Assembly: GCF_016809835.1 (NCBI RefSeq)
Contig: NZ_JAFBIL020000006.1
Span: 124,001 to 188,000, forward strand
DNA: 64,000 nucleotides
Direction of reading: 5' to 3'
From: Massilia soli
GTDB taxonomy: Bacteria > Pseudomonadota > Gammaproteobacteria > Burkholderiales > Burkholderiaceae_D
Part shown: positions 1-64,000 of the stretch, one piece after another
Layout: every line of letters begins with the position of its first letter
How positions within the stretch are numbered: the stretch's first letter is position 1
The notes under the pieces: model-generated
The model's input: only the letters and a program-made list of their open reading frames with translations
Told to the model about the DNA's origin: nothing
The model's database searches: none
Translations under genes and position numbers: made by a program

Positions 1-2158
1 TGTCTTCGTCGTAGCCGTTGGCGATGGCCCAGTTGTAGGCGCCCTCGTCGTTACACATGTCATCCATCACACTCTTGAGCTTGCGATGGGTCAGCTTGGC
101 GCTGACGCTCCAGCGGTTGTTCAATGCCTGCTGGGCACCGAGGATGAACTCATCCTGGTACATTGGCTTGATTTCCGGATCCACTACCGAACGTGGGTCA
201 CCGGCTTCGCCGTTCGACGACACCGCGCGGCCACCCAGCTGGGCGCCACGGCCAGGAATCTGGAATTTGTCTGCACTGTTGCTGCCAGTGTAGGCATAGA
301 ATTCGCGGTAGTCGAGCTCGGCACCGGACAGGCGCACGTTGGTGTTCGACATCACCGGAATGTAGTAGCGGCCGGCGTTGGCGAATACCTTGGTCTGGGC
401 ATTGCCACGGACGTCCCAGGTCAGGCCCAGGCGCGGTGCGATGGTGTTGTCGACCTTGATGAAGGTTTTGTCTTCAGCATTCAGGTTTTCAAACGATTCG
501 CTACGTACACCGATGCTGGCGACCAGGTTCTTGGTGACCTGCCAGTTGTCTTCCAGGTAGAACGCCGAGTTCTTGGTGGTGAACGCGCCACCGTTTTCGA
601 AATGGCGGATTTCCACGTAGTCCATCGGCGAACCGCTGGTGTTGCGGTAGCCGTTCGACAGGGTCGAGCCGGATGCGAGGCGGCGGATCTGGTAGTTCTC
701 GCCACCTGGGTAGAAGGTGCCGTCGACGACCTTGTATTCCTCGTTATCCATACCGAAGCGCAGGCCGTGGGCACCGAGGTTCCACTCTGCATCGAGGCGG
801 AACGCCTTGCGCTCGTCGTTTGCGTCCGGATCAACGATCGTGGTTGCGGTAGCGCAGCCCAGGCGTACGGTCGGCGCGGTGCGACGATCGGTGATGTACG
901 GGCAGGCGGCCGATGCGATGTTCGACTGGCGGTTGTACTTGCCGACACCATACATGCCCGAGACGGTCAGGTCGTCGGTAACCCACGAGGTGTACTTGGC
1001 GATGAAGTTCTCGCCGCCGGTGACGTACTCGTCATTGCCCTGGCTGGCGCCGCGCTGCTTGCCGTAAGGAACTGGCGAGATGTAGTTCTGGACCTTGTCG
1101 GTGCTCTTGTCGCTGAACGCGGTGAATTCCACCAGGTTCGAATCGTTCAAGTTCCAGTCAAACTTGGTCAGGAAGCGCGGCGAGTTCGACTTGACGGTTT
1201 CCTGGCGGTTCAGGCTGTAGGTTTCGCGGGTGATGTCCGCGCCCTGCACCAGGCCGAAGAAGAACAGGCGATCCTTGATCAGCGGGCCGCCGGCCCATAC
1301 GTTGGCCTGCAGGTCGTCGGTGCCGCCAGCACGTTCCTGCAAGTCGTACTTGCCGGTGACGGTGCTCTTCTCGGCATATACCGAGGAGCCGCTCATCGAT
1401 TCAGGCGAGTAGATCATGTTGACGCCGCCGTGCCACTCATTGGTACCGCGCTTGGTGGTCACGCTCAGTACGCCGCCCAGCGAACGGCCATACTCAGGGC
1501 CATAGCCGCCGGTCTTGACCTGTTGCTGTCCGATTGCGTCGAACGGCACCTGGTTGAATGCCACGCCGTTGAGCGCGTTGGTGACGTTGAAGCCGTTGAT
1601 GTAGTAGACGTTCTCTGCCGGGGAAGCACCACCCAGCGATGGAACGTTACCGCCACGCAATGCGGTCTGGCCGATGCGGGTGTCGCCGGCGGTTGCGCCT
1701 GGCGCCAGCAGCGCGACGGCGGTCACGTTACGTGCGACCGGAATGCGGTCGATTGCAGCCTTGTTCAGCACCAGGCTCGATTCGGCCGACTTGACGTCGA
1801 TGCGCGTTGCGCGGCCGGTGACGACCACGGTCTGCGGGGTGTCGGCTTCAAAGTTCGCGGTCGACCCTTCGCCGGCCTGCACCGTCACTTGCTGGTCACG
1901 GGTGGTACCGTCTGGCAGCTTGACACGCACCAAGTAGTTGCCTGGCGGCAGTTGGGACAGGTTGTAGGTGCCGTCGGCAGCAGCCGTCACGGTACGGGTG
2001 ACACCGATCGCTGGGTTTTGTGCGGTGACGACGGCGCCGCTGGCGGCGCGGCCGTTGATGTTGCCGATGTTCGATTGCGCATACGCGCTCGAGGCGGCGA
2101 CGGTGGCGGCGAACGCGACGGTCAGTGCATGTGCCAGTACGGTTTTTCTAACTAACAT
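1..2158 (-). CDS. TonB-dependent receptor, Oar-like, with N-terminal carboxypeptidase-regulatory-like domain (3' end cut by window)
   Basis: The reading frame is open from the ATG at 2158 to the window edge (719 codons, no stop), so the C-terminal barrel end is missing. Residues 1-28 form a signal peptide ending ASSAYAQ. About residues 29-105 are a carboxypeptidase-regulatory-like beta domain (GNINGRAASGAVV, LPPGNYLVRVKLPDG), followed by a plug domain (TALRGGNVPSLGG, VYYINGFNV, GGYGPEYGRSLGGVLSVTTKRG) and barrel strands. This architecture matches the Oar/TonB_dep_Rec family, which imports large ligands across the outer membrane using TonB energy. The ligand cannot be read from sequence. AGGA lies 6 nt before the ATG. 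An inverted repeat lies about 117 bp upstream. Confidence 0.9.
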   Translation of the reverse strand, partial: MLVRKTVLAHALTVAFAATVAASSAYAQSNIGNINGRAASGAVVTAQNPAIGVTRTVTAAADGTYNLSQLPPGNYLVRVKLPDGTTRDQQVTVQAGEGSTANFEADTPQTVVVTGRATRIDVKSAESSLVLNKAAIDRIPVARNVTAVALLAPGATAGDTRIGQTALRGGNVPSLGGASPAENVYYINGFNVTNALNGVAFNQVPFDAIGQQQVKTGGYGPEYGRSLGGVLSVTTKRGTNEWHGGVNMIYSPESMSGSSVYAEKSTVTGKYDLQERAGGTDDLQANVWAGGPLIKDRLFFFGLVQGADITRETYSLNRQETVKSNSPRFLTKFDWNLNDSNLVEFTAFSDKSTDKVQNYISPVPYGKQRGASQGNDEYVTGGENFIAKYTSWVTDDLTVSGMYGVGKYNRQSNIASAACPYITDRRTAPTVRLGCATATTIVDPDANDERKAFRLDAEWNLGAHGLRFGMDNEEYKVVDGTFYPGGENYQIRRLASGSTLSNGYRNTSGSPMDYVEIRHFENGGAFTTKNSAFYLEDNWQVTKNLVASIGVRSESFENLNAEDKTFIKVDNTIAPRLGLTWDVRGNAQTKVFANAGRYYIPVMSNTNVRLSGAELDYREFYAYTGSNSADKFQIPGRGAQLGGRAVSSNGEAGDPRSVVDPEIKPMYQDEFILGAQQALNNRWSVSAKLTHRKLKSVMDDMCNDEGAYNWAIANGYDED

Positions 2159-2274
2159 GTGATTTCCTAATGAATAAGCGGCCTGTGTCAAGCCGCCTTG
2201 GGTAAATGTTGTGCTTTATTAATCACGGTGTTGCGTCCCAACTAACTCCCGGCCGGAACTGAGCTCGGCCGAAA

Positions 2275-2304
2275 AATATGTATTGACAAAAATTAATACA
2301 TATT
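2275..2304. promoter_or_regulatory. Perfect inverted repeat upstream of the TonB receptor gene (candidate operator)
   Basis: Arms AATATGTATT (2275-2284) and AATACATATT (2295-2304) are exact reverse complements, 10 bp each, with a 10-nt spacer. The site lies in the AT-rich leader of the receptor gene starting at 2158. It has no T-run typical of a terminator, so a dimeric-regulator operator is the likeliest reading. No clear sigma-70 promoter could be assigned beside it. Confidence 0.45.
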
Positions 2305-2842
2305 CTTAAAGCATCAGAACACGCGCCAATATCCGGTGTCAATGTCGCAGGCCAATTCTATGCATATATACAACATATTTACGGATAAAACTCTTTTGCC
2401 AGTAAATACGCGCGTATTGACGGTATTTACGAGTAGTTCGCGATCCGCTTGACAATATTCACGACGTTTTTACTGAAAACCGTGGGGATGCGCACACCGA
2501 GCGACCAGGGTGGTTAACCGGCAGCACGACCCCAAAAGGCTGCCTCAACGAATTGGGTCGTCTTGATGAACTTAGTGGCGATACGATGAGGCAGCGGGCG
2601 AATGCCGCGCGCGCAGTCGCCGCATGATGGAGGGGTAATGGCAGGGAGGCGGCCGCTTCACGGCCGATCGGCGTTGGCCCTACGCAGCGGACACAAGCAA
2701 AAACAAGGTCAGCTGACCGGAGGCCGCCGGACGAACAGGAAGGTGTCCCGGTGGCGGGAGAGGCTCTGAAGCGAGGCGCGACTCACCGGCAACGATGCAC
2801 ATGGCTGCGCTCGGCGTTGTCTACACGTGGCGGGGACAAAGC
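2305..2842. other. Intergenic region without a recognisable gene
   Basis: This stretch separates two same-strand TonB receptor genes. The part nearest 2305-2480 is AT-rich and probably carries the promoter of the gene starting at 2158. The part from about 2490 to 2840 is GC-rich, has no credible open frame with a ribosome-binding site and resembles no RNA family I know. A small RNA cannot be excluded. Confidence 0.4.
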
Positions 2843-2881
2843 AAAAAAAAAAAACGGCGAGCTTCGCAGCTCGCCGTTTTT
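2843..2881 (-). terminator. Rho-independent terminator of the TonB receptor gene at 2899-5826
   Basis: The stem CGGCGAGCT (2855-2863) pairs with AGCTCGCCG (2868-2876) around a 4-nt loop. On the minus strand it is followed by a run of 12 T (2843-2854). It begins 18 bp past the stop codon. Confidence 0.9.
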
Positions 2882-2898
2882 ACCGTACGTCTAAGTGA

Positions 2899-5826
2899 TT
2901 AGAAGCGTGCGGTCAGGTTCATGTAGACAAAGCGGCCCATCGAATCGTACACCTGTGGGAAGGTGTTCGCGTTGGCGCTGCCTGCGGCAGGAATTGCATT
3001 GCCGGAAGCCAGTGGTGGATCGCGATCCAGCACGTTGTTGACGCCGAACGACAGGGTCATCTTCTTGGTCAGGTTGTAAGCAGCGTTCAGGTCGAGGTAG
3101 TCACGTGCACCGAGTTGCTTTTCAACTGCTGCAACCGCGCCCGTACCCAGCAGCTCCTGGCCGCTCAGACGTTCCTGGGCGACGGAGTCGAAGTGACGCC
3201 AGGTTGCCGACACGCTCAGGTCCCAAGGGGTGATCCAGGTGCCGCGCAGCTTGTGACGCCATTCCGGGGTCGAGGTGCCGCAAGTCTGGCCGAACAGGCC
3301 CTTGCAGTCGTACTCGCCCAGGCCTGGGACGTTCTCAACGGTGTACTTGTCAACCCAGGTACCGTTCATGGTGAGGTCCAGGCTACCCATTGCGCCGAGG
3401 CGCTGGCGGTAGTTGGCGCCCAGGTCCAGGCCGGAGGTGCCGATCGAGCCGATGTTGGCGGTGGTGTTGACCACGAAGCCAGCAGGACCGTTAGGCGACA
3501 GCCACAGCGAACCGAGCGTATCACGCTTGATCAGGTTGCAGAATACCGGCGCGCCGGTGGTCAGGCACTGGTCCAGCGCGACCGAAGGGTCGACCGAGCT
3601 GATGGTGTCGGCGATCTGGATGTCGAAGTAGTCCAGGGTCAGGGTCAGGCTCTTGGTCGGGGTGAAGACCAGGCCGAACGTCTTGGTGGTGCCTTCTTCT
3701 GGCAGAACGTTCGGGTTACCGCCGTTCAGATCCGAGTGCTGGTTCGCCGAGTTGTATGGCACATTGCCGTACAGGTTAGCTGGCAGGCCGGTGCGCGCGC
3801 ACTCTGCCGCGGTTGCGGTCAGGGTCTCGCTGCCGATTGCGCCTTCGCATGGATCGTTGGTCGGGCCGTTGTTACCGATCGACTGTGGGTTGAACAGGTC
3901 GCGGATGGTTGGTGCGCGCACTGCCTTCTGATACGAACCACGGAAGCGGACCGAATCAACTGGTGCCCAGTCGATACCTACGCCCCAGGTGTCGGCCTTG
4001 TAGCCGGCGCTGTAATCCGAGCGGCGGAACGAGCCCGACAGATCCAGGTTCTTGGCAAAGGCTTTGTCTTCCAGCAGTGGGAGACGGAACTCGCCGAAGA
4101 CTTCCTTGACCGAGAAACCATCGACCAGGGCTGGCGATGCGCCGCCCGAACCTGCCAGGTCACCGCTCAGCGATGCCTCGTCAGGCTCGAACGCCAGCTT
4201 TTCCGCACGGCGCTCTACGCCGAACGACACGCCCACGCCGCTGGTTGCCCATGGCGACTTGATGCCGTAGGTGCCCAGGTCCGAACCGACGTTGGCGCCA
4301 ACAACGATCTGCTGGGTGTAACCGGTCGAGTGGCCCGACGCGTTCAGGTAGTCCAGCTGCGCCTGGGTGATGCCGCCCAGCGTGAACATGTTGTACGGTA
4401 CGCAGTTAGGATCGCTACCGTCAACTGCCGAACGGCAAGCTGCCTGGCCGGTGACTGGATCAGGAACGACGTCCGTTGCCAGCGCGATGCGCTTGCTCGA
4501 GAAGTAGCCCGAGTTGGTCTCGGCGTGGTTCACGCGCGAGTACTGGCCGAAGATGTCGTAGGTCCAGTTGTTGACTTCGCCTTTGAGGCCAACCAGTTGA
4601 CGATACGAGGTATCCTGGATGTCAGCAACGCGCGGGCCGCCTTCGACGTTACGCTTGCCGAGGGTGACTGCTACCGAGCTGCCTGGCGCGGTGATGCCCA
4701 GTGCGCTCTTCCATGCTGGCGACAGCAGTGGGTTGTCGTTGCGCAGGGTAGCCTGGGCACCGAAGAACACACCACCTGGCGCCACTTGCGCATCGGTGCT
4801 GTAGTTGTGGAAGTTGAATTCCTGGTAGACGCGCGCCTTGTCGTTGATGTCGTAATGCGCACGGGCGTTGAAGCCGATGACTTGCGACGGACGCTGCAGG
4901 AAGTTCACAGGACCATAGTTGTACGAATCGGCAGCGGTGTACGGACGCACGGTGCCATTGGCGCCGTTGGTGAACGAACCCGCACGGCCGTTGACGGCGA
5001 CGCGGCCGGTTGGGTTGGTGCCCGAACCGACGCAGCCGAAGCCGGTGGTGGTCGACGAACCCAGCGCGCATGCCGAGAAATCGCGCTCGCTTTGCAGCAG
5101 TGCGTCGGTTTCCTTGTACGAGAAGAATACGGTAGCGTTACCCTTGTTGTCGGCGAAGTTGCCGCCCATCAGGACGCTGACGTCTTTGGACTTGCCGTCG
5201 AAGTTCTTGTCATCAGGAACTGGATAGCCAGCACGGCTGACGATTGGGCCGACTGCGTTGCCCTGGCTGTGGTTGTAACCACTGCCGTTCAACTGCACTT
5301 CGACGCCTTCGAAGTTGTCACGGAGGATGAAGTTGACCACGCCGGCAACCGCGCCCGCGCCGTACACTGCGCCGGCGCCGCCGGTCAGCACTTCGACGCG
5401 CTTGATCAGCGCCGCTGGAACCTGGTTGACGTCAGCTGCGGTGCTCGACACGCTACCTGCTGGCAGGCGCTTGCCGTTGACCAGCACCAGCGTACGGTCC
5501 GAACCGAGGCCACGCAGGCTGACAGTTGCGGTACCGGTCGCGCCGTTCGAGATGGAGGAACCTTGAGCTGCGAACACCTGTGGCAGGTTGTTCAGCATGT
5601 CTTCGACGTTACGGACGCCATCGATCTTGATGTCCTTGGCGCTCAACGTGGTGACTGGGCTTGCGCCTTCCGTGTTCAGCGTAGGAATACGCGAACCGGT
5701 AACCTCAACCCGTTGCATGGCCGGCTCTGCAGCCTCTTGTGCCGACGCAACCTGCATGCTGCCGAGCACCAGTCCGCTAGCGAACATCAGGCGGATGGAG
5801 CGAGATAACACTGTTTCCGTGATCAT
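2899..5826 (-). CDS. TonB-dependent receptor (outer-membrane importer)
   Basis: About 975 aa. The signal peptide ends near MQVASAQE. A TonB-box-like region RVEVTGSRI follows, then a plug domain (LNNLPQVFAAQG, TVSLRGLGSDRTLVLVNGKR, VEVLTGGAGAVYGAGAVAGVVNFIL) and a long beta-barrel closing on a terminal aromatic residue (VYMNLTARF), as expected for Bam-inserted barrels. The VEVTGSRI class is common in bacteria that degrade polymers, but the ligand is unknown. I chose the internal ATG at 5826 because GAGGGA precedes it and the signal peptide begins there. The frame also opens at 5886. It is not adjacent to an ABC importer or sigma/anti-sigma pair. Confidence 0.92.
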   Translation of the reverse strand: MITETVLSRSIRLMFASGLVLGSMQVASAQEAAEPAMQRVEVTGSRIPTLNTEGASPVTTLSAKDIKIDGVRNVEDMLNNLPQVFAAQGSSISNGATGTATVSLRGLGSDRTLVLVNGKRLPAGSVSSTAADVNQVPAALIKRVEVLTGGAGAVYGAGAVAGVVNFILRDNFEGVEVQLNGSGYNHSQGNAVGPIVSRAGYPVPDDKNFDGKSKDVSVLMGGNFADNKGNATVFFSYKETDALLQSERDFSACALGSSTTTGFGCVGSGTNPTGRVAVNGRAGSFTNGANGTVRPYTAADSYNYGPVNFLQRPSQVIGFNARAHYDINDKARVYQEFNFHNYSTDAQVAPGGVFFGAQATLRNDNPLLSPAWKSALGITAPGSSVAVTLGKRNVEGGPRVADIQDTSYRQLVGLKGEVNNWTYDIFGQYSRVNHAETNSGYFSSKRIALATDVVPDPVTGQAACRSAVDGSDPNCVPYNMFTLGGITQAQLDYLNASGHSTGYTQQIVVGANVGSDLGTYGIKSPWATSGVGVSFGVERRAEKLAFEPDEASLSGDLAGSGGASPALVDGFSVKEVFGEFRLPLLEDKAFAKNLDLSGSFRRSDYSAGYKADTWGVGIDWAPVDSVRFRGSYQKAVRAPTIRDLFNPQSIGNNGPTNDPCEGAIGSETLTATAAECARTGLPANLYGNVPYNSANQHSDLNGGNPNVLPEEGTTKTFGLVFTPTKSLTLTLDYFDIQIADTISSVDPSVALDQCLTTGAPVFCNLIKRDTLGSLWLSPNGPAGFVVNTTANIGSIGTSGLDLGANYRQRLGAMGSLDLTMNGTWVDKYTVENVPGLGEYDCKGLFGQTCGTSTPEWRHKLRGTWITPWDLSVSATWRHFDSVAQERLSGQELLGTGAVAAVEKQLGARDYLDLNAAYNLTKKMTLSFGVNNVLDRDPPLASGNAIPAAGSANANTFPQVYDSMGRFVYMNLTARF

Positions 5827-6081
5827 TAAAAGTCCCTCGAGTGTAATTATTAATACCCCGCTTTGTGAGCGAGGCGTAGTCTTCATGGCGCGTTTAAATT
5901 CCCATGAGAAATTAAACGCTAACCACGGCGAAAAAACGCCGCCCCCTCTTCATTGACGATGAAGAAGGTTGTGATGCATGGAACCATAACTGATTGTTTT
6001 TTGTCAAATAAGTAAAGACGTTACTGTGTCCAGAAACAACACACTCATCAGCGAAAACGTGCGTGAAAAAGCTGCAACGGC

Positions 6082-7050
6082 TTACAACCAACCCGATTTC
6101 TTGAACCTGTAATACAGATACCCGCACACCGTGAGCATTCCGACGACGGCCGCCGGGTAGCCGAAGCGCCACTTGAGTTCGGGCATAAATTCAAAGTTCA
6201 TGCCCCAGATGCCGGCAAATGCGGTCAGTACCGCGAAGATCGCAGCCCAGGCAGCGAGCCGTTTATTAACATTGCCCGCTTCGATCGCCACCATCGACAG
6301 GTGCACCTGGATCGCGGTGGCGATGGTGTCGCGCATGGTGTCAAGGGTCGACTGGATCCGGTACAGGTGGTCGTGCACGTCCCGGAAATATTCCTGCGTA
6401 TGCTCGAATCCGGGCGGGATCCGCCCGCCGTACAACTTGCCGACCTGGTCGAACAGCGGCGCAACCGCGTGGCGCAGCACCATCACCTTGCGTTTGAGTT
6501 CATACAGCCGCTCGATGTTGTCGCGCGACTGCGAGCCTTCCGTGAAAATCCGGTCTTCGATTCTTTCCAGCTCGGATTCAAGCGCGTCGACCACCGGGAA
6601 GTAGCGGTCGACGACGGCGTCCATCAGGGCGTACAGCACGAAGGCCGAGCCCATCGTCAGCAAGTGGGGTTCGCGCTCGGCGCGGGCGCGCACGCCAAGG
6701 AAGCCCTTGCTGGCGTTATTGCGCGCCGACAGCACGTAGTTGGGGCCGATGAACACGTCGAGCTCGCCGACATTGAGCTCGTCGCCGTTGAGCTCGACCA
6801 TGCGCACGACGGCGAACAGCGAGTCGCCGTATTCCTCGATCTTGGGACGCTGGTGGCCGCGCAGGGCATCCTCGACGGCCAGTTCATGCAGGCCGAACTC
6901 GTGCTGCATCGTGGCCAGCTCGTCCGGCTGCGGGTCGTGCAGCGCGACCCACACAAAGCAGTCGGGCAGCGCGATGTAATCGCTGATCGCCTCGACCGGG
7001 ATATCGCTGAGCTTCTTGCCTTCCTGGTAGGCGACGCAGTTAATCAGCAT
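6082..7050 (-). CDS. corA: CorA family magnesium/cobalt transport protein
   Basis: 322 aa, the usual CorA length. A soluble N-terminal domain and long stalk helix are followed by two C-terminal transmembrane segments. The selectivity motif GMN is present at the end of the first (AGIWGMNFEFMPEL), and the short basic tail FKKSGWL ends the protein. CorA pentamers in the inner membrane pass Mg2+ (also Co2+ and Ni2+) down the electrochemical gradient. The gene stands alone between ntrC (53 bp away, same strand) and the TonB receptor, and could be read through from the ntr operon. No M-box-type leader is visible in the short upstream gap. Confidence 0.93.
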   Translation of the reverse strand: MLINCVAYQEGKKLSDIPVEAISDYIALPDCFVWVALHDPQPDELATMQHEFGLHELAVEDALRGHQRPKIEEYGDSLFAVVRMVELNGDELNVGELDVFIGPNYVLSARNNASKGFLGVRARAEREPHLLTMGSAFVLYALMDAVVDRYFPVVDALESELERIEDRIFTEGSQSRDNIERLYELKRKVMVLRHAVAPLFDQVGKLYGGRIPPGFEHTQEYFRDVHDHLYRIQSTLDTMRDTIATAIQVHLSMVAIEAGNVNKRLAAWAAIFAVLTAFAGIWGMNFEFMPELKWRFGYPAAVVGMLTVCGYLYYRFKKSGWL

Positions 7051-7103
7051 GGGAGTCCTGTAAGCTGTGCAAAAAGCAACAGCTTACTATAGCCGGCGCC
7101 TGT

Positions 7104-8558
7104 TTATTCGTCCTTGGCGCCGCCGATTCCCAGCTCGGCGATCTTGCGCGTGATGGTATTGCGCCCGATGCCCAGCCGCACTGCCGCATCGTTCTTGCGT
7201 CCGTGCGTGTACTTGAGCGCGGCGCGGATCAGGATCGCCTCGAACTGCCGGCCCAGCACATCCATCACCTCGAGCTGGCCGGCCCCGAGCATCCTCGACG
7301 CCTGTTGCTCGAGCAGGCTGGCCCAGTCGCCCTGGCTGGCGCCTGGCGCCGCCTGCACATGCATCGGCAGCTCGGCCGGGGGCGCCGCGTCCCAGCCACT
7401 GCCGTTTCCATGCATCAGCTCGGGCGGCAAGTCCTTGACCTCGACGGTCTGGCCCGGCGCCATCACGGTGATCCAGTTGCACAGGTTTTCCAGCTGGCGC
7501 ACGTTGCCGGGCAGCTCCAGGCTACTGAGAAAATGCATCGCCGCGTCGCTCATGCGCTTGGTGTCGACGCCCAGCTGGCGTGCGCTCTGCACCAAAAAGT
7601 GGCGCGCCAGCAGCGGAATGTCGTCGCGCCGTTCGCGCAGGCTCGGCAGGCGCAGGCGGATCACGTTGAGGCGGTGGAACAGGTCTTCGCGGAACAAGCC
7701 GTCGCGCACGCGCTGCTCCAGGTTCTGGTGGGTGGCGGTGATCACGCGCACGTTGGCCTTGAGGGGCTGGTGCCCGCCGACCCGGTAGAAATGGCCGTCC
7801 GACAGCACCCGCAGCAGCCGGGTCTGCAGGTCGAACGGCATGTCGCCGATTTCATCGAGGAACAGGGTGCCGTTCTCGGCCTGTTCGAAGCGCCCGCGCC
7901 GGGTCGCCTGGGCGCCGGTGAAGGCGCCCCGCTCATGCCCGAACAGCTCCGATTCGAGCAGGTCCTTCGGGATCGCCGCGGTATTGAGGGCGATGAACGG
8001 CTGGCTGGCGCGCGGGCTGTGCTTGTGCAGCGCGCGCGCCACCAGTTCCTTGCCGGTGCCGGACTCGCCGGTGATCAAGACCGTGACGTTCGACTGCGAC
8101 AGCCGGCCGATGGCGCGGAATACTTCCTGCATCGCCGGCGCCTGGCCGAGGATTTCCGGGCTGCCCTGCGGCCCCGACTCGACGCTGGTCTCGCGCAGGC
8201 TTTCTTCCTGGGCGCGGCGGATCAGCGCCACCGCCTTGTCGATGTCGAACGGCTTGGCCAGGTATTCGAAGGCCCCGCCCTGGAACGCGGCAACGGCCGA
8301 GTCGAGGTCGGAATAGGCGGTGATGATGATGACCGGCAGCCCCGGGCATTGCTCCTTGACTGCCTGCAGCAGTTCCAGGCCGGACTCGCCCGGCATGCGG
8401 ATGTCGGACACCAGCACCTGCGGCGTCTCCAGCGCCAGCGCCTCCCTGGCATCGTGGGCGTTGGCAAAGCTGCGCGTGGCCAGGTTTTCGCGCGCCAGGG
8501 CTTTTTCGAGCACCCAGCGAATCGAGGCGTCGTCGTCAACTATCCAGATTGGTTTCAT
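7104..8558 (-). CDS. ntrC: Nitrogen regulation response regulator NtrC (NR-I)
   Basis: 484 aa with three domains in order. The receiver has acidic VDDD and phosphoacceptor D52 in SDIRMPG. The sigma-54 AAA+ domain has Walker A GESGTGKE, sigma-54 contact motif GAFTGA and Walker B NGTLFLDEIGD. The C-terminal Fis-type helix-turn-helix includes AAVRLGIGRNTITRKIAELG. NtrC, phosphorylated by NtrB under nitrogen limitation, activates sigma-54 promoters such as that of glnA. It is the last gene of the glnA-DUF4124-ntrB-ntrC run, 64 bp after ntrB. Confidence 0.97.
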   Translation of the reverse strand: MKPIWIVDDDASIRWVLEKALARENLATRSFANAHDAREALALETPQVLVSDIRMPGESGLELLQAVKEQCPGLPVIIITAYSDLDSAVAAFQGGAFEYLAKPFDIDKAVALIRRAQEESLRETSVESGPQGSPEILGQAPAMQEVFRAIGRLSQSNVTVLITGESGTGKELVARALHKHSPRASQPFIALNTAAIPKDLLESELFGHERGAFTGAQATRRGRFEQAENGTLFLDEIGDMPFDLQTRLLRVLSDGHFYRVGGHQPLKANVRVITATHQNLEQRVRDGLFREDLFHRLNVIRLRLPSLRERRDDIPLLARHFLVQSARQLGVDTKRMSDAAMHFLSSLELPGNVRQLENLCNWITVMAPGQTVEVKDLPPELMHGNGSGWDAAPPAELPMHVQAAPGASQGDWASLLEQQASRMLGAGQLEVMDVLGRQFEAILIRAALKYTHGRKNDAAVRLGIGRNTITRKIAELGIGGAKDE

Positions 8559-8622
8559 GTATTCGCTTTCCTGCTGAACGCTGTTGCAATGGGACCGCCG
8601 CGCATCCCACGCCGGGCGCGCC

Positions 8623-9684
8623 TCACGGCAGCGGCAGCAGGATGCGGAAGTCGGTCAGGCCGGGCCGGCTCTCGCACTCGATCACACCCATGTGCTGCTG
8701 CACGAAGGTCTGCGCAAGCGTCAGTCCCAGGCCGCTGCCGCCATCCCGGCCCGACACCAGCGGGTAAAAGATACGGTCGCGGATCTGGGGCGGTATGCCC
8801 GGTCCATTGTCGATGATATGCAAGTCTAATGCCAGCACGTAGCGGACCTTGGCCAAGGTCACCTGGCGCGCCACCCTGGTCTTCAACACGATCTCGGCAT
8901 CCCCTAGCGCAATTCTCTCCGATAAGGCCTGGGCGGCATTGTGGGCGATGTTGAGCACGGTCTGGATCAGCTGCTCCTTGTCGCCCCGGAATTCGGGAAT
9001 CGAGGCATCGTAATCGCGCCGGATCGACAGCCCGGACGGGAACTCGGCCAGGATCAGGCTGCGCACCCGTTCGCACACTTCGTGGATGTTGACGTCGCCG
9101 ACGATGTGCGGGCGCCGGTGCGGGGCCAGCAGGCGGTCGACCAGGGTCTGCAGCCGGTCCGCCTCCTTGATGATGACCTGGGTGTACTCGCGCAACTCGG
9201 CCAGGTGCAGCGGCGGCAACTCCAGCTCGAGCAGCTGGGCGGCGCCGCGGATGCCGCCCAGCGGGTTCTTGATCTCATGGGCCAGGTTGCGGATCAGCTC
9301 CTTGTTGGCCTGGCTCTGGTCGAGGATGCGCTCCTCGCGGTCGAGCTTGAGCTGCTGGACGTTCTCGCGCAGCTCGATCAGGATGGCGCCGTCCTCGAGC
9401 GTGCTGACGATGCAGTGCACGTGCAGCGCCTCGCGCCCGGCCCGCTCCAGCGTCAGGTCCTGGCGCATGTCGGCGTATTGGTGGGCCTTGGCCTGCACGG
9501 TCAGCGCGGCCAGTTCGTCGCCGTTGGCGAACAGCGTGGCGATGGTCTTGTGCGACAGCGCCTTCAGCGAACTGTCGAGCAGGCTTTCGGCGGCCGCGTT
9601 GGCGTAGCCGATGCGGCCATCGGCGCCGGCGATCAGCACGGCAGAGGCCAGCAAGTCGAGGCCGGCGAGCGCGTCCAGGTTCAC
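8623..9684 (-). CDS. ntrB: Nitrogen regulation sensor histidine kinase NtrB (NR-II)
   Basis: 353 aa. It has an N-terminal PAS-like sensor (GRIGYANAAAESLL), a dimerisation/phosphoacceptor helix with H136 in NLAHEIKNPLGG, and a C-terminal ATPase with N box (NIAHNAAQAL), G1 box (IIDNGPGIPP) and G2 box (GRDGGSGLGLTLAQ). It is soluble with no membrane segment, as expected of NtrB, which is switched between kinase and phosphatase by PII protein. Its start overlaps the stop of the upstream DUF4124 gene by 4 bp, implying translational coupling. Confidence 0.96.
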   Translation of the reverse strand: MNLDALAGLDLLASAVLIAGADGRIGYANAAAESLLDSSLKALSHKTIATLFANGDELAALTVQAKAHQYADMRQDLTLERAGREALHVHCIVSTLEDGAILIELRENVQQLKLDREERILDQSQANKELIRNLAHEIKNPLGGIRGAAQLLELELPPLHLAELREYTQVIIKEADRLQTLVDRLLAPHRRPHIVGDVNIHEVCERVRSLILAEFPSGLSIRRDYDASIPEFRGDKEQLIQTVLNIAHNAAQALSERIALGDAEIVLKTRVARQVTLAKVRYVLALDLHIIDNGPGIPPQIRDRIFYPLVSGRDGGSGLGLTLAQTFVQQHMGVIECESRPGLTDFRILLPLP

Positions 9685-10175
9685 TTGATGTTTCCGATTT
9701 CTCGCTTCAGGGCTTCGACGTTCTTTTCGGCGCGGAAGATGTTGTCGCGCATCTCGGCGACCCGCGCCAGATACTTGGCGTAATTCTTTTCATTGCCCTG
9801 GCGTTCAGGCTCGCCGCCGTTGAATTCGCGCCGCAGTTCGGCCAGCCGGCGCTCTTCGGTGCGCAGCTCGTCGGCGAGGATGGCGCGGCGGTCGTCGTCG
9901 CGCGCCTTTTGCTGGGCATTGTCGACGCGCGGGAAGTCGCTCGGCGTGAGCGCCGGGCTCGACGCCGCGCGCACCGCTGGCGCCCCCTTGCGTACGGCCG
10001 GCGCCGGGAACGAGCCGGGCACGTCGAGCTGGCGGCAGCCCGGCCGGTTGTTGTCGGTCAGCTCGCGCCGGCCATCCTTGTCGACGCACAGGAAGATCTC
10101 GGCCGCCGCCATCGGCGCGGCGCCCATCAGCGCCAGCCCAAGCACAGCCGGGAAACATCTCGTTGTCATAACCAT
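9681..10175 (-). CDS. Secreted DUF4124-domain protein embedded in the glnA-ntrBC cluster
   Basis: About 164 aa. A signal peptide ends near APMAAAE, followed by a DUF4124-type segment (IFLCVDKDGRRELTDNNRPGCRQL). A Pro/Ala linker and a charged helical C-terminal half (ADELRTEERRLAELRREF, AEKNVEALKREIGNIK) that could form a coiled coil complete it. DUF4124 proteins are exported proteins of unknown function common in betaproteobacteria. The start is uncertain: GTG 10190, ATG 10175 and ATG 10169 are all possible and none has a strong Shine-Dalgarno. The stop overlaps ntrB by 4 bp, so the gene is probably co-transcribed with nitrogen regulators. Confidence 0.8.
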   Translation of the reverse strand: MVMTTRCFPAVLGLALMGAAPMAAAEIFLCVDKDGRRELTDNNRPGCRQLDVPGSFPAPAVRKGAPAVRAASSPALTPSDFPRVDNAQQKARDDDRRAILADELRTEERRLAELRREFNGGEPERQGNEKNYAKYLARVAEMRDNIFRAEKNVEALKREIGNIK

Positions 10176-10236
10176 CAGCTTAGCGAACACATGAATCCGT
10201 ACGGAAATTAAAAGTCACCCCGAATATACAACATCC

Positions 10237-10277
10237 AAAAAAAAACGCGGGGAAAGCCGTGGCTTTCCGCGCGTTTT
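10237..10277 (-). terminator. Rho-independent terminator after glnA
   Basis: A GC-rich stem with arms around GGAAAGCC and GGCTTTCC extends outward through CGCG pairs. It is followed on the minus strand by a run of 9 T (10237-10245). It lies about 70 bp past the glnA stop, so much glnA transcription may end before the DUF4124-ntrBC genes. Confidence 0.85.
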
Positions 10278-10344
10278 TTACAGCTCCGTAACACATTCGA
10301 TGCCAGCCTGTTCACACAAGCTGAAAGACTGGCAACGAAAGCTG

Positions 10345-11760
10345 TTAGCAGGAATAGTACATATCGAATTCGACCGGGTGCGTGGTCATGCGCATGCGCT
10401 GCACTTCGGTCATCTTCAGTTCGATGTAGGCGTCGATCATGCTGTCGCTGAACACACCGCCGCGGGTCAGGAACTCGCGGTCCTTGTTCAGCGCGTCGAG
10501 GGCTTCTTCGAGCGAGGCGCAGACGGTCGGGATCAGCGCGTCTTCTTCCGGCGGCAGGTGGTACAGGTCTTTCGAGGCCGCTTCGCCCGGGTGGATCTTG
10601 TTCTGGATGCCGTCCAGGCCGGCCATCAGCAGCGCCGCGAAGCACAGGTAGACGTTGGCCAGCGGATCCGGGAAACGGGTCTCGATGCGGCGGCCCTTCG
10701 GGTTCGCCACGTGCGGGATGCGGATCGATGCCGAACGGTTGCGCGCCGAGTAAGCCAGCTTGACCGGCGCTTCGTAGCCTGGCACCAGGCGCTTGTACGA
10801 GTTGGTGCCCGGGTTGGTGATCGCATTGAGCGCCTTGGCGTGCTTGATGATGCCGCCGATGTAGAACAGCGCGTCGTCCGACAGGCCGGCATAGCCGTCG
10901 CCGGCGAACAGGTTCTTGCCTTCTTTCCAGATCGACTGGTGCACGTGCATGCCCGAACCATTGTCGCCGACGACAGGCTTCGGCATGAAGGTCGCGGTCT
11001 TGCCATAGCTATGGGCGACGTTCCAGACCACGTACTTCAGGTTCTGGGTCCAGTCGGCGCGCTCGACCAGGGTCGAGAACTTGGTGCCGATTTCGTTCTG
11101 GCCGGCGCCGGCCACTTCGTGGTGGTGCACTTCAACCGGGATGCCCAGCGCTTCGAGGATCAGGCACATTTCCGAACGCATGTCCTGGAAGCTGTCCACT
11201 GGCGGCACCGGGAAATAGCCGCCCTTGACGGTCGGACGGTGGCCGCTGTTGCCGCCTTCGATCTCCTTGCCGGTCGCCCACGACGACTCGTCCGAGTCGA
11301 TCTTGACGAAGCAGCCCGACATGTCGATCTTCCAGCGCACGCTGTCGAAGATGAAGAACTCCGGCTCAGGGCCGAAGAAGGCGGTGTCGCCGATGCCGGT
11401 CGACTTCAGGTACGCTTCGGCGCGCTTGGCGATCGAGCGCGGGTCGCGGTCATAGCCCTTGCCGTCCGATGGCTCGATGACGTCGCACTGCATGAACAGC
11501 GTGGTCTCTTCCATGAACGGGTCGATGTTGGCGGTGTTTGGATCCGGCAGCAGGATCATGTCGGACGCTTCGATACCCTTCCAGCCGGCGATCGACGAAC
11601 CGTCGAACGCGTGGCCCGACTCGAACTTGTCGAGGTCGAAATGGGAAACCGGAACGGTGACGTGCTGCTCCTTGCCGCGGGTGTCGGCAAAACGAAAATC
11701 AACGAACTTGACTTCGTTGTCCTTGACCATCTTCAACACTTCTGCGGCTGTTCTTGCCAT
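10345..11760 (-). CDS. glnA: Type I glutamine synthetase
   Basis: 471 aa, the standard GS-I length. Visible motifs are DGSSIAGW (N-terminal), EPEFFIFD, the ATP/metal segment [23 protein letters not shown] and the adenylylation-site region [10 protein letters not shown] with its tyrosine. The enzyme makes glutamine from glutamate, ammonia and ATP in the cytoplasm and forms dodecamers. The start ATG has AGGAG 7 nt upstream. A sigma-54 promoter and an NtrC-type box lie upstream, and the ntrBC genes follow, so nitrogen control is expected. The adenylylation tyrosine suggests added control by GlnE. Confidence 0.98.
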
Positions 11761-11833
11761 TCTGGATCTCCTAAATGAAATGAGGGGTTGCCGCGCGCGC
11801 AGGCGCGACGCGGCACATCTTACCGGCTATATT

Positions 11834-11849
11834 AGCAGGAAGCATGCCA
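11834..11849 (-). promoter_or_regulatory. Sigma-54 promoter of glnA
   Basis: The minus strand reads TGGCATGCTTCCTGCT, with GG and GC separated by exactly 10 nt as required for -24/-12 elements. The expected start of transcription is near 11823, giving a leader of about 60 nt before the glnA ATG. Confidence 0.8.
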
Positions 11850-11901
11850 GCCGGGAAACGCTGCCCACGGCAGCGAACGGTGCAAGCCAGGCCCGCGGCA
11901 G

Positions 11902-11916
11902 GCACTATTTTGGTGC
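11902..11916 (-). promoter_or_regulatory. NtrC-binding site upstream of glnA
   Basis: The minus strand reads GCACCAAAATAGTGC, a close match to the NtrC dyad GCAC-N7-GTGC. It is centred about 86 bp upstream of the predicted sigma-54 start. A further half-site TGGTGCAAAATG lies at about 11925-11936. Confidence 0.75.
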
Positions 11917-12026
11917 GAACGGCCCATTTTGCACCACGATAAAGCGCAATGCACCCAAATGGCGAGCCTGCTGCATCGCCTGCGCCAACTTCTATAATAG
12001 ACGGAAATACACCACCGGAATAATCC

Positions 12027-12485
12027 ATGACCAACATCGACGAGCTCCTTGCCCAAGCGCGCAGCGCGGCCCCGGGCCAGCCCTATGCCGGCGCCGTGAC
12101 GCCGCAGCTGGCTTACCAACTGATCCGGATGGACCCGCGCGTCAAGCTGGTCGACGTGCGCACCAGCGCCGAGCGCGCGTGGGTCGGCAAGGTCGCCATT
12201 CCGGAAGCGCAGCACATCGCCGTCGAATGGACCACCTGGCCGGCCGGCACCCCGAATCCCGACTTTGCCGCGCAGCTGGAGCAAGCCGCGGACAAGGACG
12301 CGGTGCTGCTGTTCCTGTGCCGCTCGGGCGTGCGCTCGCGCCACGGCGCCGCCGCCGCGGCCGCGCGCGGCTACACCCAGGCCTTCGACATCCTCGAGGG
12401 CTTCGAAGGCGACAAGGACAGCGAAGGCCACCGCAAGACGCTGGGCGGCTGGTGCAAGGCGGGCCTGCCCTGGATCGGCGCGTAA
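12027..12485 (+). CDS. Rhodanese-like domain protein
   Basis: 152 aa, a single rhodanese domain. It has LVDVRTSAE and the active-site loop FLCRSGVRSRHGA with C98, so a persulfide-carrying sulfurtransferase is plausible. No signal peptide is seen, so a cytoplasmic location is likely. It is divergent from glnA and convergent with the TAXI-type gene. A TATAAT box lies about 30 bp upstream (11993-11998), without a good -35. Donor and acceptor are unknown. Confidence 0.88.
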   Translation: MTNIDELLAQARSAAPGQPYAGAVTPQLAYQLIRMDPRVKLVDVRTSAERAWVGKVAIPEAQHIAVEWTTWPAGTPNPDFAAQLEQAADKDAVLLFLCRSGVRSRHGAAAAAARGYTQAFDILEGFEGDKDSEGHRKTLGGWCKAGLPWIGA

Positions 12486-12493
12486 GCGCGCGC

Positions 12494-13861
12494 TTACACC
12501 GCCGGGACCGGCGCGGCCGCGGCCGCGGCTTCTTCGGCCGCTGCCGCGGCGACCGCCCTGACCCGCTGGCGCACGAAGTTGATGTGGCTGCGCAGGCCGT
12601 ACAAGGCATCGGCGAAGGCCAGCGGAATCGAGATCTGGTTGACCATCGCCTCGATCTCGTCGAGCCGCGCGAGCAGCGCCACCGACACCTGGGCGCGCTG
12701 TTCTCCCTGGGCCGCATCGAGCTCCTGCTCCACCGTGCGCAGCTGGCCATACCAGCGGTAGACGCGCGACTTGATGCGCCAGACGTACAGCGGCGGCACC
12801 ACCTTGGACAGCGGAATCCACAGCGCCGCCAGCGCCACCACCACGACCCACATGCGGTCGAGCAGGTTGGCCATCCAGAAGCTCATGTAGCGCTGCAGCA
12901 GCGGCGGACCGTTCTTGTAGAACTTCTCGGCCTCGCGCGCCACCGGGATCTCGGTGAAGCGCGCCGACGGGAACTGGCCCTGGGTCTGGAACCAGCCGGT
13001 ATCGCCGTGGATCTGGCTGGCAGCCTGCACGAACAGGTCGACCAGCGCCGGATGCAGGTCGTCGCGCGCCACCAGCGTGGCGGTCGGCGCGATCAGGTGA
13101 TAGTCCTGCGCCGGGATATCGCGCCCGACATCGACGATCCCGCGCGGCAGCACCACGTGCGTGACAAACGGCAGGCGCCGCGAGTAAGCCTCGGCCTGGG
13201 TGAAGTCGAACAGCTTGATGCCGGGCGTTTGCAGCAGCATCTGCACCAGCGGCGCTTCCGGGCCGGAGCTGAACACCAGCGCGTCGATGCGGCCTTCCAG
13301 CAGTTCGACGGTGGCCGGCGTGTTTTCCAGCGCGCCGATGGTCAGGTCGGCCGGCTCCACGCCATTAAGCTCCAGCACCTTGCGCAGCAGCTTGGGCACG
13401 CCGGTGCCTTCCGGGCCGAGGTTGATGCGCTTGCCCTTCAGGTCAGCCAGTCTGGTGACGGCGGCCGGCTCGCGCATGAACAGCCAGACCGGTTCGGTAA
13501 ACAGGCTGCCCAGCGAGACCAGGCCGGCGCGGCGCGCCGCCTGCTCTTCGGTGGAGCCGCTCTGCACGAACGCGATATCGACTTTGCCGGCGTTCAGGCG
13601 TTCGAGGTTTTCCTGCGAGCCGAGCGAGCGCCGGGTGGTGACGGTGATGTCGTGCTTGGCGAGGGCGGCGGCGTACTCCTTGCCGAATTCCTCGTAGGCG
13701 CTGTTTTCCTGGCCGGTGGCGAGCACCACCTGGCGCGGCGGCGCCGGATCGACGATCAGGTAGGCCGCCGCGCACAGCACCGCGATGACGACCACGGTCG
13801 GTCCGGCAGTGGCGACCAGGTCGCCGAACGAGAACCGGGTGAACTTGCGGATGTTGGTCAT
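12494..13861 (-). CDS. TAXI-family TRAP-type solute-binding protein, membrane anchored at both ends
   Basis: About 455 aa from the ATG at 13861; the frame also opens at 13969. An N-terminal hydrophobic anchor (TVVVIAVLCAAAYLIV) is followed by a periplasmic binding domain of the TAXI family (ATGQENSAYEEFGKEYAAAL, RSLGSQENLERLNAGKVDIAFVQ, LGPEGTGVPKLLRKVLELNG). A second membrane helix (MWVVVVALAALWIPL) and a charged C-terminal coiled region ending in an Ala-rich tail complete it. Ordinary TAXI proteins deliver organic anions to a fused DctQM permease. No permease gene is nearby, so a sensing or scaffolding role is possible. The gene ends 8 bp from the convergent rhodanese gene. Confidence 0.85.
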   Translation of the reverse strand: MTNIRKFTRFSFGDLVATAGPTVVVIAVLCAAAYLIVDPAPPRQVVLATGQENSAYEEFGKEYAAALAKHDITVTTRRSLGSQENLERLNAGKVDIAFVQSGSTEEQAARRAGLVSLGSLFTEPVWLFMREPAAVTRLADLKGKRINLGPEGTGVPKLLRKVLELNGVEPADLTIGALENTPATVELLEGRIDALVFSSGPEAPLVQMLLQTPGIKLFDFTQAEAYSRRLPFVTHVVLPRGIVDVGRDIPAQDYHLIAPTATLVARDDLHPALVDLFVQAASQIHGDTGWFQTQGQFPSARFTEIPVAREAEKFYKNGPPLLQRYMSFWMANLLDRMWVVVVALAALWIPLSKVVPPLYVWRIKSRVYRWYGQLRTVEQELDAAQGEQRAQVSVALLARLDEIEAMVNQISIPLAFADALYGLRSHINFVRQRVRAVAAAAAEEAAAAAAPVPAV

Positions 13862-14302
13862 TACTCTGTGCATGGGTTTCATGCCCGGTACGATGCCAAC
13901 AATTTGACAACAATGCAAGTCGCCGCATGTCGCTCCCGCCAAGGCCTCGGCGCCCCCGCGGCAAGCCATGCGCCATCACGACATCGGCAAGGCATGGTTT
14001 CCCGCGTTCGCGCACTGCTGTCCGAAATATTCTTGTTGACAGTGCGATTGCATCAATCGGGTTCGGGGCGCTCACAGAAATCGCGACATTAAGACTTGAA
14101 ATGCAAGACTTAACGTCGCCCCTGCGAAGGCAGGGCTCCATACTCGGCACGATTAGTATGGGCCCCTGCTTGCGCAGGGGCGACGTTGGCCTGCATTGCC
14201 GATTTCGTTGTCGCCATACCGTCTAAAACGATACTTGGCTGCCGAGCGATTCGTGTCACGCAAAATATGCCGGACAGCAGTGCCCTTGCGCGCGAACGAC
14301 GG
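13862..14302. other. Intergenic region with a REP-like palindrome
   Basis: No gene is supported here. It carries the upstream region of the TAXI-type gene and, nearer 14303, the 3' flank of the penicillin-binding protein gene with the palindrome at 14115-14184. No T-tailed terminator was found. Confidence 0.5.
14115..14184. repeat. REP-like extragenic palindrome, GTCGCCCCTGCG type
   Basis: The outer arms GTCGCCCCTGCG and CGCAGGGGCGAC are exact reverse complements. Inner segments (CCATACT versus AGTATGG, plus CAGGG/CCCTG pairs) also pair, so nearly the whole 70 bp can fold back. It has the layout of bacterial REP elements. It differs in sequence from the GTCGTTCCCGCG type found elsewhere in the window. 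Confidence 0.75.
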
Positions 14303-17300
14303 TCAACCGCCGCAGACCTTCGGTGGCGCCGTGCCCGCCACCGCCGTCTTCGGCGGCTCGATCATCGGCATCAGGCTTGGCGCCAGCGTCGCCAGCAGCT
14401 GCACCGGCAGCGCGCTGGTGAAGTCGTAGTCGGCCGCGCTCGGCCCGGCCACATACGCGGTCATGCTGCCGTAGAAGCGCTCGCCGATGTTGAACACGAA
14501 CGTCGCCGAGCGGTTCACATAGCGCGACTCGATCAGCCGGCCGCCGGCGCCATACACCTCGAAGCGCTGGTCGCCGGTACCGGTCTTGCCGCCGACTGCG
14601 ATCACCTGGCCGTCGGCCATCGTGAACGCGGTCTTGACCCGCTTCGCGGTGCCGTCCGACACCACGCCGCGTATCGCCTCGGCCACCGCGGCGGCCACTT
14701 CCGGCGCCAGCACCCGCTCGCCCTGCGCCACCTGGCCCGGCTTGACCAGCGTCTCGTACGGCGTGGCCTTGGCAAAGTGCAGCGACTCGATGCGCTGGGT
14801 CGGCTTGCGCACGCCGCCGTTGACGATGATGCCCATCATTTCGGCCAGCGAAGCCGGGCGGTCGGCCGACGCGCCCAGCGTGGTGGCGTACGACGGCGTC
14901 AGCGAGTCGAACGGATAACCCATCTTTTTCCACTGCGCGTGGATCTTGAGGAAGGCTTCCACTTCCAGCAGGCCGGCGATGCGGCGGTCCTGCGCGTGCT
15001 TGCGGTGGGTGTTGAACAGCCATGCATAGACCAGCTGGCGTTCCTTGACGCTGGCGTCGGCGATCTCGGCGAACTTGGCGCCCGGATGGGTGCGCAGGTA
15101 GCCGACCAGCCACAGCTCGAGCGGGTGGATGGTGGCCAGATAGCCGCGGTCGGCCAGCGACATGTTGGCCGGCGAGTACTGCACGTACATGCGCTCGATG
15201 CGTTCCTGGTCGACCTCGTTGGCCGACGCCAGGTTGTCGTTGATGAACTTGCCGAACGTCGCGACGTTGGCGTCCGGCGCGATCGTGCGGTGCACATTGG
15301 CCAGGCGGGTCGGGGTCGGCCGCAGGCTGGCCAGCAGCACTTTTTCCGCTTCGGCCAGGTTCTTGCCGCGGTACTTGTTATAGAAGCGCGTCAGGAATTC
15401 GCGGCCTTCGCGGTCGGCGAAGCGGGCCAGGTATTCGGCGCGGCGCGGGTCGGTCGAATCGGCCAGCAGCGCCGCCGACGAGCCGGGCAACTGGAACATG
15501 TAATAGCGCACCACGTCGCGCATCATGCGCACGAACACCAGGTTGGTGGAGCTGCGCAGCGCGTCGCGCACCGACATGATCTTGCGGTCGTCGAGCTTGC
15601 TGAAGTTGCCGAAGGTGTGCAGGCCGCCGCCGGTGAAGAAGCCTTCGAACGGGCTGGCCGAGTACTTGCGCTCGAGCGCCGCCTCCAGCATTGCCGAAAG
15701 GGTGCGCGATTCCGGCGCCTGGTTCAGCGTGAAGTATTCCACCGCCCATTGCGACATGCGGTCCTTCGGATCGATGACCGTGGCGCGCAGCGCCTTGTTG
15801 TCCATGCCGGCGAACCGCTGGTGCAGCTGGTCGACGATGTCCATGTAGGTCACCAACGTGCGCAGCTTGGCGGTCGAGCCGAGATCGAGCTTGGCGCCTT
15901 CGTTGATGTCGAGCGGCTGGTCGTAGTTATCGGTCTGCACGCGCAGGTAGTTGGCTTTTTCGCCGCGTTCGAGCAGCGTGAAGCTGTAGACCACCTTGGA
16001 CGGGTCGCCGTTGCCCAGCATGCCCTTGCCGGTCAGCCCGGCGGCGCTGGCCTTGTCGGCGTCGCGCAGGTCGCGCAGCACCGCGGTGACGGCGTTCTGC
16101 GCATTCGAATCGAGCGTGCTGACCACCGACAGGTCGAGGCGGTCGAGGTTGTACAGGCGCGCGTCGCCCAGCAGGCCGCCGAGGTGGGTGCGCACCGCGT
16201 TCGACGCCTTGCGCGTGACGAAGGTGTTGGCGGCAGGCTGGGCCACGCCCGACGATGCCGACGGCTTGAGCGGCATGCGCAGCGCGGCGTCGCGCAGCGA
16301 CGGCGCGATCACCCCGGCCTGGGCCAGCACGCGCAGGTGGGTGTTGGTCAGCTGCTCAAGGTCGTCGTCGCCGGCGCCCAGGTAATGGGCCGGACGGCGC
16401 TGCGCAATCATCAGGCTCAGCGCTTCCTTGTAGATCTGCGCCGCTTGCGGCGTGTTGACCGGGCCGGCCAGGGCGCGGTTGACGTCCTCGAACTTGCGAC
16501 CGTACCAGACCCACATGCCGTCGCCGATGCCGTTGACTTCGCCGTAGCCCAGCTTGGCCGACAGCGGCACCGTGTTGAGGTAGTCGACCACGATGCGGCG
16601 GCGCGCCTGGGTGGTGTCTTCGCCATACTGGTAGGCGCGCAAGGTGGCCGAGCCCATCTGGATGAACTTCTCGGTCAGCGAGCTGGTGCGCCCGTCCGGC
16701 GAGTGGCGGTATTTTTCGATCTGGGTGGCCAGCGTGCTGCCGCCGGCCGAGCGCTTGTCGCCGCCGGTAAACACGCTGAGCGACTTGTCGAGCACGGCCT
16801 TGCCGAAACGGTCCCACTCGACCGCCGGGTTGCGTTTCGGGTACTTGGTGTCGAGCAGCTCGCGGTTTTCGATGAACAGCAGGCTCTTGACCAGCAGCGC
16901 CGGGGCCTTGTCGAAGCCATCGTAATAGCGCTCCGGGAACTGCGACGAGAACAGCGGCGCGCCGCGGCAGTCGAGGATGGTCAGGCCGACCTTGGTCTTT
17001 TCCTGGAACGTGGCGAACAGGCCCATCTCGGCCATGTCGACCATCTTCGGCGACAGCCGCGCCTGCGATTCGATCACGTAGTTGCGGGTCTGCAGCTTGC
17101 CCAGGTAATCAGGCAGGTTGGCGTAACCGAGGCGCGCGTCGTACGGGCTGGCCGACGGGAAGCGGATCGTGCTGCTCGGGCCAGGGCCGACCTTGTAGTC
17201 GAGCTTGGACGCCAGGCGCGAGAAGAACTCGGCCTGCATGGTCGACGTGCGCATTTCATACGCGGCGAACGCGGCGGTGACCGCAATGATCAGCAGCAGG

Positions 17301-17551
17301 AACAGGACCAGGTACAGCTTGAAACGGCGTGGCGGTTTTTTATTGGTGTGCGGGTCTTGCATGTCGCCTTCCCCCTCCGCAACTGGCGCTGGATCGGGAA
17401 CGAGCGACAAATGCGGATGCGGGTAGTTCAGATGCGGCACAGGTTCTGTGCTGCTGTTAGTCGAAGCGATCGACGTTGCACGCGCGCGCATTTTGCGCAC
17501 TGCACGGTCAACGATGATGCGGGGCCGTCGAAAACGACGATTACTTTCCAT
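14303..17551 (-). CDS. Bifunctional penicillin-binding protein: GT51 transglycosylase plus transpeptidase, divergent class
   Basis: 1082 aa. A cytoplasmic proline-rich N-terminus precedes one membrane anchor (about residues 79-97). The glycosyltransferase-51 region has SLLFIENRELLD (E228) and GGSTLATQIEKYRHS, and the transpeptidase region has an SxxK motif in LGSTAKLRTLV and KTGTGDQ near the C-terminus. Such enzymes polymerise lipid II and cross-link peptides in the periplasm. The transglycosylase motif has EN where PBP1A/1B usually have ED, and the protein is longer than classical PBP1A. An alternative start is the Met at codon 64. It stands alone, so a specialised cell-wall role is possible. 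Confidence 0.85.
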   Translation of the reverse strand: MESNRRFRRPRIIVDRAVRKMRARATSIASTNSSTEPVPHLNYPHPHLSLVPDPAPVAEGEGDMQDPHTNKKPPRRFKLYLVLFLLLIIAVTAAFAAYEMRTSTMQAEFFSRLASKLDYKVGPGPSSTIRFPSASPYDARLGYANLPDYLGKLQTRNYVIESQARLSPKMVDMAEMGLFATFQEKTKVGLTILDCRGAPLFSSQFPERYYDGFDKAPALLVKSLLFIENRELLDTKYPKRNPAVEWDRFGKAVLDKSLSVFTGGDKRSAGGSTLATQIEKYRHSPDGRTSSLTEKFIQMGSATLRAYQYGEDTTQARRRIVVDYLNTVPLSAKLGYGEVNGIGDGMWVWYGRKFEDVNRALAGPVNTPQAAQIYKEALSLMIAQRRPAHYLGAGDDDLEQLTNTHLRVLAQAGVIAPSLRDAALRMPLKPSASSGVAQPAANTFVTRKASNAVRTHLGGLLGDARLYNLDRLDLSVVSTLDSNAQNAVTAVLRDLRDADKASAAGLTGKGMLGNGDPSKVVYSFTLLERGEKANYLRVQTDNYDQPLDINEGAKLDLGSTAKLRTLVTYMDIVDQLHQRFAGMDNKALRATVIDPKDRMSQWAVEYFTLNQAPESRTLSAMLEAALERKYSASPFEGFFTGGGLHTFGNFSKLDDRKIMSVRDALRSSTNLVFVRMMRDVVRYYMFQLPGSSAALLADSTDPRRAEYLARFADREGREFLTRFYNKYRGKNLAEAEKVLLASLRPTPTRLANVHRTIAPDANVATFGKFINDNLASANEVDQERIERMYVQYSPANMSLADRGYLATIHPLELWLVGYLRTHPGAKFAEIADASVKERQLVYAWLFNTHRKHAQDRRIAGLLEVEAFLKIHAQWKKMGYPFDSLTPSYATTLGASADRPASLAEMMGIIVNGGVRKPTQRIESLHFAKATPYETLVKPGQVAQGERVLAPEVAAAVAEAIRGVVSDGTAKRVKTAFTMADGQVIAVGGKTGTGDQRFEVYGAGGRLIESRYVNRSATFVFNIGERFYGSMTAYVAGPSAADYDFTSALPVQLLATLAPSLMPMIEPPKTAVAGTAPPKVCGG

Positions 17552-17937
17552 GATGGCTCAACCGGTTTGAATCAATTTTACTTCGAATACCCGTTCAACC
17601 TTCGCCATCTTTGGAACTGGCCTGCACGAGTGATTGAAGTGTTTGTGGTACGCGAGATAACAGCTGAAATCTCACTCCGGATTTCGTCTCGCAATGTCTA
17701 TCATTCCACCACATCAACACGTCCGGACGAAGACACGTTCGAGAAAAGTTTGATTTCCACGTTTGATTTTCGCAAAAAAACAACGGCTGAGTTAGACCGC
17801 GAAACAGGCTGTGACCAAAGGGGCAAGATGCCTGGTCGAAGCGGCAATCCGAGTCGGTGCGCCAGCGCACGCATCAGGCATAAAACAGCCGATGCATGAA
17901 CGCTCACAGCCGGTGTAGAAATCGCAATACCAGCGGC
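17552..17937. other. Intergenic region, nothing recognised
   Basis: The upstream region of the GT51 gene and the downstream region of the EI24 gene on the same strand. It is more AT-rich than the flanking genes. Small open frames exist but lack ribosome-binding sites and recognisable protein character. Confidence 0.4.
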
Positions 17938-18783
17938 TCAGGCAGGCACGGCGGGCGCGTCGCCGCGCGCCCGCTCGTCGCGCAGCTCCATCAGGGCCTG
18001 CAGGCAGAAATACTGGAACCACAGGCCGGTGAAAATAAAGATCACCACATACAGCCAGATCGACAGCGCGGCCAGGAACGGGAACAGGAATACGGCGGCA
18101 ATGGTCCCGCCGATCCACACCACGCCGGGCAAGGCCCCGGCCGCGCCGGAAAATATCCCGATCAGCATCAGCTGGCGCTTGTGCTTCGCGATGATGGCGC
18201 CGCGTTCTTCTGCGCTGGCGTGGTCGGACAAGGCGTCGTAGCTCATCACGCGCTGCGTCAGCCATCCCCACAGCAATGCCTGCGCGACGATCGCCACCGG
18301 CGCGATCACATACAGCGGCAGCGAGAGCAGCCACAACGGCACGAAGATGGCAAAGCCGCCCAGGTTCACCAGCAGGCTGCCGATGAAGCTGCCGCCGTGC
18401 TTCTTTTCCAGCTGCGCGAACTGGCGCTGGCTGACATGGCGCACGATCGCCGGCATCGCCACCACGCCCATGAACAGCAGCGCCGTCACCACCATCAGCG
18501 GCAGCAAGGCCAGCAGCGCCACCAGCGGCACGATCACGGTTTTCAGGAAGCCCAGCCCGAAGGTCGACAGCACACTGCCGCTGGTGCTGAACCAGCCGTA
18601 GTCGGTAAACAGCGCATGCAGGTAGTCGAGCATCGGCTGCAGGCCGTTCCACAGCAGCGCGCCCCACAGCAGCAGCGACAGCAGGAACGGGATCGCCGAC
18701 AGCATCAGCATCTTGCCGGTCAGCTGGGAGCGCAGCGCGCGGCCGTAGGCACTCAGGACGGGGCGCAGCAATTTCTGGTTCAT
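17938..18783 (-). CDS. EI24 domain (CysZ-like) inner-membrane protein
   Basis: 281 aa with about five to six hydrophobic segments (AIPFLLSLLLWGALLW, TVIVPLVALLALLPLMVVTALLFMG, FAIFVPLWLLSLPLYVIAPVAIV, FFPFLAALSIW-like C-terminal region). The layout fits the EI24/etoposide-induced 2.4 family. CysZ members move sulfate, but this protein has no cysteine-biosynthesis neighbours, so the substrate is open. It is divergent from the FKBP gene, sharing a 135-bp gap. Confidence 0.8.
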   Translation of the reverse strand: MNQKLLRPVLSAYGRALRSQLTGKMLMLSAIPFLLSLLLWGALLWNGLQPMLDYLHALFTDYGWFSTSGSVLSTFGLGFLKTVIVPLVALLALLPLMVVTALLFMGVVAMPAIVRHVSQRQFAQLEKKHGGSFIGSLLVNLGGFAIFVPLWLLSLPLYVIAPVAIVAQALLWGWLTQRVMSYDALSDHASAEERGAIIAKHKRQLMLIGIFSGAAGALPGVVWIGGTIAAVFLFPFLAALSIWLYVVIFIFTGLWFQYFCLQALMELRDERARGDAPAVPA

Positions 18784-18918
18784 AAGCGGGTCGGTGTGGT
18801 CGTGGATGCAGGCAAAGCATAATCGAAACGCGGCGCCCGCGTTGCCATGCGCTCAATTGGCGGATTGCTACGCCATGGACTACAATTCCCGATCACCGCA
18901 CTCATTAAGGAAAACACC

Positions 18919-19275
18919 ATGTCCACCACCACGACAGAATCCGGCCTGCAATACGAAGACACCACCGTCGGCGAAGGCGCCGAAGCGACCGCCGGCCAGA
19001 AGGTCACCGTGCACTACACCGGCTGGCTGCGCAACGACGACGGCAGCCAGGGCGCGAAATTTGACTCGAGCAAGGACCGCAATGATCCGTTCCAGTTCAA
19101 CCTCGGCGGCGGCCAGGTCATCCGCGGCTGGGACGAAGGCGTCCAGGGCATGAAAGTCGGCGGCCAGCGCCGCCTGACCATCCCGGCAGCGCTCGGCTAT
19201 GGCGCGCGCGGCGCCGGCGGCGTGATTCCGCCGAATGCCACCCTGATCTTCGATGTCGAACTGCTGGCCGTTTAA
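18919..19275 (+). CDS. FKBP-type peptidyl-prolyl cis-trans isomerase
   Basis: 118 aa, a single FKBP domain starting MSTTTTESGLQYED. It contains VTVHYTGWL, KFDSSKDRNDPFQF, VIRGWDEGVQGMKVGGQRRLTIP, YGARGAGGVIPPNATLIFDVELL, the typical active-site set of short FKBPs. No signal peptide is visible, so it is probably a cytoplasmic proline isomerase. The frame extends upstream to 18847, but ATG 18919 has AAGGA upstream. The acyl-CoA-binding protein gene follows 9 bp later, probably in one transcript. Confidence 0.94.
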   Translation: MSTTTTESGLQYEDTTVGEGAEATAGQKVTVHYTGWLRNDDGSQGAKFDSSKDRNDPFQFNLGGGQVIRGWDEGVQGMKVGGQRRLTIPAALGYGARGAGGVIPPNATLIFDVELLAV

Positions 19276-19284
19276 GGACTGATC

Positions 19285-19539
19285 ATGAGCTTGCAGGAAC
19301 AATTCGCCCAGGCCCAGGCCGATTCGAAGAACTTGCCCGAACGTCCGGACAACATGACCTTGCTGAAGATCTACGCGCTGTACAAGCAGGGTTCGAGCGG
19401 CGACGTGCAGGGCGAGCGCCCTGGCATGACCGACTTCGTCAACCGCGCCAAGTTCGACGCATGGGACGGCCTCAAGGGCACGTCGCAAGACCAGGCGATG
19501 CAGCAGTACATCGACCTGATCGAGGAATTGAAGGGTTAA
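19285..19539 (+). CDS. Acyl-CoA-binding protein
   Basis: 84 aa, full length for the ACBP four-helix fold. Hallmarks are NMTLLKIYALYKQGSSGDV and KFDAWDGLKGTSQDQAMQQYIDLI, with the lysines and tyrosine that grip the CoA and acyl chain. ACBPs hold medium and long acyl-CoA in the cytoplasm. It lies directly after the FKBP gene and converges with a PHA-system gene, consistent with a fatty-acid/PHA-storing lifestyle. Confidence 0.93.
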   Translation: MSLQEQFAQAQADSKNLPERPDNMTLLKIYALYKQGSSGDVQGERPGMTDFVNRAKFDAWDGLKGTSQDQAMQQYIDLIEELKG

Positions 19540-19547
19540 TTCCAGCC

Positions 19548-19600
19548 GCGGCGGGAACCTGCGCGTGCCGCATCGGTTCCCGCTTGCGCGGGAACCGCGT
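19548..19600. repeat. GC-rich palindrome between convergent genes (REP-like, possible bidirectional terminator)
   Basis: CGGTTCCCGC (19574-19583) pairs with GCGGGAACCG (19588-19597) around a 4-nt loop, with a further GGCGGGAACC copy just upstream. It sits exactly between convergent genes and shares the TTCCCGC core with the REP copies at 28862 and 58960. No T-run is present. Confidence 0.55.
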
Positions 19601-19881
19601 CAGGCGCCGGCAAACACCCGCTGCATCTTCTCCGTCACCTTCGCGCGGATCGATGGCGCAAACGCGCCCATCAGCAATCCCAGGTTGATTTCCATCGCCG
19701 CCTGCTGGTCGCCCAAGGTCAGCGCGCCGTTTACGCCGCTGCGCTCGAAACGCAGCACATCGCCATCCCAGTTGCAGGCCAGGCCGTATTCGCGGGCAAT
19801 CTTGTCCGCCACTTCCTGCGCCGCGGCGCGCGCCCGTTCCGGCGTCAGGTTGTGGGTCTGGACGATGTTGATGTCAGCCAT
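19600..19881 (-). CDS. Polyhydroxyalkanoic acid system family protein
   Basis: 93 aa from ATG 19881, which has GGAAG upstream; the frame extends to 19998. The sequence MADINIVQTHNLTPERARAA, AREYGLACNWDGDVLRFER, LMGAFAPSIRAKVTEKMQRVF matches the small PHA-granule-associated family (PHA_gran_rgn). The exact role is unknown. Members are found with PHA metabolism genes, and phaZ lies about 5 kb away. Confidence 0.85.
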   Translation of the reverse strand: MADINIVQTHNLTPERARAAAQEVADKIAREYGLACNWDGDVLRFERSGVNGALTLGDQQAAMEINLGLLMGAFAPSIRAKVTEKMQRVFAGA

Positions 19882-20009
19882 GGTGCTTCCCGAATCAAAA
19901 CAAAAGCGCGCATGATACCGTAAAGCGAGCCCGGCCGATGTCGCGAAGTTTGCCTGCCGGGTGGTGATCTGGGCAATAATAGCCATTACTTTTTGCAATT
20001 TTTTCGACC

Positions 20010-21251
20010 ATGACAGACATCCAGCTGATTGCCGCCATCATTTTTGCCCTGGCACTCATCCATACCTTCGCCGCCAAATCGTTCGAGCGCCTCGCCGACC
20101 GCTACCCTCGCCACGCCGGACTGCTGCACTTCGCCGGCGAGATCGAAGTGGTGTTCGGGCTGTGGGCGATCGTGCTGGTGATCGCGATGGCCATCGTCAG
20201 CGGCGGCGCCGCGGCGATTTTGTATGCCGAGTCGCGCACCTTCACGGAACCGCTGTTCGTGTTCGTCATCATGGTCGTGGCGGCATCGCGGCCAGTGCTT
20301 GAAACCGTGCGCGGCCTGATCGGCGTGGTCGCCCGGCTGATGCCGGTGCGCACCGCCGTGGCGCGCGCCTGGCTATGCCTGGCCGGGATTCCACTGATCG
20401 GCTCGCTCATTACCGAGCCTGCCGCGATGACGCTGGCCGCGCTGATGCTGGCGCCGACGGTGTTTACGAAAAACAAACCGGAATGGCTGAAATACGCGGC
20501 CCTGGGCGTCTTGTTCGTCAACATTTCGATCGGCGGCACCCTGACCTCCTTCGCCGCCCCGCCGGTACTCATGGTGGCCTCGACATGGGGCTGGGATTCG
20601 AGCTTCATGGCCGCCACGTTTGGCTGGCGCGCCGCCATCGCGGTGGTCATCAACGCGACCGCCGTGACGCTCCTGCTGCGCCGCTACATCAGCGACGAGG
20701 TAGTCACGTCGGCGGGCATCCCCGCGCCGCCGCTGGTGCGCATCATCCACCTGACCTTCCTTGCCGGCGTCGTCGCCTTCGCCCATCACCCGGTCATCTT
20801 CATGGGCCTGTTCCTGCTGTTCCTCGGCTTCACCCAGGCATACGAGCAGTACCAGTCGCCGCTGATCCTGCGCGAAGGCTTGCTGGTCGGCTTCTTCCTG
20901 GCCGGCCTGGTGGTGCTGGGCGGCATGCAGCAGTGGTGGCTGCAGCCGATCGTCAGCGGCCTCGAGCCAACCGCGCTGTTCTTCAGCGCCGTGGCCCTGA
21001 CCGCCGTCACCGACAACGCCGCCCTGACCTATCTCGGCTCGCTGATCGTCGGCCTGTCGGACCACGCGAAGTACATGCTGGTGGCCGGCGCGGTGGCCGG
21101 CGGCGGCCTGACGGTGATCGCCAACGCCCCCAACCCGGCCGGCGTGGCGCTGCTGCGCGACGGCTTCAACGACGAATCGATCAGCCTGGGCGGCCTGCTG
21201 CTGGGCGCGCTGCTGCCGACCGCGACGGCCGTGGTGATGTTCCTCATGTAA
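20010..21251 (+). CDS. Putative Na+/H+ antiporter
   Basis: 413 aa, strongly hydrophobic with roughly 11-12 membrane segments. Motifs in the putative Na+/H+ antiporter family (PF07399) include LITEPAAMTLAALMLAP, NISIGGTLTSFAAPPVLMVA and LTAVTDNAALTYLGSL. Polar and acidic residues sit within membrane segments. The ion specificity is assigned only by family. It stands alone, divergent from the PHA-system gene. Confidence 0.82.
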   Translation: MTDIQLIAAIIFALALIHTFAAKSFERLADRYPRHAGLLHFAGEIEVVFGLWAIVLVIAMAIVSGGAAAILYAESRTFTEPLFVFVIMVVAASRPVLETVRGLIGVVARLMPVRTAVARAWLCLAGIPLIGSLITEPAAMTLAALMLAPTVFTKNKPEWLKYAALGVLFVNISIGGTLTSFAAPPVLMVASTWGWDSSFMAATFGWRAAIAVVINATAVTLLLRRYISDEVVTSAGIPAPPLVRIIHLTFLAGVVAFAHHPVIFMGLFLLFLGFTQAYEQYQSPLILREGLLVGFFLAGLVVLGGMQQWWLQPIVSGLEPTALFFSAVALTAVTDNAALTYLGSLIVGLSDHAKYMLVAGAVAGGGLTVIANAPNPAGVALLRDGFNDESISLGGLLLGALLPTATAVVMFLM

Positions 21252-21391
21252 CACGCGCGCACTTTTCATCCCGCTTTCGCCGGGCGCTTGCGCCGCATCA
21301 AACAAAGTTTGACCGCCAAGCGCCACTATTTCCCTGAACGTTGCCGCCAGCCATTCATTGACTGGCGCGCGCACCCTGCGGAGAAAAGAAG

Positions 21392-22873
21392 ATGGATGAA
21401 CGCGACAACCTGCCCCTGGTCAGCCTGCCCGACCGCCAGCAAGCGCCGGTCAGCTTTGTGCCGACGCCGACCGCCTCCTACCGCCAGCACCGCAAGGCGA
21501 TGGCGCTGGTAACCGAGCCGGGCAAGCCGCGCATCGGCCTGGCCGACCAGCCCGCGCCCGAGCCGGTGCCGCTGCCGTATGCGTTCGGCGCGCGCGTGCT
21601 GATGTGGAAGCAGGATCCGTCGGTCAGCGAGATCGGCACCCGCAAGGTATTCCTGCCGGGGATCGTGCTGGCCGGCCCGCGCGACGCCCGCATCATGTAC
21701 GGCGAACCCGGGATTGCGCCGGTCAGCCCCAACGCCTTTGGCGACTTCGTCACCGCGCCCGACACCCCGCAGTTCGACGCCGTCCACACCTTCGCCGTGG
21801 TGCGCCAGACCCTCACCATGTACCAGCGCGCGCTGGCCGGCGGCGACGGCGAAACGCCGTTGCCGTGGCAGTGGAACAGCAGCATCGACACCGCGCCGCT
21901 GCAGCTGTTCCCGCACGGCCTGCCCAATACGATGAACGCGTTCTACAGCCGCTCGCAGTGCTGCCTGAAGTTCGGCGACTTCATTCCCAGCGGCGCGCTG
22001 GAGCGCGTCTACACCTGCCGCTCGTTCGACATCGTGTCGCACGAAACCGGCCACGCGGTGCTCGACGGCCTGAAACCGGACTGGCTGCTGGCCGACAATC
22101 CGCCCCAGACCGGCGGCCTGCACGAAGCCTTTGGCGACCTGACCGCGATCTTCCTGGCGCTGTCGCAGCTGGACCAATGCGAAGCGGTGATCGCCCAGAC
22201 CAAGGCGCGCCTGCACGACAAGACGTTCTTGGCCGACATCGCCGAGCAGTTCGGCCTCGCGCTGGGCCGCTCGAACGGCCTGCGCAATGCCGACAACGAC
22301 ATCACGCTGCTTGACGCGGGCACCGAGGTGCACGCGATTTCGCAGGTCTTCACCGGCGCCGTGTACGACATCCTGGCCGACATGTTCCTGCACGAGCGCG
22401 ACCCCGGCCTGCTGGACTGCGCCGCGGTGCTGCACCGGGTGGGCGACTACCTGCGCGGGCTGGTGCTGCGCGCGATGATCGCCGCGCCCGACCGCGGCGC
22501 CACCTACGTCGACGTGGTCAACGAGATGATCCGCCTCGTCACCGAGGATGGCCGGCCGGCCGAATACCGCAACTTCATCCGCAACCGCTTCGTGGCGCGC
22601 CACGTGGTCGAGTCGCCGGTGGCGCTGACCGAAGACTTACCGCCCGGTACCCTGCTGGCGCCCGGCATTCAGGACGCGCCGGGCGCGCTGCAGGACCGGC
22701 GCGCCTGCTGCGGCACCATGAACCTGGCCGAGTACTATGGCATCGAGCACGTGTTCGACGCCGAGGTCCAGGCGCTGGCCCAATGGTGCGCCGAGAACGG
22801 CCGCACCGGCGAGGCGCCGGTGCGCGACGATACTGCCAGCGGGGACAACCGCAGCGCCCTGCCCGCGCCATGA
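21392..22873 (+). CDS. Thermolysin-like (M4-type gluzincin) metallopeptidase, partner of an emfourin-like inhibitor
   Basis: 493 aa. Zinc motif H217-E-T-G-H221 lies in SFDIVSHETGHAVLDGLKPD and the third ligand E245 in GGLHEAFGDLTAIF, the order seen in M4 peptidases. MNAFYSRSQCCLKFGDF resembles the thermolysin substrate-strand segment. There is no signal peptide and no classical PepSY/FTP propeptide, and the N-terminal 130 residues are of unknown type. The protein is probably cytoplasmic or exported by an unusual route. GGAG precedes the ATG at a good distance. The stop overlaps the next start (ATGA), so peptidase and inhibitor are made together. Proteolytic activity is inferred from motifs only. 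Confidence 0.82.
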   Translation: MDERDNLPLVSLPDRQQAPVSFVPTPTASYRQHRKAMALVTEPGKPRIGLADQPAPEPVPLPYAFGARVLMWKQDPSVSEIGTRKVFLPGIVLAGPRDARIMYGEPGIAPVSPNAFGDFVTAPDTPQFDAVHTFAVVRQTLTMYQRALAGGDGETPLPWQWNSSIDTAPLQLFPHGLPNTMNAFYSRSQCCLKFGDFIPSGALERVYTCRSFDIVSHETGHAVLDGLKPDWLLADNPPQTGGLHEAFGDLTAIFLALSQLDQCEAVIAQTKARLHDKTFLADIAEQFGLALGRSNGLRNADNDITLLDAGTEVHAISQVFTGAVYDILADMFLHERDPGLLDCAAVLHRVGDYLRGLVLRAMIAAPDRGATYVDVVNEMIRLVTEDGRPAEYRNFIRNRFVARHVVESPVALTEDLPPGTLLAPGIQDAPGALQDRRACCGTMNLAEYYGIEHVFDAEVQALAQWCAENGRTGEAPVRDDTASGDNRSALPAP

Positions 22874-23154
22874 AAATCTCGGCCAGGGGCGGCGGCGGCT
22901 TCGCCGGAATCACCGAGCAGTACGACGTCGACACCAGCCGGCTTCCCCAGGGCGGCGCCATCGAGGCCCTGCTGCAGAACCTCGACTTCTTCCACGCCGC
23001 CGAACCGGTGCCGGCGGTCGGCGCCGACCTCCCGCGCTGGGAAATCACGGTCGACGACGGCCAGCAATGCCGTACCGTCGCCTTTGCCGACGACGGCAGC
23101 GCCGCCTGCGCACGCTGGAAACGGCTGATCGACGGCCTTAAAGGCAGCCAATAA
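22870..23154 (+). CDS. Emfourin-like protein inhibitor of M4 peptidases (protealysin inhibitor family)
   Basis: 94 aa. The sequence [70 protein letters not shown] matches the emfourin pattern (KI.R.GG.aG start and D..tY.i.v.dg..... core). Emfourin of Serratia is a cytoplasmic inhibitor encoded beside protealysin. Here the gene starts 4 bp inside the peptidase gene at 22873. The context is the main support; the similarity is recognised by eye and should be confirmed by profile search. Confidence 0.75.
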
Positions 23155-23195
23155 GCCGCCGCCAGCCCCGCGATGTGTTAAACGAATGGCAATTT

Positions 23196-23222
23196 TGCAG
23201 GCCCGGCCTGCATTTGCTTATT
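23196..23222 (+). terminator. Possible terminator after the peptidase-inhibitor operon
   Basis: TGCAGGC (23196-23202) pairs with GCCTGCA (23206-23212), followed by a T-rich stretch TTTGCTTATTTG. The stem is only 7 bp and the T-run is interrupted. Confidence 0.45.
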
Positions 23223-23243
23223 TGTATAGTGTCTAAGCCTGAA

Positions 23244-23272
23244 TTGTGGGAAAAACCGAATTGCCTTAAAAT
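23244..23272 (+). promoter_or_regulatory. Sigma-70-type promoter of the ferredoxin gene
   Basis: TTGTGG and TAAAAT are separated by 17 nt, about 70 bp upstream of the ferredoxin start codon. Confidence 0.5.
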
Positions 23273-23342
23273 ACAGTGCTTTGCTATGGTTGGCGGGCAC
23301 TCCCAAGCCTTCCGCAGTACCCCTTTTACTCATAGGACTGTT

Positions 23343-23666
23343 ATGACCCACGTTGTCACCGAATCGTGCATCGCATGTCGCTACACTGATTGCGTCGATG
23401 TATGCCCGGTAGATTGTTTCCGGGAAGGCCCGAATTTTCTGACGATCGATCCGGACGAGTGCATCGACTGCGCAGTCTGCGTGGCCGAATGCCCTGTCAA
23501 CGCGATCTATGCCGAGGAAGACGTGCCGTCCGACCAGCAACAGTTCATCAAGATCAACGTTGACCTGGCACGCGCATGGCCATCGATCACCAAGACCAAG
23601 CCGCCGCTCCCGGACGCCGAGGAGTGGAAGGACGTCAAGGACAAGCTGAATAAGCTGATCCGCTAA
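23343..23666 (+). CDS. fdxA: Seven-iron type ferredoxin FdxA
   Basis: 107 aa. Two cluster-binding regions are seen: [17 protein letters not shown] near the N-terminus (3Fe-4S/4Fe-4S pattern) and [19 protein letters not shown]. The C-terminal extension (about residues 60-107) is typical of Azotobacter-type 7Fe FdxA. It carries low-potential electrons in the cytoplasm. The NADPH-linked reductase gene follows 97 bp downstream and is its likely electron partner. The start ATG 23343 was chosen because the family begins exactly there, although the frame opens at 23175. Confidence 0.94.
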
Positions 23667-23763
23667 GCGGACCTGCCGCAGGCAGCCGGGCCGGCTTTCC
23701 GCGCGCCGGCATCGCTGCTGCGCGGCATGGCAACACACATCAAAATCAACAGGAAGTAATCGC

Positions 23764-24861
23764 ATGACAATCTCCGCCACCCACGAAGCAGGCAGCATCG
23801 CTGCCAACAGCACCTTTTCCGGCGCAATCGAAACCGATGCCGTCATCATCGGCGCGGGCCCGGTCGGTCTGTTCCAGGTGTTCGAACTCGGCCTGCTCGA
23901 AATCAAGGCCCACGTGATCGACTCGCTGGGCGCGGTCGGCGGACAGTGCGTTGAACTGTATCCGGACAAGCCGATCTACGACATCCCGGCGGTGCCGGTG
24001 TGCACCGGCCAGGAATTGACCGACAACCTGCTCAAGCAGATCGAGCCGTTCGAGCCGACCTTCCACCTGGGCCAGGAAGTGACCGGCGTGCAGCGCCGCG
24101 AAGACAACCGCTTCAACGTCGAAACGTCCAGCGGCACCCGCTTCATCACCAAGACCATCTTCATCGCCGCCGGCGTCGGTTCGTTCCAGGCGCGCACCCT
24201 GAAGGTCGACGGCATCGAAGCGTTCGACGGCAGCCAGCTGCACTACCGCGTCAAGGACCCGTCGATTTTCGACGGCAAGAACCTGGTGGTTTGCGGCGGC
24301 GGCGACTCGGCGCTTGACTGGGCCCTGAATTTCGTCGGCAAGGCCGAATCGGTGGTGCTGGTGCACCGCCGCGACGACTTCCGCGCCGCGCCTGCCTCGG
24401 TCGCCAAAATGAAAGCCCTGTGCGACGCCTACGAAATGCAGCTGATCACGGGCCAGGTCACCGGCTTCGACGCCAAGGACGGCAAGCTGTCCGAAGTGAA
24501 AGTCACCGGCGCCGACGGCGTCACCCGCCGCGTGCCGCTGGACATGCTGCTGGTGTTCTTCGGCCTGTCGCCGAAGCTGGGCCCGATCGCCGAATGGGGC
24601 CTCGACATCGAGCGGCGCCAGCTGAAGGTGGTCGATACCGAAAAGTTCGAGACCAACGTGCCGGGCATTTTCGCCGTGGGCGACATCAACACCTATCCGG
24701 GCAAGAAAAAGCTGATCCTGTCGGGCTTCCACGAAGCCGCGCTGGCCGCCTTCGGCGCCGCGCCTTACATCTTCCCGGACAAAAAGATCCACATGCAGTA
24801 CACGACGACGTCGCCGAAACTGCACAAGATCCTCGGTGTCGAGACGCCAACCTTCGATTAA
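23764..24861 (+). CDS. Ferredoxin--NADP reductase, thioredoxin-reductase-like
   Basis: 365 aa. The FAD-binding Rossmann motif is [19 protein letters not shown] and the NAD(P)-binding motif [45 protein letters not shown] closes the FAD site. There is no redox CxxC pair, which separates it from thioredoxin reductase and fits the YumC-type ferredoxin/flavodoxin-NADP reductases. It lies downstream of fdxA and ends in a strong terminator, so the pair probably forms one unit. Confidence 0.9.
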
Positions 24862-24888
24862 TGCGCGTTCCGTATCATTGACGCCACC

Positions 24889-24922
24889 AAAATGCCCCGC
24901 CGAGTCGGGGCATTTTTCTTTT
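24889..24922 (+). terminator. Rho-independent terminator after the ferredoxin reductase gene
   Basis: AATGCCCCG (24891-24899) pairs with CGGGGCATT (24906-24914) around a 6-nt loop and is followed by TTTCTTTT. Confidence 0.9.
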
Positions 24923-25004
24923 GTGTTAAGTAGCACATAAAAGATTCGCAAACTCATGTGTTACAACTATGTCTGACCAGAAGTAGCCCTACTCCCTGCT
25001 GGCG

Positions 25005-25023
25005 CATTGGCAAATTGCCAATG
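25005..25023. promoter_or_regulatory. Perfect palindrome in the phaZ promoter region (candidate operator)
   Basis: CATTGGCAAATTGCCAATG has 9-bp perfect arms around a single central base. It lies 36 bp upstream of a TATAAT box (25060-25065) and 95 bp upstream of the phaZ start. The regulator is unknown. Confidence 0.5.
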
Positions 25024-25118
25024 AGCATAACTAATTGCATTGCAGTCTCGCGAATGGCCTATAATTGACCGCGCAGGGCAGGAAAGAACGCCCGTGCACT
25101 TTACTTCGAGGAATCTGT

Positions 25119-26354
25119 ATGCTTTATCATTTGCACGAGATGCAACGCTCATTCCTGATGCCGCTGATGCAATGGGCTGATGCGTCGTCCAAGATATTTT
25201 CGAATCCGGTATCGCCGCTGGCGCACACCCCGTTCTCCCAGCGCATCGCCGCCGGCTACGAGCTGATGTACCGTCTCGGAAAAGACTACGAAAAGCCGGC
25301 CTTCGGCATCGACACCGTCACGATTGGCGCCGACACCGTGCGCATCGTCGAACGCATCGAAATCGACAAGCCGTTCTGCCGCCTGCTGCACTTCCGCAAG
25401 GACCTGGACGCCAAGTCGCTGGCCAAGCTGGACAATCCCAAGGTCCTGCTGGTCGCCCCGCTGTCGGGCCACCACTCGACGCTGCTGCGCGACACCGTGC
25501 GTGCGCTGCTGCCGAACCATGACGTCTACATTACCGACTGGACCGATGCGCGCATGGTGCCGCTGTCGGCAGGGCCGTTCCATCTCGACGATTACATTTT
25601 CTACGTCCAGGACTTCATCCGCCACCTGGCCCCTGACCTGCACGTGATTTCCGTATGCCAGCCGACCGTACCGGTGCTGGCGGCCATTTCGCTGATGGCC
25701 ACCGCCAACGACCCGCAACTGCCAAAGACGATGACGATGATGGGCGGCCCGATCGACCCGCGCCGCTCGCCGACGGCGGTCAATGACCTGGCGATCGAAA
25801 AGCCGTTCTCGTGGTTCGAGAACACGGTGATCTACTCGGTGCCGGGCAACTACCCGGGCGCCGGACGCCGCGTCTATCCCGGCTTCCTGCAGCACGCCGG
25901 CTTCATCGCGATGAACCCGGGCCGCCACGCCCAGAGCCACCGCGAGTTCTACAACCACCTGGTGGCGGGCGACGACGAACCGGCCGAAAGCCACCGCCAG
26001 TTCTACAACGAGTACAACGCGGTGCTGGACATGCCGGCCGAGTACTATCTCGACACGATCAAGACCGTGTTCCAGGACCATGCGCTGCCGAAGGGCACGT
26101 GGGAAGTCGGCGGCCAGCTGGTGCGTCCGCAGGACATCAAAACGGTCGCGCTGCTGACGGTCGAAGGCGAGCTCGACGATATCTCGGGCGCCGGCCAGAC
26201 CCAGGCCGCGCATGACCTGTGCAGCGGCATCCCGGCCAAGATGAAGCAGGACTATGTCGCCGAGAAAGCCGGCCACTACGGCATCTTCTCCGGCCGCCGC
26301 TGGCGCGAGACGATCTGCCCGAAGATTGGCGAGTTCATCCGCAAGCACGGATAA
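25119..26354 (+). CDS. phaZ: Intracellular polyhydroxyalkanoate depolymerase
   Basis: 411 aa from ATG 25119, preceded by GAGGA; the frame opens at 25065. It starts MLYHLHEMQRSFLMPLMQWAD, typical of the PhaZ1/PhaZa family. The nucleophile motif is SVCQP with cysteine (C180) in place of the usual lipase-box serine, as in the Cupriavidus intracellular enzymes. The C-terminal histidine lies in EKAGHYGIFSGRRWRE. It breaks down stored poly(3-hydroxybutyrate) granules in the cytoplasm. It has its own promoter region with a palindrome and ends at a strong terminator. Confidence 0.93.
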   Translation: MLYHLHEMQRSFLMPLMQWADASSKIFSNPVSPLAHTPFSQRIAAGYELMYRLGKDYEKPAFGIDTVTIGADTVRIVERIEIDKPFCRLLHFRKDLDAKSLAKLDNPKVLLVAPLSGHHSTLLRDTVRALLPNHDVYITDWTDARMVPLSAGPFHLDDYIFYVQDFIRHLAPDLHVISVCQPTVPVLAAISLMATANDPQLPKTMTMMGGPIDPRRSPTAVNDLAIEKPFSWFENTVIYSVPGNYPGAGRRVYPGFLQHAGFIAMNPGRHAQSHREFYNHLVAGDDEPAESHRQFYNEYNAVLDMPAEYYLDTIKTVFQDHALPKGTWEVGGQLVRPQDIKTVALLTVEGELDDISGAGQTQAAHDLCSGIPAKMKQDYVAEKAGHYGIFSGRRWRETICPKIGEFIRKHG

Positions 26355-26364
26355 GCTTCCACCG

Positions 26365-26393
26365 AATGCCGCCTAACCAGCGGCATTTTTTTT
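26365..26393 (+). terminator. Rho-independent terminator after phaZ
   Basis: AATGCCGC pairs with GCGGCATT around a 7-nt loop and is followed by eight T. It lies 11 bp past the stop codon. Confidence 0.9.
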
Positions 26394-26448
26394 GTCCGCA
26401 TACAAATTCGGTGGATACGGCCTTCGGCCGGCGCCGAGGTGGTGGATA

Positions 26449-27156
26449 ATGGTGGTTTTACCGATTCCACACCCCGTGACCAAGTCCCTCGCCGACCAGC
26501 TGGAAGACCTGCTGCCGCAAACCCAGTGCACCAAGTGCGGGTATGCCGGCTGCCGTCCGTATGCCGAGGCGATCGCCGCGGGCGAGGCCGGCATCAACCA
26601 GTGCCCCCCCGGCGGCATCGAGGGCGTCGCGCGGCTGGCGAGTTTTCTTCACCGCGCCGTCATCCCGATCAACCCCGCCAACGGCGCCGAGCGCCCGCGC
26701 CCGGTCGCCTTCATCGACGAGGCCCTGTGCATCGGCTGCACCTTGTGCATCCAGGCCTGTCCGGTCGATGCGATCCTCGGCGCGACCAAGCAGATGCACA
26801 CGATCCTGCCAAGCCTGTGTACCGGCTGCGACCTGTGCGTGGCGCCCTGCCCGGTCGACTGCATCAGCATGATGCCGGTCACCGGCGAGCGCACCGGCTG
26901 GGCGGCCTGGTCGCAGCAGCAGGCCGACGCCGCGCGTTCGCGCCACGATTTCCGCGCGCTGCGCCTGCAGCGCGAGCGCGCCGAGAACGACGCGCGGCTG
27001 GCCGCGAAAGCCGCCGAGAAGCTCAAGGCGGTAACGCTGGAGGCGGCCAACACCCCCGAGGAACTGGCCGAGAAAGAGCGCAAGCGCGCGATCATCGCGG
27101 CGGCCCTGGAGCGCGCGCGCATCAAGGCCGGCGAACCAAAGACCACCGACCAATGA
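26449..27156 (+). CDS. rsxB: Electron transport complex subunit RsxB/RnfB
   Basis: 235 aa. The N-terminal part has a Fur-like 4Fe-4S motif ([28 protein letters not shown]). Two classical ferredoxin motifs follow: [16 protein letters not shown] and [16 protein letters not shown]. The C-terminal third is a charged helix ([19 protein letters not shown]) as in betaproteobacterial RsxB. The N-terminal membrane anchor of many RnfB proteins is missing, and no other rnf/rsx genes are beside it, so it may act apart from a full complex. It overlaps nth by 4 bp (ATGA), a conserved pairing in betaproteobacteria. The start ATG 26449 follows GAGG. Confidence 0.88.
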
Positions 27157-27809
27157 ACGCAGCAAAACGATACGAGATCTTCGCGCGCCTGCGCGCCGCC
27201 AATCCGAACCCGGTCACCGAGCTGGAATACAGCACGCCATTCGAACTCCTGATCGCGGTGCTGCTGTCGGCCCAGTCGACCGACGTCGGCGTGAACAAGG
27301 CCACGCGCAAGCTGTACCCGGTGGCCAACACGCCGCAGGCGATCCTCGACCTGGGCGAGGATGAACTGAAGACCTACATCGCCACCATCGGGCTGTACCA
27401 CACCAAGGCGAAAAACGTGATCGCCACCTGCCGCATGCTGGTGGAGAAGCACGGCGGCGAAGTGCCGCGCACGCGCGAGGAGCTGGTGGAGCTGCCCGGC
27501 GTCGGCCGCAAGACCGCCAACGTGGTGCTCAACACCGCCTTCGGCGAGGTGGCGATGGCGGTCGATACGCATATCTTCCGCGTATCGAACCGCACCAACA
27601 TCGCACCGGGTAAAAATGTCGATGAGGTCGAGCACAAGCTGCTCAAGTTCGTGCCGAAGGAGTTCCTGCTCGACGCCCACCACTGGCTGATCCTGCACGG
27701 CCGCTACACCTGCATCGCACGCAAGCCCTTGTGCTGGAACTGCGTCATCAACGACCTGTGCGAATACAAGGCGAAAACGCCCGCGCCGGCCAACCTGCTG
27801 CCGGTTTAA
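27153..27809 (+). CDS. nth: Endonuclease III (DNA glycosylase/AP lyase)
   Basis: 218 aa, the normal length. The helix-hairpin-helix is [20 protein letters not shown], with catalytic lysine in GVGRKTA and aspartate in [15 protein letters not shown]. The C-terminal 4Fe-4S loop is C-x6-C-x2-C-x5-C ([17 protein letters not shown]). It removes oxidised pyrimidines and cuts the abasic site. The start codon overlaps the rsxB stop, so the two are translationally coupled. Confidence 0.97.
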
Positions 27810-27851
27810 CCGGTATCATCTCGTATTAACCGAAGCAGGAGCACGACCCCG

Positions 27852-28862
27852 ATGATCATTGCAACCCATAGCGGCAAATTCCATGCCGACGACGCCTGGG
27901 CCGTCGCTGTACTGAACATCCTTTTCCCCGATAACGAGATCGTTCGAACGCGCGACCAGGCCAGGATCGACGCCGCCGATTTTGCCATCGATGTCGGCGG
28001 CACCTACGAGCCGGCCAGCGGCCGCTTCGACCATCATCAAAAGGGCTTCGATGTCGCGCGCCCGAGCGGCGTGCCGTACGCCAGCGCAGGGCTGGTATGG
28101 CGCGAGTACGGCGCGCGCTGCGTCGCCGCCCTCGCCGAGACGCATGCCGGGCACCAGCTGCCCGCAGATGCGGCGCGCCAGATCGCGTATGCCATCGACG
28201 ACGACGTGGTGCAGTACCTGGACTTGTCGGATGTGGGCGCGGCCAAGAACGCGCCCGGCGGCTACGGCCTGTCGGCGATTGTCTCCGGCTTCAATCCGAA
28301 CTGGCTGGACGACCAGCGCACCGGGTATGGCGAGCCGGCCGAAGCGTATCGCCTCAGCCAGTTCCGGCGCGCGATGGAAGTGCTGGCCGATGTCCTGGTC
28401 AACCAGGTCAAGTACCGTGTCGGCGCGCTGCTGGCGCTCGAACAGGTGCGCCAGGCGGAGCCGCTTGAGAATGGCCGCGTGCTGTTCCTGAAAAACGGCG
28501 CGCTGCCGTGGACCACCGTGGTGCGCAAGGAGATGCCGAAGGTGCTGTTCGTGGTCAGCTTCAGCATCGCCGACCAGCGCCACATGCTGCACACGATTCC
28601 CGTCAGCCCGGACAACTTTACCGCGCGCGCCGACCTGCCCGAGGCATGGGCCGGCTTGCGCGATGAGGACCTGGCAGCCGTGACCGGCGTGGCCGACGCG
28701 ATCTTCTGCCACAACGGCAGGTTCATCGCGGCGGCGAAATCGTACGACGGCGCGCTGACGATGGCGCGCCAGGCCTTGCAGGCGATTGACGATGGCATGC
28801 CGGCGCGCGTGCGCGAAGCGGTCGGCGCCGGCGCTAACGCGCCCGAACAACCGGCCCGCTGA
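27852..28862 (+). CDS. MYG1-family protein (DHH-like nuclease/phosphoesterase fold)
   Basis: 336 aa. N-terminal metal motifs are THSGKFHADDAWAVAVL and GGRFDHHQKGF-like (SGRFDHHQKGFD), with further family segments in AIDDDVVQYLDL and RRAMEVLADVLVNQV. Eukaryotic MYG1 is a 3'-5' exoribonuclease; the bacterial role is not established. Its last 12 or so codons are copied three more times in the tandem array downstream, which begins at its stop codon. Confidence 0.88.
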   Translation: MIIATHSGKFHADDAWAVAVLNILFPDNEIVRTRDQARIDAADFAIDVGGTYEPASGRFDHHQKGFDVARPSGVPYASAGLVWREYGARCVAALAETHAGHQLPADAARQIAYAIDDDVVQYLDLSDVGAAKNAPGGYGLSAIVSGFNPNWLDDQRTGYGEPAEAYRLSQFRRAMEVLADVLVNQVKYRVGALLALEQVRQAEPLENGRVLFLKNGALPWTTVVRKEMPKVLFVVSFSIADQRHMLHTIPVSPDNFTARADLPEAWAGLRDEDLAAVTGVADAIFCHNGRFIAAAKSYDGALTMARQALQAIDDGMPARVREAVGAGANAPEQPAR

Positions 28863-29462
28863 TCACGTCGTTCCCGCGAAAGCGGGAACCCATGCGGAGT
28901 ATGGTTTCCCGCCTGCGCGGGAACGACGCAACTCAGGTCGGCGTATCGACCTGATCCCAGCCGGCGTGCTGGAAGCGCACCAGCGCGCAGACGCTAACGG
29001 ACCCGAACAGCCGGTCCGCTAATCACGTCGTTCCCGCGAAAGCGGGAACCCATGCAGAGTATGGTTTCCCGCCTGCGCGGGAACGACGCAACTCAGGTCG
29101 GCGTATCGACCTGATCCCAGCCGGCGTGCTGGAAGCGCACCAGCGCGCCGACGCTAACGGACCCGAACAGCCGGTCCGCTAATCACGTCGTTCCCGCGAA
29201 AGCGGGAACCCATGCAGAGTATGGTTTCCCGCCTGCGCGGGAACGACGCAACTCAGGTCGGCGTATCGACCTGATCCCGGCCGGCGTGCTGGAAGCGCAC
29301 CAGCGCGCCGGCGCTAACGCCCCGAACAGCCGATCCGCTAATCACGTCGTTCCCGCGAAAGCGGGAACCCATGCAGAGTATGGTTTCCCGCCTGCGCGGG
29401 AACGACGCAACTCAGGTCGGCGTATCGACCTGATCCCAGCCGGCGTGCTGGAAGCGCACCAG
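28862..29462. repeat. Tandem array, 160-bp unit, about 3.75 copies, made of two gene ends and a REP palindrome
   Basis: Units begin at 28862, 29022, 29182 and 29341 (periods 160, 160, 159). The last is partial and runs into the 3' end of the DUF4272 gene. Each unit contains a REP palindrome (arms TCGTTCCCGCG and CGCGGGAACGA), then the last 17 codons plus stop of the minus-strand DUF4272 gene. In full units it closes with the last dozen codons of the plus-strand MYG1 gene. The units are nearly identical with scattered single-base changes. There are no spacers, so it is not CRISPR. Confidence 0.93.
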
Positions 29463-30488
29463 CCAGTTCAGCGCGTGGTGGCGCTCCATGACCACGTCGA
29501 CATCCACGCCCGGCGTGGCCGTGCGCTTCTTCAGGCGCTGCTGGCGGATGTGCCAGTGCACGCGATAAGTCAGGTCGAGCGCGTCGAGAATCTCGGCGCC
29601 GGCGCGCACCACAGGGCCGCGCATCTCGATCATCTTCGCCACCGTGGTGGCGGTGTCGCAGGCCTCGGCGGGAAACGCCAGCGTGTCGACCAGGCCAAGC
29701 GCCCACTCCAGCAGATGCAGGCTCTCGTAGCGCCAGATGAACTGCGCGCACTCTTCCTGCGACGGCGCCTCTTTCTCCAGGAACGCGCGCTCTTCCGGCG
29801 ACAGATAATCGTCCGCCAGCGGCATTTTCGACAGCAGCGTCTCGGCGCTCATCGGCTCGCCCGAGGCGACCGATTCTGCGCGCAGCGAGATCAGCAGCAG
29901 CGCGCGTGCGCGGCCGATGATGTCGTCGCGGTCCTGCAGCACCAGTTCATCTTCGCTGATCAGCGGCGGCAAGGTATCCGGAACCTCGATGCCGCGTGCC
30001 GCCAGCGCCGCCTCGCTGGCCGCCTTGCGGGTCCAGGCCTGCGCCGGATACGGCATGAGCGCCTGCGCATCGGTGCTGCCGTCGTTCTCGTCGACCAGCA
30101 CCAGCCCGTCGGGGTCGCGCACCTGGCCGTCCTTGGTGAACAGGATGGCGTTGGATTGCTTCGCCCACGCATACAGCGCGGCGGTGTCGTCGGCGCCGAT
30201 GCTGATGGCGAGGTGGTGGTGGACGCGCTGCAGGTGCAGGATCACGTGGTATTTTTCGCGCGACATCTGGCCGTCGCCCCGGTCCAGCACATAGCCGCAG
30301 AAGTCGTTCAGGTGCGCCAGCAGCTCTTCGTCGCCAATGTCGCGGCGCAGGTGCAGCACGTGGGCGAACGGCGGCTTGGGAATCTCTACCCGGGTGCAGT
30401 AGGCGTTGAACAGCAGCGTCTCGCCGGTCGGCGCAGCGGGCGCCGCGGCCTGGCGGGTCGGGAGCAGGCCTCGAAGTTTTTCAAGCAT
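29412..30488 (-). CDS. DUF4272 domain-containing protein
   Basis: 358 aa, no signal peptide or membrane segment. The central region (IIGRARALLLISLRAESVASGE, YLSPEERAFLEKEAPSQEECAQFIWRYESLHLLEWALGLVDTLAFP) fits DUF4272, and the C-terminus carries DLTYRVHWHIRQQRLKK. The function is unknown. It begins 2 bp after proB and is probably co-transcribed with it. Its last 17 codons (LVRFQHAGWDQVDTPT) lie inside the last unit of the 160-bp array, so array changes could alter its end. Confidence 0.78.
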   Translation of the reverse strand: MLEKLRGLLPTRQAAAPAAPTGETLLFNAYCTRVEIPKPPFAHVLHLRRDIGDEELLAHLNDFCGYVLDRGDGQMSREKYHVILHLQRVHHHLAISIGADDTAALYAWAKQSNAILFTKDGQVRDPDGLVLVDENDGSTDAQALMPYPAQAWTRKAASEAALAARGIEVPDTLPPLISEDELVLQDRDDIIGRARALLLISLRAESVASGEPMSAETLLSKMPLADDYLSPEERAFLEKEAPSQEECAQFIWRYESLHLLEWALGLVDTLAFPAEACDTATTVAKMIEMRGPVVRAGAEILDALDLTYRVHWHIRQQRLKKRTATPGVDVDVVMERHHALNWLVRFQHAGWDQVDTPT

Positions 30489-30490
30489 CG

Positions 30491-31609
30491 TCAGATCAGT
30501 ACCATGTTGTCGCGGTGGATAAGCTCGGGCCCTTCGAGAAAGCCGAGAATTGATTCAATGTCGGTGGACGGCTTGCGCATGATGCGGCGCGCCTCCGAGC
30601 TAGTATAGTTGGATATGCCGCGCGCGACCGGCGTTCCGTCCTCCGACAGGCAGGTAATCACCGCGCCGCGGCCAAATTCGCCCCTGACCTCGACCACGCC
30701 GATCGGCAGCAGCGACTTTCCTTCCCTGGTCAGCTTGGCCACCGCGCCGCCGTCGAGCACCACTTTGCCCGCCGTGTGCAGGTGATCCGACATCCACTGC
30801 TTGCGCGCGGTGGTGCGGCCGGTCTGCGCCAGCAGGCAGGTGCCGATCGCCTCGCCGCCGGCCAGCCGCGTGAGCACATTGTCTTCGCGGCCCCAGGCGA
30901 TCACGGTGTCGGCGCCCGAGCGCGCGGCGCGCCTGGCGGCGAGGATCTTGGTCAGCATGCCGCCGCGCCCAAGGGCGCTGCCGGCGCCGCCGGCCATCGC
31001 TTCGAGCGCCGGGTCGCCGGCCTTGCCGTCGGCGATCAGGTACGCCGCAGGGTCCTTGCGCGGGTCGGCGCTGAACAGGCCTTTCTGGTCGGTCAGGATG
31101 ATCAGCGCGTCGGCTTCGATCAGGTTGGCCACCAGCGCGCCGAGGGTGTCGTTGTCGCCGAACTTGATCTCGTCGGTGACCACGGTGTCGTTCTCGTTGA
31201 TGATCGGGACCACCCCGAAACGCAGCAAGGTGGTCAGGGTCGAGCGCGCGTTGAGGTAGCGTTCGCGGTCGGCCAGGTCGGCGTGGGTCAGCAGCACCTG
31301 GGCGGTGCCCAGGCCATGCGCGCGGAAGCTGGTTTCGTAGATTTGCGCCAGGCCCATCTGGCCGACGGCGGCGCAGGCCTGCAGCTCGTGGATATCGGTG
31401 GGACGCTTGTCGAAGCGCAGGCGCAGCATGCCTTCGGCGATCGCGCCGGAGCTGACCAGCACGACTTCCTTGCCGAGGGCGCGCAGCGCGGAGATTTGCG
31501 CGGCCCAGCGCGCGATGGCGGCGTGGTCGAGTCCGCGGCCGTCGTTGGTGACCAGCGAGGAGCCGACCTTGATGATGATGCGGTTAGCTTTTTGTATGAC
31601 TGAGTTCAT
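30491..31609 (-). CDS. proB: Glutamate 5-kinase
   Basis: 372 aa. The amino-acid-kinase domain has [60 protein letters not shown] and [12 protein letters not shown]. The C-terminal PUA domain has [25 protein letters not shown]. It performs the first step of proline synthesis, making glutamyl-5-phosphate, and is normally feedback-inhibited by proline. The ATG at 31609 lies within the end of the upstream membrane-protein gene (26-bp overlap). The frame extends to 31624. Confidence 0.96.
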
Positions 31610-32003
31610 CGGCGCGCGTTCCAACAGGTCGCGGGCGCAGCGCCAGCAGCCCGAGGCCGCCCAACAGCTCCAACCCGCATATGACTAACAAAAAACCCTG
31701 GGGCAGGCCGATCGCGAAGGCCGCGATGAAGCGGCCGGCCGGCTGCGCCAGGAGGAATAATGCTGTGATATCGCCGAGGAGTGGCTGGTCGCCGTGCCTT
31801 GCCGCCAGCAGCGCCAGTCCCGCGGTCGCGAGACGGACGCCGACATAGATGGCGAAAAACTGGCTGTAGCCGTTGACGCCAACGAGTAGCATTCCCATGC
31901 TGCCGGCCACGCGGTCAGGATCGAGCAGGGCCGCCAGCGCGGCCAGCGAGCTGGCGATGGCGATGAGCTTGAGCAGCGAATGTCGCAGCCGCGCCCGTTG
32001 CAT
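31584..32003 (-). CDS. Small membrane protein, DUF4345-like
   Basis: 139 aa from ATG 32003, with about four hydrophobic segments ([72 protein letters not shown]). [18 protein letters not shown] resembles the DUF4345 family. It lies between obgE (15 bp upstream) and proB (overlapping), so it is likely part of one transcript. The frame extends upstream to 32165 within obgE, but that part has no protein character of its own. Confidence 0.65.
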
Positions 32004-32017
32004 GGGAACTGCCAATT

Positions 32018-33127
32018 CTAGTCCAGAATCTTGAAACGTGGATCGTCCGGGTCGATCGATGCAATACCGCGCGCTTCTTCGGTCATCTGGGTTTCTTCGG
32101 CGCGGTGCTCGCTGTTGCGCTTTTCTTCCAGGTGCAGGTAGATGGCGTTGACCAGTTCCTGGCAACCTTCGCGGTTGAGCGCCGAGATCTCGAACACAGG
32201 GCCCTTCCAGGCCATGCGCTTGACGAAGTCCTTGACCACCTTCTTGCGATCGCCCTCAGGGACGACGTCGAGCTTGTTGAGCACCAGCCAGCGCGGCTTG
32301 TTGAGCAGCGATTCATCGTACTTCTCGAGTTCCTTGACCAGCGCCTTGGCTTCCTTAACCGGGTCGACGTTGGTCTCGAACGGCGCCAGGTCGACGATGT
32401 GCAGCAGCAGGCCGGTGCGCTGCAGGTGGCGCAGGAACTGGTGGCCGAGGCCGGCGCCTTCGGAGGCGCCCTCGATCAGGCCGGGAATGTCGGCGATGAC
32501 GAAGCTCTTCTCGTGCGACACGCGCACCACGCCCAGGTTCGGGTGCAGTGTGGTGAACGGGTAGTCGGCGATCTTCGGCTTGGCGTTCGATACCGCCGTG
32601 ATGAAGGTCGACTTGCCGGCGTTGGGCATGCCGAGCAGGCCGACGTCGGCCAGCACCTTCAGTTCCAGGCGCAGTTCGCGGCGCTCGCCTTCCTTGCCTT
32701 CGGTCTTTTGACGCGGGGCGCGGTTGGTCGAGGACTTGAAGTGGATGTTGCCCCAGCCGCCCTCGCCGCCTTTGGCGAGCAGTTCGGTCTGGCCGTGTTC
32801 GGTCAGGTCGGCGATGATTTCGCCATTGACGTTATCGACGATGAGCGTGCCGACCGGCATGCGCAGGACGATGTCGTCCGCGCCCTTGCCGTAGCAATCG
32901 GAGCCGCGGCCGGCTTCGCCGTCGCGCGCTTTATGCATCTTGGAGTAGCGGAAGTCCACCAAGGTGTTGATGTTGCGATCCGCAACCGCCCAGATGGAGC
33001 CGCCCTTGCCGCCGTCGCCGCCGTCAGGACCGCCGAACGGGCGGAACTTCTCGCGGCAGAACGATGCGCAGCCATTGCCGCCGTCGCCACCGATGACTTC
33101 GATTCTTGCTTCGTCGATAAACTTCAT
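32018..33127 (-). CDS. obgE: GTPase ObgE/CgtA
   Basis: 369 aa. The glycine-rich Obg domain ([25 protein letters not shown]) is followed by a G domain with G1 [10 protein letters not shown]3 [10 protein letters not shown]4 NKLD and G5-like EISALN. It has a short acidic C-terminus ([15 protein letters not shown]). ObgE binds the 50S ribosomal subunit and acts in its maturation and stress control. The order rplU-rpmA-obgE is widely conserved. Confidence 0.97.
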
Positions 33128-33147
33128 AATTTTGTACCGCCATAAAA

Positions 33148-33180
33148 CTAAAAAGGCTCTACCTTGGGCAGAGCCTTTCG
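33148..33180 (-). terminator. Terminator between rpmA and obgE
   Basis: AAAGGCTCT (33152-33160) pairs with AGAGCCTTT (33170-33178) around a 9-nt loop. On the minus strand it is followed by TTTTTAGTTTTA. It would end most rplU-rpmA transcripts while leaving some read-through into obgE. Confidence 0.8.
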
Positions 33181-33231
33181 ATGGAAGGCTTGCGCCTTAC
33201 AATGTTGCGCCGCGAGCGGCGCGAGCGCGTC

Positions 33232-33504
33232 TTACGCTGCTGCCGTTTGAGCGGCAACCACGGTAACGAACTGCTTCGAGCCAATGCCCTTTTTCACGAA
33301 CTTGACGGTACCGTCGACCAGTGCGAACAGGGTGTGATCCTTGCCCGTACCGACGTTGGTGCCCGCGCGAACTGGGGTACCGCGCTGGCGAATGATGATG
33401 CCGCCTGCGTTGATGACCTGGCCGCCGTAAACCTTAACGCCAAGGCGCTTTGATTCTGAGTCACGGCCGTTGCGCGTTGTGCCGCCGCCTTTTTTGTGTG
33501 CCAT
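33232..33504 (-). CDS. rpmA: 50S ribosomal protein bL27
   Basis: 90 aa, beginning [24 protein letters not shown], which is the universal bL27 N-terminus. It contains [15 protein letters not shown] and [13 protein letters not shown]. The N-terminal residues reach the peptidyl-transferase centre. It follows rplU by 43 bp in the same operon. Confidence 0.98.
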
Positions 33505-33547
33505 TTAGATGCTCCTTGATAGCTTGATTAAATCGGGCAAACAGCAA

Positions 33548-33859
33548 TTAGCCGTTGATCGATACGATTTGGATTTCGGTGTAGTTCTGACGATGGCCTT
33601 GGTGCTTCTGGTAGTGCTTACGACGACGCATCTTGAAAATCTTCACCTTATCGTGACGACCGTGTGCCACAACAGTAACCAGAACCGTTGCACCTTCGAC
33701 CAATGGCGCACCAAACTTGATGGTGTCGCCCGCGCCTACTGCGAGTACTTGATCGATGGTGAGTTCGGAACCAATGTCTGCCGGTATCTGTTCTACTTTA
33801 AGTTTTTCGCCAGCGACAACTTTGTATTGTTTGCCACCGGTTTTTATGACCGCGTACAT
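33548..33859 (-). CDS. rplU: 50S ribosomal protein bL21
   Basis: 103 aa, starting [14 protein letters not shown] and including [24 protein letters not shown], the bL21 signature. ATG 33859 is the family start; the frame extends 18 nt further. A near-consensus sigma-70 promoter lies 60 bp upstream. Confidence 0.98.
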
Positions 33860-33918
33860 GATTTGAAACCTCATCAAATGTTAGAAAATTTCCCTGGCCG
33901 GAAGCCGGGGAACCGCGA

Positions 33919-33947
33919 ATTATACACGGGATGGGTTTTCGCGTCAA
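33919..33947 (-). promoter_or_regulatory. Sigma-70 promoter of rplU-rpmA
   Basis: On the minus strand TTGACG (33947-33942) and TATAAT (33924-33919) are separated by exactly 17 nt, with TG before the -10. Near-consensus strength fits a ribosomal protein operon. Confidence 0.85.
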
Positions 33948-34088
33948 AAGGTGTGCACAAGCCCGGCAGTTCGTGGTATGTCAGCAACTTTGCCCAGCAG
34001 CCCTTGCACGAGAGCCAATGTTGCCATTGGGACGACAACGCGTGCTTGTCGTATAATCCCCACACCTAACGTCCAATGCAGGTTCGCC

Positions 34089-35072
34089 TTGTCCGCCGCT
34101 ACCCCACAACAGAATAACATCGCCCACTCGATCGCTCCAGACATGGAGGCGGTCAACAAGGTGATCCGTGAACGCCTGCATTCCGAAGTCACGCTGGTCA
34201 ACCAGATCGCAGAGTACATCATCGGCGCCGGCGGCAAGCGCATCAGGCCGGTGCTGGTGCTGCTCGTTGCCAACGCCTACGGGTACAAAGGCAGCGCCCA
34301 CCACGAGCTGGCGGCAGTCGTCGAGTTCATCCATACGGCCACCCTGCTGCACGACGACGTGGTTGACGAATCGTCGATGCGGCGCGGGCGCCAGACCGCC
34401 AACGCGCTGTTCGGCAACGCGGCCTCGGTGCTGGTGGGCGACTTTTTGTATTCGCGCTCGTTCCAGATGATGGTTGGCCTGAACAATATGCGGGTCATGC
34501 AGATCTTGTCGGATGCCACCAATGTGATCGCCGAAGGCGAAGTGCTGCAGCTGCTCAATATGCACGACCCGGACGTGACCCAGGAAAGCTACCTCAAGGT
34601 CATCCGCTCGAAGACTGCCAAGCTGTTCGAAGCGGCAGCCCAGCTGGGCGCGCTGATTTCGGGCGCCAGCGACGCCGAGATCGATGCCGCTGGCGAATAC
34701 GGCCGTTCGCTCGGCACCGCGTTCCAGCTGATCGACGACGTGCTCGATTATGCCGGCGACGCTGCCGAGATCGGCAAGAATGTCGGCGACGACCTGCGCG
34801 AAGGCAAGCCTACCCTGCCGCTGATCTACCTGATGGAAACGGGCACCCCGGAACAGCGCGAACTGGTGCGCAACTGCATCGAGCAAGGCGACGAGCAGCA
34901 TTTCGATGCGATCCTGTCGGCCATCACCACCAGCGGCGCCCTCGACTACACTCGGCGCGAAGCCGACGTTGCCGCAAAGCGCGCAGCGGACGCGATCGCC
35001 GGACTGCCGGACAGCCCATATAAACAAAGCTTGCTCCAGCTCTGCGCGTTCGCCGTTGACAGGAACCACTGA
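34089..35072 (+). CDS. ispB: Octaprenyl diphosphate synthase (polyprenyl synthetase)
   Basis: About 327 aa if translated from TTG 34089 (SAATPQQNNIAHSIAPDMEAV); an in-frame ATG lies at 34144. The first aspartate-rich motif is LLHDDVVDESSMRRG and the second LIDDVLDYAGD, with GGKRIRPVLVLL near the N-terminus. It builds the ubiquinone side chain from farnesyl diphosphate and isopentenyl diphosphate. It is divergent from rplU, the usual order. A TATAAT lies at 34052-34057 but the -35 is poor. Confidence 0.94.
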   Translation: MSAATPQQNNIAHSIAPDMEAVNKVIRERLHSEVTLVNQIAEYIIGAGGKRIRPVLVLLVANAYGYKGSAHHELAAVVEFIHTATLLHDDVVDESSMRRGRQTANALFGNAASVLVGDFLYSRSFQMMVGLNNMRVMQILSDATNVIAEGEVLQLLNMHDPDVTQESYLKVIRSKTAKLFEAAAQLGALISGASDAEIDAAGEYGRSLGTAFQLIDDVLDYAGDAAEIGKNVGDDLREGKPTLPLIYLMETGTPEQRELVRNCIEQGDEQHFDAILSAITTSGALDYTRREADVAAKRAADAIAGLPDSPYKQSLLQLCAFAVDRNH

Positions 35073-35085
35073 CGTTTCTTAGAAT
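35056..35085 (+). promoter_or_regulatory. Promoter of the tRNA-Pro gene
   Basis: A consensus TTGACA (35056-35061) and TAGAAT (35080-35085) are separated by 18 nt. They overlap the last codons of ispB and lie about 30 bp upstream of the tRNA. Confidence 0.6.
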
Positions 35086-35115
35086 TTAAGCGCTATCTGT
35101 ATATAGGCTGCCCGT

Positions 35116-35192
35116 CGGGGTGTGGCTCAGCCTGGTAGAGCGCTGCGTTCGGGACGCAGAGGCCGGAGGTTCGAATCCTCTCACCCCGACCA
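35116..35192 (+). tRNA. tRNA-Pro, anticodon CGG
   Basis: 77 nt with an encoded CCA end. Acceptor stem CGGGGTG pairs with CACCCCG. The anticodon stem CTGCG/CGCAG encloses the loop TTCGGGA, giving anticodon CGG. The T arm contains GGTTCGAATCC. Read directly from sequence. Confidence 0.97.
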
Positions 35193-35239
35193 GGTCCTGG
35201 GTGCGTCTTGTTATTCTTTAATGCCAACGACTGCTCAAG

Positions 35240-35965
35240 CTATAGCCGCGACCACCCGGCATCTCCGCCCGGGCACGTAATGGTGCCCGCCGTCCCCGCA
35301 CCACCCGCTGAACCCGCGCCAGCCAGTTTGGCCCCATCGCTGCGCTCGATGCCGGAGCCGATGCCGCCGCTCTGGCGACACCAGACCTTGCCGCCGCGGC
35401 GAAAACGGTAAACGATCACGCCGTCGGCCTGCCTCAGGGTTTCCGTCACCGTCGCGAGGGATCGATCGATGTAGGCGCTGTCAAGCGCGCCGCGCAAGCG
35501 GGCAATGGGGAGATCCGGGTCAGGCGCCAGCGGACCTAGTTTGCCCCCGCGCAGCTCGTGGTCGATCGCGCCCACTTGGCGCTTCGCCACTTCCATCAAG
35601 CGATTGACGCCGAGCGCATCGGACGGGCCTTGCCGGGGCGCGGCCCGGTCCTGCGGCGGCTCGTCCTGGTCGAACGGTTCGGCGGCAGGGGCTGTAGCAG
35701 GCTTGGATGCGGGCGCAGCGGCAAGCTGCCGCGCCACGGGGCCAGGCGATATCTGACGCGGTGGCGGCGGCGATGGCGGCGGGTCGGGCGGCGCTGCTGC
35801 GCGCAGCCACGTCAGCGTGAAGTAACGCTGCCGCGCGTGCTGATCGGCCGTTACGTTCGCATTTATCCACCACAGCGCAAGCGCCAGGTGAAGCGCCAGA
35901 ACAAGCGCCATCGGCAGGATCGCCACCGGCTGTTTTCCCGGGCGCCAGCTTGCCAGCCTTGTCAT
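35240..35965 (-). CDS. Hypothetical membrane-anchored proline-rich protein with TonB-like layout
   Basis: 241 aa. A single N-terminal membrane segment (AILPMALVLALHLALALWWI) is followed by a Pro/Ala-rich stretch (PPDPPPSPPPPRQ) and a compact C-terminal region (IVYRFRRGGKVWCRQSGGIGSGIE). The tail (AGAGSAGGAGTAGTITCPGG) is Gly-rich. The order anchor, proline linker, periplasmic domain recalls TonB, but the TonB C-terminal signature is not present and no exbBD genes are adjacent. Function unknown. Confidence 0.6.
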   Translation of the reverse strand: MTRLASWRPGKQPVAILPMALVLALHLALALWWINANVTADQHARQRYFTLTWLRAAAPPDPPPSPPPPRQISPGPVARQLAAAPASKPATAPAAEPFDQDEPPQDRAAPRQGPSDALGVNRLMEVAKRQVGAIDHELRGGKLGPLAPDPDLPIARLRGALDSAYIDRSLATVTETLRQADGVIVYRFRRGGKVWCRQSGGIGSGIERSDGAKLAGAGSAGGAGTAGTITCPGGDAGWSRL

Positions 35966-36310
35966 GTGTGCGGAGTCGCCACTGGGTCCGATGCTATGGT
36001 CATCGGCAACTTACGTAGTGAAAACAGCGTCATTTTCCTTTGTGGTGGGTGCGGCGCCTGGGCTGGTGGCCGAATCATATCTCAGCGGCCGCCGTTGGTG
36101 GCCTAAATAACAATTCCTCCGGAACGAGCATGCCTGCCATTTCCATGTGGCAATCAAATACCCCTTATCACCATCGCTGATGACCGATTCGCGCCCGCTT
36201 CCTCGATATTCACAAAAACTATGATGCACATCAGAAATCTAAATTTTCTTTATACCTTCGACTCTTTTATACTGCACTGCAACAACACATGCAAATAACA
36301 GGAGTTTTAG
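35966..36310. other. Intergenic region, nothing recognised
   Basis: Between divergent genes. The last 80 bp are AT-rich and include a TATACT (36268-36273) that could serve the small gene at 36311, though no convincing -35 precedes it. No RNA family was recognised. Confidence 0.4.
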
Positions 36311-36571
36311 ATGACCACCGCCACTTACCAAGCCACTGACAGCTTGCGTGACTATTTCGCCAACGTCGGCCGCGCCGCCCGCGCCTTCGCCGCGGCGCTG
36401 TTCGCCGCCCAGGAACGCCAATATGTCGCGCAAGTAGTGGCGCCGTCGGACACCGTTTGCCCACGCGTCATGCAAAAAAGCCGCATGCAACTGTTTGCCA
36501 TGGCGCGCAACTGCGAAGACATGGCGCCGTCGCTGGCAGCCGAGCTGCGCTACCTCGCGGCGCGGGGTTGA
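36311..36571 (+). CDS. Small hypothetical protein
   Basis: 86 aa, start MTTATYQATDSLRDYFANVGRAARAFAAALF, with AGGAG 7 nt before the ATG. It is helical and Ala-rich with two cysteines (TVCPRVM, ARNCEDM). No signal peptide or known domain is seen. A promoter-like AT-rich region precedes it and a terminator follows about 210 bp later. Function unknown. Confidence 0.6.
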   Translation: MTTATYQATDSLRDYFANVGRAARAFAAALFAAQERQYVAQVVAPSDTVCPRVMQKSRMQLFAMARNCEDMAPSLAAELRYLAARG

Positions 36572-36573
36572 TC

Positions 36574-36684
36574 ATGGAAATGCTCGGTTTCCTGCCAGGC
36601 GCGATCGCCGCCATTGCAATGGTTGTGCGCATCGTGATGTTTTTCCGTTTTGAGTACAAGTCCGGCGCGAAGTCGGCAGCGTAA
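36574..36684 (+). CDS. Putative small single-span membrane peptide
   Basis: 36 codons, two bases after the stop of the preceding gene: MEMLGFLPGAIAAIAMVVR, then a basic tail with FRFEYKSGAKSAA. One hydrophobic helix followed by positive residues is a common small-membrane-protein layout. No strong Shine-Dalgarno is seen, so translation would depend on coupling. Confidence 0.4.
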   Translation: MEMLGFLPGAIAAIAMVVRIVMFFRFEYKSGAKSAA

Positions 36685-36777
36685 GTCGCAGCCAGCCGCA
36701 AGGGCTGGCTGATCGCAGCGTCCGCGCTGTCGATTGCGTTCAACGGCCCGGGGCGTTCGCCGCCGGGTCCAGTTGAA

Positions 36778-36820
36778 AAGAAACCCGGGACTGTCCACAT
36801 TGGCCAGTCCCGGGTTTTGT
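36778..36820 (+). terminator. Terminator after the small genes
   Basis: AAACCCGGGACTG (36781-36793) pairs with CAGTCCCGGGTTT around an 11-nt loop and ends in TTTTG. The A-rich left side could also let it work in the other direction. Confidence 0.7.
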
Positions 36821-36854
36821 CGTATACGGCCTTCCACACTGGAGGGGACATCGC

Positions 36855-36892
36855 AAAAAAATGCGGGCAGAAAGCTTTCGCCCCCTGCCCGC
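36855..36892 (-). terminator. Terminator of the S8 peptidase gene at 36922-38757
   Basis: GCGGGCAG (36863-36870) pairs with CTGCCCGC (36885-36892), followed on the minus strand by seven T. Confidence 0.8.
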
Positions 36893-36921
36893 AGTACGAG
36901 TCCGCCTCGCCGCTGGACGGT

Positions 36922-38757
36922 TTATTTGACCACGTTGACGATCACTGTTGTTTCGGTCAGGTTGCCAGCCTTGTCCTTGGCGGTGGCCTTGATGGTGTGC
37001 GCGCGGGCTACATACTTGTGCGCTTCCCAGGTCCAGGCCAGCGTGCCGCCGTTGCCGTAGGCGCGCAGCACGCCGTCGATCAGCAGCTGCAGGCGCAGGC
37101 CGGAAACATCGCGGTTGTCGGTCGCGCTGACGCTGATGGTCAGGGTGCCCGATACGTTACCGGCAACCGGATTCGTGATCGTGACCACCGGCTTGACCGT
37201 ATCGACGGTCGGCTCGGTCGTCGGCGCAGGCACCGGCTCGGCAACGACGTTGGCCACGTTGACGGCGACATTGGTCGAGCTACCCGCGTTGCCAGCAGCG
37301 TCGTACGCAACGGCAACCAGGTTGACCATGCCGTTGGCCACGCCGGTCGAATCCCAGCTGAAGCTGTACGGTGCGGCGTTATCGACAGCAACGACGGTGC
37401 CGTTGGCCTTCAGTTCGACACGGGTGACGCCGACGTTGTCGGCTGCGCTGACGTTGACGGCAACCGCGCCCGAGACCGTGACGCTGCCCAGGGGCGCCGA
37501 GATGGCGGCGGTCGGCGCGGTGCTGTCGCCTGGAACGCCGTAGTTCTTCGCTGCAGCGACTGCCGCGGCGGCATTCACGCGGCCGTAACCGTAGTAGATG
37601 TCGCGCCCGGCGCTGCCGAGATCGACCGCGGTCGAGTACAGCAGCGACTGGATCGTGTCCGCGCTTAGTTCAGGGCGCGCGGCCATCATCATCGCGGCGA
37701 CGCCTGCGGCGACCGGGCTCGAGAACGAGGTGCCGTTCTTGCTTGCATACTTTCCGCTAAGGGTGGTCGTCCAGATCCCGCTGCCCGGCGCTGCCAGCGA
37801 TACCGCGCTGCCGTAGCTGGAGAAGCTTGAACGTGTATCCGAGCTGGTGGTCGACGAGACCACCACCAGCGCCGGATCGGCAACGATCTTCTCGTCAACG
37901 TTGGCGTTACCAGCCGAAACAAACACCAGGCCGCCCTTGCTCTTCATATAGCGCGCCGCGCTGAGCACTGCCGAACTGGCGGCCAGGCGCGCATAGCTGG
38001 CGTTGGCGATGCGCGCGCCGTTGTCCGCTGCGTAGGTAATGCCGGCAGCGATCGAGCTGTAGGTCGCGTAGCAGTTGTTGTAGGTGGTGTTCCAGTACGC
38101 GATGCGCAAAGGCATGATCTTGGCGGCGCCAGCGATGCCAGCGACGCCCAGGCCGTTGTTGGTCGATGCCGCCGCCGCGCCTGCGACTGCGGTGCCGTGG
38201 CCGCAAATGTCGCTGACATCGGCGTTGTTGTCGTAGATATTGCGTCCTGCGACCAGGTTTGCCTTGAGGTCGGGATGGCTCGCCTCGATGCCCGAGTCGA
38301 GGATCGCGATCGTGATGCCTGCGCCAGCCGACGAATCCCAGGCGGTGGAAGCGCCGATCTTGTTGACGTGCCAGGCGCTGCCGATGTAAGGGTCGTTCAC
38401 CGCCAGGGTGCTTTCGACGATGCGGTCGAGCTCGGCATACTTGAATTCCGGGCGGTGCTGCAACTGTTTCAGGATCGCCGTTTCCGACGCGTTGGCCGGC
38501 AACTCGACGATGTGCAAGTTGCTCTGGCCAATTTTGCGCGACTTGCCTTTGTGCGGCTTGACCAGCTTGTCGAGCGATTCCGTCGACATGCCAGGCTTGA
38601 CTTCGATGAGCAAGCGGCCGCGGACGTAATCATTGACGCCAGGTTCCAGTTGCGCGGCAACTGCGGTCGGGACCGCGAAAGCACCAGCCAGCGCGAGCGC
38701 GAAGACGGTGGCACGGGCAGGCAGCGAGGAGCGGGAGAGGTTGGAGGTGAGGAGCAT
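36922..38757 (-). CDS. Secreted S8 (subtilisin-like) serine peptidase with C-terminal Ig-like domains, copy A
   Basis: 611 aa. The signal peptide ends near TAVAAQ (about residue 35). An inhibitor-type propeptide region covers about 40-120 (GRLLIEVKPGMSTESLDKLV, AELDRIVESTLAVNDPYI). The catalytic domain has D154 in AILDSGIEASHPDL, H187 in DICGHGTAVAGA, oxyanion N284 in SAGNANVD and S344 in KNGTSFSSPVAAG. Two bacterial Ig-like domains follow from about 410 and 518 to the end. It is expected outside the cell or on its surface. ATG 38757 has AGGA 9 nt upstream and a c-di-GMP riboswitch in its leader. A close paralogue lies just upstream. Confidence 0.93.
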   Translation of the reverse strand: MLLTSNLSRSSLPARATVFALALAGAFAVPTAVAAQLEPGVNDYVRGRLLIEVKPGMSTESLDKLVKPHKGKSRKIGQSNLHIVELPANASETAILKQLQHRPEFKYAELDRIVESTLAVNDPYIGSAWHVNKIGASTAWDSSAGAGITIAILDSGIEASHPDLKANLVAGRNIYDNNADVSDICGHGTAVAGAAAASTNNGLGVAGIAGAAKIMPLRIAYWNTTYNNCYATYSSIAAGITYAADNGARIANASYARLAASSAVLSAARYMKSKGGLVFVSAGNANVDEKIVADPALVVVSSTTSSDTRSSFSSYGSAVSLAAPGSGIWTTTLSGKYASKNGTSFSSPVAAGVAAMMMAARPELSADTIQSLLYSTAVDLGSAGRDIYYGYGRVNAAAAVAAAKNYGVPGDSTAPTAAISAPLGSVTVSGAVAVNVSAADNVGVTRVELKANGTVVAVDNAAPYSFSWDSTGVANGMVNLVAVAYDAAGNAGSSTNVAVNVANVVAEPVPAPTTEPTVDTVKPVVTITNPVAGNVSGTLTISVSATDNRDVSGLRLQLLIDGVLRAYGNGGTLAWTWEAHKYVARAHTIKATAKDKAGNLTETTVIVNVVK

Positions 38758-38762
38758 GATAA

Positions 38763-38797
38763 CAATCCTGTCTGATAAAAAATTAGAGGCAGGATTG
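38763..38797 (-). promoter_or_regulatory. RBS-sequestering hairpin, expression platform of riboswitch A (putative)
   Basis: CAATCCTG (38763-38770 on the plus strand) and CAGGATTG (38790-38797) are perfect 8-bp complements. On the transcript the 3' arm contains the AGGA ribosome-binding site 9 nt before the ATG of S8 peptidase A, so pairing would block translation. The equivalent element recurs before copy B. Confidence 0.6.
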
Positions 38798-38865
38798 CGA
38801 AACAGTCCAGTGTAAGACGCGTGCGGACGCGGTCCCACTTGCGCAATTTTTGCGCCTGGAAATGC

Positions 38866-38942
38866 CTGGCAGTCCTGCCGTCATAGGGAAACCCGTTAGA
38901 CCGTTGACTTTGCGTCCTCCCCTTTCGAGGAGTTTGCCGTTT
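38866..38942 (-). promoter_or_regulatory. Cyclic di-GMP-I (GEMM-I) riboswitch upstream of S8 peptidase A
   Basis: On the minus strand the leader contains GGCAAACTCC, a GAAA tetraloop in CTCGAAAGGGGAG, then GACGCAAAGTC, ACGGTCTAA and the closing hairpin GGCAGGACTGCC. This is the order and core sequence of the GEMM-I aptamer (compare GGCAAACC, GACGCAAAGCC, CCGGCCTAA in the Vibrio prototype). Its 3' end lies about 110 nt before the start codon. A putative promoter lies directly upstream. Confidence 0.92.
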
Positions 38943-39422
38943 ACAGATATTGAACTTACTGTACCGCAATTGATTACGTACGGCAATAAAATTCGATTGA
39001 AAACTGTGGTTTGAGCGTCGCGCTTGCGACAGATCAGTAATACCCAACTCGCTATAGAGCAATTCGGACAACTCAATTATTAAATCGATATTGAACTGCA
39101 GCGCGAATAACCCGCCATGGCTGCCATCGCGACCGGCTAACAGGCGGTATTGCGTAGGTTATGCAACGGGACACATCGCATAAACAATATTGATGATCGG
39201 TTAATATGGCTTATCTGAAATAAGCATTAACTCATTTCAATTACTTTCGATGTAAATATTATCCAGTTTAAGCAAATCGATATGCTTTCAATCTACATAC
39301 AAGTATTTCCATTGGATAATATTGAATACCGCACTGGATTTATCACTGCAAACCGCGGGCGCAATGGAAGAGAGGCAAAGGGCTCGCACCCCTTGCCCCT
39401 CCTGTTGCGGCCGCCAGTTCGC
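38943..39422. other. Intergenic region between the two S8 peptidase genes
   Basis: On the minus strand it holds TTGCCG-N17-TACAGT (38986-38958), a plausible promoter for riboswitch A. It also holds, next to copy B, a hairpin with arms GGCAAGGG and CCCTTTGCC (about 39376-39403) with a weak T-rich tail that may terminate copy B. The rest is AT-rich without a recognised gene. Confidence 0.5.
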
Positions 39423-41228
39423 TTATTTCACGTTGTTCACGACCAGCGTTTTCTCGGCCAGATTGCCGGCTTTATCTTTCGCCGTTACCCTGATCGTATG
39501 CGAGCCGGCGGTATATTTGGCGGCGTTCCAGGTCCAGGCCAGGGTGCCGCCGCTGCCGTAAGCGCGCAGAACGCCGTCGATCAGTAATTGCTGACGGATG
39601 CCAGCGACGTCGCTGTTATCCGTCACGCTGATGCTGATGGTCACCCTGCCAGAGACATTGCCGGCAACCGGGTTGGTGATCGTGATGGTGGGCTTGACGG
39701 TGTCGACGGTCGTCGTCGTGGTGGTGGCGTTTGCAACGTTTACCGCGACGCTGGCCGAGCTGCCGCTGTTGCCGGCAGCATCATAGGCAACGGCCACCAG
39801 GTTGGCCATGCCGTTTGCGACGCCGGTCGAATTCCAGCTGAAGCTGTACGGTGCGGCGCTATCGACAGCGACCACCGTGCCATTCGCCTTCAGCTCAACC
39901 CGGGCCACGCCGACGTTATCCGATGCGCCGACGTTGACGGCCACCGCGCCGGACACCGAGGCGTTACCCAGCGGCGCCGAGATGGCCGCTTTCGGCGCGG
40001 TCGTATCGCTGGTCACACCGTAGCTCTTCGCCGCCGCGACCGCGGCCGCCGCATTCACCCGACCATGACCGAAATACACGTCGCGCCCGGCGCTGCCAAG
40101 ATCGACCGCCGTGGAATACATCAGCGACTGGATGGTGTCAGGCTTGAGGTCGGGGCGCGCGGCCATCATCATCGCCGCCACGCCGGCGGCGATCGGGCTC
40201 GAGAACGAGGTGCCGTTCTTGCTCAGGTACGTCGCATTGCGGCCGGTGGTCCAGATGCCGCTACCCGGCGCCGCCAGCGACACTGCCGCGCCATAGCTGG
40301 AAAAACTCGCCCGCGCGTCGCTGCTGGTGGTGGCCGAAACGACGATCAGCGCCGGGTCGGCAGTAATCTTTTCGTCCACATTGGCGTTTCCGGCCGACAC
40401 AAAGACCAGCCCACCCTTGCTTTTCATGTAGCGGGCAGCGCTGAGCACTGCCGAACTGGCAGCCAGCCGCGCGTAGCTCGCATTGGCCACGCGGGCGCCA
40501 TTGTCTGCGGCATAGGTGATGCCGGCGGCAATCGTGCTGTAGGACGCGTAGCAGGAGCTATACGTCGTATTCCAGTAAGCGATGCGCAACGGCATGATCT
40601 TGGCGGCGCCGGCGGTGCCTGCCACGCCGATACCATTATTCGATGCCGCCGCGGCCGCGCCGGCCACTGCCGTGCCGTGGCCGCAAATGTCCGACACATC
40701 GGTGTTGTTATTGTAGATATTGCGTCCCGCAACCAGGTTTGCCTTCAGATCGGGGTGGGTCGACTCGATGCCCGAATCCAGGATTGCGATAGTGATGCCG
40801 CTGCCGCGGGTGGAATCCCAGGCAGCCGGCGCGCCGATCTTGTTGATGTGCCAGGCGCTGCCGATGTAGGGGTCATTGACGGCCATCGTGCTCTCGACAA
40901 GGCGGTCGAGCTCGGCAAATTTGAATTCCGGACGGTGTTCGAGCTGCTTCAGGATGGCAATCTCCGAGGCATGACCTGGCAAGTCAATCACATGCAGGTT
41001 GCTCTGCCCCAGTTTGCGTTTCTTGCCGCCGTATGGCTTGAGTAACTTGTCGAAGGCAGCGTCGGACAAGCCTGGCTTGGCTTCGACCAACAGCCGGCCG
41101 CGCACGAAGCCGTCGAACTCGCCCTGCGGAGCGGCGCCAGCGGTAAAAGGAGCGAAGGCGCAGGCACCGGCAACGGCAAGCGCGGCGGCGCGGATGGCCG
41201 GGTTGGAACGAGTGGAAATACTGATCAT
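39423..41228 (-). CDS. Secreted S8 (subtilisin-like) serine peptidase with C-terminal Ig-like domains, copy B
   Basis: 601 aa, a close paralogue of the neighbouring S8 gene along its whole length, including the propeptide, catalytic and Ig-like parts. The signal peptide ends near FTAGAA. Catalytic residues are D151 (AILDSGIESTHPDL), H184 (DICGHGTAVAGA) and S340 (KNGTSFSSPIAAG), with N280 in SAGNANVD. The Pro/Glu linker before the last Ig-like domain in copy A is replaced by a Thr run (TTTTTVD). ATG 41228 has the same AGGATTGTTA leader. A second c-di-GMP riboswitch precedes it, so gene and leader were duplicated together. Confidence 0.93.
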   Translation of the reverse strand: MISISTRSNPAIRAAALAVAGACAFAPFTAGAAPQGEFDGFVRGRLLVEAKPGLSDAAFDKLLKPYGGKKRKLGQSNLHVIDLPGHASEIAILKQLEHRPEFKFAELDRLVESTMAVNDPYIGSAWHINKIGAPAAWDSTRGSGITIAILDSGIESTHPDLKANLVAGRNIYNNNTDVSDICGHGTAVAGAAAAASNNGIGVAGTAGAAKIMPLRIAYWNTTYSSCYASYSTIAAGITYAADNGARVANASYARLAASSAVLSAARYMKSKGGLVFVSAGNANVDEKITADPALIVVSATTSSDARASFSSYGAAVSLAAPGSGIWTTGRNATYLSKNGTSFSSPIAAGVAAMMMAARPDLKPDTIQSLMYSTAVDLGSAGRDVYFGHGRVNAAAAVAAAKSYGVTSDTTAPKAAISAPLGNASVSGAVAVNVGASDNVGVARVELKANGTVVAVDSAAPYSFSWNSTGVANGMANLVAVAYDAAGNSGSSASVAVNVANATTTTTTVDTVKPTITITNPVAGNVSGRVTISISVTDNSDVAGIRQQLLIDGVLRAYGSGGTLAWTWNAAKYTAGSHTIRVTAKDKAGNLAEKTLVVNNVK

Positions 41229-41233
41229 GTTAA

Positions 41234-41264
41234 CAATCCTGTTTGAAATAGATGAACAGGAATG
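41234..41264 (-). promoter_or_regulatory. RBS-sequestering hairpin, expression platform of riboswitch B (putative)
   Basis: CAATCCTGTT (41234-41243) and AACAGGAATG (41255-41264) pair at 9 of 10 positions around an 11-nt loop. The arm nearest the gene contains the AGGA ribosome-binding site of S8 peptidase B. Loop length and outer sequence differ from copy A while the pairing is retained. Confidence 0.6.
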
Positions 41265-41335
41265 CAAAACAAGCCTGTGCGCGAACTGCATTCAAATGCT
41301 GTCCACGCCTGCGCGATGCGTGCGCCTGGCGATGT

Positions 41336-41418
41336 CTGGCAGTCCTGCCGTCGTGGGAGAAAAATGCCCCGTTAGACCGTTGACTTTGCGCCCTCTCCTT
41401 TCGGGGAGTTTGCCTTTT
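41336..41418 (-). promoter_or_regulatory. Cyclic di-GMP-I (GEMM-I) riboswitch upstream of S8 peptidase B
   Basis: The minus strand reads GGCAAACTCC, a GAAA tetraloop in CCCGAAAGGAG, GCGCAAAGTC, ACGGTCTAA and the closing GGCAGGACTGCC. All GEMM-I core elements are in order and nearly identical to riboswitch A. The variable stem between the last two elements differs in sequence and length. Confidence 0.92.
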
Positions 41419-41583
41419 GCAGAGAGCTTTTATCACGCCACGGTTAATTACTCGCGGCAATAAATTTCAGAACCGAAATGATAGGGGCGTCCGATTGATT
41501 GACGTCGTTCAATTACATTTGCTAACAATATGTCGATGGTCTTTACAGCAACGATTAAACATTAATAAATATTTCGTCACGAT

Positions 41584-41597
41584 TTGATAAAAATCAA
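41584..41597. promoter_or_regulatory. Palindrome TTGAT-N4-ATCAA upstream of PEP-CTERM gene 1
   Basis: TTGAT AAAA ATCAA, 14 nt before the -24 element of the sigma-54 promoter. The same palindrome at the same distance precedes PEP-CTERM gene 2. Likely a binding site for a dimeric regulator. Confidence 0.6.
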
Positions 41598-41611
41598 ATG
41601 CTTAGCGCGCA

Positions 41612-41627
41612 TGGAACGAAACCTGCT
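41612..41627 (+). promoter_or_regulatory. Sigma-54 promoter of PEP-CTERM gene 1
   Basis: TGGAACGAAACCTGCT, with GG and GC spaced by exactly 10 nt. The predicted transcription start is near 41638, 37 nt before the first ATG. Confidence 0.75.
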
Positions 41628-41674
41628 TGATATTTATCGTCGTACCCTTCATTAATAATTCCACCTAGGGGAAT

Positions 41675-42274
41675 ATGATGTCTAATCTTAAGAAAACTAA
41701 AAATTTGACAATGAGTGTTATCGCTGGAACAGCATTATTAATCGGCAGCACATTTTCAACGGCTGCGTTAGCAGAACCGATGTACATGGCCGATACCATG
41801 ATCGGCTCTGGCAATCTCGGCAACTCGGGAGATGAAACGGAAATGCAATTCCTGCGTGACCTCGTCGGCGACCAATCGCTGATGCTGGACAAAAAGGTGG
41901 CGACACCGACGCCTGCCTTGATCGCGTTGGATGACGATGGGCAGTGGTACATCAACGTCGATCCCGACGAGCCAGGCTATTTCATGCTTAAGTTTGGTGT
42001 TGGCAACCTCGGGCTGGACACGCACTACTTCTTCCGGAATATTGGCGAATTGACCAAATTGGTCTGGACTAACGCCGATGTCAACTTCCTCACGGGCGGC
42101 GACTGCGGCGCCAACAACCAGAGCGCGTGCAATATTGGCCGCCTCAGCCACTATTTGATTACCGATCCGGACACCGACGTTCCGCCAAATGAGGTTCCGG
42201 AACCAGGTTCGCTGGCACTGGCCGGACTCGGCTTGCTGGGCCTTTGGGCCGGCCGCCGCAGCGCGAAACGATAA
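41675..42274 (+). CDS. PEP-CTERM sorting domain protein 1
   Basis: 199 aa. A signal peptide ends near TAALAEP. A mature domain of about 130 residues contains MLKFGVGNLGLDTHYFF, KLVWTNADVNFLTGG and CNIGRLSHY. The C-terminal sorting signal is VPEPGSLALAGLGLLGLWAG with a basic tail RRSAKR. PEP-CTERM proteins are exported, cut by exosortase and placed on the surface or into exopolysaccharide matrix. The mature domain is shared with the next gene and not recognised otherwise. Start at 41675 or the adjacent ATG 41678, which is better spaced from AGGGGA. A terminator follows. Confidence 0.9.
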   Translation: MMSNLKKTKNLTMSVIAGTALLIGSTFSTAALAEPMYMADTMIGSGNLGNSGDETEMQFLRDLVGDQSLMLDKKVATPTPALIALDDDGQWYINVDPDEPGYFMLKFGVGNLGLDTHYFFRNIGELTKLVWTNADVNFLTGGDCGANNQSACNIGRLSHYLITDPDTDVPPNEVPEPGSLALAGLGLLGLWAGRRSAKR

Positions 42275-42298
42275 GCTGTTTCAAGACCTGGACCAGCA

Positions 42299-42326
42299 AG
42301 GCGGGACCGCGCGTCCCGCCTTTTTT
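42299..42326 (+). terminator. Rho-independent terminator after PEP-CTERM gene 1
   Basis: GGCGGGAC (42300-42307) pairs with GTCCCGCC (42313-42320), 5-nt loop, followed by six T. Confidence 0.92.
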
Positions 42327-42424
42327 ACCTGGGCAAAAAACACGGTGAATGCTTAAACCATAAGCAGAAATTGTCGAAAAATCTTACACTTGGAAACTTA
42401 AAAGTTCCCATAAGAAACCAGAGT

Positions 42425-42438
42425 TGATTTGAATCAAT
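42425..42438. promoter_or_regulatory. Palindrome TTGAT-N4-ATCAA upstream of PEP-CTERM gene 2
   Basis: TTGAT TTGA ATCAA, again 14 nt before the -24 element. Matches the site upstream of PEP-CTERM gene 1 in arms, spacer length and distance. Confidence 0.6.
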
Positions 42439-42452
42439 GAGTTGGGTGCGCT

Positions 42453-42468
42453 GGCACAAACATTGCAT
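42453..42468 (+). promoter_or_regulatory. Sigma-54 promoter of PEP-CTERM gene 2
   Basis: TGGCACAAACATTGCA, a near-perfect -24/-12 element (TGGCAC-N5-TTGCA) with 10 nt between GG and GC. It lies 48 bp before the ATG. Confidence 0.88.
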
Positions 42469-42515
42469 ATCTTCCAGGAAAAAATAATTATTCAATTTTC
42501 CAACTGGGGTAATGC

Positions 42516-43250
42516 ATGTTTAACCGAAACAATTCTTTTAATGCAATCAACAACTGCCTCGCTGGCGCGCTCGTCGCTGTCGCCGCGCTGGCGCCGCAGA
42601 TGGCGCTCGCTGCGCCAATTTACTCCGTCGACACCCTGCTCGGTTCGGTAACCCTGGACAATTCGGGCAAGGACGAATTGGCCATGCTGCGCCACTACGC
42701 GGGGGATTCCCTGCTCAACTCGACCAAAAGCGAAGGCAACGTAACCGCCTACGCCGACGACGGCCAATGGTTTGTCGACACGGGCACGGCCACGCCGGGG
42801 TTCTTCGTGCTGAAGTTCGGCACCGGCAACACCGGCCAGGATTCGCATTATTTCTTCAAGAATGACGGCGCAATCGGCACCAACAAGCTGGTCTGGACCA
42901 ATGCCCAGGTTGATTTCCTCACCGGTGGCGGCAACTGCTTCGCCGAAGGTACGACCTCCGGCAAGAAGGGGCCGGATCTGGCTTCATGCAATATCGGCCG
43001 CCTGAGCCACTATGCGTTCGTTGGCATGATCACCCCGCCGGTCGACAACCCACCGCCGACGGACAATCCACCGACCGGCAACCCGCCAACGGACAACCCA
43101 CCGACGGATCATCCGCCGACGGACATTCCTCCGACCGATGTGCCTCCAACCGATGTTCCTCCAACCGATATCCCGGAACCTGGCTCATTGGCATTGGCGG
43201 GCCTTGGCTTGCTGGCACTGTTCGGCGCACGCAAGAAGCTCGCCAAGTAA
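42516..43250 (+). CDS. PEP-CTERM sorting domain protein 2 with PPTD repeats
   Basis: 244 aa, paralogue of the preceding gene. The signal peptide ends near MALAAP. The mature domain repeats the motif set VLKFGTGNTGQDSHYFF, KLVWTNAQVDFLTGGGNC and CNIGRLSHY. Residues about 175-218 are some nine pentapeptides of the form PPTDx (PPTDN, PPTGN, PPTDH, PPTDI, PPTDV), probably a stiff spacer holding the domain off the surface. The sorting signal IPEPGSLALAGLGLLALFG with RKKLAK tail ends the protein. It has its own sigma-54 promoter and its own terminator, so the two PEP-CTERM genes are separate units under similar control. Confidence 0.92.
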   Translation: MFNRNNSFNAINNCLAGALVAVAALAPQMALAAPIYSVDTLLGSVTLDNSGKDELAMLRHYAGDSLLNSTKSEGNVTAYADDGQWFVDTGTATPGFFVLKFGTGNTGQDSHYFFKNDGAIGTNKLVWTNAQVDFLTGGGNCFAEGTTSGKKGPDLASCNIGRLSHYAFVGMITPPVDNPPPTDNPPTGNPPTDNPPTDHPPTDIPPTDVPPTDVPPTDIPEPGSLALAGLGLLALFGARKKLAK

Positions 43251-43273
43251 GAACGCAACAGCCGGGCGCATGA

Positions 43274-43308
43274 GGGCGGAACCTGACATGGTTCCGCCCT
43301 TTCTTTTT
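43274..43308 (+). terminator. Rho-independent terminator after PEP-CTERM gene 2
   Basis: GGGCGGAACC pairs with GGTTCCGCCC around a 6-nt loop and is followed by TTTCTTTTT. Confidence 0.92.
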
Positions 43309-43388
43309 ATACCGGTTCCAGTGCGATAGAATGTGTCCTGGCAATTTCCCGATGGCACAAGTCATCTAAACCTCACCAGCCAGGCCCC

Positions 43389-45743
43389 ATGCGTCTCTTC
43401 GCACTTCCCCTACTCGCTGCAATCTGGGCAATCCCCGCCGCAGCCTATACCCCCATCAGCCTCGACCAAGCCATGTCCCACCCGGACTGGATCGGCACAC
43501 CTGCGGAAGACGCCTGGTGGAGCTGGGACGGCAAACAGGTGTTCTACAAGCAGAAGCGCACCGGCTCTCAGCTGCGCGACACCTTCCAGGCCGTGCCTGG
43601 CCAGCCGCGCCGCATTGGCGACGCCGAGCTGGGCAACATGGATGGCCCCAACGTCACGTACAACCGCGACCGCACCCGCGCCATCCTGCTGCGCAACGGC
43701 GACCTGTTCGAGCGCGACCTCAAGTCCGGCGCGCTGACCCAGATCACCCGTGGCAGCAGCGGCCTGGCAGCGCCGCAGTACTCGGCCGATGGCGCCAGCG
43801 TGCAGTTCCGCGTCGGCCACGAATGGCTCAGCTGGAACCGCGCCGACCGCCTGGTCTCGCCGGTGGTGCGCCTGCGCGCCGAGAAGGACCCGGCCGCCGC
43901 GCCCGACGACGACGCCTTGCGCGCGATGCAGCTGCGCCTGATCTCGACGCTCAAGCGCCAGAAGGACGACCGCGACGCCGCACGCGACCGCACCGAAGAA
44001 GAACGCCGCGCCGACCTGACCCGCGCGCCAGGCCCGGTGTACCTGGGCGACAAGGTCGTCATCGACGGCAGCGCGCTGTCGCCCGACGGCCGCTGGCTGC
44101 TCGCCGTGACGGCGCCGAAAACCACCGACAAGGGCCGCGTCGGCAAGATGCCGCGCTATATCACCGAATCGGGCTACGAAGAATTCGACGACCAGCGTCC
44201 ACGCGTCGGCCGCAACCTGCCGCTGGCCCACGCGCTCAAGCTGATCGACCTGAAGACCCGCAAGGTGCACGAGCTGTCGTTCGACGTGCTGCCGGGCGTG
44301 TCCACCGATCCCCTGGCCGAACTGCGCAAAGCCCGCAAGATAGACCCGCTCAAGGGCAATCGCACCGTGCGCGTCGATGACGACGGCGAAAGCATCCGCT
44401 GGAGCGCCAACGGCTCGCAGGCCGCCGTGATGCTGCGCGCGGTCGACAACAAGGACCGCTGGATCGCCAAGGTCGACCTGGCCGGCATCAAGCTCAATCC
44501 GGTGCACCGCCAGAGCGACGTCGCCTGGGTCAACTCGGGCAACAACGACTTTGGCTGGCTGCCGGATAACGGCACGCTGTGGTTCCTGTCGGAAGAAACC
44601 GGCTACTCGCACCTGTACACCATGAGCGCGGACAACGCGGTTCGCCCGCTTACCGTCGGCAACTGGGAGGCGACCCGCGTGCAGTGGACCTCGGATGGAG
44701 CGACTGCCTACATGCTGTGCAACCCGAAAAATCCGGGAACCTATGAAGTGTGCGCGGTTTCGGCCAAAGCCGGCACGCTGCGCGAAGCGACCACGCTCGA
44801 AGGCGTCGAGCACTTCACGCTGTCGCCCGACCAGCGCAAGCTGCTGGTCGGTTACTCGTCGAGCTACATGCCGATCCAGCTGGCCACGGTGCCCGCGGCA
44901 GGCGGCGCCGCGACCAAACTGACCGATACGCGCACCGCCGAATTCAAGGCGCGCAGCTGGATCGAGCCGCAGTACGTCGCGGTACCGTCGACCAAGGGCG
45001 CGGGGCCGATCTGGGCCAAGCTGTATCGGCCGGCGAACCTCGAAGCTGGCAAGAAGTACCCGATCGTGATGTTCGTGCATGGCGCCGGCTACCTGCAGAA
45101 CGTCAGCAAGCGCTACCCGGTGTACTTCCGCGAGCAGATGTTCCACAACCTGCTGGTGGAAAAAGGCTACATCGTGCTGGACATGGACTACCGCGCCTCG
45201 AAGGGCTATGGGCGCGACTGGCGCACGGCGATCTATCGCCAGATGGGGTATCCGGAGCTGGACGACTATATCGACGGCGTCAACTGGATGGCGGCGAACC
45301 ACCAGGGCGACCTGAAAAACGTCGGCATCTACGGCGGCAGCTATGGCGGCTTCATGACCTTCATGGCCCTGATGCGCGCGCCGGACTCGTTCAAGTCGGG
45401 CGCGGCCCTGCGTCCGGTGACCGACTGGACCACCTACAACCACGAGTACACGTCCAACATCCTCAACACGCCGGACCTGGACCCTGAAGCGTATCGCAAG
45501 TCGTCGCCGATCGAATACGCCGACCAGTTGCGCGGCAACCTGCTGATCTCGCACGGCATGGTCGACGACAACGTGTTTTACCAGGACTCGGTGCGCATCG
45601 CGCAGCGCCTGATCGAGCTGAAGAAGGACAACTGGGAAATGGCCAGCTACCCGCTCGAGCGGCACGCGTTTGTGCAGCCGGAGAGCTGGTATGACCAGTA
45701 CCGCAGGATTTACCAGCTGTTTGAACGGACGCTGAAGAAGTGA
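43389..45743 (+). CDS. S9 family prolyl oligopeptidase (DPP IV-like), exported
   Basis: 784 aa. The signal peptide ends near PAAAYTP. The N-terminal half is a beta-propeller-like domain (PQYSADGASVQFRVG, LSPDGRWLLAV). The C-terminal alpha/beta hydrolase has S651 in IYGGSYGGFMTF, acid in ISHGMVDDNVFYQ and histidine in LERHAFVQPESW. Such enzymes cut short peptides, often after proline, in the periplasm or outside. It is preceded by the PEP-CTERM terminator and appears to be its own unit. Confidence 0.92.
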   Translation: MRLFALPLLAAIWAIPAAAYTPISLDQAMSHPDWIGTPAEDAWWSWDGKQVFYKQKRTGSQLRDTFQAVPGQPRRIGDAELGNMDGPNVTYNRDRTRAILLRNGDLFERDLKSGALTQITRGSSGLAAPQYSADGASVQFRVGHEWLSWNRADRLVSPVVRLRAEKDPAAAPDDDALRAMQLRLISTLKRQKDDRDAARDRTEEERRADLTRAPGPVYLGDKVVIDGSALSPDGRWLLAVTAPKTTDKGRVGKMPRYITESGYEEFDDQRPRVGRNLPLAHALKLIDLKTRKVHELSFDVLPGVSTDPLAELRKARKIDPLKGNRTVRVDDDGESIRWSANGSQAAVMLRAVDNKDRWIAKVDLAGIKLNPVHRQSDVAWVNSGNNDFGWLPDNGTLWFLSEETGYSHLYTMSADNAVRPLTVGNWEATRVQWTSDGATAYMLCNPKNPGTYEVCAVSAKAGTLREATTLEGVEHFTLSPDQRKLLVGYSSSYMPIQLATVPAAGGAATKLTDTRTAEFKARSWIEPQYVAVPSTKGAGPIWAKLYRPANLEAGKKYPIVMFVHGAGYLQNVSKRYPVYFREQMFHNLLVEKGYIVLDMDYRASKGYGRDWRTAIYRQMGYPELDDYIDGVNWMAANHQGDLKNVGIYGGSYGGFMTFMALMRAPDSFKSGAALRPVTDWTTYNHEYTSNILNTPDLDPEAYRKSSPIEYADQLRGNLLISHGMVDDNVFYQDSVRIAQRLIELKKDNWEMASYPLERHAFVQPESWYDQYRRIYQLFERTLKK

Positions 45744-45748
45744 GGTGA

Positions 45749-45768
45749 GGGCGTCCGCAAGGACGCCC
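45749..45768 (+). terminator. GC-rich hairpin after the S9 peptidase gene
   Basis: GGGCGTCC and GGACGCCC pair around a GCAA tetraloop directly after the stop codon. No T-run follows, so it may stabilise the 3' end rather than terminate. Confidence 0.45.
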
Positions 45769-45785
45769 GTCTCGAGCACAAGCAG

Positions 45786-46277
45786 ATGATGACCATCCGC
45801 CCCACCACCGCGCAGGACTGGCGAACGCTCAAGCATCTTCGCCTGGCCGCGCTGCTCGATGCTCCGCAGGCCTTCGGCCTTCGCCATGAAACCGCCGTCT
45901 ACCACAGCGATGCCGTCTGGCGCGAGCGCGCCGCTGGCACGGCGGATCTCGCTTACTTCGTCGGCTTGATTGGCGATGATGCTGCCGCCATGGCCGGCGC
46001 ATGGATAAGCCCGGAGCGGGACTTCAAGCTCATCTCGATGTGGACGAAACCCGAATACCGTGGAACGGGTGTCGCCGCCAGTTTGGTCGAGGCGGTCAAA
46101 GCCCGCGCAGTCGACATGGGACACACCCGCGTCGTGCTCAGCGTGGCGGCCGAAAACATCAGGGCGGTCGCCTTGTATCGCAGGCAGGGATTTTCATTTC
46201 TGCCCGAATGGGAACCGCTCGCGAGCAATCCGACGGTGAGCCTGCAAACAATGCTGTGGCAAACCGCGCCCGGTTGA
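45786..46277 (+). CDS. GNAT family N-acetyltransferase
   Basis: 163 aa. The acetyl-CoA loop is in WTKPEYRGTGVAASLVEAV, and the C-terminal family signature is SVAAENIRAVALYRRQGFSF. The substrate is not predictable. It follows the S9 peptidase gene on the same strand and converges on the M20 hydrolase gene, 1 bp apart at the stops. Confidence 0.9.
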   Translation: MMTIRPTTAQDWRTLKHLRLAALLDAPQAFGLRHETAVYHSDAVWRERAAGTADLAYFVGLIGDDAAAMAGAWISPERDFKLISMWTKPEYRGTGVAASLVEAVKARAVDMGHTRVVLSVAAENIRAVALYRRQGFSFLPEWEPLASNPTVSLQTMLWQTAPG

Positions 46278-46278
46278 C

Positions 46279-47508
46279 CTACTTCCCGAGGAAATCCAGC
46301 AGCGTCAGCGCCACCACCTTGGTCGCCCTGCGCAAGTCCTCCAGCGCCAGCCGTTCGTCAGCCTTCTTGGCATTCGACTCCGGCACGGTGCGCGGCCCGG
46401 CGCCATACAGCACCGCCGGAATTCCATGTTCGCCGTACAGCCGCGCATCGGCGTAAAGCGGCGTGCCCTGCGCAGTAATCTCTTCGCCGATCACTTCCCT
46501 GCCATGCTTCTGCAGCGCCGCCACCAGCTTCTCGCCCTCCGGCAGCGGCCGCAACGCATTCGACAACAGCAGACGACGGATTTCAACGCGAATCCCTTCC
46601 TCGCCCCTGACCGCATCCTGGATCAGCGCCACCACCTGCGCCTCCACCGCCGCCGGATCTTCTTCCGGAATCATGCGGCGGTCCATCTTCATCACCACCT
46701 TGCCCGGCACGACGTTGGTGTTGGTGCCGCCGTCGATGCGTCCCACCAGCATGGTCGGCGAGTCGATGCCCGGCACCGTCGACTTGATCTTCTTCAGCTC
46801 GGGCAGCTGGCCATACACCGCATTGAGGATCTTGGTGGCCGCCTGCAGCGCGTCATGCCCGGTCTCCGGCATCGCGCCGTGGCCCGACTTGCCATGCACC
46901 GTGATCTCCAGTTGCAGGCAGGCGTTGTGCGCGGTGACGATGTTGTAGCTGAAGCCCGCCGCGATCACGAAATCCGGCCTGGTCAGCTTTTGTTCCAGCA
47001 GCCACCCCGGTCCAAGCAACCCGCCAAATTCCTCGTCATACGTGAAGTGCAGTTCCACCGCGCCCTTGAGCGGCACGCCCAGCGCTTCCAGCGCACGCAC
47101 GGCAAAAATATAAGTCGCAAAGTCGCATTTCGATACCGCGGCGGCGCGCCCGTAAATAAATCCGTCTTCGACCACGGCGCCGTACGGCGGCCTGGTCCAG
47201 CCTTCGCCCGGCGGCACCACGTCGCCGTGGGCGTTGAGCGCGACGGTCGGCCCGCCCGCTTCATACGGACGCCTTACGATCAGGTTGGTGATGCTTTCCA
47301 TGCCATAGTCGCGTACCAGCTGCGCCGGCACCACGTGCTTCTCGGCGTTCCATCCGAAGCCTTGCACCAGGTCGGCCACGGCGTCCGCGTGCGGCGCGTT
47401 GTTCCCTGGCGGGGTGTCGGTGGGCACGCGGATCACTTGCTGGAGAAAAGCGACTTCTTCGTCGAAGTGCGTGTCGATCCAAGCGGTCAGTTGTTGTTGC
47501 GTCGTCAT
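46279..47508 (-). CDS. M20 family metallohydrolase (ArgE/DapE/carboxypeptidase type)
   Basis: 409 aa. Zinc-site motifs are VALNAHGDVVPPGEGW (His, Asp), FTYDEEFGGLLGPGW (Glu pair), and the dimerisation domain begins at ACLQLEITVHGKSGHGAMPE. M20 enzymes cut amide bonds of acylated or carbamoylated amino compounds. It lies 8 bp downstream of puuD on the same strand, which suggests a role in purine or urate-derived metabolism. The substrate is unknown. Confidence 0.85.
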   Translation of the reverse strand: MTTQQQLTAWIDTHFDEEVAFLQQVIRVPTDTPPGNNAPHADAVADLVQGFGWNAEKHVVPAQLVRDYGMESITNLIVRRPYEAGGPTVALNAHGDVVPPGEGWTRPPYGAVVEDGFIYGRAAAVSKCDFATYIFAVRALEALGVPLKGAVELHFTYDEEFGGLLGPGWLLEQKLTRPDFVIAAGFSYNIVTAHNACLQLEITVHGKSGHGAMPETGHDALQAATKILNAVYGQLPELKKIKSTVPGIDSPTMLVGRIDGGTNTNVVPGKVVMKMDRRMIPEEDPAAVEAQVVALIQDAVRGEEGIRVEIRRLLLSNALRPLPEGEKLVAALQKHGREVIGEEITAQGTPLYADARLYGEHGIPAVLYGAGPRTVPESNAKKADERLALEDLRRATKVVALTLLDFLGK

Positions 47509-47516
47509 CTCGATTC

Positions 47517-48734
47517 CTATTTCGCGCCTGCTTCAAACCACGCGGCGACTTGCGCGCGCTCGGCGTCTGTCATGTTGGTGAGGTTCCCGATCGGCATGGC
47601 CTTCAGCTGCACCGACTGTTCATAGATTTTGGCCGCGTTCTGGCGGATCTGCGCGGCGTTTTCCAGCATGATGCCGGCCGGCGCCGAAGCGAAGCCCGGC
47701 TGGGCCGGCACGGCCGCGTGGCACGACACGCAGCGCTGCGTCATGATCTGCTCTACCGCCGCGAACTGCAGCGCCGGATCGGCGGCGGCGTCACGCGCGG
47801 CCGGCGGCTGCGGCGCGATCGCAATGGCCACCGCCGCCAGCAGCGCCACGCCGGCGATCGGGTACTTCCACTCCACCCGCCCCTTGTGGCGCAGGTTGAA
47901 GAAGTGGCGGATCAACACGCCAGCGGCCATGATCGCACCAAGGATCGCCCATGCATGCGCGTGGCGATAGGTCATCGCGTAGTGGTTGCTGATCATGATG
48001 AACAGGACCGGCAAGGTGAAATAGTTGTTATGAACGCTGCGCTGCTTGGCTTTCAGGCCATGGATCGGATCGGGCTTCTGCCCCGCCATCATCGCGTTCA
48101 CCATCTTGCGCTGGCCCGGGATAATCAGCATCAGCACATTCCCGACCATCATGGTGCCGATCATCGCGCCGACGTGGATGTACGCCGCGCGCCCGCTCAG
48201 GTAATGGGTCAGCACCCAGGTGCTCGCCACCAGCAGCGCGAAGATCACCACGCCGAACGCCAGGTCGTGCTGGCCCAGCTTCGAGCGGCACAGCAGGTCG
48301 TACACGGTCCAGCCGAGCACGATGCTGCCAAGGCCGATGCCGACGGCCTGCCAGCTGCTCAGGTTGGCGACGGCGGTGTCGACCATCATCGCCTGCGCAT
48401 TGAAGTAGTAGACGATCGTCAGCAGCGCGAAGCCGGACAGCCAGGTGGAATAGGCTTCCCATTTGAACCAGTGCAGTTCCTTCGGCAATTCGCTGGGCGC
48501 AACCAGGTATTTTTGCGGGTTGTAGAAGCCGCCGCCATGGACCGCCCACAGCTCGCCCGACACGCCCTTGCTGGCCAGCTCCGAGCCCGGCGCCGGCGGG
48601 CGGATCGTGTTATCGAGCCAGACAAAATAGAACGAGGCGCCGATCCAGGCAATGCCGGTGATGACGTGCAGCCACCGGATCAGCAGGTTGAGCCAGTCCA
48701 GGCCATAGGGGAGCAGGTGTCCAAAAACTTCCAT
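47517..48734 (-). CDS. puuD: Membrane urate hydroxylase PuuD with C-terminal cytochrome c domain
   Basis: 405 aa. Multiple membrane segments occupy about residues 15-310 (WLHVITGIAWIGASFYFVWLD, LIIPGQRKMVNAMMAGQKPDP, HNNYFTLPVLFIMISNHYAM). A C-terminal c-type haem motif CVSCHA lies in QIMTQRCVSCHAAVPAQPG. This is the PuuD family, which oxidises urate to 5-hydroxyisourate and passes electrons to the respiratory chain instead of making peroxide. A LysR gene is divergent, and UraD-AllC functions lie beyond it. Confidence 0.93.
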   Translation of the reverse strand: MEVFGHLLPYGLDWLNLLIRWLHVITGIAWIGASFYFVWLDNTIRPPAPGSELASKGVSGELWAVHGGGFYNPQKYLVAPSELPKELHWFKWEAYSTWLSGFALLTIVYYFNAQAMMVDTAVANLSSWQAVGIGLGSIVLGWTVYDLLCRSKLGQHDLAFGVVIFALLVASTWVLTHYLSGRAAYIHVGAMIGTMMVGNVLMLIIPGQRKMVNAMMAGQKPDPIHGLKAKQRSVHNNYFTLPVLFIMISNHYAMTYRHAHAWAILGAIMAAGVLIRHFFNLRHKGRVEWKYPIAGVALLAAVAIAIAPQPPAARDAAADPALQFAAVEQIMTQRCVSCHAAVPAQPGFASAPAGIMLENAAQIRQNAAKIYEQSVQLKAMPIGNLTNMTDAERAQVAAWFEAGAK

Positions 48735-48814
48735 GTATTTCCTTGTTGCGCAAACAGCGACAATGGTACGGCGAATTTACAGAAGATAAACGCTTTCCAT
48801 TCACGTCACATGAA

Positions 48815-48834
48815 ATGTGGCGTATATTCCACAT
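48815..48834. promoter_or_regulatory. Inverted repeat between puuD and the LysR gene (candidate operator)
   Basis: ATGTGG and CCACAT, perfect 6-bp arms with an 8-nt AT-rich spacer, placed 25 bp before the LysR start and 80 bp before puuD. The TGTGG/CCACA form fits a LysR T-N11-A-like box and probably serves control of both divergent genes. Confidence 0.5.
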
Positions 48835-48858
48835 ACTCAATCTGATATAGACTCTCGC

Positions 48859-49797
48859 ATGGCCGGCCTGCCCCAACACCTCGATTTGCACCTGATCCGC
48901 ATCCTGTACTTGCTGCTGGTCGAGAAGAACGTGTCGCGGGTGGCGCTCAAGCTGAACCAGCCCCAGCCGTCGATCTCGGCGTCGCTGCGCAAGTTGCGCG
49001 AGCTGACCGGCGACCCGCTGCTGGTGCGCGGCGCGCGCGGCATGGTGCCGACCCAGCACGGCGAGAGCCTGCTTGCGCCGGCCAAGCGCATCCTCGACGA
49101 GACCGAGAGCCTGTTCGTCAAGAAGTCGCCCTTCATCGCCGAACAGGAAGCGCGCATCTTCAACATCGCCGCGCCGGACTACCTGGACAGCCAGTTCCTG
49201 CCCAACGTGGTGGCTGCGCTGCGGCGCGGTTCGCCCAACAGCAAAGTCGTGATCCACAGCCTGGGCCCAGGCGTCGACTACATCCGCTTGCTTTCCGACG
49301 GCGACATGGACCTTGTGATCGCCAACTGGGACGAGCCGCCCGCGCACCTGCACATGTCGAAGCTGTTCGAAGACCCGATCGTCTGCACCATGCGCGCCGA
49401 TGCGCCGTACGCAAAGCGCACCGCGCCCGACGCGATGACGATCGACGACTATCTCAGCCTGCCGCACGTGGCGCCCTCGCAGATGATGCAGGGCCAGCGC
49501 GGCGTGGTCGATGCCTTCCTGGAGCGTCAAGGCATGCGCCGCAATGTGGCGGTCGAATCGGCCTACTTCGGCCTGATTCCCTACATGCTGACCCAGACCG
49601 ACCTGGTGCTGACCACCGGCCGCCAGTTCATCCGCTTCTATGAACGCACGCTGCCGCTCAAGACCTTCACCGTGCCGGTCAAATTTCCGCCGATGCGCTT
49701 CTACCAGCTGTGGCACGAACGCGTACACCAGGCGCCCGAACACAAATGGCTGCGCGACCAGCTCAGCGCCACGGCCAAGGCCCTGATTCAAAAGTAG
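48859..49797 (+). CDS. LysR family transcriptional regulator (probable purine-catabolism regulator)
   Basis: 312 aa from ATG 48859; a GTG at 48817 is in frame but falls inside the palindrome. The N-terminal winged helix-turn-helix is NVSRVALKLNQPQPSISASLRKLRELTGDPLLVRG, and the C-terminal part is a NodD-type effector-binding domain. Its divergent position next to puuD suggests it controls urate breakdown. The effector is unknown. Confidence 0.9.
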   Translation: MAGLPQHLDLHLIRILYLLLVEKNVSRVALKLNQPQPSISASLRKLRELTGDPLLVRGARGMVPTQHGESLLAPAKRILDETESLFVKKSPFIAEQEARIFNIAAPDYLDSQFLPNVVAALRRGSPNSKVVIHSLGPGVDYIRLLSDGDMDLVIANWDEPPAHLHMSKLFEDPIVCTMRADAPYAKRTAPDAMTIDDYLSLPHVAPSQMMQGQRGVVDAFLERQGMRRNVAVESAYFGLIPYMLTQTDLVLTTGRQFIRFYERTLPLKTFTVPVKFPPMRFYQLWHERVHQAPEHKWLRDQLSATAKALIQK

Positions 49798-49893
49798 GCG
49801 CGTACCATATATATGCCTCATCATCCCGGCCGTATGATCAGGCGCCTGCCTGGCCTTATCATCGGCGGTTAAGCTAGCCCGGATACCGAGAAC

Positions 49894-51645
49894 ATGAGCA
49901 CACTTTCAGAACTGAACAGCTGCGACACGCAGGCCTTCATTGACACCCTGCGCGGCATCTATGAGCACTCGCCCTGGATTCCCGAGCGCGCCGCCGCCAT
50001 GCGCCCGTTCGCCACGGCGCCGGCGCTGAAGCTGGCGCTGCAAACCGTGGTGTCCAGCGCCAGCCTTGATGAACAACTGGGCCTGATCCGCGCCCACCCC
50101 GAACTGGCCGGCAAGGCCGCCATCGCGGGCGAGCTCACTGCCGAGTCGACCGGCGAGCAGGCCAAATCCGGCCTGAACCTGTGCAGCGCCGAAGAGTATG
50201 CGACGCTGCACGCGCTGAACGCGGACTACAACGCCAGGTTCGGCTTCCCCTTCATCCTCGCCGTCAAGGGCCCGACCGGCAATGGCCTGACCCGCCAGCA
50301 AGTGATCGAGACCTTTACCCGCCGCCTGAAGAACCAGCACGCCGACGAGATGGCCGAAAGCCTGCGCCAGATCCACCGCATCGCCGAGATTCGCCTCAAC
50401 GAGCTGCTCAGGACCGCGCATGACTTCGGACCCGCGGTAATGGCATGGTCCGAGACCATCGGCGCCTGGAGCGAAGCGGAGGATGGTCTCACCTGCTCAT
50501 ACATGACGCCCACGCACCGGCGCACCGCTGCGCAGCTGGCGGACTGGATGCGCGAGGCCGGCATGAGCGCGCACATCGACGCGGTCGGCAACGTGGTCGG
50601 GCGCTACCAGGCCGCCGACCCGGGCGCCAAGACCCTGATGACTGGATCGCACTACGACACCGTGCGCGACGGCGGCAAGTACGACGGACGGCTTGGCATC
50701 CTGCTGCCGATTGCGGTCGTGCGCCATCTGCACGCGCGCGGCGAGCGTCTGCCGTACCACCTGGAGATCGTCGGCTTCGCCGAAGAAGAAGGGGTACGTT
50801 TCAAGAGCACCTTCCTGGGCAGTAACGCGATTGCCGGACGCTTCGACATGACCCAGCTCGACCAGGTCGATGCCGATGGTGTCACGATGCGCCAGGCGCT
50901 TGCCGACGCCGGCCACGATGTGAACGCCATCGCGGCGATTGCGCGCGATCCCGCCAGCTTGCTTGGCTATGTCGAAGTCCATATCGAACAAGGGCCGGTG
51001 CTGCTGGAAAAAGGGTTGCCGGTCGGCGTCGTGACGGCGATTGCGGGAAGCTCGCGCTACCTGGTCAATCTCACCGGGCTGGCCAGCCACGCCGGCACCA
51101 CGCCGATGAGCATGCGCAAGGACGCGGCGGCGTGCGCGGCGGAGATCGTGCTGATGGTCGAGGCGCGCTGCAGCCAGGGCGACTCGCTGGTCGGCACCGT
51201 CGGCCAGCTGGAAGTGCCACACGGTTCCGTGAATGTCATTCCGGGCCACTGCAAACTGTCGCTCGATATCCGTGCGGCGAGCGACGACATGCGCCTGGCG
51301 GCCGTCAAGGACGTCCTCGACGGCATCGCCGCGATCTGCGCGCGGCGCCAGGTGGAGGCGGACATCCGGCAGGTGGTTTCCGCACAGGCCGCGCCATGCG
51401 CGCCATGGATGATGGACCAGCTGGGCGCCGCCGTCGAACGCGCCGGACTGCCGCGTCATGACCTGCCCTCCGGCGCAGGGCATGACGCCATGGCCATGGC
51501 GAAGATCACCGACGTGGCGATGCTGTTCACGCGCTGCGGCAACGGCGGCATCAGCCATAACCGGCTCGAGACCATGACGGCCGACGATGCCGAAGTCGCA
51601 GGCCAGGTGCTGCTCGATTTCTTGCGAGGCTTGCGGTCGCGTTGA
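49894..51645 (+). CDS. Fusion of OHCU decarboxylase (UraD) and allantoate amidohydrolase (AllC)
   Basis: 583 aa. Residues 1 to about 170 are UraD (IYEHSPWIPERAA, IRAHPELAGKAAIAGELT, FGFPFILAVKG). UraD turns 2-oxo-4-hydroxy-4-carboxy-5-ureidoimidazoline into S-allantoin. Residues about 175-583 are a full M20-type allantoate amidohydrolase (TGSHYDTVRDGGKYDGRLGI, GFAEEEGVRFKSTFLGS, GLASHAGTTPMSMRKD, PSGAGHDAMAMAKI), releasing ammonia from allantoate. The two enzymes are not consecutive: allantoinase acts between them. No frameshift or internal stop separates them. Downstream of puuD's LysR, same pathway. Confidence 0.92.
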   Translation: MSTLSELNSCDTQAFIDTLRGIYEHSPWIPERAAAMRPFATAPALKLALQTVVSSASLDEQLGLIRAHPELAGKAAIAGELTAESTGEQAKSGLNLCSAEEYATLHALNADYNARFGFPFILAVKGPTGNGLTRQQVIETFTRRLKNQHADEMAESLRQIHRIAEIRLNELLRTAHDFGPAVMAWSETIGAWSEAEDGLTCSYMTPTHRRTAAQLADWMREAGMSAHIDAVGNVVGRYQAADPGAKTLMTGSHYDTVRDGGKYDGRLGILLPIAVVRHLHARGERLPYHLEIVGFAEEEGVRFKSTFLGSNAIAGRFDMTQLDQVDADGVTMRQALADAGHDVNAIAAIARDPASLLGYVEVHIEQGPVLLEKGLPVGVVTAIAGSSRYLVNLTGLASHAGTTPMSMRKDAAACAAEIVLMVEARCSQGDSLVGTVGQLEVPHGSVNVIPGHCKLSLDIRAASDDMRLAAVKDVLDGIAAICARRQVEADIRQVVSAQAAPCAPWMMDQLGAAVERAGLPRHDLPSGAGHDAMAMAKITDVAMLFTRCGNGGISHNRLETMTADDAEVAGQVLLDFLRGLRSR

Positions 51646-52037
51646 AACGCAATTTTTCAGCGTTAGCAAGTTCATTGGTGACCATCAAGTCCTGATGTTG
51701 TGCGCTCTACGATGATGCTCACGACGCCGGCTTCGGCGCTCATCGGAGAAGCGCATGCCATTTGTATATTCGCAGGCCGCTGCATCGGAAGACGAGGAAA
51801 GGGCCGGAAACGGGGTTGTGCCGACTTGATTGAGGCATATGTTCCTAGGTTGGAGAATGTCAGTGCAACTTCATGTTGGCGGCACGGTGAAAAGCTTCGT
51901 AAGGGCAGGCTTGATCAGGTCTATGCACCTTAACTGCAAGTGACGTTGCAGGGCCTTCCAACACGATGCACTGGTCGGGCATCGCGCCGTCATCTATACT
52001 CGCCATCATTTCCCCAAGGCGCAGCCTGCGTTCCGAC
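51646..52037. other. Intergenic region, nothing recognised
   Basis: Between the UraD-AllC gene and the MFS gene, same strand. No credible coding frame, repeat or RNA was seen. The MFS gene probably has its own promoter here, but none could be placed with confidence. Confidence 0.4.
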
Positions 52038-53324
52038 ATGACCACGATGTTTGCCAACCAAGCCACCCCGCCCCGCATTCGCCGCAGCCAGACCCTGGCG
52101 CTGATCCTGCTGGTGGTCTGCGGCGTGATCAACTACCTTGACCGCGCCACCCTGGCCGTCGCCAATGAATACATCCGCGCCGACCTCGGGCTGTCGCTTG
52201 GCCAAATGGGCCTGCTGCTGTCGGCGTTCTCGTGGAGTTACGCACTGTGCCAGCTGCCGGTCGGCGCGCTGGTCGACAAGGTCGGTCCGCGCTGGCTGCT
52301 CGGTGCGGGCCTGGTGATCTGGTCGCTCGCGCAAGCTGCCGGCGGCTTTGCCTCCACCTTCGGCTGGTTCGTCCTTGCGCGCATCGTGCTCGGCATCGGC
52401 GAAGCGCCGCAGTTTCCGGCCGCGGCACGCGTCGTGACCAACTGGTTCCCCTTGCGTTCGCGCGGCACGCCGACCGGCATCTTCAATTCAGCCTCGCCCC
52501 TCGGCGTCGCGCTCGCGCCGATTTGCCTGACGCCGCTGATCGTCGCTACAAGCTGGCATTGGGCGTTCTTCGTCACCGGGGCAATGGGCCTGGTGGCGGC
52601 AGTCGTCTGGGTCGCGCTGTATCGCGATCCGGTCCGTGCCGACATGAACGCCGAAGAACGCGCCTATCTTGAGATGGATGAATCAACCACCGCCAAGCCG
52701 AAGGTGGACTTCGCCGCCTGGCGCGCGCTGTTCCGCTATCGCGCCACGTGGGGCATGATGTTTGGTTTCTTCGGCTCGGTCTACCTGAACTGGGTGTATC
52801 TGACCTGGCTGCCGGGCTACCTGAGGACCGAACGGAACATGGACCTGGCGTATGCTGGTATCGCCGCTTCGATCCCGTTCTTCTGCGGCTTTGCGGGCGC
52901 GTTGATCGCGGGCTGGGCGTCCGACCGCGTCACGCGCGGCGCCGCCTCGCCGGTGGTTGCGCGCCGCAATGCGGTGGTGGCGGCGATGCTGGGCATGGTG
53001 GTGTTCACGATTCCAGCCGCGCTGGTCGAGAGTAATGTGCTGGCGGTGGCCTGCATCTCGATTGTGATCTTCCTGGCCAATGCGTCGTCGGCGTGTTCAT
53101 GGTCGCTGGCGACGGTGACCGCGCCGCCAAGCCGCGTGGCGTCGCTGGGCGGCATCCAGAATTTTGCGGGATTCCTTGGGGGTGCGCTGGCGCCTGTGCT
53201 GACAGGCTATATCGCGCAGACCTGGTCGTTCGTGCCGGCGCTGTTGACCGGTGCGGCGATCGCGTTCGGCGGCGCGATGTCGTATCTGTTCCTGGTGAAG
53301 AAGCCGATTCCCGAGCACGCGTGA
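52038..53324 (+). CDS. MFS transporter, anion:cation symporter type
   Basis: 428 aa from ATG 52038; the frame opens at 51966. About 12 membrane segments are present, with ACS-type motifs such as INYLDRATLAVANEYI in helix 1 and LGIGEAPQFPAAARVVTNWFP in the first half. This group moves organic acids (hexuronate, galactonate and similar anions). Its position after the UraD-AllC gene allows a role in uptake of allantoate, urate or a related compound, but that is inference. Confidence 0.88.
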   Translation: MTTMFANQATPPRIRRSQTLALILLVVCGVINYLDRATLAVANEYIRADLGLSLGQMGLLLSAFSWSYALCQLPVGALVDKVGPRWLLGAGLVIWSLAQAAGGFASTFGWFVLARIVLGIGEAPQFPAAARVVTNWFPLRSRGTPTGIFNSASPLGVALAPICLTPLIVATSWHWAFFVTGAMGLVAAVVWVALYRDPVRADMNAEERAYLEMDESTTAKPKVDFAAWRALFRYRATWGMMFGFFGSVYLNWVYLTWLPGYLRTERNMDLAYAGIAASIPFFCGFAGALIAGWASDRVTRGAASPVVARRNAVVAAMLGMVVFTIPAALVESNVLAVACISIVIFLANASSACSWSLATVTAPPSRVASLGGIQNFAGFLGGALAPVLTGYIAQTWSFVPALLTGAAIAFGGAMSYLFLVKKPIPEHA

Positions 53325-53419
53325 ATTTCGGCGGATGATGCTGCGCTCTTCCGCCCTACGGTCAGTGGAGGCCGCAGGGCGCAACGGCGAAGCGTCATCC
53401 GCCGCCTTGACTTATAACG

Positions 53420-54580
53420 TCAAGGCGTCAACACAACCTTCCTGCACTCGTCTTCCTTCTTGTCGAACATTGTGTATCCCTCCGCCGCCTGTTCCAGCTT
53501 GAGGCGGTGCGAGATGATCGCGTTCGGGTGCAGCTTGCCCTCTTCAATCGCGGCGAGCAGCTCCGGCATGAACTTCTGCACGTGCGTCTGCCCTGCCTTC
53601 ACGGTCAGGCCCTTCTCGAAGATATCGCCGAACAGGAAGCCGTGAATAAAGCCGGCGTATACCCCGGGAACGCTGATCGTCCCGCCGCGGCGGCAGGCCG
53701 CGATACACTGGCGTAGCGCCTTGCCGCTGCTGCCTTCCAGCTTCATGTTCGTCATCACCGTTTCGATGGTGCTGCCTTTTGCCTCGAAGCCGACCGCATC
53801 GACCACGCCATCAACGCCGCGATAGTCGGTGTTCTCGATAATGTATTCGGCCGCGTCGACCTCGTCGAAATTAACCGGAATGACGCCATAGGTCTGGCGC
53901 GCGAACTCCAGCCGGAACGGGTGGTGGTCGACCATGAAGATCTTCTCGACACCGAGCATTCGCGCACTGGCCGCTGCCATCTGGCCAACCGGACCAGCCC
54001 CGAAAATGGCCAGGCTGCCGCCTTTGCCCACACCGGTATTGACCACTGCCTGGTGCCCGGTCGGCAGGATATCGCTCAGAAACAGAACCTGCTCATCGGC
54101 CAGCGAGCTCGGAATCTTGATCGGCCCGACGTTCGCCTTCGGTACGCGCACATATTCGGCCTGCCCGCCCGGGATTCCGCCATACAGGTGGCTAAATCCG
54201 AACAACGCCGCGCCCGAGCGCAGCTTCTTCTTGTTCATGATCGAGCCGCGGTCCGGGTTGGTGGTCTCGCAGGCGGAGTAGGCTTCCATATCGCAGAAGA
54301 AACAGGTGCCGCATGCAATCACGAACGGCACGACGACACGGTCGCCTTTTTGCAGATTGGTGACGTTCGGCCCGACGTCGACCACCTCGCCCATGAATTC
54401 ATGGCCGAGGATATCGCCGCCTTGCATCGCAGGAATCTTCCCGCGATACATGTGCAGGTCCGAGCCGCAGATCGCGGTGGCGGTGACCTTCAGGATGGCA
54501 TCATCGGGATCTTGCAGGATAGGATCGGGGACCGTATCCACACGGACATCATGGCTACCGTGATAGGTAAGTGCGCGCAT
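53420..54580 (-). CDS. Zinc-dependent alcohol dehydrogenase, formaldehyde-dehydrogenase-like
   Basis: 386 aa from ATG 54580, preceded by AAGGAG; the frame extends to 54775 into the next gene. Catalytic zinc motifs are [10 protein letters not shown] and [13 protein letters not shown]. The structural-zinc region has [15 protein letters not shown], with three or four cysteines. The NAD site is [21 protein letters not shown]. This resembles glutathione-independent formaldehyde dehydrogenase-like medium-chain dehydrogenases. The substrate is uncertain. It lies at the downstream end of the pyrimidine-breakdown genes, 112 bp after the hydrolase, and may be a separate unit. Confidence 0.9.
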
Positions 54581-54692
54581 TGCGTTCTCCTTGTCAAACA
54601 GACAGCCTAACAAGGTCTGACGCGCGCACGTATAAGAAACACGCCCCGCTGGTGGTAGGATCGCGCCGACGAAATTTCCGCCGAGGAATGCG

Positions 54693-55934
54693 CTAGCGCA
54701 GCACCGCCTGCGCCCGGTCGAGCATCGCATGGAGCAGCACGTTGCAGCCGGCTTCCAGGTGCTCGGGCTTGGCATCCTCGATCTCGTTGTGGCTGATGCC
54801 GTCCTTGCAAGGCACGAAGATCATGCCCGACGGCGCTACGCGCGCGGTGTAGATGGCGTCATGGCCGGCGCCCGACACCACATCCATGGTCGAATATCCG
54901 AGCTTGTCGGTCGCGCTGCGCACCGCACCCACGCAGTCCGGGTGGAACGGGCATGGCGGATAGTACGACACCCGCTCGACCTTGATCGACAAGCCGCTGT
55001 CGGCGCTGGTCTTGTCCACGAATGCCAGCATCTCTTCGTGCATCGTGTTGAGCAGTTCGTCGTTCACGTTGCGCAGGTCGATGCTGAACTTGACCTCGCC
55101 CGGGATCACGTTGCGGCTGTTCGGGAACACCTGCACCATGCCCACGGTGCCGCGGCCGTACGGCGGATAGCGGTTCGCGATCTGCACCACTTCCTGCATG
55201 ATGCGCGTGGCGACCTGCAGCGCGTCCTTGCGCAGGCCCATCGGCGTCGGCCCGGCATGCGCCTCCATGCCGCTGACGACGCAGTCGTACCACGACAGCC
55301 CCATCACCGCCGGCACCACGCCAATGACCATGCCCGCGTCTTCCAGCACCGGCCCCTGTTCGATGTGCGTTTCGAAATAGGCGCCAATCGGATGCTGGCC
55401 CGGTACCTGGTCGCCTTTGTAGCCGATGCGCGCCAGCTCGTCGCCCACGCTCTTGCCTTCGGTGTCGACGGCCGCATACGCGGTCTCGAGGCTGAAGGCG
55501 CCGCAGAACACGCCCGAGCCCATCATCACCGGCACAAAGCGCGAACCTTCCTCGTTGGTCCAGAAAGCCACTTCAATCGGCGCTTCGGTGACGATGCCCT
55601 GGTCGTTCAAGGTGCGCACGACTTCGAGCCCCGCGAGCACACCATAGTTGCCGTCAAACTTGCCGCCGGTTGGTTGGGTATCGATATGCGAGCCTGTCAT
55701 CACCGGCGCCAGCGCCGGGTTGCGGCCTTCCCGGCGCATGAACACATTGCCGATCTGGTCGACAGTCACCGACAGGCCGGCTTCCTTCGCCCAGCCAGTC
55801 ACCAGGTCGCGGCCCTGCTTGTCCAGGTCCGTCAGCGCCAGGCGCTTGACGCCGCCTTTCGGCGTCGCACCGATCTTCGCCAATTCCATCAGTGATGCCC
55901 ACAGGCGCTCGCCATTGATACGCAGGTCGTTCAT
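54693..55934 (-). CDS. Zn-dependent N-carbamoyl amidohydrolase (beta-ureidopropionase type)
   Basis: 413 aa from ATG 55934, with GGAG upstream; a TTG lies 6 nt earlier. It is an M20-family hydantoinase/carbamoylase. Motifs are [71 protein letters not shown], and [10 protein letters not shown]. Within this cluster the likely reaction is N-carbamoyl-beta-alanine to beta-alanine, CO2 and ammonia, the third step of reductive pyrimidine breakdown. It follows hydA by 62 bp, with half of a REP element between. Confidence 0.91.
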
Positions 55935-55960
55935 GTTCAACTCCGTCAGGTTGTGCCGTC

Positions 55961-55993
55961 GTTCCCGTGAAAACGGAAACCCATGCTAAATGT
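55961..55993. repeat. Half REP element, GTCGTTCCCG type
   Basis: GTCGTTCCCGTGAAAACGG followed by AACCCATGC corresponds to the left half of the REP consensus seen at 28862 and 58960, with base changes and no right half. It lies between hydA and the amidohydrolase gene. Confidence 0.55.
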
Positions 55994-55996
55994 GCT

Positions 55997-57388
<1,392 letters not shown>

Positions 57389-57410
57389 TTACATCTCCGG
57401 AAAAACCGTT

Positions 57411-58895
57411 CTAGGAATGGGTGGCCGCCCGCAGCGCGGGCTGCGGCCGGCCGTTCATCATGACGCCGTAGACCAGCGCCGCGATCGCGACGCCGACGAA
57501 CCAGGCGTAGGTGTAGATTGTCTTGAATATGTCGCCCACCTCGGGGAACGAGGCCGGGAAAGCCGCGTTCAGGAAACCAGGAATATTCGGCAGCACACCC
57601 AGTATGAACGCGATGATGGCCGCGATGTTCCAGCCCTTGCGGTACGAGTACTCGCCATCGTGGCGATACAGGTCGCCGACATTGAGCGTTGTCTTGCGGA
57701 TGAAGTAGTAGTCGATGATCATGATGCCGGCGATTGGCCCGAGCAGCGCCGAGTAGCCGATCAGCCAGGTGAAGATGTAGCCCTGGGTGGTCTCCAGTAT
57801 CTTCCAGGGCATCATGACCAGCGCGATACCGGCCGTGATGTAGCCACCCGCGCGGTATGAGATCTGCTTCGGCGACAGTGCCGAAAAATCATAGGCTGGC
57901 CCCACCAGGTTGGCCGCGAGGTTGACGCTGACGGTATCGACCAGCAGCACGATCAGCGCCACCAGCACCGCAATGCCGGTCATGCGGCTGGCCAGGTCGA
58001 CCGGGTCCCACAGCGCTTTGCCGTACAGGACGACGGTCGCCGACGTGACGATGACCGCCAGCGCGGCCAGCAGGCCCATCGGCAGTGGCAGGCCGACTGC
58101 CTGGCCGATTACCTGGTCGCGCTGTGTTTTGGCGAAGCGGGTGAAGTCGGGGATGTTCAGCGCCAGCGTGGCCCAGAAGCCCACCATCGCGGTCAGCGAT
58201 GGCCAGAAAGTAGCCCAGAACAAGCCGGCCTTCTTGCCGCCCTCGACGAACTGCGACGGCTGGTCCAGCAGCGGGCCGAAGCCGCCTGCCTTGTTGTAGA
58301 CCCAGCCAAGCAGCACGAAGCAGATAAGGATCTTGAGTGGCGCGGTATAGGTCTCGAGTTTGCGGATCGAGTCGATGCCGTGCACGACGAAATACAGCTG
58401 GATCAGCCAAAAGCCCAAAAAGCACGCCAGCTGCGCGCCGTTGATGCCAAGGCCGGCGATCTCGCCGCCACCGATTTCATACCCGAGCATCACGCCGAGC
58501 AGCGTGTAGATCATGCTGCCGCCGAACCAGGTCTGGATGCCGTACCAGCCGCACGCGACGATGGCGCGCATCAGCGCGGGGAGCTTGGCGCCCGAGGTGC
58601 CGAACGAAGAGCGCGCCAGCACGGCATATGGGATGCCGTACTTGGTGCCGGCATGCCCGATCAGCAGCATCGGGATCAGCACAATGGCGTTCGCCAGGAA
58701 CACGGTAACCACTGCCTGGTAGCCGGACATGCCGCCTTCGATCAGCGTGGCCGACAAGGTGTATGCGGGGATGCACATCACCATGCCGACCCACAGCGCC
58801 GCAAAGTGGTACCAGCGCCAGGTGCGCTGCGCCTCGGTGGTCGGGGCAAGGTCCGCGTTCCAGAGTTGCGTGTTCGCTGACAGGTCTTTGCTCAC
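57411..58895 (-). CDS. NCS1 family nucleobase:cation symporter
   Basis: 494 aa from GTG 58895, preceded by GGAG at 8 nt; an ATG at 58949 is also in frame. Twelve membrane segments are likely. NCS1 motifs include LWNADLAPTTEAQRTWRWYHFAALW-type N-terminus (shown in part: RTWRWYHFAALWVGM), ARSSFGTSGAKLPALMRA, GPIAGIMIIDYYFIRK. It probably imports uracil, thymine, dihydropyrimidine or hydantoin to feed the enzymes around it. Confidence 0.92.
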   Translation of the reverse strand: MSKDLSANTQLWNADLAPTTEAQRTWRWYHFAALWVGMVMCIPAYTLSATLIEGGMSGYQAVVTVFLANAIVLIPMLLIGHAGTKYGIPYAVLARSSFGTSGAKLPALMRAIVACGWYGIQTWFGGSMIYTLLGVMLGYEIGGGEIAGLGINGAQLACFLGFWLIQLYFVVHGIDSIRKLETYTAPLKILICFVLLGWVYNKAGGFGPLLDQPSQFVEGGKKAGLFWATFWPSLTAMVGFWATLALNIPDFTRFAKTQRDQVIGQAVGLPLPMGLLAALAVIVTSATVVLYGKALWDPVDLASRMTGIAVLVALIVLLVDTVSVNLAANLVGPAYDFSALSPKQISYRAGGYITAGIALVMMPWKILETTQGYIFTWLIGYSALLGPIAGIMIIDYYFIRKTTLNVGDLYRHDGEYSYRKGWNIAAIIAFILGVLPNIPGFLNAAFPASFPEVGDIFKTIYTYAWFVGVAIAALVYGVMMNGRPQPALRAATHS

Positions 58896-58959
58896 AGTGT
58901 TTTTCTCCGTTGTAGTTGAGTCAAAAGGTGCTAAATCAGTGTAACGCAAAGCGTGGCCC

Positions 58960-59050
58960 AGTCGTTCCCGCGCAGGCGGGAATCTATGCTGAGTATGGAT
59001 TCCCGCTTTCGCGGGAAGTCATTTCTGGCAGTGCCAGGAATGACGGGATA
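58960..59050. repeat. REP element, GTCGTTCCCGCG type
   Basis: GTCGTTCCCGCG...CGGGAA on the left and TTCCCGCTTTCGCGGGAA on the right flank a GCTGAGTATGGA centre. An extra short inverted pair (TTTCTGGCA/TGCCAGGAA) follows. It is the same family as the copies in the 160-bp array and lies between preA and the NCS1 gene. Confidence 0.75.
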
Positions 59051-59051
59051 G

Positions 59052-60356
59052 CTATATAAGTATCCGCTCCGGCGCCTCCGGCGCCAGGTTCTCGGCGCGT
59101 GGATTGCGCGGATCCTGCGTCCAGTTCATGTACGGCTTGCCGGTCTCCTGCGGCACCATCGTGATGCATGCCTCCACCGGACAAGTGATCTCGCACAGGT
59201 TGCAGCCGACGCATTCGTCCGCGATCACCTCATAGGTACGCTCCTCGGCCTCGCTGACCAGGCGCGCGATGGCCTGATGCGACGTGTCTTCGCAGGCGAC
59301 GTAGCACTTGCCGCACTTGATGCACTTGTCCTGGTCGATGTGCGCGATCACCGCGTAGTTCATGTCGAGGTACTTCCAGTCGGTCGTATTCGCCACCGCC
59401 TTGCCGGAGAAAGCGGCGATGTTGGCGTAACCCTTCTCGTCCATCCAGCGCGACAGGCCGTCCTTCATCTCTTCGACGATGCGGAAGCCGTGCAGCATGG
59501 CGGCGGTACAAACCTGCACCGAGCCTGCGCCCAGTGCGATGAATTCAGCCGCGTCGCGCCAGTTGCCGATGCCGCCAATGCCGGAGATCGGCAAGCCATG
59601 GGTCTCCGGATCGCGCGCGATCTCGGCGACCATGTTCAGCGCGATCGGCTTGACGGCCGAACCGCAATAGCCGCCGTGCGTGCTGGCGTTGCCGACGATC
59701 GGGAACGCCACCATGCGGTCAAGGTCAAGGTGGGTGATCGAATTGATGGTGTTAATCAGCGAGACCGCATCCGCACCGCCCGCCTTGGCGGCACGCGCCG
59801 GCTTGCGCACGTCGGTGATGTTCGGCGTGAGCTTGACGATCACCGGCAGGCGCGTGTGCTGCTTGCACCAGCGGGTGACCAGCTCGACGTACTCGGGCAC
59901 CTGACCGACCGCGGCGCCCATGCCGCGCTCAGGCATGCCGTGCGGGCAGCCGAAATTGAGCTCGATGCCGTCCGCGCCGGTCGCCTCGATCTTCGGCAAG
60001 ATATCGGCCCAGTACCACTCTTCGCAGGGCAGCATCAGCGAGACGATCATCGCGCGGTCCGGCCAGTCCTTCTTTACCTGCGTGATTTCGCGCAGGTTGA
60101 TCTCCAGGCTGCGGTCGGTGATCAGCTCGATATTGTTAAAGCCAAGGACTTCGCGGTTCTTCCCGTAGTGCGCCGAATAGCGCGACGACACGTTGACCGC
60201 GGCCGGGTCTTCGCCCAGCGTCTTCCACACCACGCCGCCCCACCCTGCTTCAAAGGCGCGCACCACGTTGTAGGCTTTGTCGGTTGGCGGCGCGGAGGCC
60301 AGCCAGAATGGATTCGGCGCCTTGATGCCGCAAAACTCGATGCTCAGATCAGCCAT
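59052..60356 (-). CDS. preA: NAD-dependent dihydropyrimidine dehydrogenase subunit PreA
   Basis: 434 aa. The N-terminal FMN-binding dihydroorotate-dehydrogenase-like barrel contains GIKAPNPFWLASAPPTD, ELNFGCPHGMPERGMGAAVGQ, IVKLTPNITDV and ISGIGGIGNWRDAAEFI. The C-terminal ferredoxin part has two 4Fe-4S sites, CIKCGKCYVACEDTSHQAI and CVGCNLCEITCPVEAC. With PreT it reduces uracil and thymine to dihydropyrimidines with NADH. Its start overlaps the preT stop by one base. Confidence 0.96.
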   Translation of the reverse strand: MADLSIEFCGIKAPNPFWLASAPPTDKAYNVVRAFEAGWGGVVWKTLGEDPAAVNVSSRYSAHYGKNREVLGFNNIELITDRSLEINLREITQVKKDWPDRAMIVSLMLPCEEWYWADILPKIEATGADGIELNFGCPHGMPERGMGAAVGQVPEYVELVTRWCKQHTRLPVIVKLTPNITDVRKPARAAKAGGADAVSLINTINSITHLDLDRMVAFPIVGNASTHGGYCGSAVKPIALNMVAEIARDPETHGLPISGIGGIGNWRDAAEFIALGAGSVQVCTAAMLHGFRIVEEMKDGLSRWMDEKGYANIAAFSGKAVANTTDWKYLDMNYAVIAHIDQDKCIKCGKCYVACEDTSHQAIARLVSEAEERTYEVIADECVGCNLCEITCPVEACITMVPQETGKPYMNWTQDPRNPRAENLAPEAPERILI

Positions 60357-61723
60357 TATGCAGCCTCCAGACGGGATTGAATGTCGTTGTGGATGACGAT
60401 GGCGGCCAGCTTTCCGTGCTGGACGGCCTGTACCGTCAGGTCCTGCCCTGGTGCGACGCAGTCGCCGCCGGCGTACACGCCGGGCACCGCCGTGCGGAAC
60501 AAGCCATCGACGCGGATCTTGTCGCCGTCGCGCGCGAGCTGCTGCGCCATCTGATCCGACAGTGCCGATGGCTCCATGCCCTGCCCGATCGCCTTGAACA
60601 CGGCGTCGGCCGCGATTTCAAGGAAGGCGCTGGTGCCAATCAGCTTGTCGCCTTCCATGCGGGTACGTTCAAAGCGCATGCCGCGCACACGGCCGTCGTC
60701 GTCCAGCAGCACCGCGTCAGGCGCGGCCCAGGTCCGGATGCGCACGAAATTGGCCTTGGCGATGTCCTGCTCGTGATGGGTTGCGCTCATCGACTCCGCG
60801 CCGCGCCGGTATACCAGCGTCACATCTTCGGCGCCCATGCGCTGGATCTGCACCGCCATGTCAATGGCGGTGTTGCCGGCGCCGATCACGATCGCGCGCT
60901 TCGGCACCGGCAGCGTGGACAAGTCGCTGGCCTGGCGCAGCGCGGCGATGTAGTCGACTGCCGCGCTCAAGCCGGGAGCATCCTCGCCCGTCAGCCCAAG
61001 CTGGCGGCTGGCGTTCAGGCCAATCCCGAGGAATACCGCGTCGTACTGCGCATGCAGGTCGCGCAGCTGCAGGTTGTCGCCCAGCCGGAAGCCATTGCGG
61101 ATCTCGATGCCGCCGATCTGCAGCAGGAACTCGACTTCCTTCTGCGCGAAGTTATCGGTCAGCTTGTATTTGGCGATGCCGTACTCGTTCAAGCCGCCCG
61201 CTTTCTCGCGCGCCTCGAACACGACCACGTCGTTGCCCAGCATGGCCAGGCGATGCGCGCACGACAGGCCGGCCGGTCCGGCCCCAACCACCGCGATGGT
61301 CTTGCCGGTCGAGGCGGCGCGCTGGAACGGATGCGACGCGAAGGTGGCGTTATCGATCGCGTGCCGCTGCAGCAGGCCGATGGCGACGGGACGCTGCTCG
61401 TCGTCGTGGTTGCGGACGCAAGCCTGCTCGCACAGGATTTCGGTCGGGCAGACCCGCGCGCAGGCGCCTCCCATGATGTTCTGTTTCAAAATGCCGGCCG
61501 CCGCGCCGTTGATATTGCCGTCGTGGATATTGCGGATGAAGCTCGCAACATCGATCTCGGTCGGGCAAGCGCGCATGCACGGCGCGTCGTAGCAGTACAG
61601 GCAGCGCGCCGCTTCGATGGCCGCCTGCCGCTGCGTCAGCGGCGGCGCCAGGTCGGTGAAGTGCGCGCATAGTTCGCGATCGGACGCCGTGGCGTGCGGC
61701 AGGTGCTTGAGAGAGTCAATCAT
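60356..61723 (-). CDS. preT: NAD-dependent dihydropyrimidine dehydrogenase subunit PreT
   Basis: 455 aa, a glutamate-synthase-small-subunit-like flavoprotein. N-terminal Fe-S region (CLYCYDAPCMRACPTEID, GACARVCPTEILCEQAC), FAD motif VVGAGPAGLSCAHRLAMLG and NAD motif VIGAGNTAIDMAVQ are present. It passes electrons from NADH to PreA. The one-base overlap with preA indicates coupled synthesis. Confidence 0.95.
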   Translation of the reverse strand: MIDSLKHLPHATASDRELCAHFTDLAPPLTQRQAAIEAARCLYCYDAPCMRACPTEIDVASFIRNIHDGNINGAAAGILKQNIMGGACARVCPTEILCEQACVRNHDDEQRPVAIGLLQRHAIDNATFASHPFQRAASTGKTIAVVGAGPAGLSCAHRLAMLGNDVVVFEAREKAGGLNEYGIAKYKLTDNFAQKEVEFLLQIGGIEIRNGFRLGDNLQLRDLHAQYDAVFLGIGLNASRQLGLTGEDAPGLSAAVDYIAALRQASDLSTLPVPKRAIVIGAGNTAIDMAVQIQRMGAEDVTLVYRRGAESMSATHHEQDIAKANFVRIRTWAAPDAVLLDDDGRVRGMRFERTRMEGDKLIGTSAFLEIAADAVFKAIGQGMEPSALSDQMAQQLARDGDKIRVDGLFRTAVPGVYAGGDCVAPGQDLTVQAVQHGKLAAIVIHNDIQSRLEAA

Positions 61724-61744
61724 GGTCCACCCTGTCTCGTCTGA

Positions 61745-63247
61745 TTACTTCATCTGCGGGAAAGAAAACTCCGCGCCGGCGCTGGCGGTATTCGGCCAGC
61801 GCTGCATCACCGCCTTGTGGCGCGTGTAGAAGCGCACGCCTTCCGGACCGTAGGCATGATGGTCGCCGAACATGCTGCGCTTCCATCCGCCGAAGCTGTT
61901 GAAGGCCATCGGCACCGGCAGCGGCACATTGACGCCCACCATGCCGACCTGGATCTGGCGCACGAACTCGCGCGCGGTACCGCCGTCGCGCGTAAAGATC
62001 GCCACGCCGTTGCCATACTCGTTGGCGTTGATCAGGTTGACCGCGCTCGCGATGTCCGGCGAGCGCAAGATGCACAGCACCGGTCCGAAGATCTCTTCCT
62101 TATAGATGGTCATGTCGGGCGTGACGTGGTCGAACAGCGTACCGCCCACGAAGAAGCCGTTTTCGCGTCCGGCCACCTGGCAGCCGCGCCCGTCGACCAG
62201 CAAGGTCGCACCCTGCTCGACGCCTTCGCCGATCAGTTTTTCGATGCGCATCTTGGCTGCGGCGGTCACAACCGGGCCCATTTCGGAATCGTGCGCCATG
62301 CCGTCGCCGATCTTCAGGGCGGCGGTACGCGCGGCCATCGCGCTGGCCAGCTTGTCGCCCGCATCGCCGACCGCGACGACCACCGAGATCGCCATGCAGC
62401 GCTCGCCGGCCGAACCGTAGGCCGCGCCAACCAGCGCGTCGACCGCCATGTCCATGTCGGCGTCGGGCATGACCACCATGTGGTTCTTGGCGCCGCCCAG
62501 CGCTTGCACGCGCTTGCCGGCGGCACTGCCGCGCGAATAAATGTATTCGGCGATCGGCGTCGAGCCGACGAAGCTGATCGCCTGCACTTCAGGATGGTCC
62601 AGCAGCGCGTCGACGGTGACCTTGTCGCCCTGGATCACATTGAACACGCCGTCCGGCAGGCCTGCGTCCTTCAGCAGCTTGGCGTGCAGCAGCGATGCCG
62701 ACGGATCGCGTTCGGACGGCTTGAGGATGAAGGTATTGCCGCAGGCGATCGCCACCGGGAACATCCACATCGGCACCATCACCGGGAAGTTGAATGGCGT
62801 GATACCGGCGACCACGCCAAGCGGCTGGCGCATCGACCAGGCGTCGATGCCGCGCGCGATCTGGTCGGTGAATTCGCCCTTCAGCAGTTGCGGAATGCCG
62901 ACCGCGAATTCGACGATCTCGATGCCGCGCGCGACTTCGCCCTTGGCGTCGGCGAAGGTCTTGCCATGTTCGCGTGTGAGCATCGCGGCGAATTCGTCGG
63001 TGTGTTCCTGGCACAGCTGCAGGTACTTGAACAGCACGCGGGCGCGCGACAGCGGTGGCGTCGCGGCCCACGATGGAAACGCCGCGGACGCCGCGGCGAC
63101 CGCGCTGTCCACATCCTCTTTGGTACCCAGCGCCACGCGCGCGCATGGCGCGCCGACGGCCGGATTGAAGACGTCCGCGTGGCGGCCGCTGGCGGTGTCC
63201 ACCTTGGCGCCGTTGATGAAATGGGTGATGGTGTCGAGGTCGGTCAT
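61745..63247 (-). CDS. mmsA: CoA-acylating methylmalonate/malonate-semialdehyde dehydrogenase
   Basis: 500 aa aldehyde-dehydrogenase fold. It starts [41 protein letters not shown] is the cofactor segment, with catalytic cysteine in [14 protein letters not shown] and the MmsA-type [20 protein letters not shown]. It converts malonate or methylmalonate semialdehyde, from beta-alanine or beta-aminoisobutyrate, to acetyl-CoA or propionyl-CoA. It lies 2 bp after the aminotransferase gene, so the last two steps are encoded together. Confidence 0.95.
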
Positions 63248-63249
63248 GA

Positions 63250-64000
63250 TCAGTCCAGGTTTTTCAGTACAGCGGCAAGCTTGCCGAACAATTCGTCGAT
63301 GTGCTTCTTCTCGATCACCAGCGGTGGCGACAGCGCGATGATGTCGCCGGTGGTGCGGATCAGGATGCCCTCGGCGAACGCCTTCTTGAAGGCGCTGAAG
63401 GCGCGCGCGCCCGGCTTGCCGGCGATCGGTTCGAGTTCGATGCCGGCCACCAGGCCGATGGTGCGGATGTCGATCACGTGCGGCAGGCCCTTGAGCGAAT
63501 GCACCGCGTCGGTCCAGTAGTCGCGCACGTCCTTTGCGTTATCGAGGATTTTCTGTTCTTCAAATACCTCCAGGGTCGCCAGCGCGGCGGCGCAGGCCAG
63601 CGGATGGCCCGAGTAGGTGTACCCGTGGAACAGCTCGATGCCGGCCGGGCCGTCCATGAACGCGTCGTGGATATGCTGCTTGCTGAACACCGCGCCCATC
63701 GGCACCATGCCGTTGGTCAAGCCCTTGGCGACGGTGACCAGGTCCGGTTCGACGTCGAAGTAGTCGAACGCGAATGGCGTCGTCAGGCGCCCGAAGCCGG
63801 TGATCACTTCGTCGAAGATCAGCAGGATGCCGTGCTTGGTGCACAGTTCGCGCAGGCGCTTCAGGTAGCCCTTGGGCGGAATCAGCACGCCGGTGGAGCC
63901 GGCGACCGGCTCGACGATGACGGCGGCGATGGTCGAGGCATCATGCAGCGCGACGATGCGTTCGAGTTCATCGGCCAGGTTGGCGCCATGCTCAGGCTCG
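63250..64000 (-). CDS. Class III omega-aminotransferase (beta-alanine--pyruvate type), 5' end cut by window
   Basis: About 250 C-terminal residues are visible; the frame stays open to the window edge, so the N-terminus is missing. Class III signatures include [35 protein letters not shown], and the PLP lysine region [19 protein letters not shown]. The C-terminal [32 protein letters not shown] fits beta-alanine:pyruvate transaminases. It would convert beta-alanine to malonate semialdehyde, the substrate of the adjacent mmsA product. Confidence 0.92.

Follow-up and report, generated by a model that had tools for sequence, protein, structure and literature searches.

The 64,000-nucleotide stretch of DNA analysed here (the window) contains two tandem S8 peptidase genes on the minus strand, which lie divergent from two genes for PEP-CTERM proteins on the plus strand. 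The gene S8b (36922..38757, minus strand, refined start) encodes a secreted subtilase of 611 aa, whose architecture comprises a signal-peptide-like start, a fervidolysin-type propeptide, the S8 domain and two Big_7 Ig stretches; a terminator-like inverted repeat in the sequence lies 3' of it (36784..36814, minus strand). Its paralog S8a (39423..41228, minus strand, refined start) encodes a subtilase of 601 aa. Pfam searches recovered Peptidase_S8 (PF00082) in both genes with E of 6e-44 and 4e-42, as well as two Big_7 stretches and the fervidolysin-type propeptide in each. The columns of the Asp/His/Ser triad (D172, H205 and S362) are invariant across the 15 proteins of our alignment (A1). The best PDB match of the S8 domain is thermitase, and the domain in itself is an ordinary, thermitase-like one.

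Upstream of each peptidase gene, on the minus strand, is a c-di-GMP-I (GEMM-I) aptamer, at 38865..38948 for S8b (68.8 bits) and at 41335..41424 for S8a (63.9 bits). Both match the Rfam model over its full length and above its gathering score of 35, and both contain the GGCAAAC core. In the c-di-GMP-I core the G preceding CAAA, by the ligand site, helps in the choice of c-di-GMP; G12 is conserved without exception among 30 aligned aptamers. Across the 5.0 Mb genome as a whole, a c-di-GMP-I family search returned only the two window aptamers at E 0.001, among the 150 of 299 first-look candidates that were scored.

On the plus strand, PC1 (41675..42274) encodes a protein of 199 aa, in which a short Asp/Pro stalk precedes the PEP motif, and PC2 (42516..43250) one of 244 aa, whose stalk in the same position is long and proline-rich, with PPTD repeats. 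The promoter scan placed sigma-54-like -24/-12 promoters ahead of both, TGGAACGAAACCTGC at 41612..41626 and TGGCACAAACATTGC at 42452..42466 (both plus strand). A terminator-like hairpin followed by a T run is seen in the sequence 3' of PC1 (42300..42320, plus strand), and a comparable hairpin and T run 3' of PC2 (43275..43298, plus strand) sets this gene apart from the S9 gene. The PEP-CTERM domain (PF07589) was detected by Pfam in both proteins, with E of 3e-7 and 4e-7. PEP-CTERM proteins have 27 matches in this genome, in which two exosortases (PF09721) and two PrsR regulators (TIGR02915) also exceed their cut-offs. Two elements of PrsR-RpoN-type control are present, the -24/-12 sites (at 41612 and 42452) and a genomic PrsR. 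Pfam, Rfam and the promoter scan thus agree with an earlier note on this DNA, which had described tandem S8 genes with GEMM-I leaders facing PEP-CTERM genes with sigma-54 promoters. Its further observation that each gene class is a paralogous pair was also borne out, with 78.5% identity between S8a and S8b and 50% between PC1 and PC2.

Conservation of the S8 and PEP-CTERM neighbourhood

The pairing was surveyed in two sets of loci, and in all the counts that follow the loci are non-independent, with Massilia and its kin over-represented and some genomes present twice. The first set was assembled by S8 similarity and comprised 80 named loci, of which 18 were set aside on account of a contig end lying too close. 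Of the 62 informative loci, 41 have a PEP-CTERM gene at most 1.5 kb away; among the other 21, 10 have an aptamer. The density of PEP-CTERM genes is 43 in 212 kb near S8, compared to 8 in 494 kb farther out. An aptamer was found upstream of S8 in 49/80 named loci with our model R1, one of these calls (L256) being weak at 24.9 bits. When 14 of the 49, picked for a core pattern already seen, were given to Rfam, all 14 contained c-di-GMP-I or its GGC variant, and neither was recovered by Rfam in any of the 31 named loci lacking an R1 match. In a tree built from 88 S8 proteins, distant lineages carry the aptamer, with 11 changes as against 27.7 for shuffled labels.

The second set came from a survey of c-di-GMP-I in the home family, which listed 143 matches; 124 were taken on (19 were left out: 14 from genus g6, 4 from g32 and one below the cut-off), and the locus was fetched for 119 of these. 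S8 genes lie downstream of 31/119. Other secreted proteins under c-di-GMP-I in the family include a lytic transglycosylase as well as what may be a metallopeptidase. Of the 20 informative aptamer-S8 loci, 14 have a PEP-CTERM gene no more than 1.5 kb away, compared to 1/76 other c-di-GMP-I loci; two (L099 and L101) of the six aptamer-S8 loci without one have such a gene about 3 kb off. No PEP-CTERM gene was found within 1.5 kb on either side of nine distant S8 genes. These counts, from both named and family loci, rule out a chance neighbourhood of the two gene classes.

The earlier note had taken the retention of the pairs in relatives as a test, and they do stay together, both at the family loci and at the named loci with an aptamer (28/38 informative loci within 1.5 kb). 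The part played by the aptamer is a separate issue. Among named S8 genes without an aptamer, 13/24 also have a PEP-CTERM neighbour, and in this set the aptamer is no predictor of the pairing (Fisher p=0.17); in the small family set it is one, with 14/20 aptamer-S8 genes compared to 0/4 S8 genes lacking an aptamer (p=0.02). Because of the result in the named set, we do not claim that the aptamer is a better predictor than S8 alone. The link envisaged by the earlier note between GEMM-I-led S8 genes and PEP-CTERM genes is therefore one with the S8 subfamily, with or without an aptamer.

One alternative reading of the neighbourhood is that S8 is an extracellular digestive peptidase, one of many c-di-GMP-repressed secreted factors, which lies by chance among matrix genes and bears no specific relation to PEP-CTERM proteins. 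This would be in keeping with the ordinary nature of its catalytic domain and with the other secreted proteins under c-di-GMP-I in the home family, but we regard it as unlikely in light of the contrast between aptamer-S8 loci and other c-di-GMP-I loci, the flanks of the distant S8 genes and the distinct stalks of the S8-adjacent PEP-CTERM proteins discussed below.

The leader hairpin and the predicted direction of the switch

Downstream of each window aptamer, a hairpin covers the ribosome-binding site. In S8b it spans 38755..38798 (minus strand), with an anti-SD strand at 38788-38798 and an SD strand at 38755-38771 that stops at the ATG; in S8a it spans 41226..41265 (minus strand), with the corresponding strands at 41254-41265 and 41226-41244. 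We compared 66 leaders with hand-picked start codons, a set that excludes L220, L239, L242, four distant S8 genes (L124-L127) and the named loci duplicating family loci; from these, 41 leaders termed Burkholderiales-type were selected on lineage once the leaders had been inspected. In 39 of the 41 the SD core is paired to an upstream strand, compared to a mean of 18.4 and a maximum of 23 in shuffled sequences. The other 25 leaders show no hairpin excess (14 paired, shuffled mean 12.3), which argues against an SD hairpin in all lineages. The hairpin is absent from its usual place in leaders L092 and L094. Several pair types are seen at the hairpin positions, tallied from the fold predicted for each leader by itself, a procedure that leans towards pairing, because the MAFFT alignment of such short hairpins is imperfect.

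In a duplex-energy test the SD hairpin reached p <=0.05 in 30/66 leaders and the pairing with the aptamer strand in 16/66, so that most single leaders are non-significant for the latter; the two pairings overlap at useful energy in 57/66 leaders, compared to 30.1 expected from shuffles. In the window's lineage the aptamer and the sequestering hairpin can coexist, while the anti-SD strand competes for the 3' strand of the aptamer. Transcription termination as the mode of the switch is ruled out for this lineage, as the hairpin reaches the SD and start codon and is followed by no T run. In computed folds of 37/41 Burkholderiales-type leaders, enforcing the aptamer left the SD less accessible than did releasing the aptamer's 3' strand. 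The shift is modest, with a mean of 0.13 in the bound-like state and 0.20 in the released state (0.00 and 0.06 for S8b, 0.21 and 0.44 for S8a), and some leaders remain closed in every computed state. The hairpin over the SD in nearly all Burkholderiales-type leaders leads us to predict that these putatively c-di-GMP-responsive leaders turn translation OFF at high c-di-GMP.

The same parts might work with the opposite sign, as an ON riboswitch, with the peptidase processing or maturing PEP-CTERM proteins at high c-di-GMP during matrix building. Passages of a review state that riboswitches may be on or off switches and contrast a class I switch of Bacillus thuringiensis with the off switches of Clostridioides difficile, and the small computed differences, the leaders closed in every computed state and the lack of a hairpin excess outside the Burkholderiales type would all fit such a scheme. 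Against this, the OFF layout of the window's lineage, with hairpin and aptamer compatible and the anti-SD strand competing with the aptamer for its 3' strand, and the direction of the accessibility shift in most leaders make an ON switch distinctly improbable.

The stalked PEP-CTERM partners

The slot beside the peptidase is occupied by about 20 different partner domains (20 BLAST clusters among 69 proteins, partly from genomes sampled twice), which rules out a single conserved partner family. Co-occurrence with the particular PEP-CTERM domain family of the window, as the earlier note had it, thus gives way to co-occurrence with PEP-CTERM proteins as a class, with the partner domains changing. 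AlphaFold2 gave a poor model for the PC1 family (pLDDT 61), and a PDB fold search with it returned nothing at E <=0.001. When nine partners were scanned against the floc protein PepA, some matched below its cut-off, two of them (L231 and L267) over nearly the whole model.

What the partners have in common is a flexible stalk ahead of the anchor and a sigma-54-like site. The disorder-promoting fraction of the stalk is 0.70 in 55 near proteins and 0.53 in 54 control PEP-CTERM proteins (p=1.5e-10), and the contrast persists when the near set is restricted to its 12 proteins from family loci (p=7.8e-6). The near set used for stalks and promoters was confined to proteins within 1.5 kb, with each stalk counted once, and the controls, drawn from 20 related genomes besides this one and hence of narrower range than the near set, omit L043, L045 and L305, which are near genes. 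Sigma-54-like sites are present in 52/55 distinct near upstreams, compared to 15/295 shuffled sequences, which together with its retention in relatives places the arrangement beyond chance. As 28/53 control PEP-CTERM genes also have such a site, it is not specific to genes near S8. Among aptamer upstream regions, 0/82 reach the stricter sigma-54 score of 12.5 and 4 reach the looser 11.5, which argues against sigma-54 driving the S8 genes.

With partner domains so diverse, any specificity of the peptidase would need to come from the stalk. The least probable of the alternatives we weighed is that the PEP-CTERM partner is a surface dock or modulator of S8, bound via its Ig domains, with S8 acting on other matrix or prey proteins: the widely varied partners, beside two Ig stretches in each window S8 protein, and a stalked anchor equally suited to display would fit this, but some 20 dissimilar clusters would need one common docking feature, and the two arms differ in promoter type, despite the co-regulation that one might expect of an enzyme and its dock.

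A candidate c-di-GMP-controlled shedding module

The computations established the parts of the locus, their conservation as a unit, the common stalk, the sigma-54-like sites and, in Burkholderiales-type leaders, the sequestering hairpin. The reading that we favor, and hold to be about as probable as its negation, is that of a c-di-GMP-controlled shedding module. Sigma-54 would drive the expression of the stalked PEP-CTERM proteins, which an exosortase would presumably deliver to the surface or into the exopolysaccharide matrix. The secreted S8 subtilase would be made from a promoter without a sigma-54-like site and an mRNA leader with the c-di-GMP-I aptamer. In the window's lineage, the aptamer with c-di-GMP bound would keep its own 3' strand, and the anti-SD strand thus freed would pair with the ribosome-binding site and turn translation off. 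When c-di-GMP falls, the anti-SD strand would pair instead with the 3' strand of the aptamer, the ribosome-binding site would open and the peptidase would be made. It would then cut the anchored PEP-CTERM proteins, most likely in the Gly/Pro/Asp-rich flexible stalk by the PEP motif, and their release may loosen the matrix or flocs. The flexible stalk and the predicted OFF switch both fit such cleavage and release.

In the Lap system of Pseudomonas fluorescens (LapD, LapG and LapA) a surface adhesin is released by proteolysis at low c-di-GMP, and control is exerted by a c-di-GMP-binding membrane protein that restrains a cysteine protease. The predicted outcome at the window would be similar, whereas the protease at this locus is an S8 enzyme with control predicted at its mRNA, in place of a LapG-type cysteine protease and a LapD-type receptor.

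A closer parallel, overlooked when the earlier note stated that it knew of no described system of this build, is ZmpI/PPEP-1 (CD2830) of C. difficile. According to passages of two reports, this secreted protease is under a class I c-di-GMP riboswitch, is made at low c-di-GMP and sheds the sortase-anchored adhesins CD2831 and CD3246, one of them encoded adjacently; the cut in CD2831 falls in a proline-rich region close to its cell-wall anchor and frees the adhesin (PMC6447587, PMC6366702). Shared with the window are the class I riboswitch on a secreted peptidase and the adjoining gene for a substrate, here a candidate one. The differences are that ZmpI/PPEP-1 is a zinc metallopeptidase rather than an S8 subtilase; that its substrates have a sortase/LPXTG-like anchor, in contrast to a PEP-CTERM sorting signal; that they are governed by class II ON riboswitches of their own and not by sigma-54-like promoters; and that the C. 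difficile class I switches work by transcription termination, whereas a translational block is predicted here. The candidate substrates of the window do have a flexible stalk, in which cleavage is putative. The logic of the window module would thus parallel that of ZmpI/PPEP-1, built from other parts.

Two further systems contain part of the arrangement. In Aquincola tertiaricarbonis the RpoN-dependent PEP-CTERM protein PepA acts in floc formation and lowers the release of soluble exopolysaccharide (PMC9850573), which makes it another sigma-54-driven PEP-CTERM protein tied to matrix retention; passages of that paper mention no riboswitch-controlled peptidase, and its main text contains no occurrence of the term c-di-GMP. 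In Methylophaga nitratireducenticrescens GP59, a table of riboswitches lists those for c-di-GMP as flanking PEP-CTERM genes (PMC12530212), so that both occur in one genome region, but the table names no S8 peptidase.

More tentatively, the conserved pairing may represent a widespread and previously unnamed sheddase system, in which one riboswitch-controlled S8 subfamily frees exosortase-sorted matrix proteins via their common flexible stalk; its c-di-GMP-I control would extend over many Betaproteobacteria, some Gammaproteobacteria and Nitrospirota, and would be translational in the Burkholderiales type. If so, sigma-54 would provide the input for building floc and biofilm matrix, and a fall in c-di-GMP that for releasing it. 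These environmental bacteria have many PEP-CTERM proteins, and one such protein, by the passages cited above, matters for floc formation. A riboswitch-controlled peptidase linked to them in distant lineages would give a testable answer to how such proteins leave the surface; the shedding logic of C. difficile would exist in other parts, and the class I c-di-GMP riboswitches of these Gram-negative bacteria would gain a defined target class. In many environmental bacteria a secreted protease with an apparently c-di-GMP-sensing mRNA recurs next to the gene of a surface or matrix protein, which suggests a widespread, putative route for shedding matrix proteins when c-di-GMP falls.

Composition of the module and its conservation

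The minus-strand half of the module (36922-41424 including the aptamers) consists of two S8 subtilase genes in tandem, with refined coding ranges 36922-38757 and 39423-41228; both encode secreted proteins, and both follow a c-di-GMP-I aptamer. The plus-strand half (41612-43298) contains two PEP-CTERM genes; a sigma-54-like -24/-12 site and a hairpin resembling a terminator accompany each of them. All the parts described in the earlier note, namely the aptamers, the S8 genes, the PEP-CTERM genes and the sigma-54-like sites, were found at their places. The paralogous S8 peptidases share 78.5% identity and the PEP-CTERM proteins 50%. In the 5.0 Mb genome, the window's two c-di-GMP-I aptamers were the only ones found by a family search in which 150 of 299 first-look candidates were scored, and the genome inventory included 27 PEP-CTERM matches, two exosortases and two PrsR-type regulators over the cut-off. 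A gene for a secreted S9 prolyl oligopeptidase (43389-45743, plus strand) adjoins the second PEP-CTERM gene. Such a gene also lies close to S8 or PEP-CTERM genes in three loci of the same genus (L090, L099, L101), with a differing PEP-CTERM type, and its neighbourhood may be background synteny.

A scan of named genomes by S8 alignment, blind to both RNA and PEP-CTERM features, yielded 80 loci from Massilia, Telluria, Pseudoduganella, Noviherbaspirillum, Nitrosomonas, Nitrotoga, Thauera, Aromatoleum, Methylomonas, Thiorhodococcus, a Nitrospirales genome and others, which are not all independent, there being an excess of Massilia and its kin and a few genomes present twice. A model built from 30 aptamers placed an aptamer 5' of the S8 gene in 49 of the 80. 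Rfam recovered c-di-GMP-I or its GGC variant in 14 of 14 of these aptamer-positive loci, all from outside the Massilia group and selected since a core pattern had already been seen there, and neither form in any of the 31 loci lacking a model match. The variant, c-di-GMP-I-GGC (RF03167), was the best-scoring form in nine of the 14 (L242, L244, L247, L253, L255, L258, L261, L281, L284); a search of the open literature found nothing relevant on its ligand. Of the 62 informative loci, 41 have a PEP-CTERM gene no more than 1.5 kb from S8. The density of such genes falls from 43 in 212 kb near S8 genes to 8 in 494 kb farther out, as counted with a motif model that overlooks some variants, the partner in L268 (a Methylococcaceae locus) being one. 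The earlier note had proposed looking for the gene pairs together in relatives; their co-occurrence is strongly supported and far broader than could be seen at first reading. The neighbour is present in 28 of 38 loci with an aptamer and in 13 of 24 without (p=0.17); being independent of the aptamer in this set, it indicates that PEP-CTERM proteins are linked with the S8 subfamily itself, for which the aptamer is a common control. In L274, from a Gammaproteobacteria genome, a CRISPR array with CRISPR-DR4 repeats (1075-2483, plus strand) lies a few kb from the S8 gene.

Within Burkholderiaceae_D, the window's family, c-di-GMP-I aptamers were found in 104 of 294 genomes. Judged by the downstream gene, S8 genes are their largest target class, accounting for 31 of the 119 aptamers examined out of 143 listed, and four of these 31 encode distantly related S8 proteins. 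For the close S8 subfamily, informative loci have a PEP-CTERM gene at 1.5 kb or less in 14 of 20 cases when an aptamer is present and in 0 of 4 when it is absent; at other c-di-GMP-I loci the count is 1 of 76 (Fisher p=2e-11 against the 14 of 20). In two of the six misses, L099 and L101, such a gene lies about 3 kb off. When presence of the aptamer is mapped on a tree of 88 S8 proteins, 11 changes are required, against 27.7 with shuffled labels. The aptamer occurs in distant branches and is absent from whole clades, for example a clade of eight proteins, mostly Sphaerotilaceae, and another of four Methylomonas proteins.

Other genes of the family also stand under c-di-GMP-I aptamers. Distant S8 peptidases from a different genus (L125, 10342-7875, minus strand; L126; L127) have the aptamer directly upstream and are 33-35% identical to the window's S8 over the matched part; the stretches retrieved for these three loci showed no PEP-CTERM gene. 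A second class of secreted proteins (L175, 3267-4907, minus strand, and the rest of its cluster of 8 hits) weakly resembles reprolysin-type metallopeptidases (Pfam E 2e-4, below the cut-off), and riboswitch control of extracellular peptidases may therefore extend beyond S8. Further targets are a lipoprotein-like, Ig-rich protein (about 890 aa; L130, 5126-7789, plus strand; cluster of 17 hits) and, with 10 hits in its cluster, a lytic transglycosylase lipoprotein (L193, 4159-4890, minus strand).

The leader and its predicted switch

In Burkholderiales-type leaders the 3' strand of the aptamer is often CAGGACUGCC, and directly 5' of the start codon stands a hairpin whose 5' strand is often GGCAGUCCUG and whose 3' strand contains the ribosome-binding site (SD). 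The 5' strand of this hairpin has two possible partners, the SD or the aptamer. For the hairpin test 41 of 66 leaders were selected by lineage. The SD core was paired with the upstream strand in 39 of them, whereas 40 rounds of shuffling the upstream part gave 18.4 on average and 23 at most. Enforcing the aptamer left the SD less accessible than releasing the aptamer's 3' strand did in 37 of the 41, the means being close (0.13 vs 0.20). In the window, the values with enforced aptamer and unconstrained were 0.00 vs 0.24 for the S8b gene and 0.21 vs 0.31 for its paralogue S8a. Flanking positions of the hairpin show several base-pair types, such as A-U, G-C and U-A right after AGGA, in counts that rest on the own fold of each leader. 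A generic duplex-energy test of the leader pairings gave a weaker result than the hairpin test, and in the remaining 25 leaders, from more distant lineages, the SD hairpin was at chance level (14 of 25, shuffled mean 12.3). There is thus moderate evidence, confined to the window's lineage, that bound c-di-GMP would turn translation OFF, both the ligand response and the direction of the switch being predictions. One rival is an ON switch, with the peptidase serving a maturation role.

The PEP-CTERM partners

The 69 PEP-CTERM proteins encoded within 3.2 kb of S8 genes form 20 clusters by BLAST. The window's type adjoins S8 also in Nitrosomonadales (L253, L256) and in the Methylococcaceae genome of L268, where the relative of the window's proteins (7181-7876, plus strand) has a VPxPA-like tail instead of PEP-CTERM; the partner slot may hence include other sorting signals. 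In the stretch right before the PEP motif, disorder-promoting residues make up a fraction of 0.70 in 55 proteins encoded near S8 (near proteins) as compared with 0.53 in 54 PEP-CTERM controls (p=1.5e-10), and hydrophobic residues 0.25 vs 0.44. The controls were drawn from the Massilia soli genome and 20 related genomes and span a narrower range than the near proteins. With the near proteins of family loci alone (n=12) the difference has p=7.8e-6. In composition the stretch varies between Gly runs, PPTD repeats, and Cys pairs with prolines, and it looks like a stalk joining the domain to the anchor. Two genomes of one family genus encode, on contigs other than those with the S8 genes, PEP-CTERM proteins that combine an SHYTL motif with a near-like, Gly-rich stalk (L306, L319); these proteins could be substrates in trans.

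A sigma-54-like site (score at least 11.5) occurs in 52 of 55 distinct near upstream regions; 28 of 53 PEP-CTERM controls have one, as do 15 of 295 shuffled sequences. Such sites are therefore common among PEP-CTERM genes and almost universal among near ones. One published study describes sigma-54 control of the RpoN-dependent PEP-CTERM gene pepA, with boxes TGGCAC and CTGCTT, and a reduced release of soluble exopolysaccharide on PepA overexpression (PMC9850573). Nine partners were scanned: several fit the PepA model below the cut-off, two of them over nearly its whole length, and in two a choice-of-anchor N domain scores over the cut-off.

Proposed regulated shedding and its precedents

Two published studies describe a comparable system in C. 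difficile, where the peptidase ZmpI/PPEP-1 is governed by a class I riboswitch, is produced at low c-di-GMP and cleaves the adhesins CD2831 and CD3246 close to their wall anchor; the CD2831 gene adjoins that of the peptidase, and its product is cut in a proline-rich region (PMC6447587, PMC6366702). The shedding logic is the same, with cleavage a prediction in the window's module, which differs in enzyme class, anchor type, substrate promoters and Gram-negative setting. The claim of the earlier note that no described system has this exact build was accordingly too strong. Riboswitches for c-di-GMP beside PEP-CTERM genes were also previously listed for Methylophaga (PMC12530212). A description of the window's type of module was not found in the open full-text literature, a scope outside which most subscription journals fall.

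Besides the ON switch, rival explanations would make the PEP-CTERM protein a dock or the S8 enzyme an unspecific exo-protease. The simplest reading, and a plausible one, is that the module serves the shedding of stalked PEP-CTERM proteins by the S8 peptidase. The substrate arm would be made under sigma-54, and a drop in c-di-GMP would release the peptidase arm from its block. Computation supports the parts, their conservation, the stalk, the promoters and, for the window's lineage, the hairpin, and the remaining steps are predicted: the response to ligand, the switch direction, and cleavage with its site and consequences. The enzyme would then cut the stalked, exosortase-sorted proteins, presumably in the stalk, and free them from cell or matrix, with a predicted effect on flocs or biofilm.
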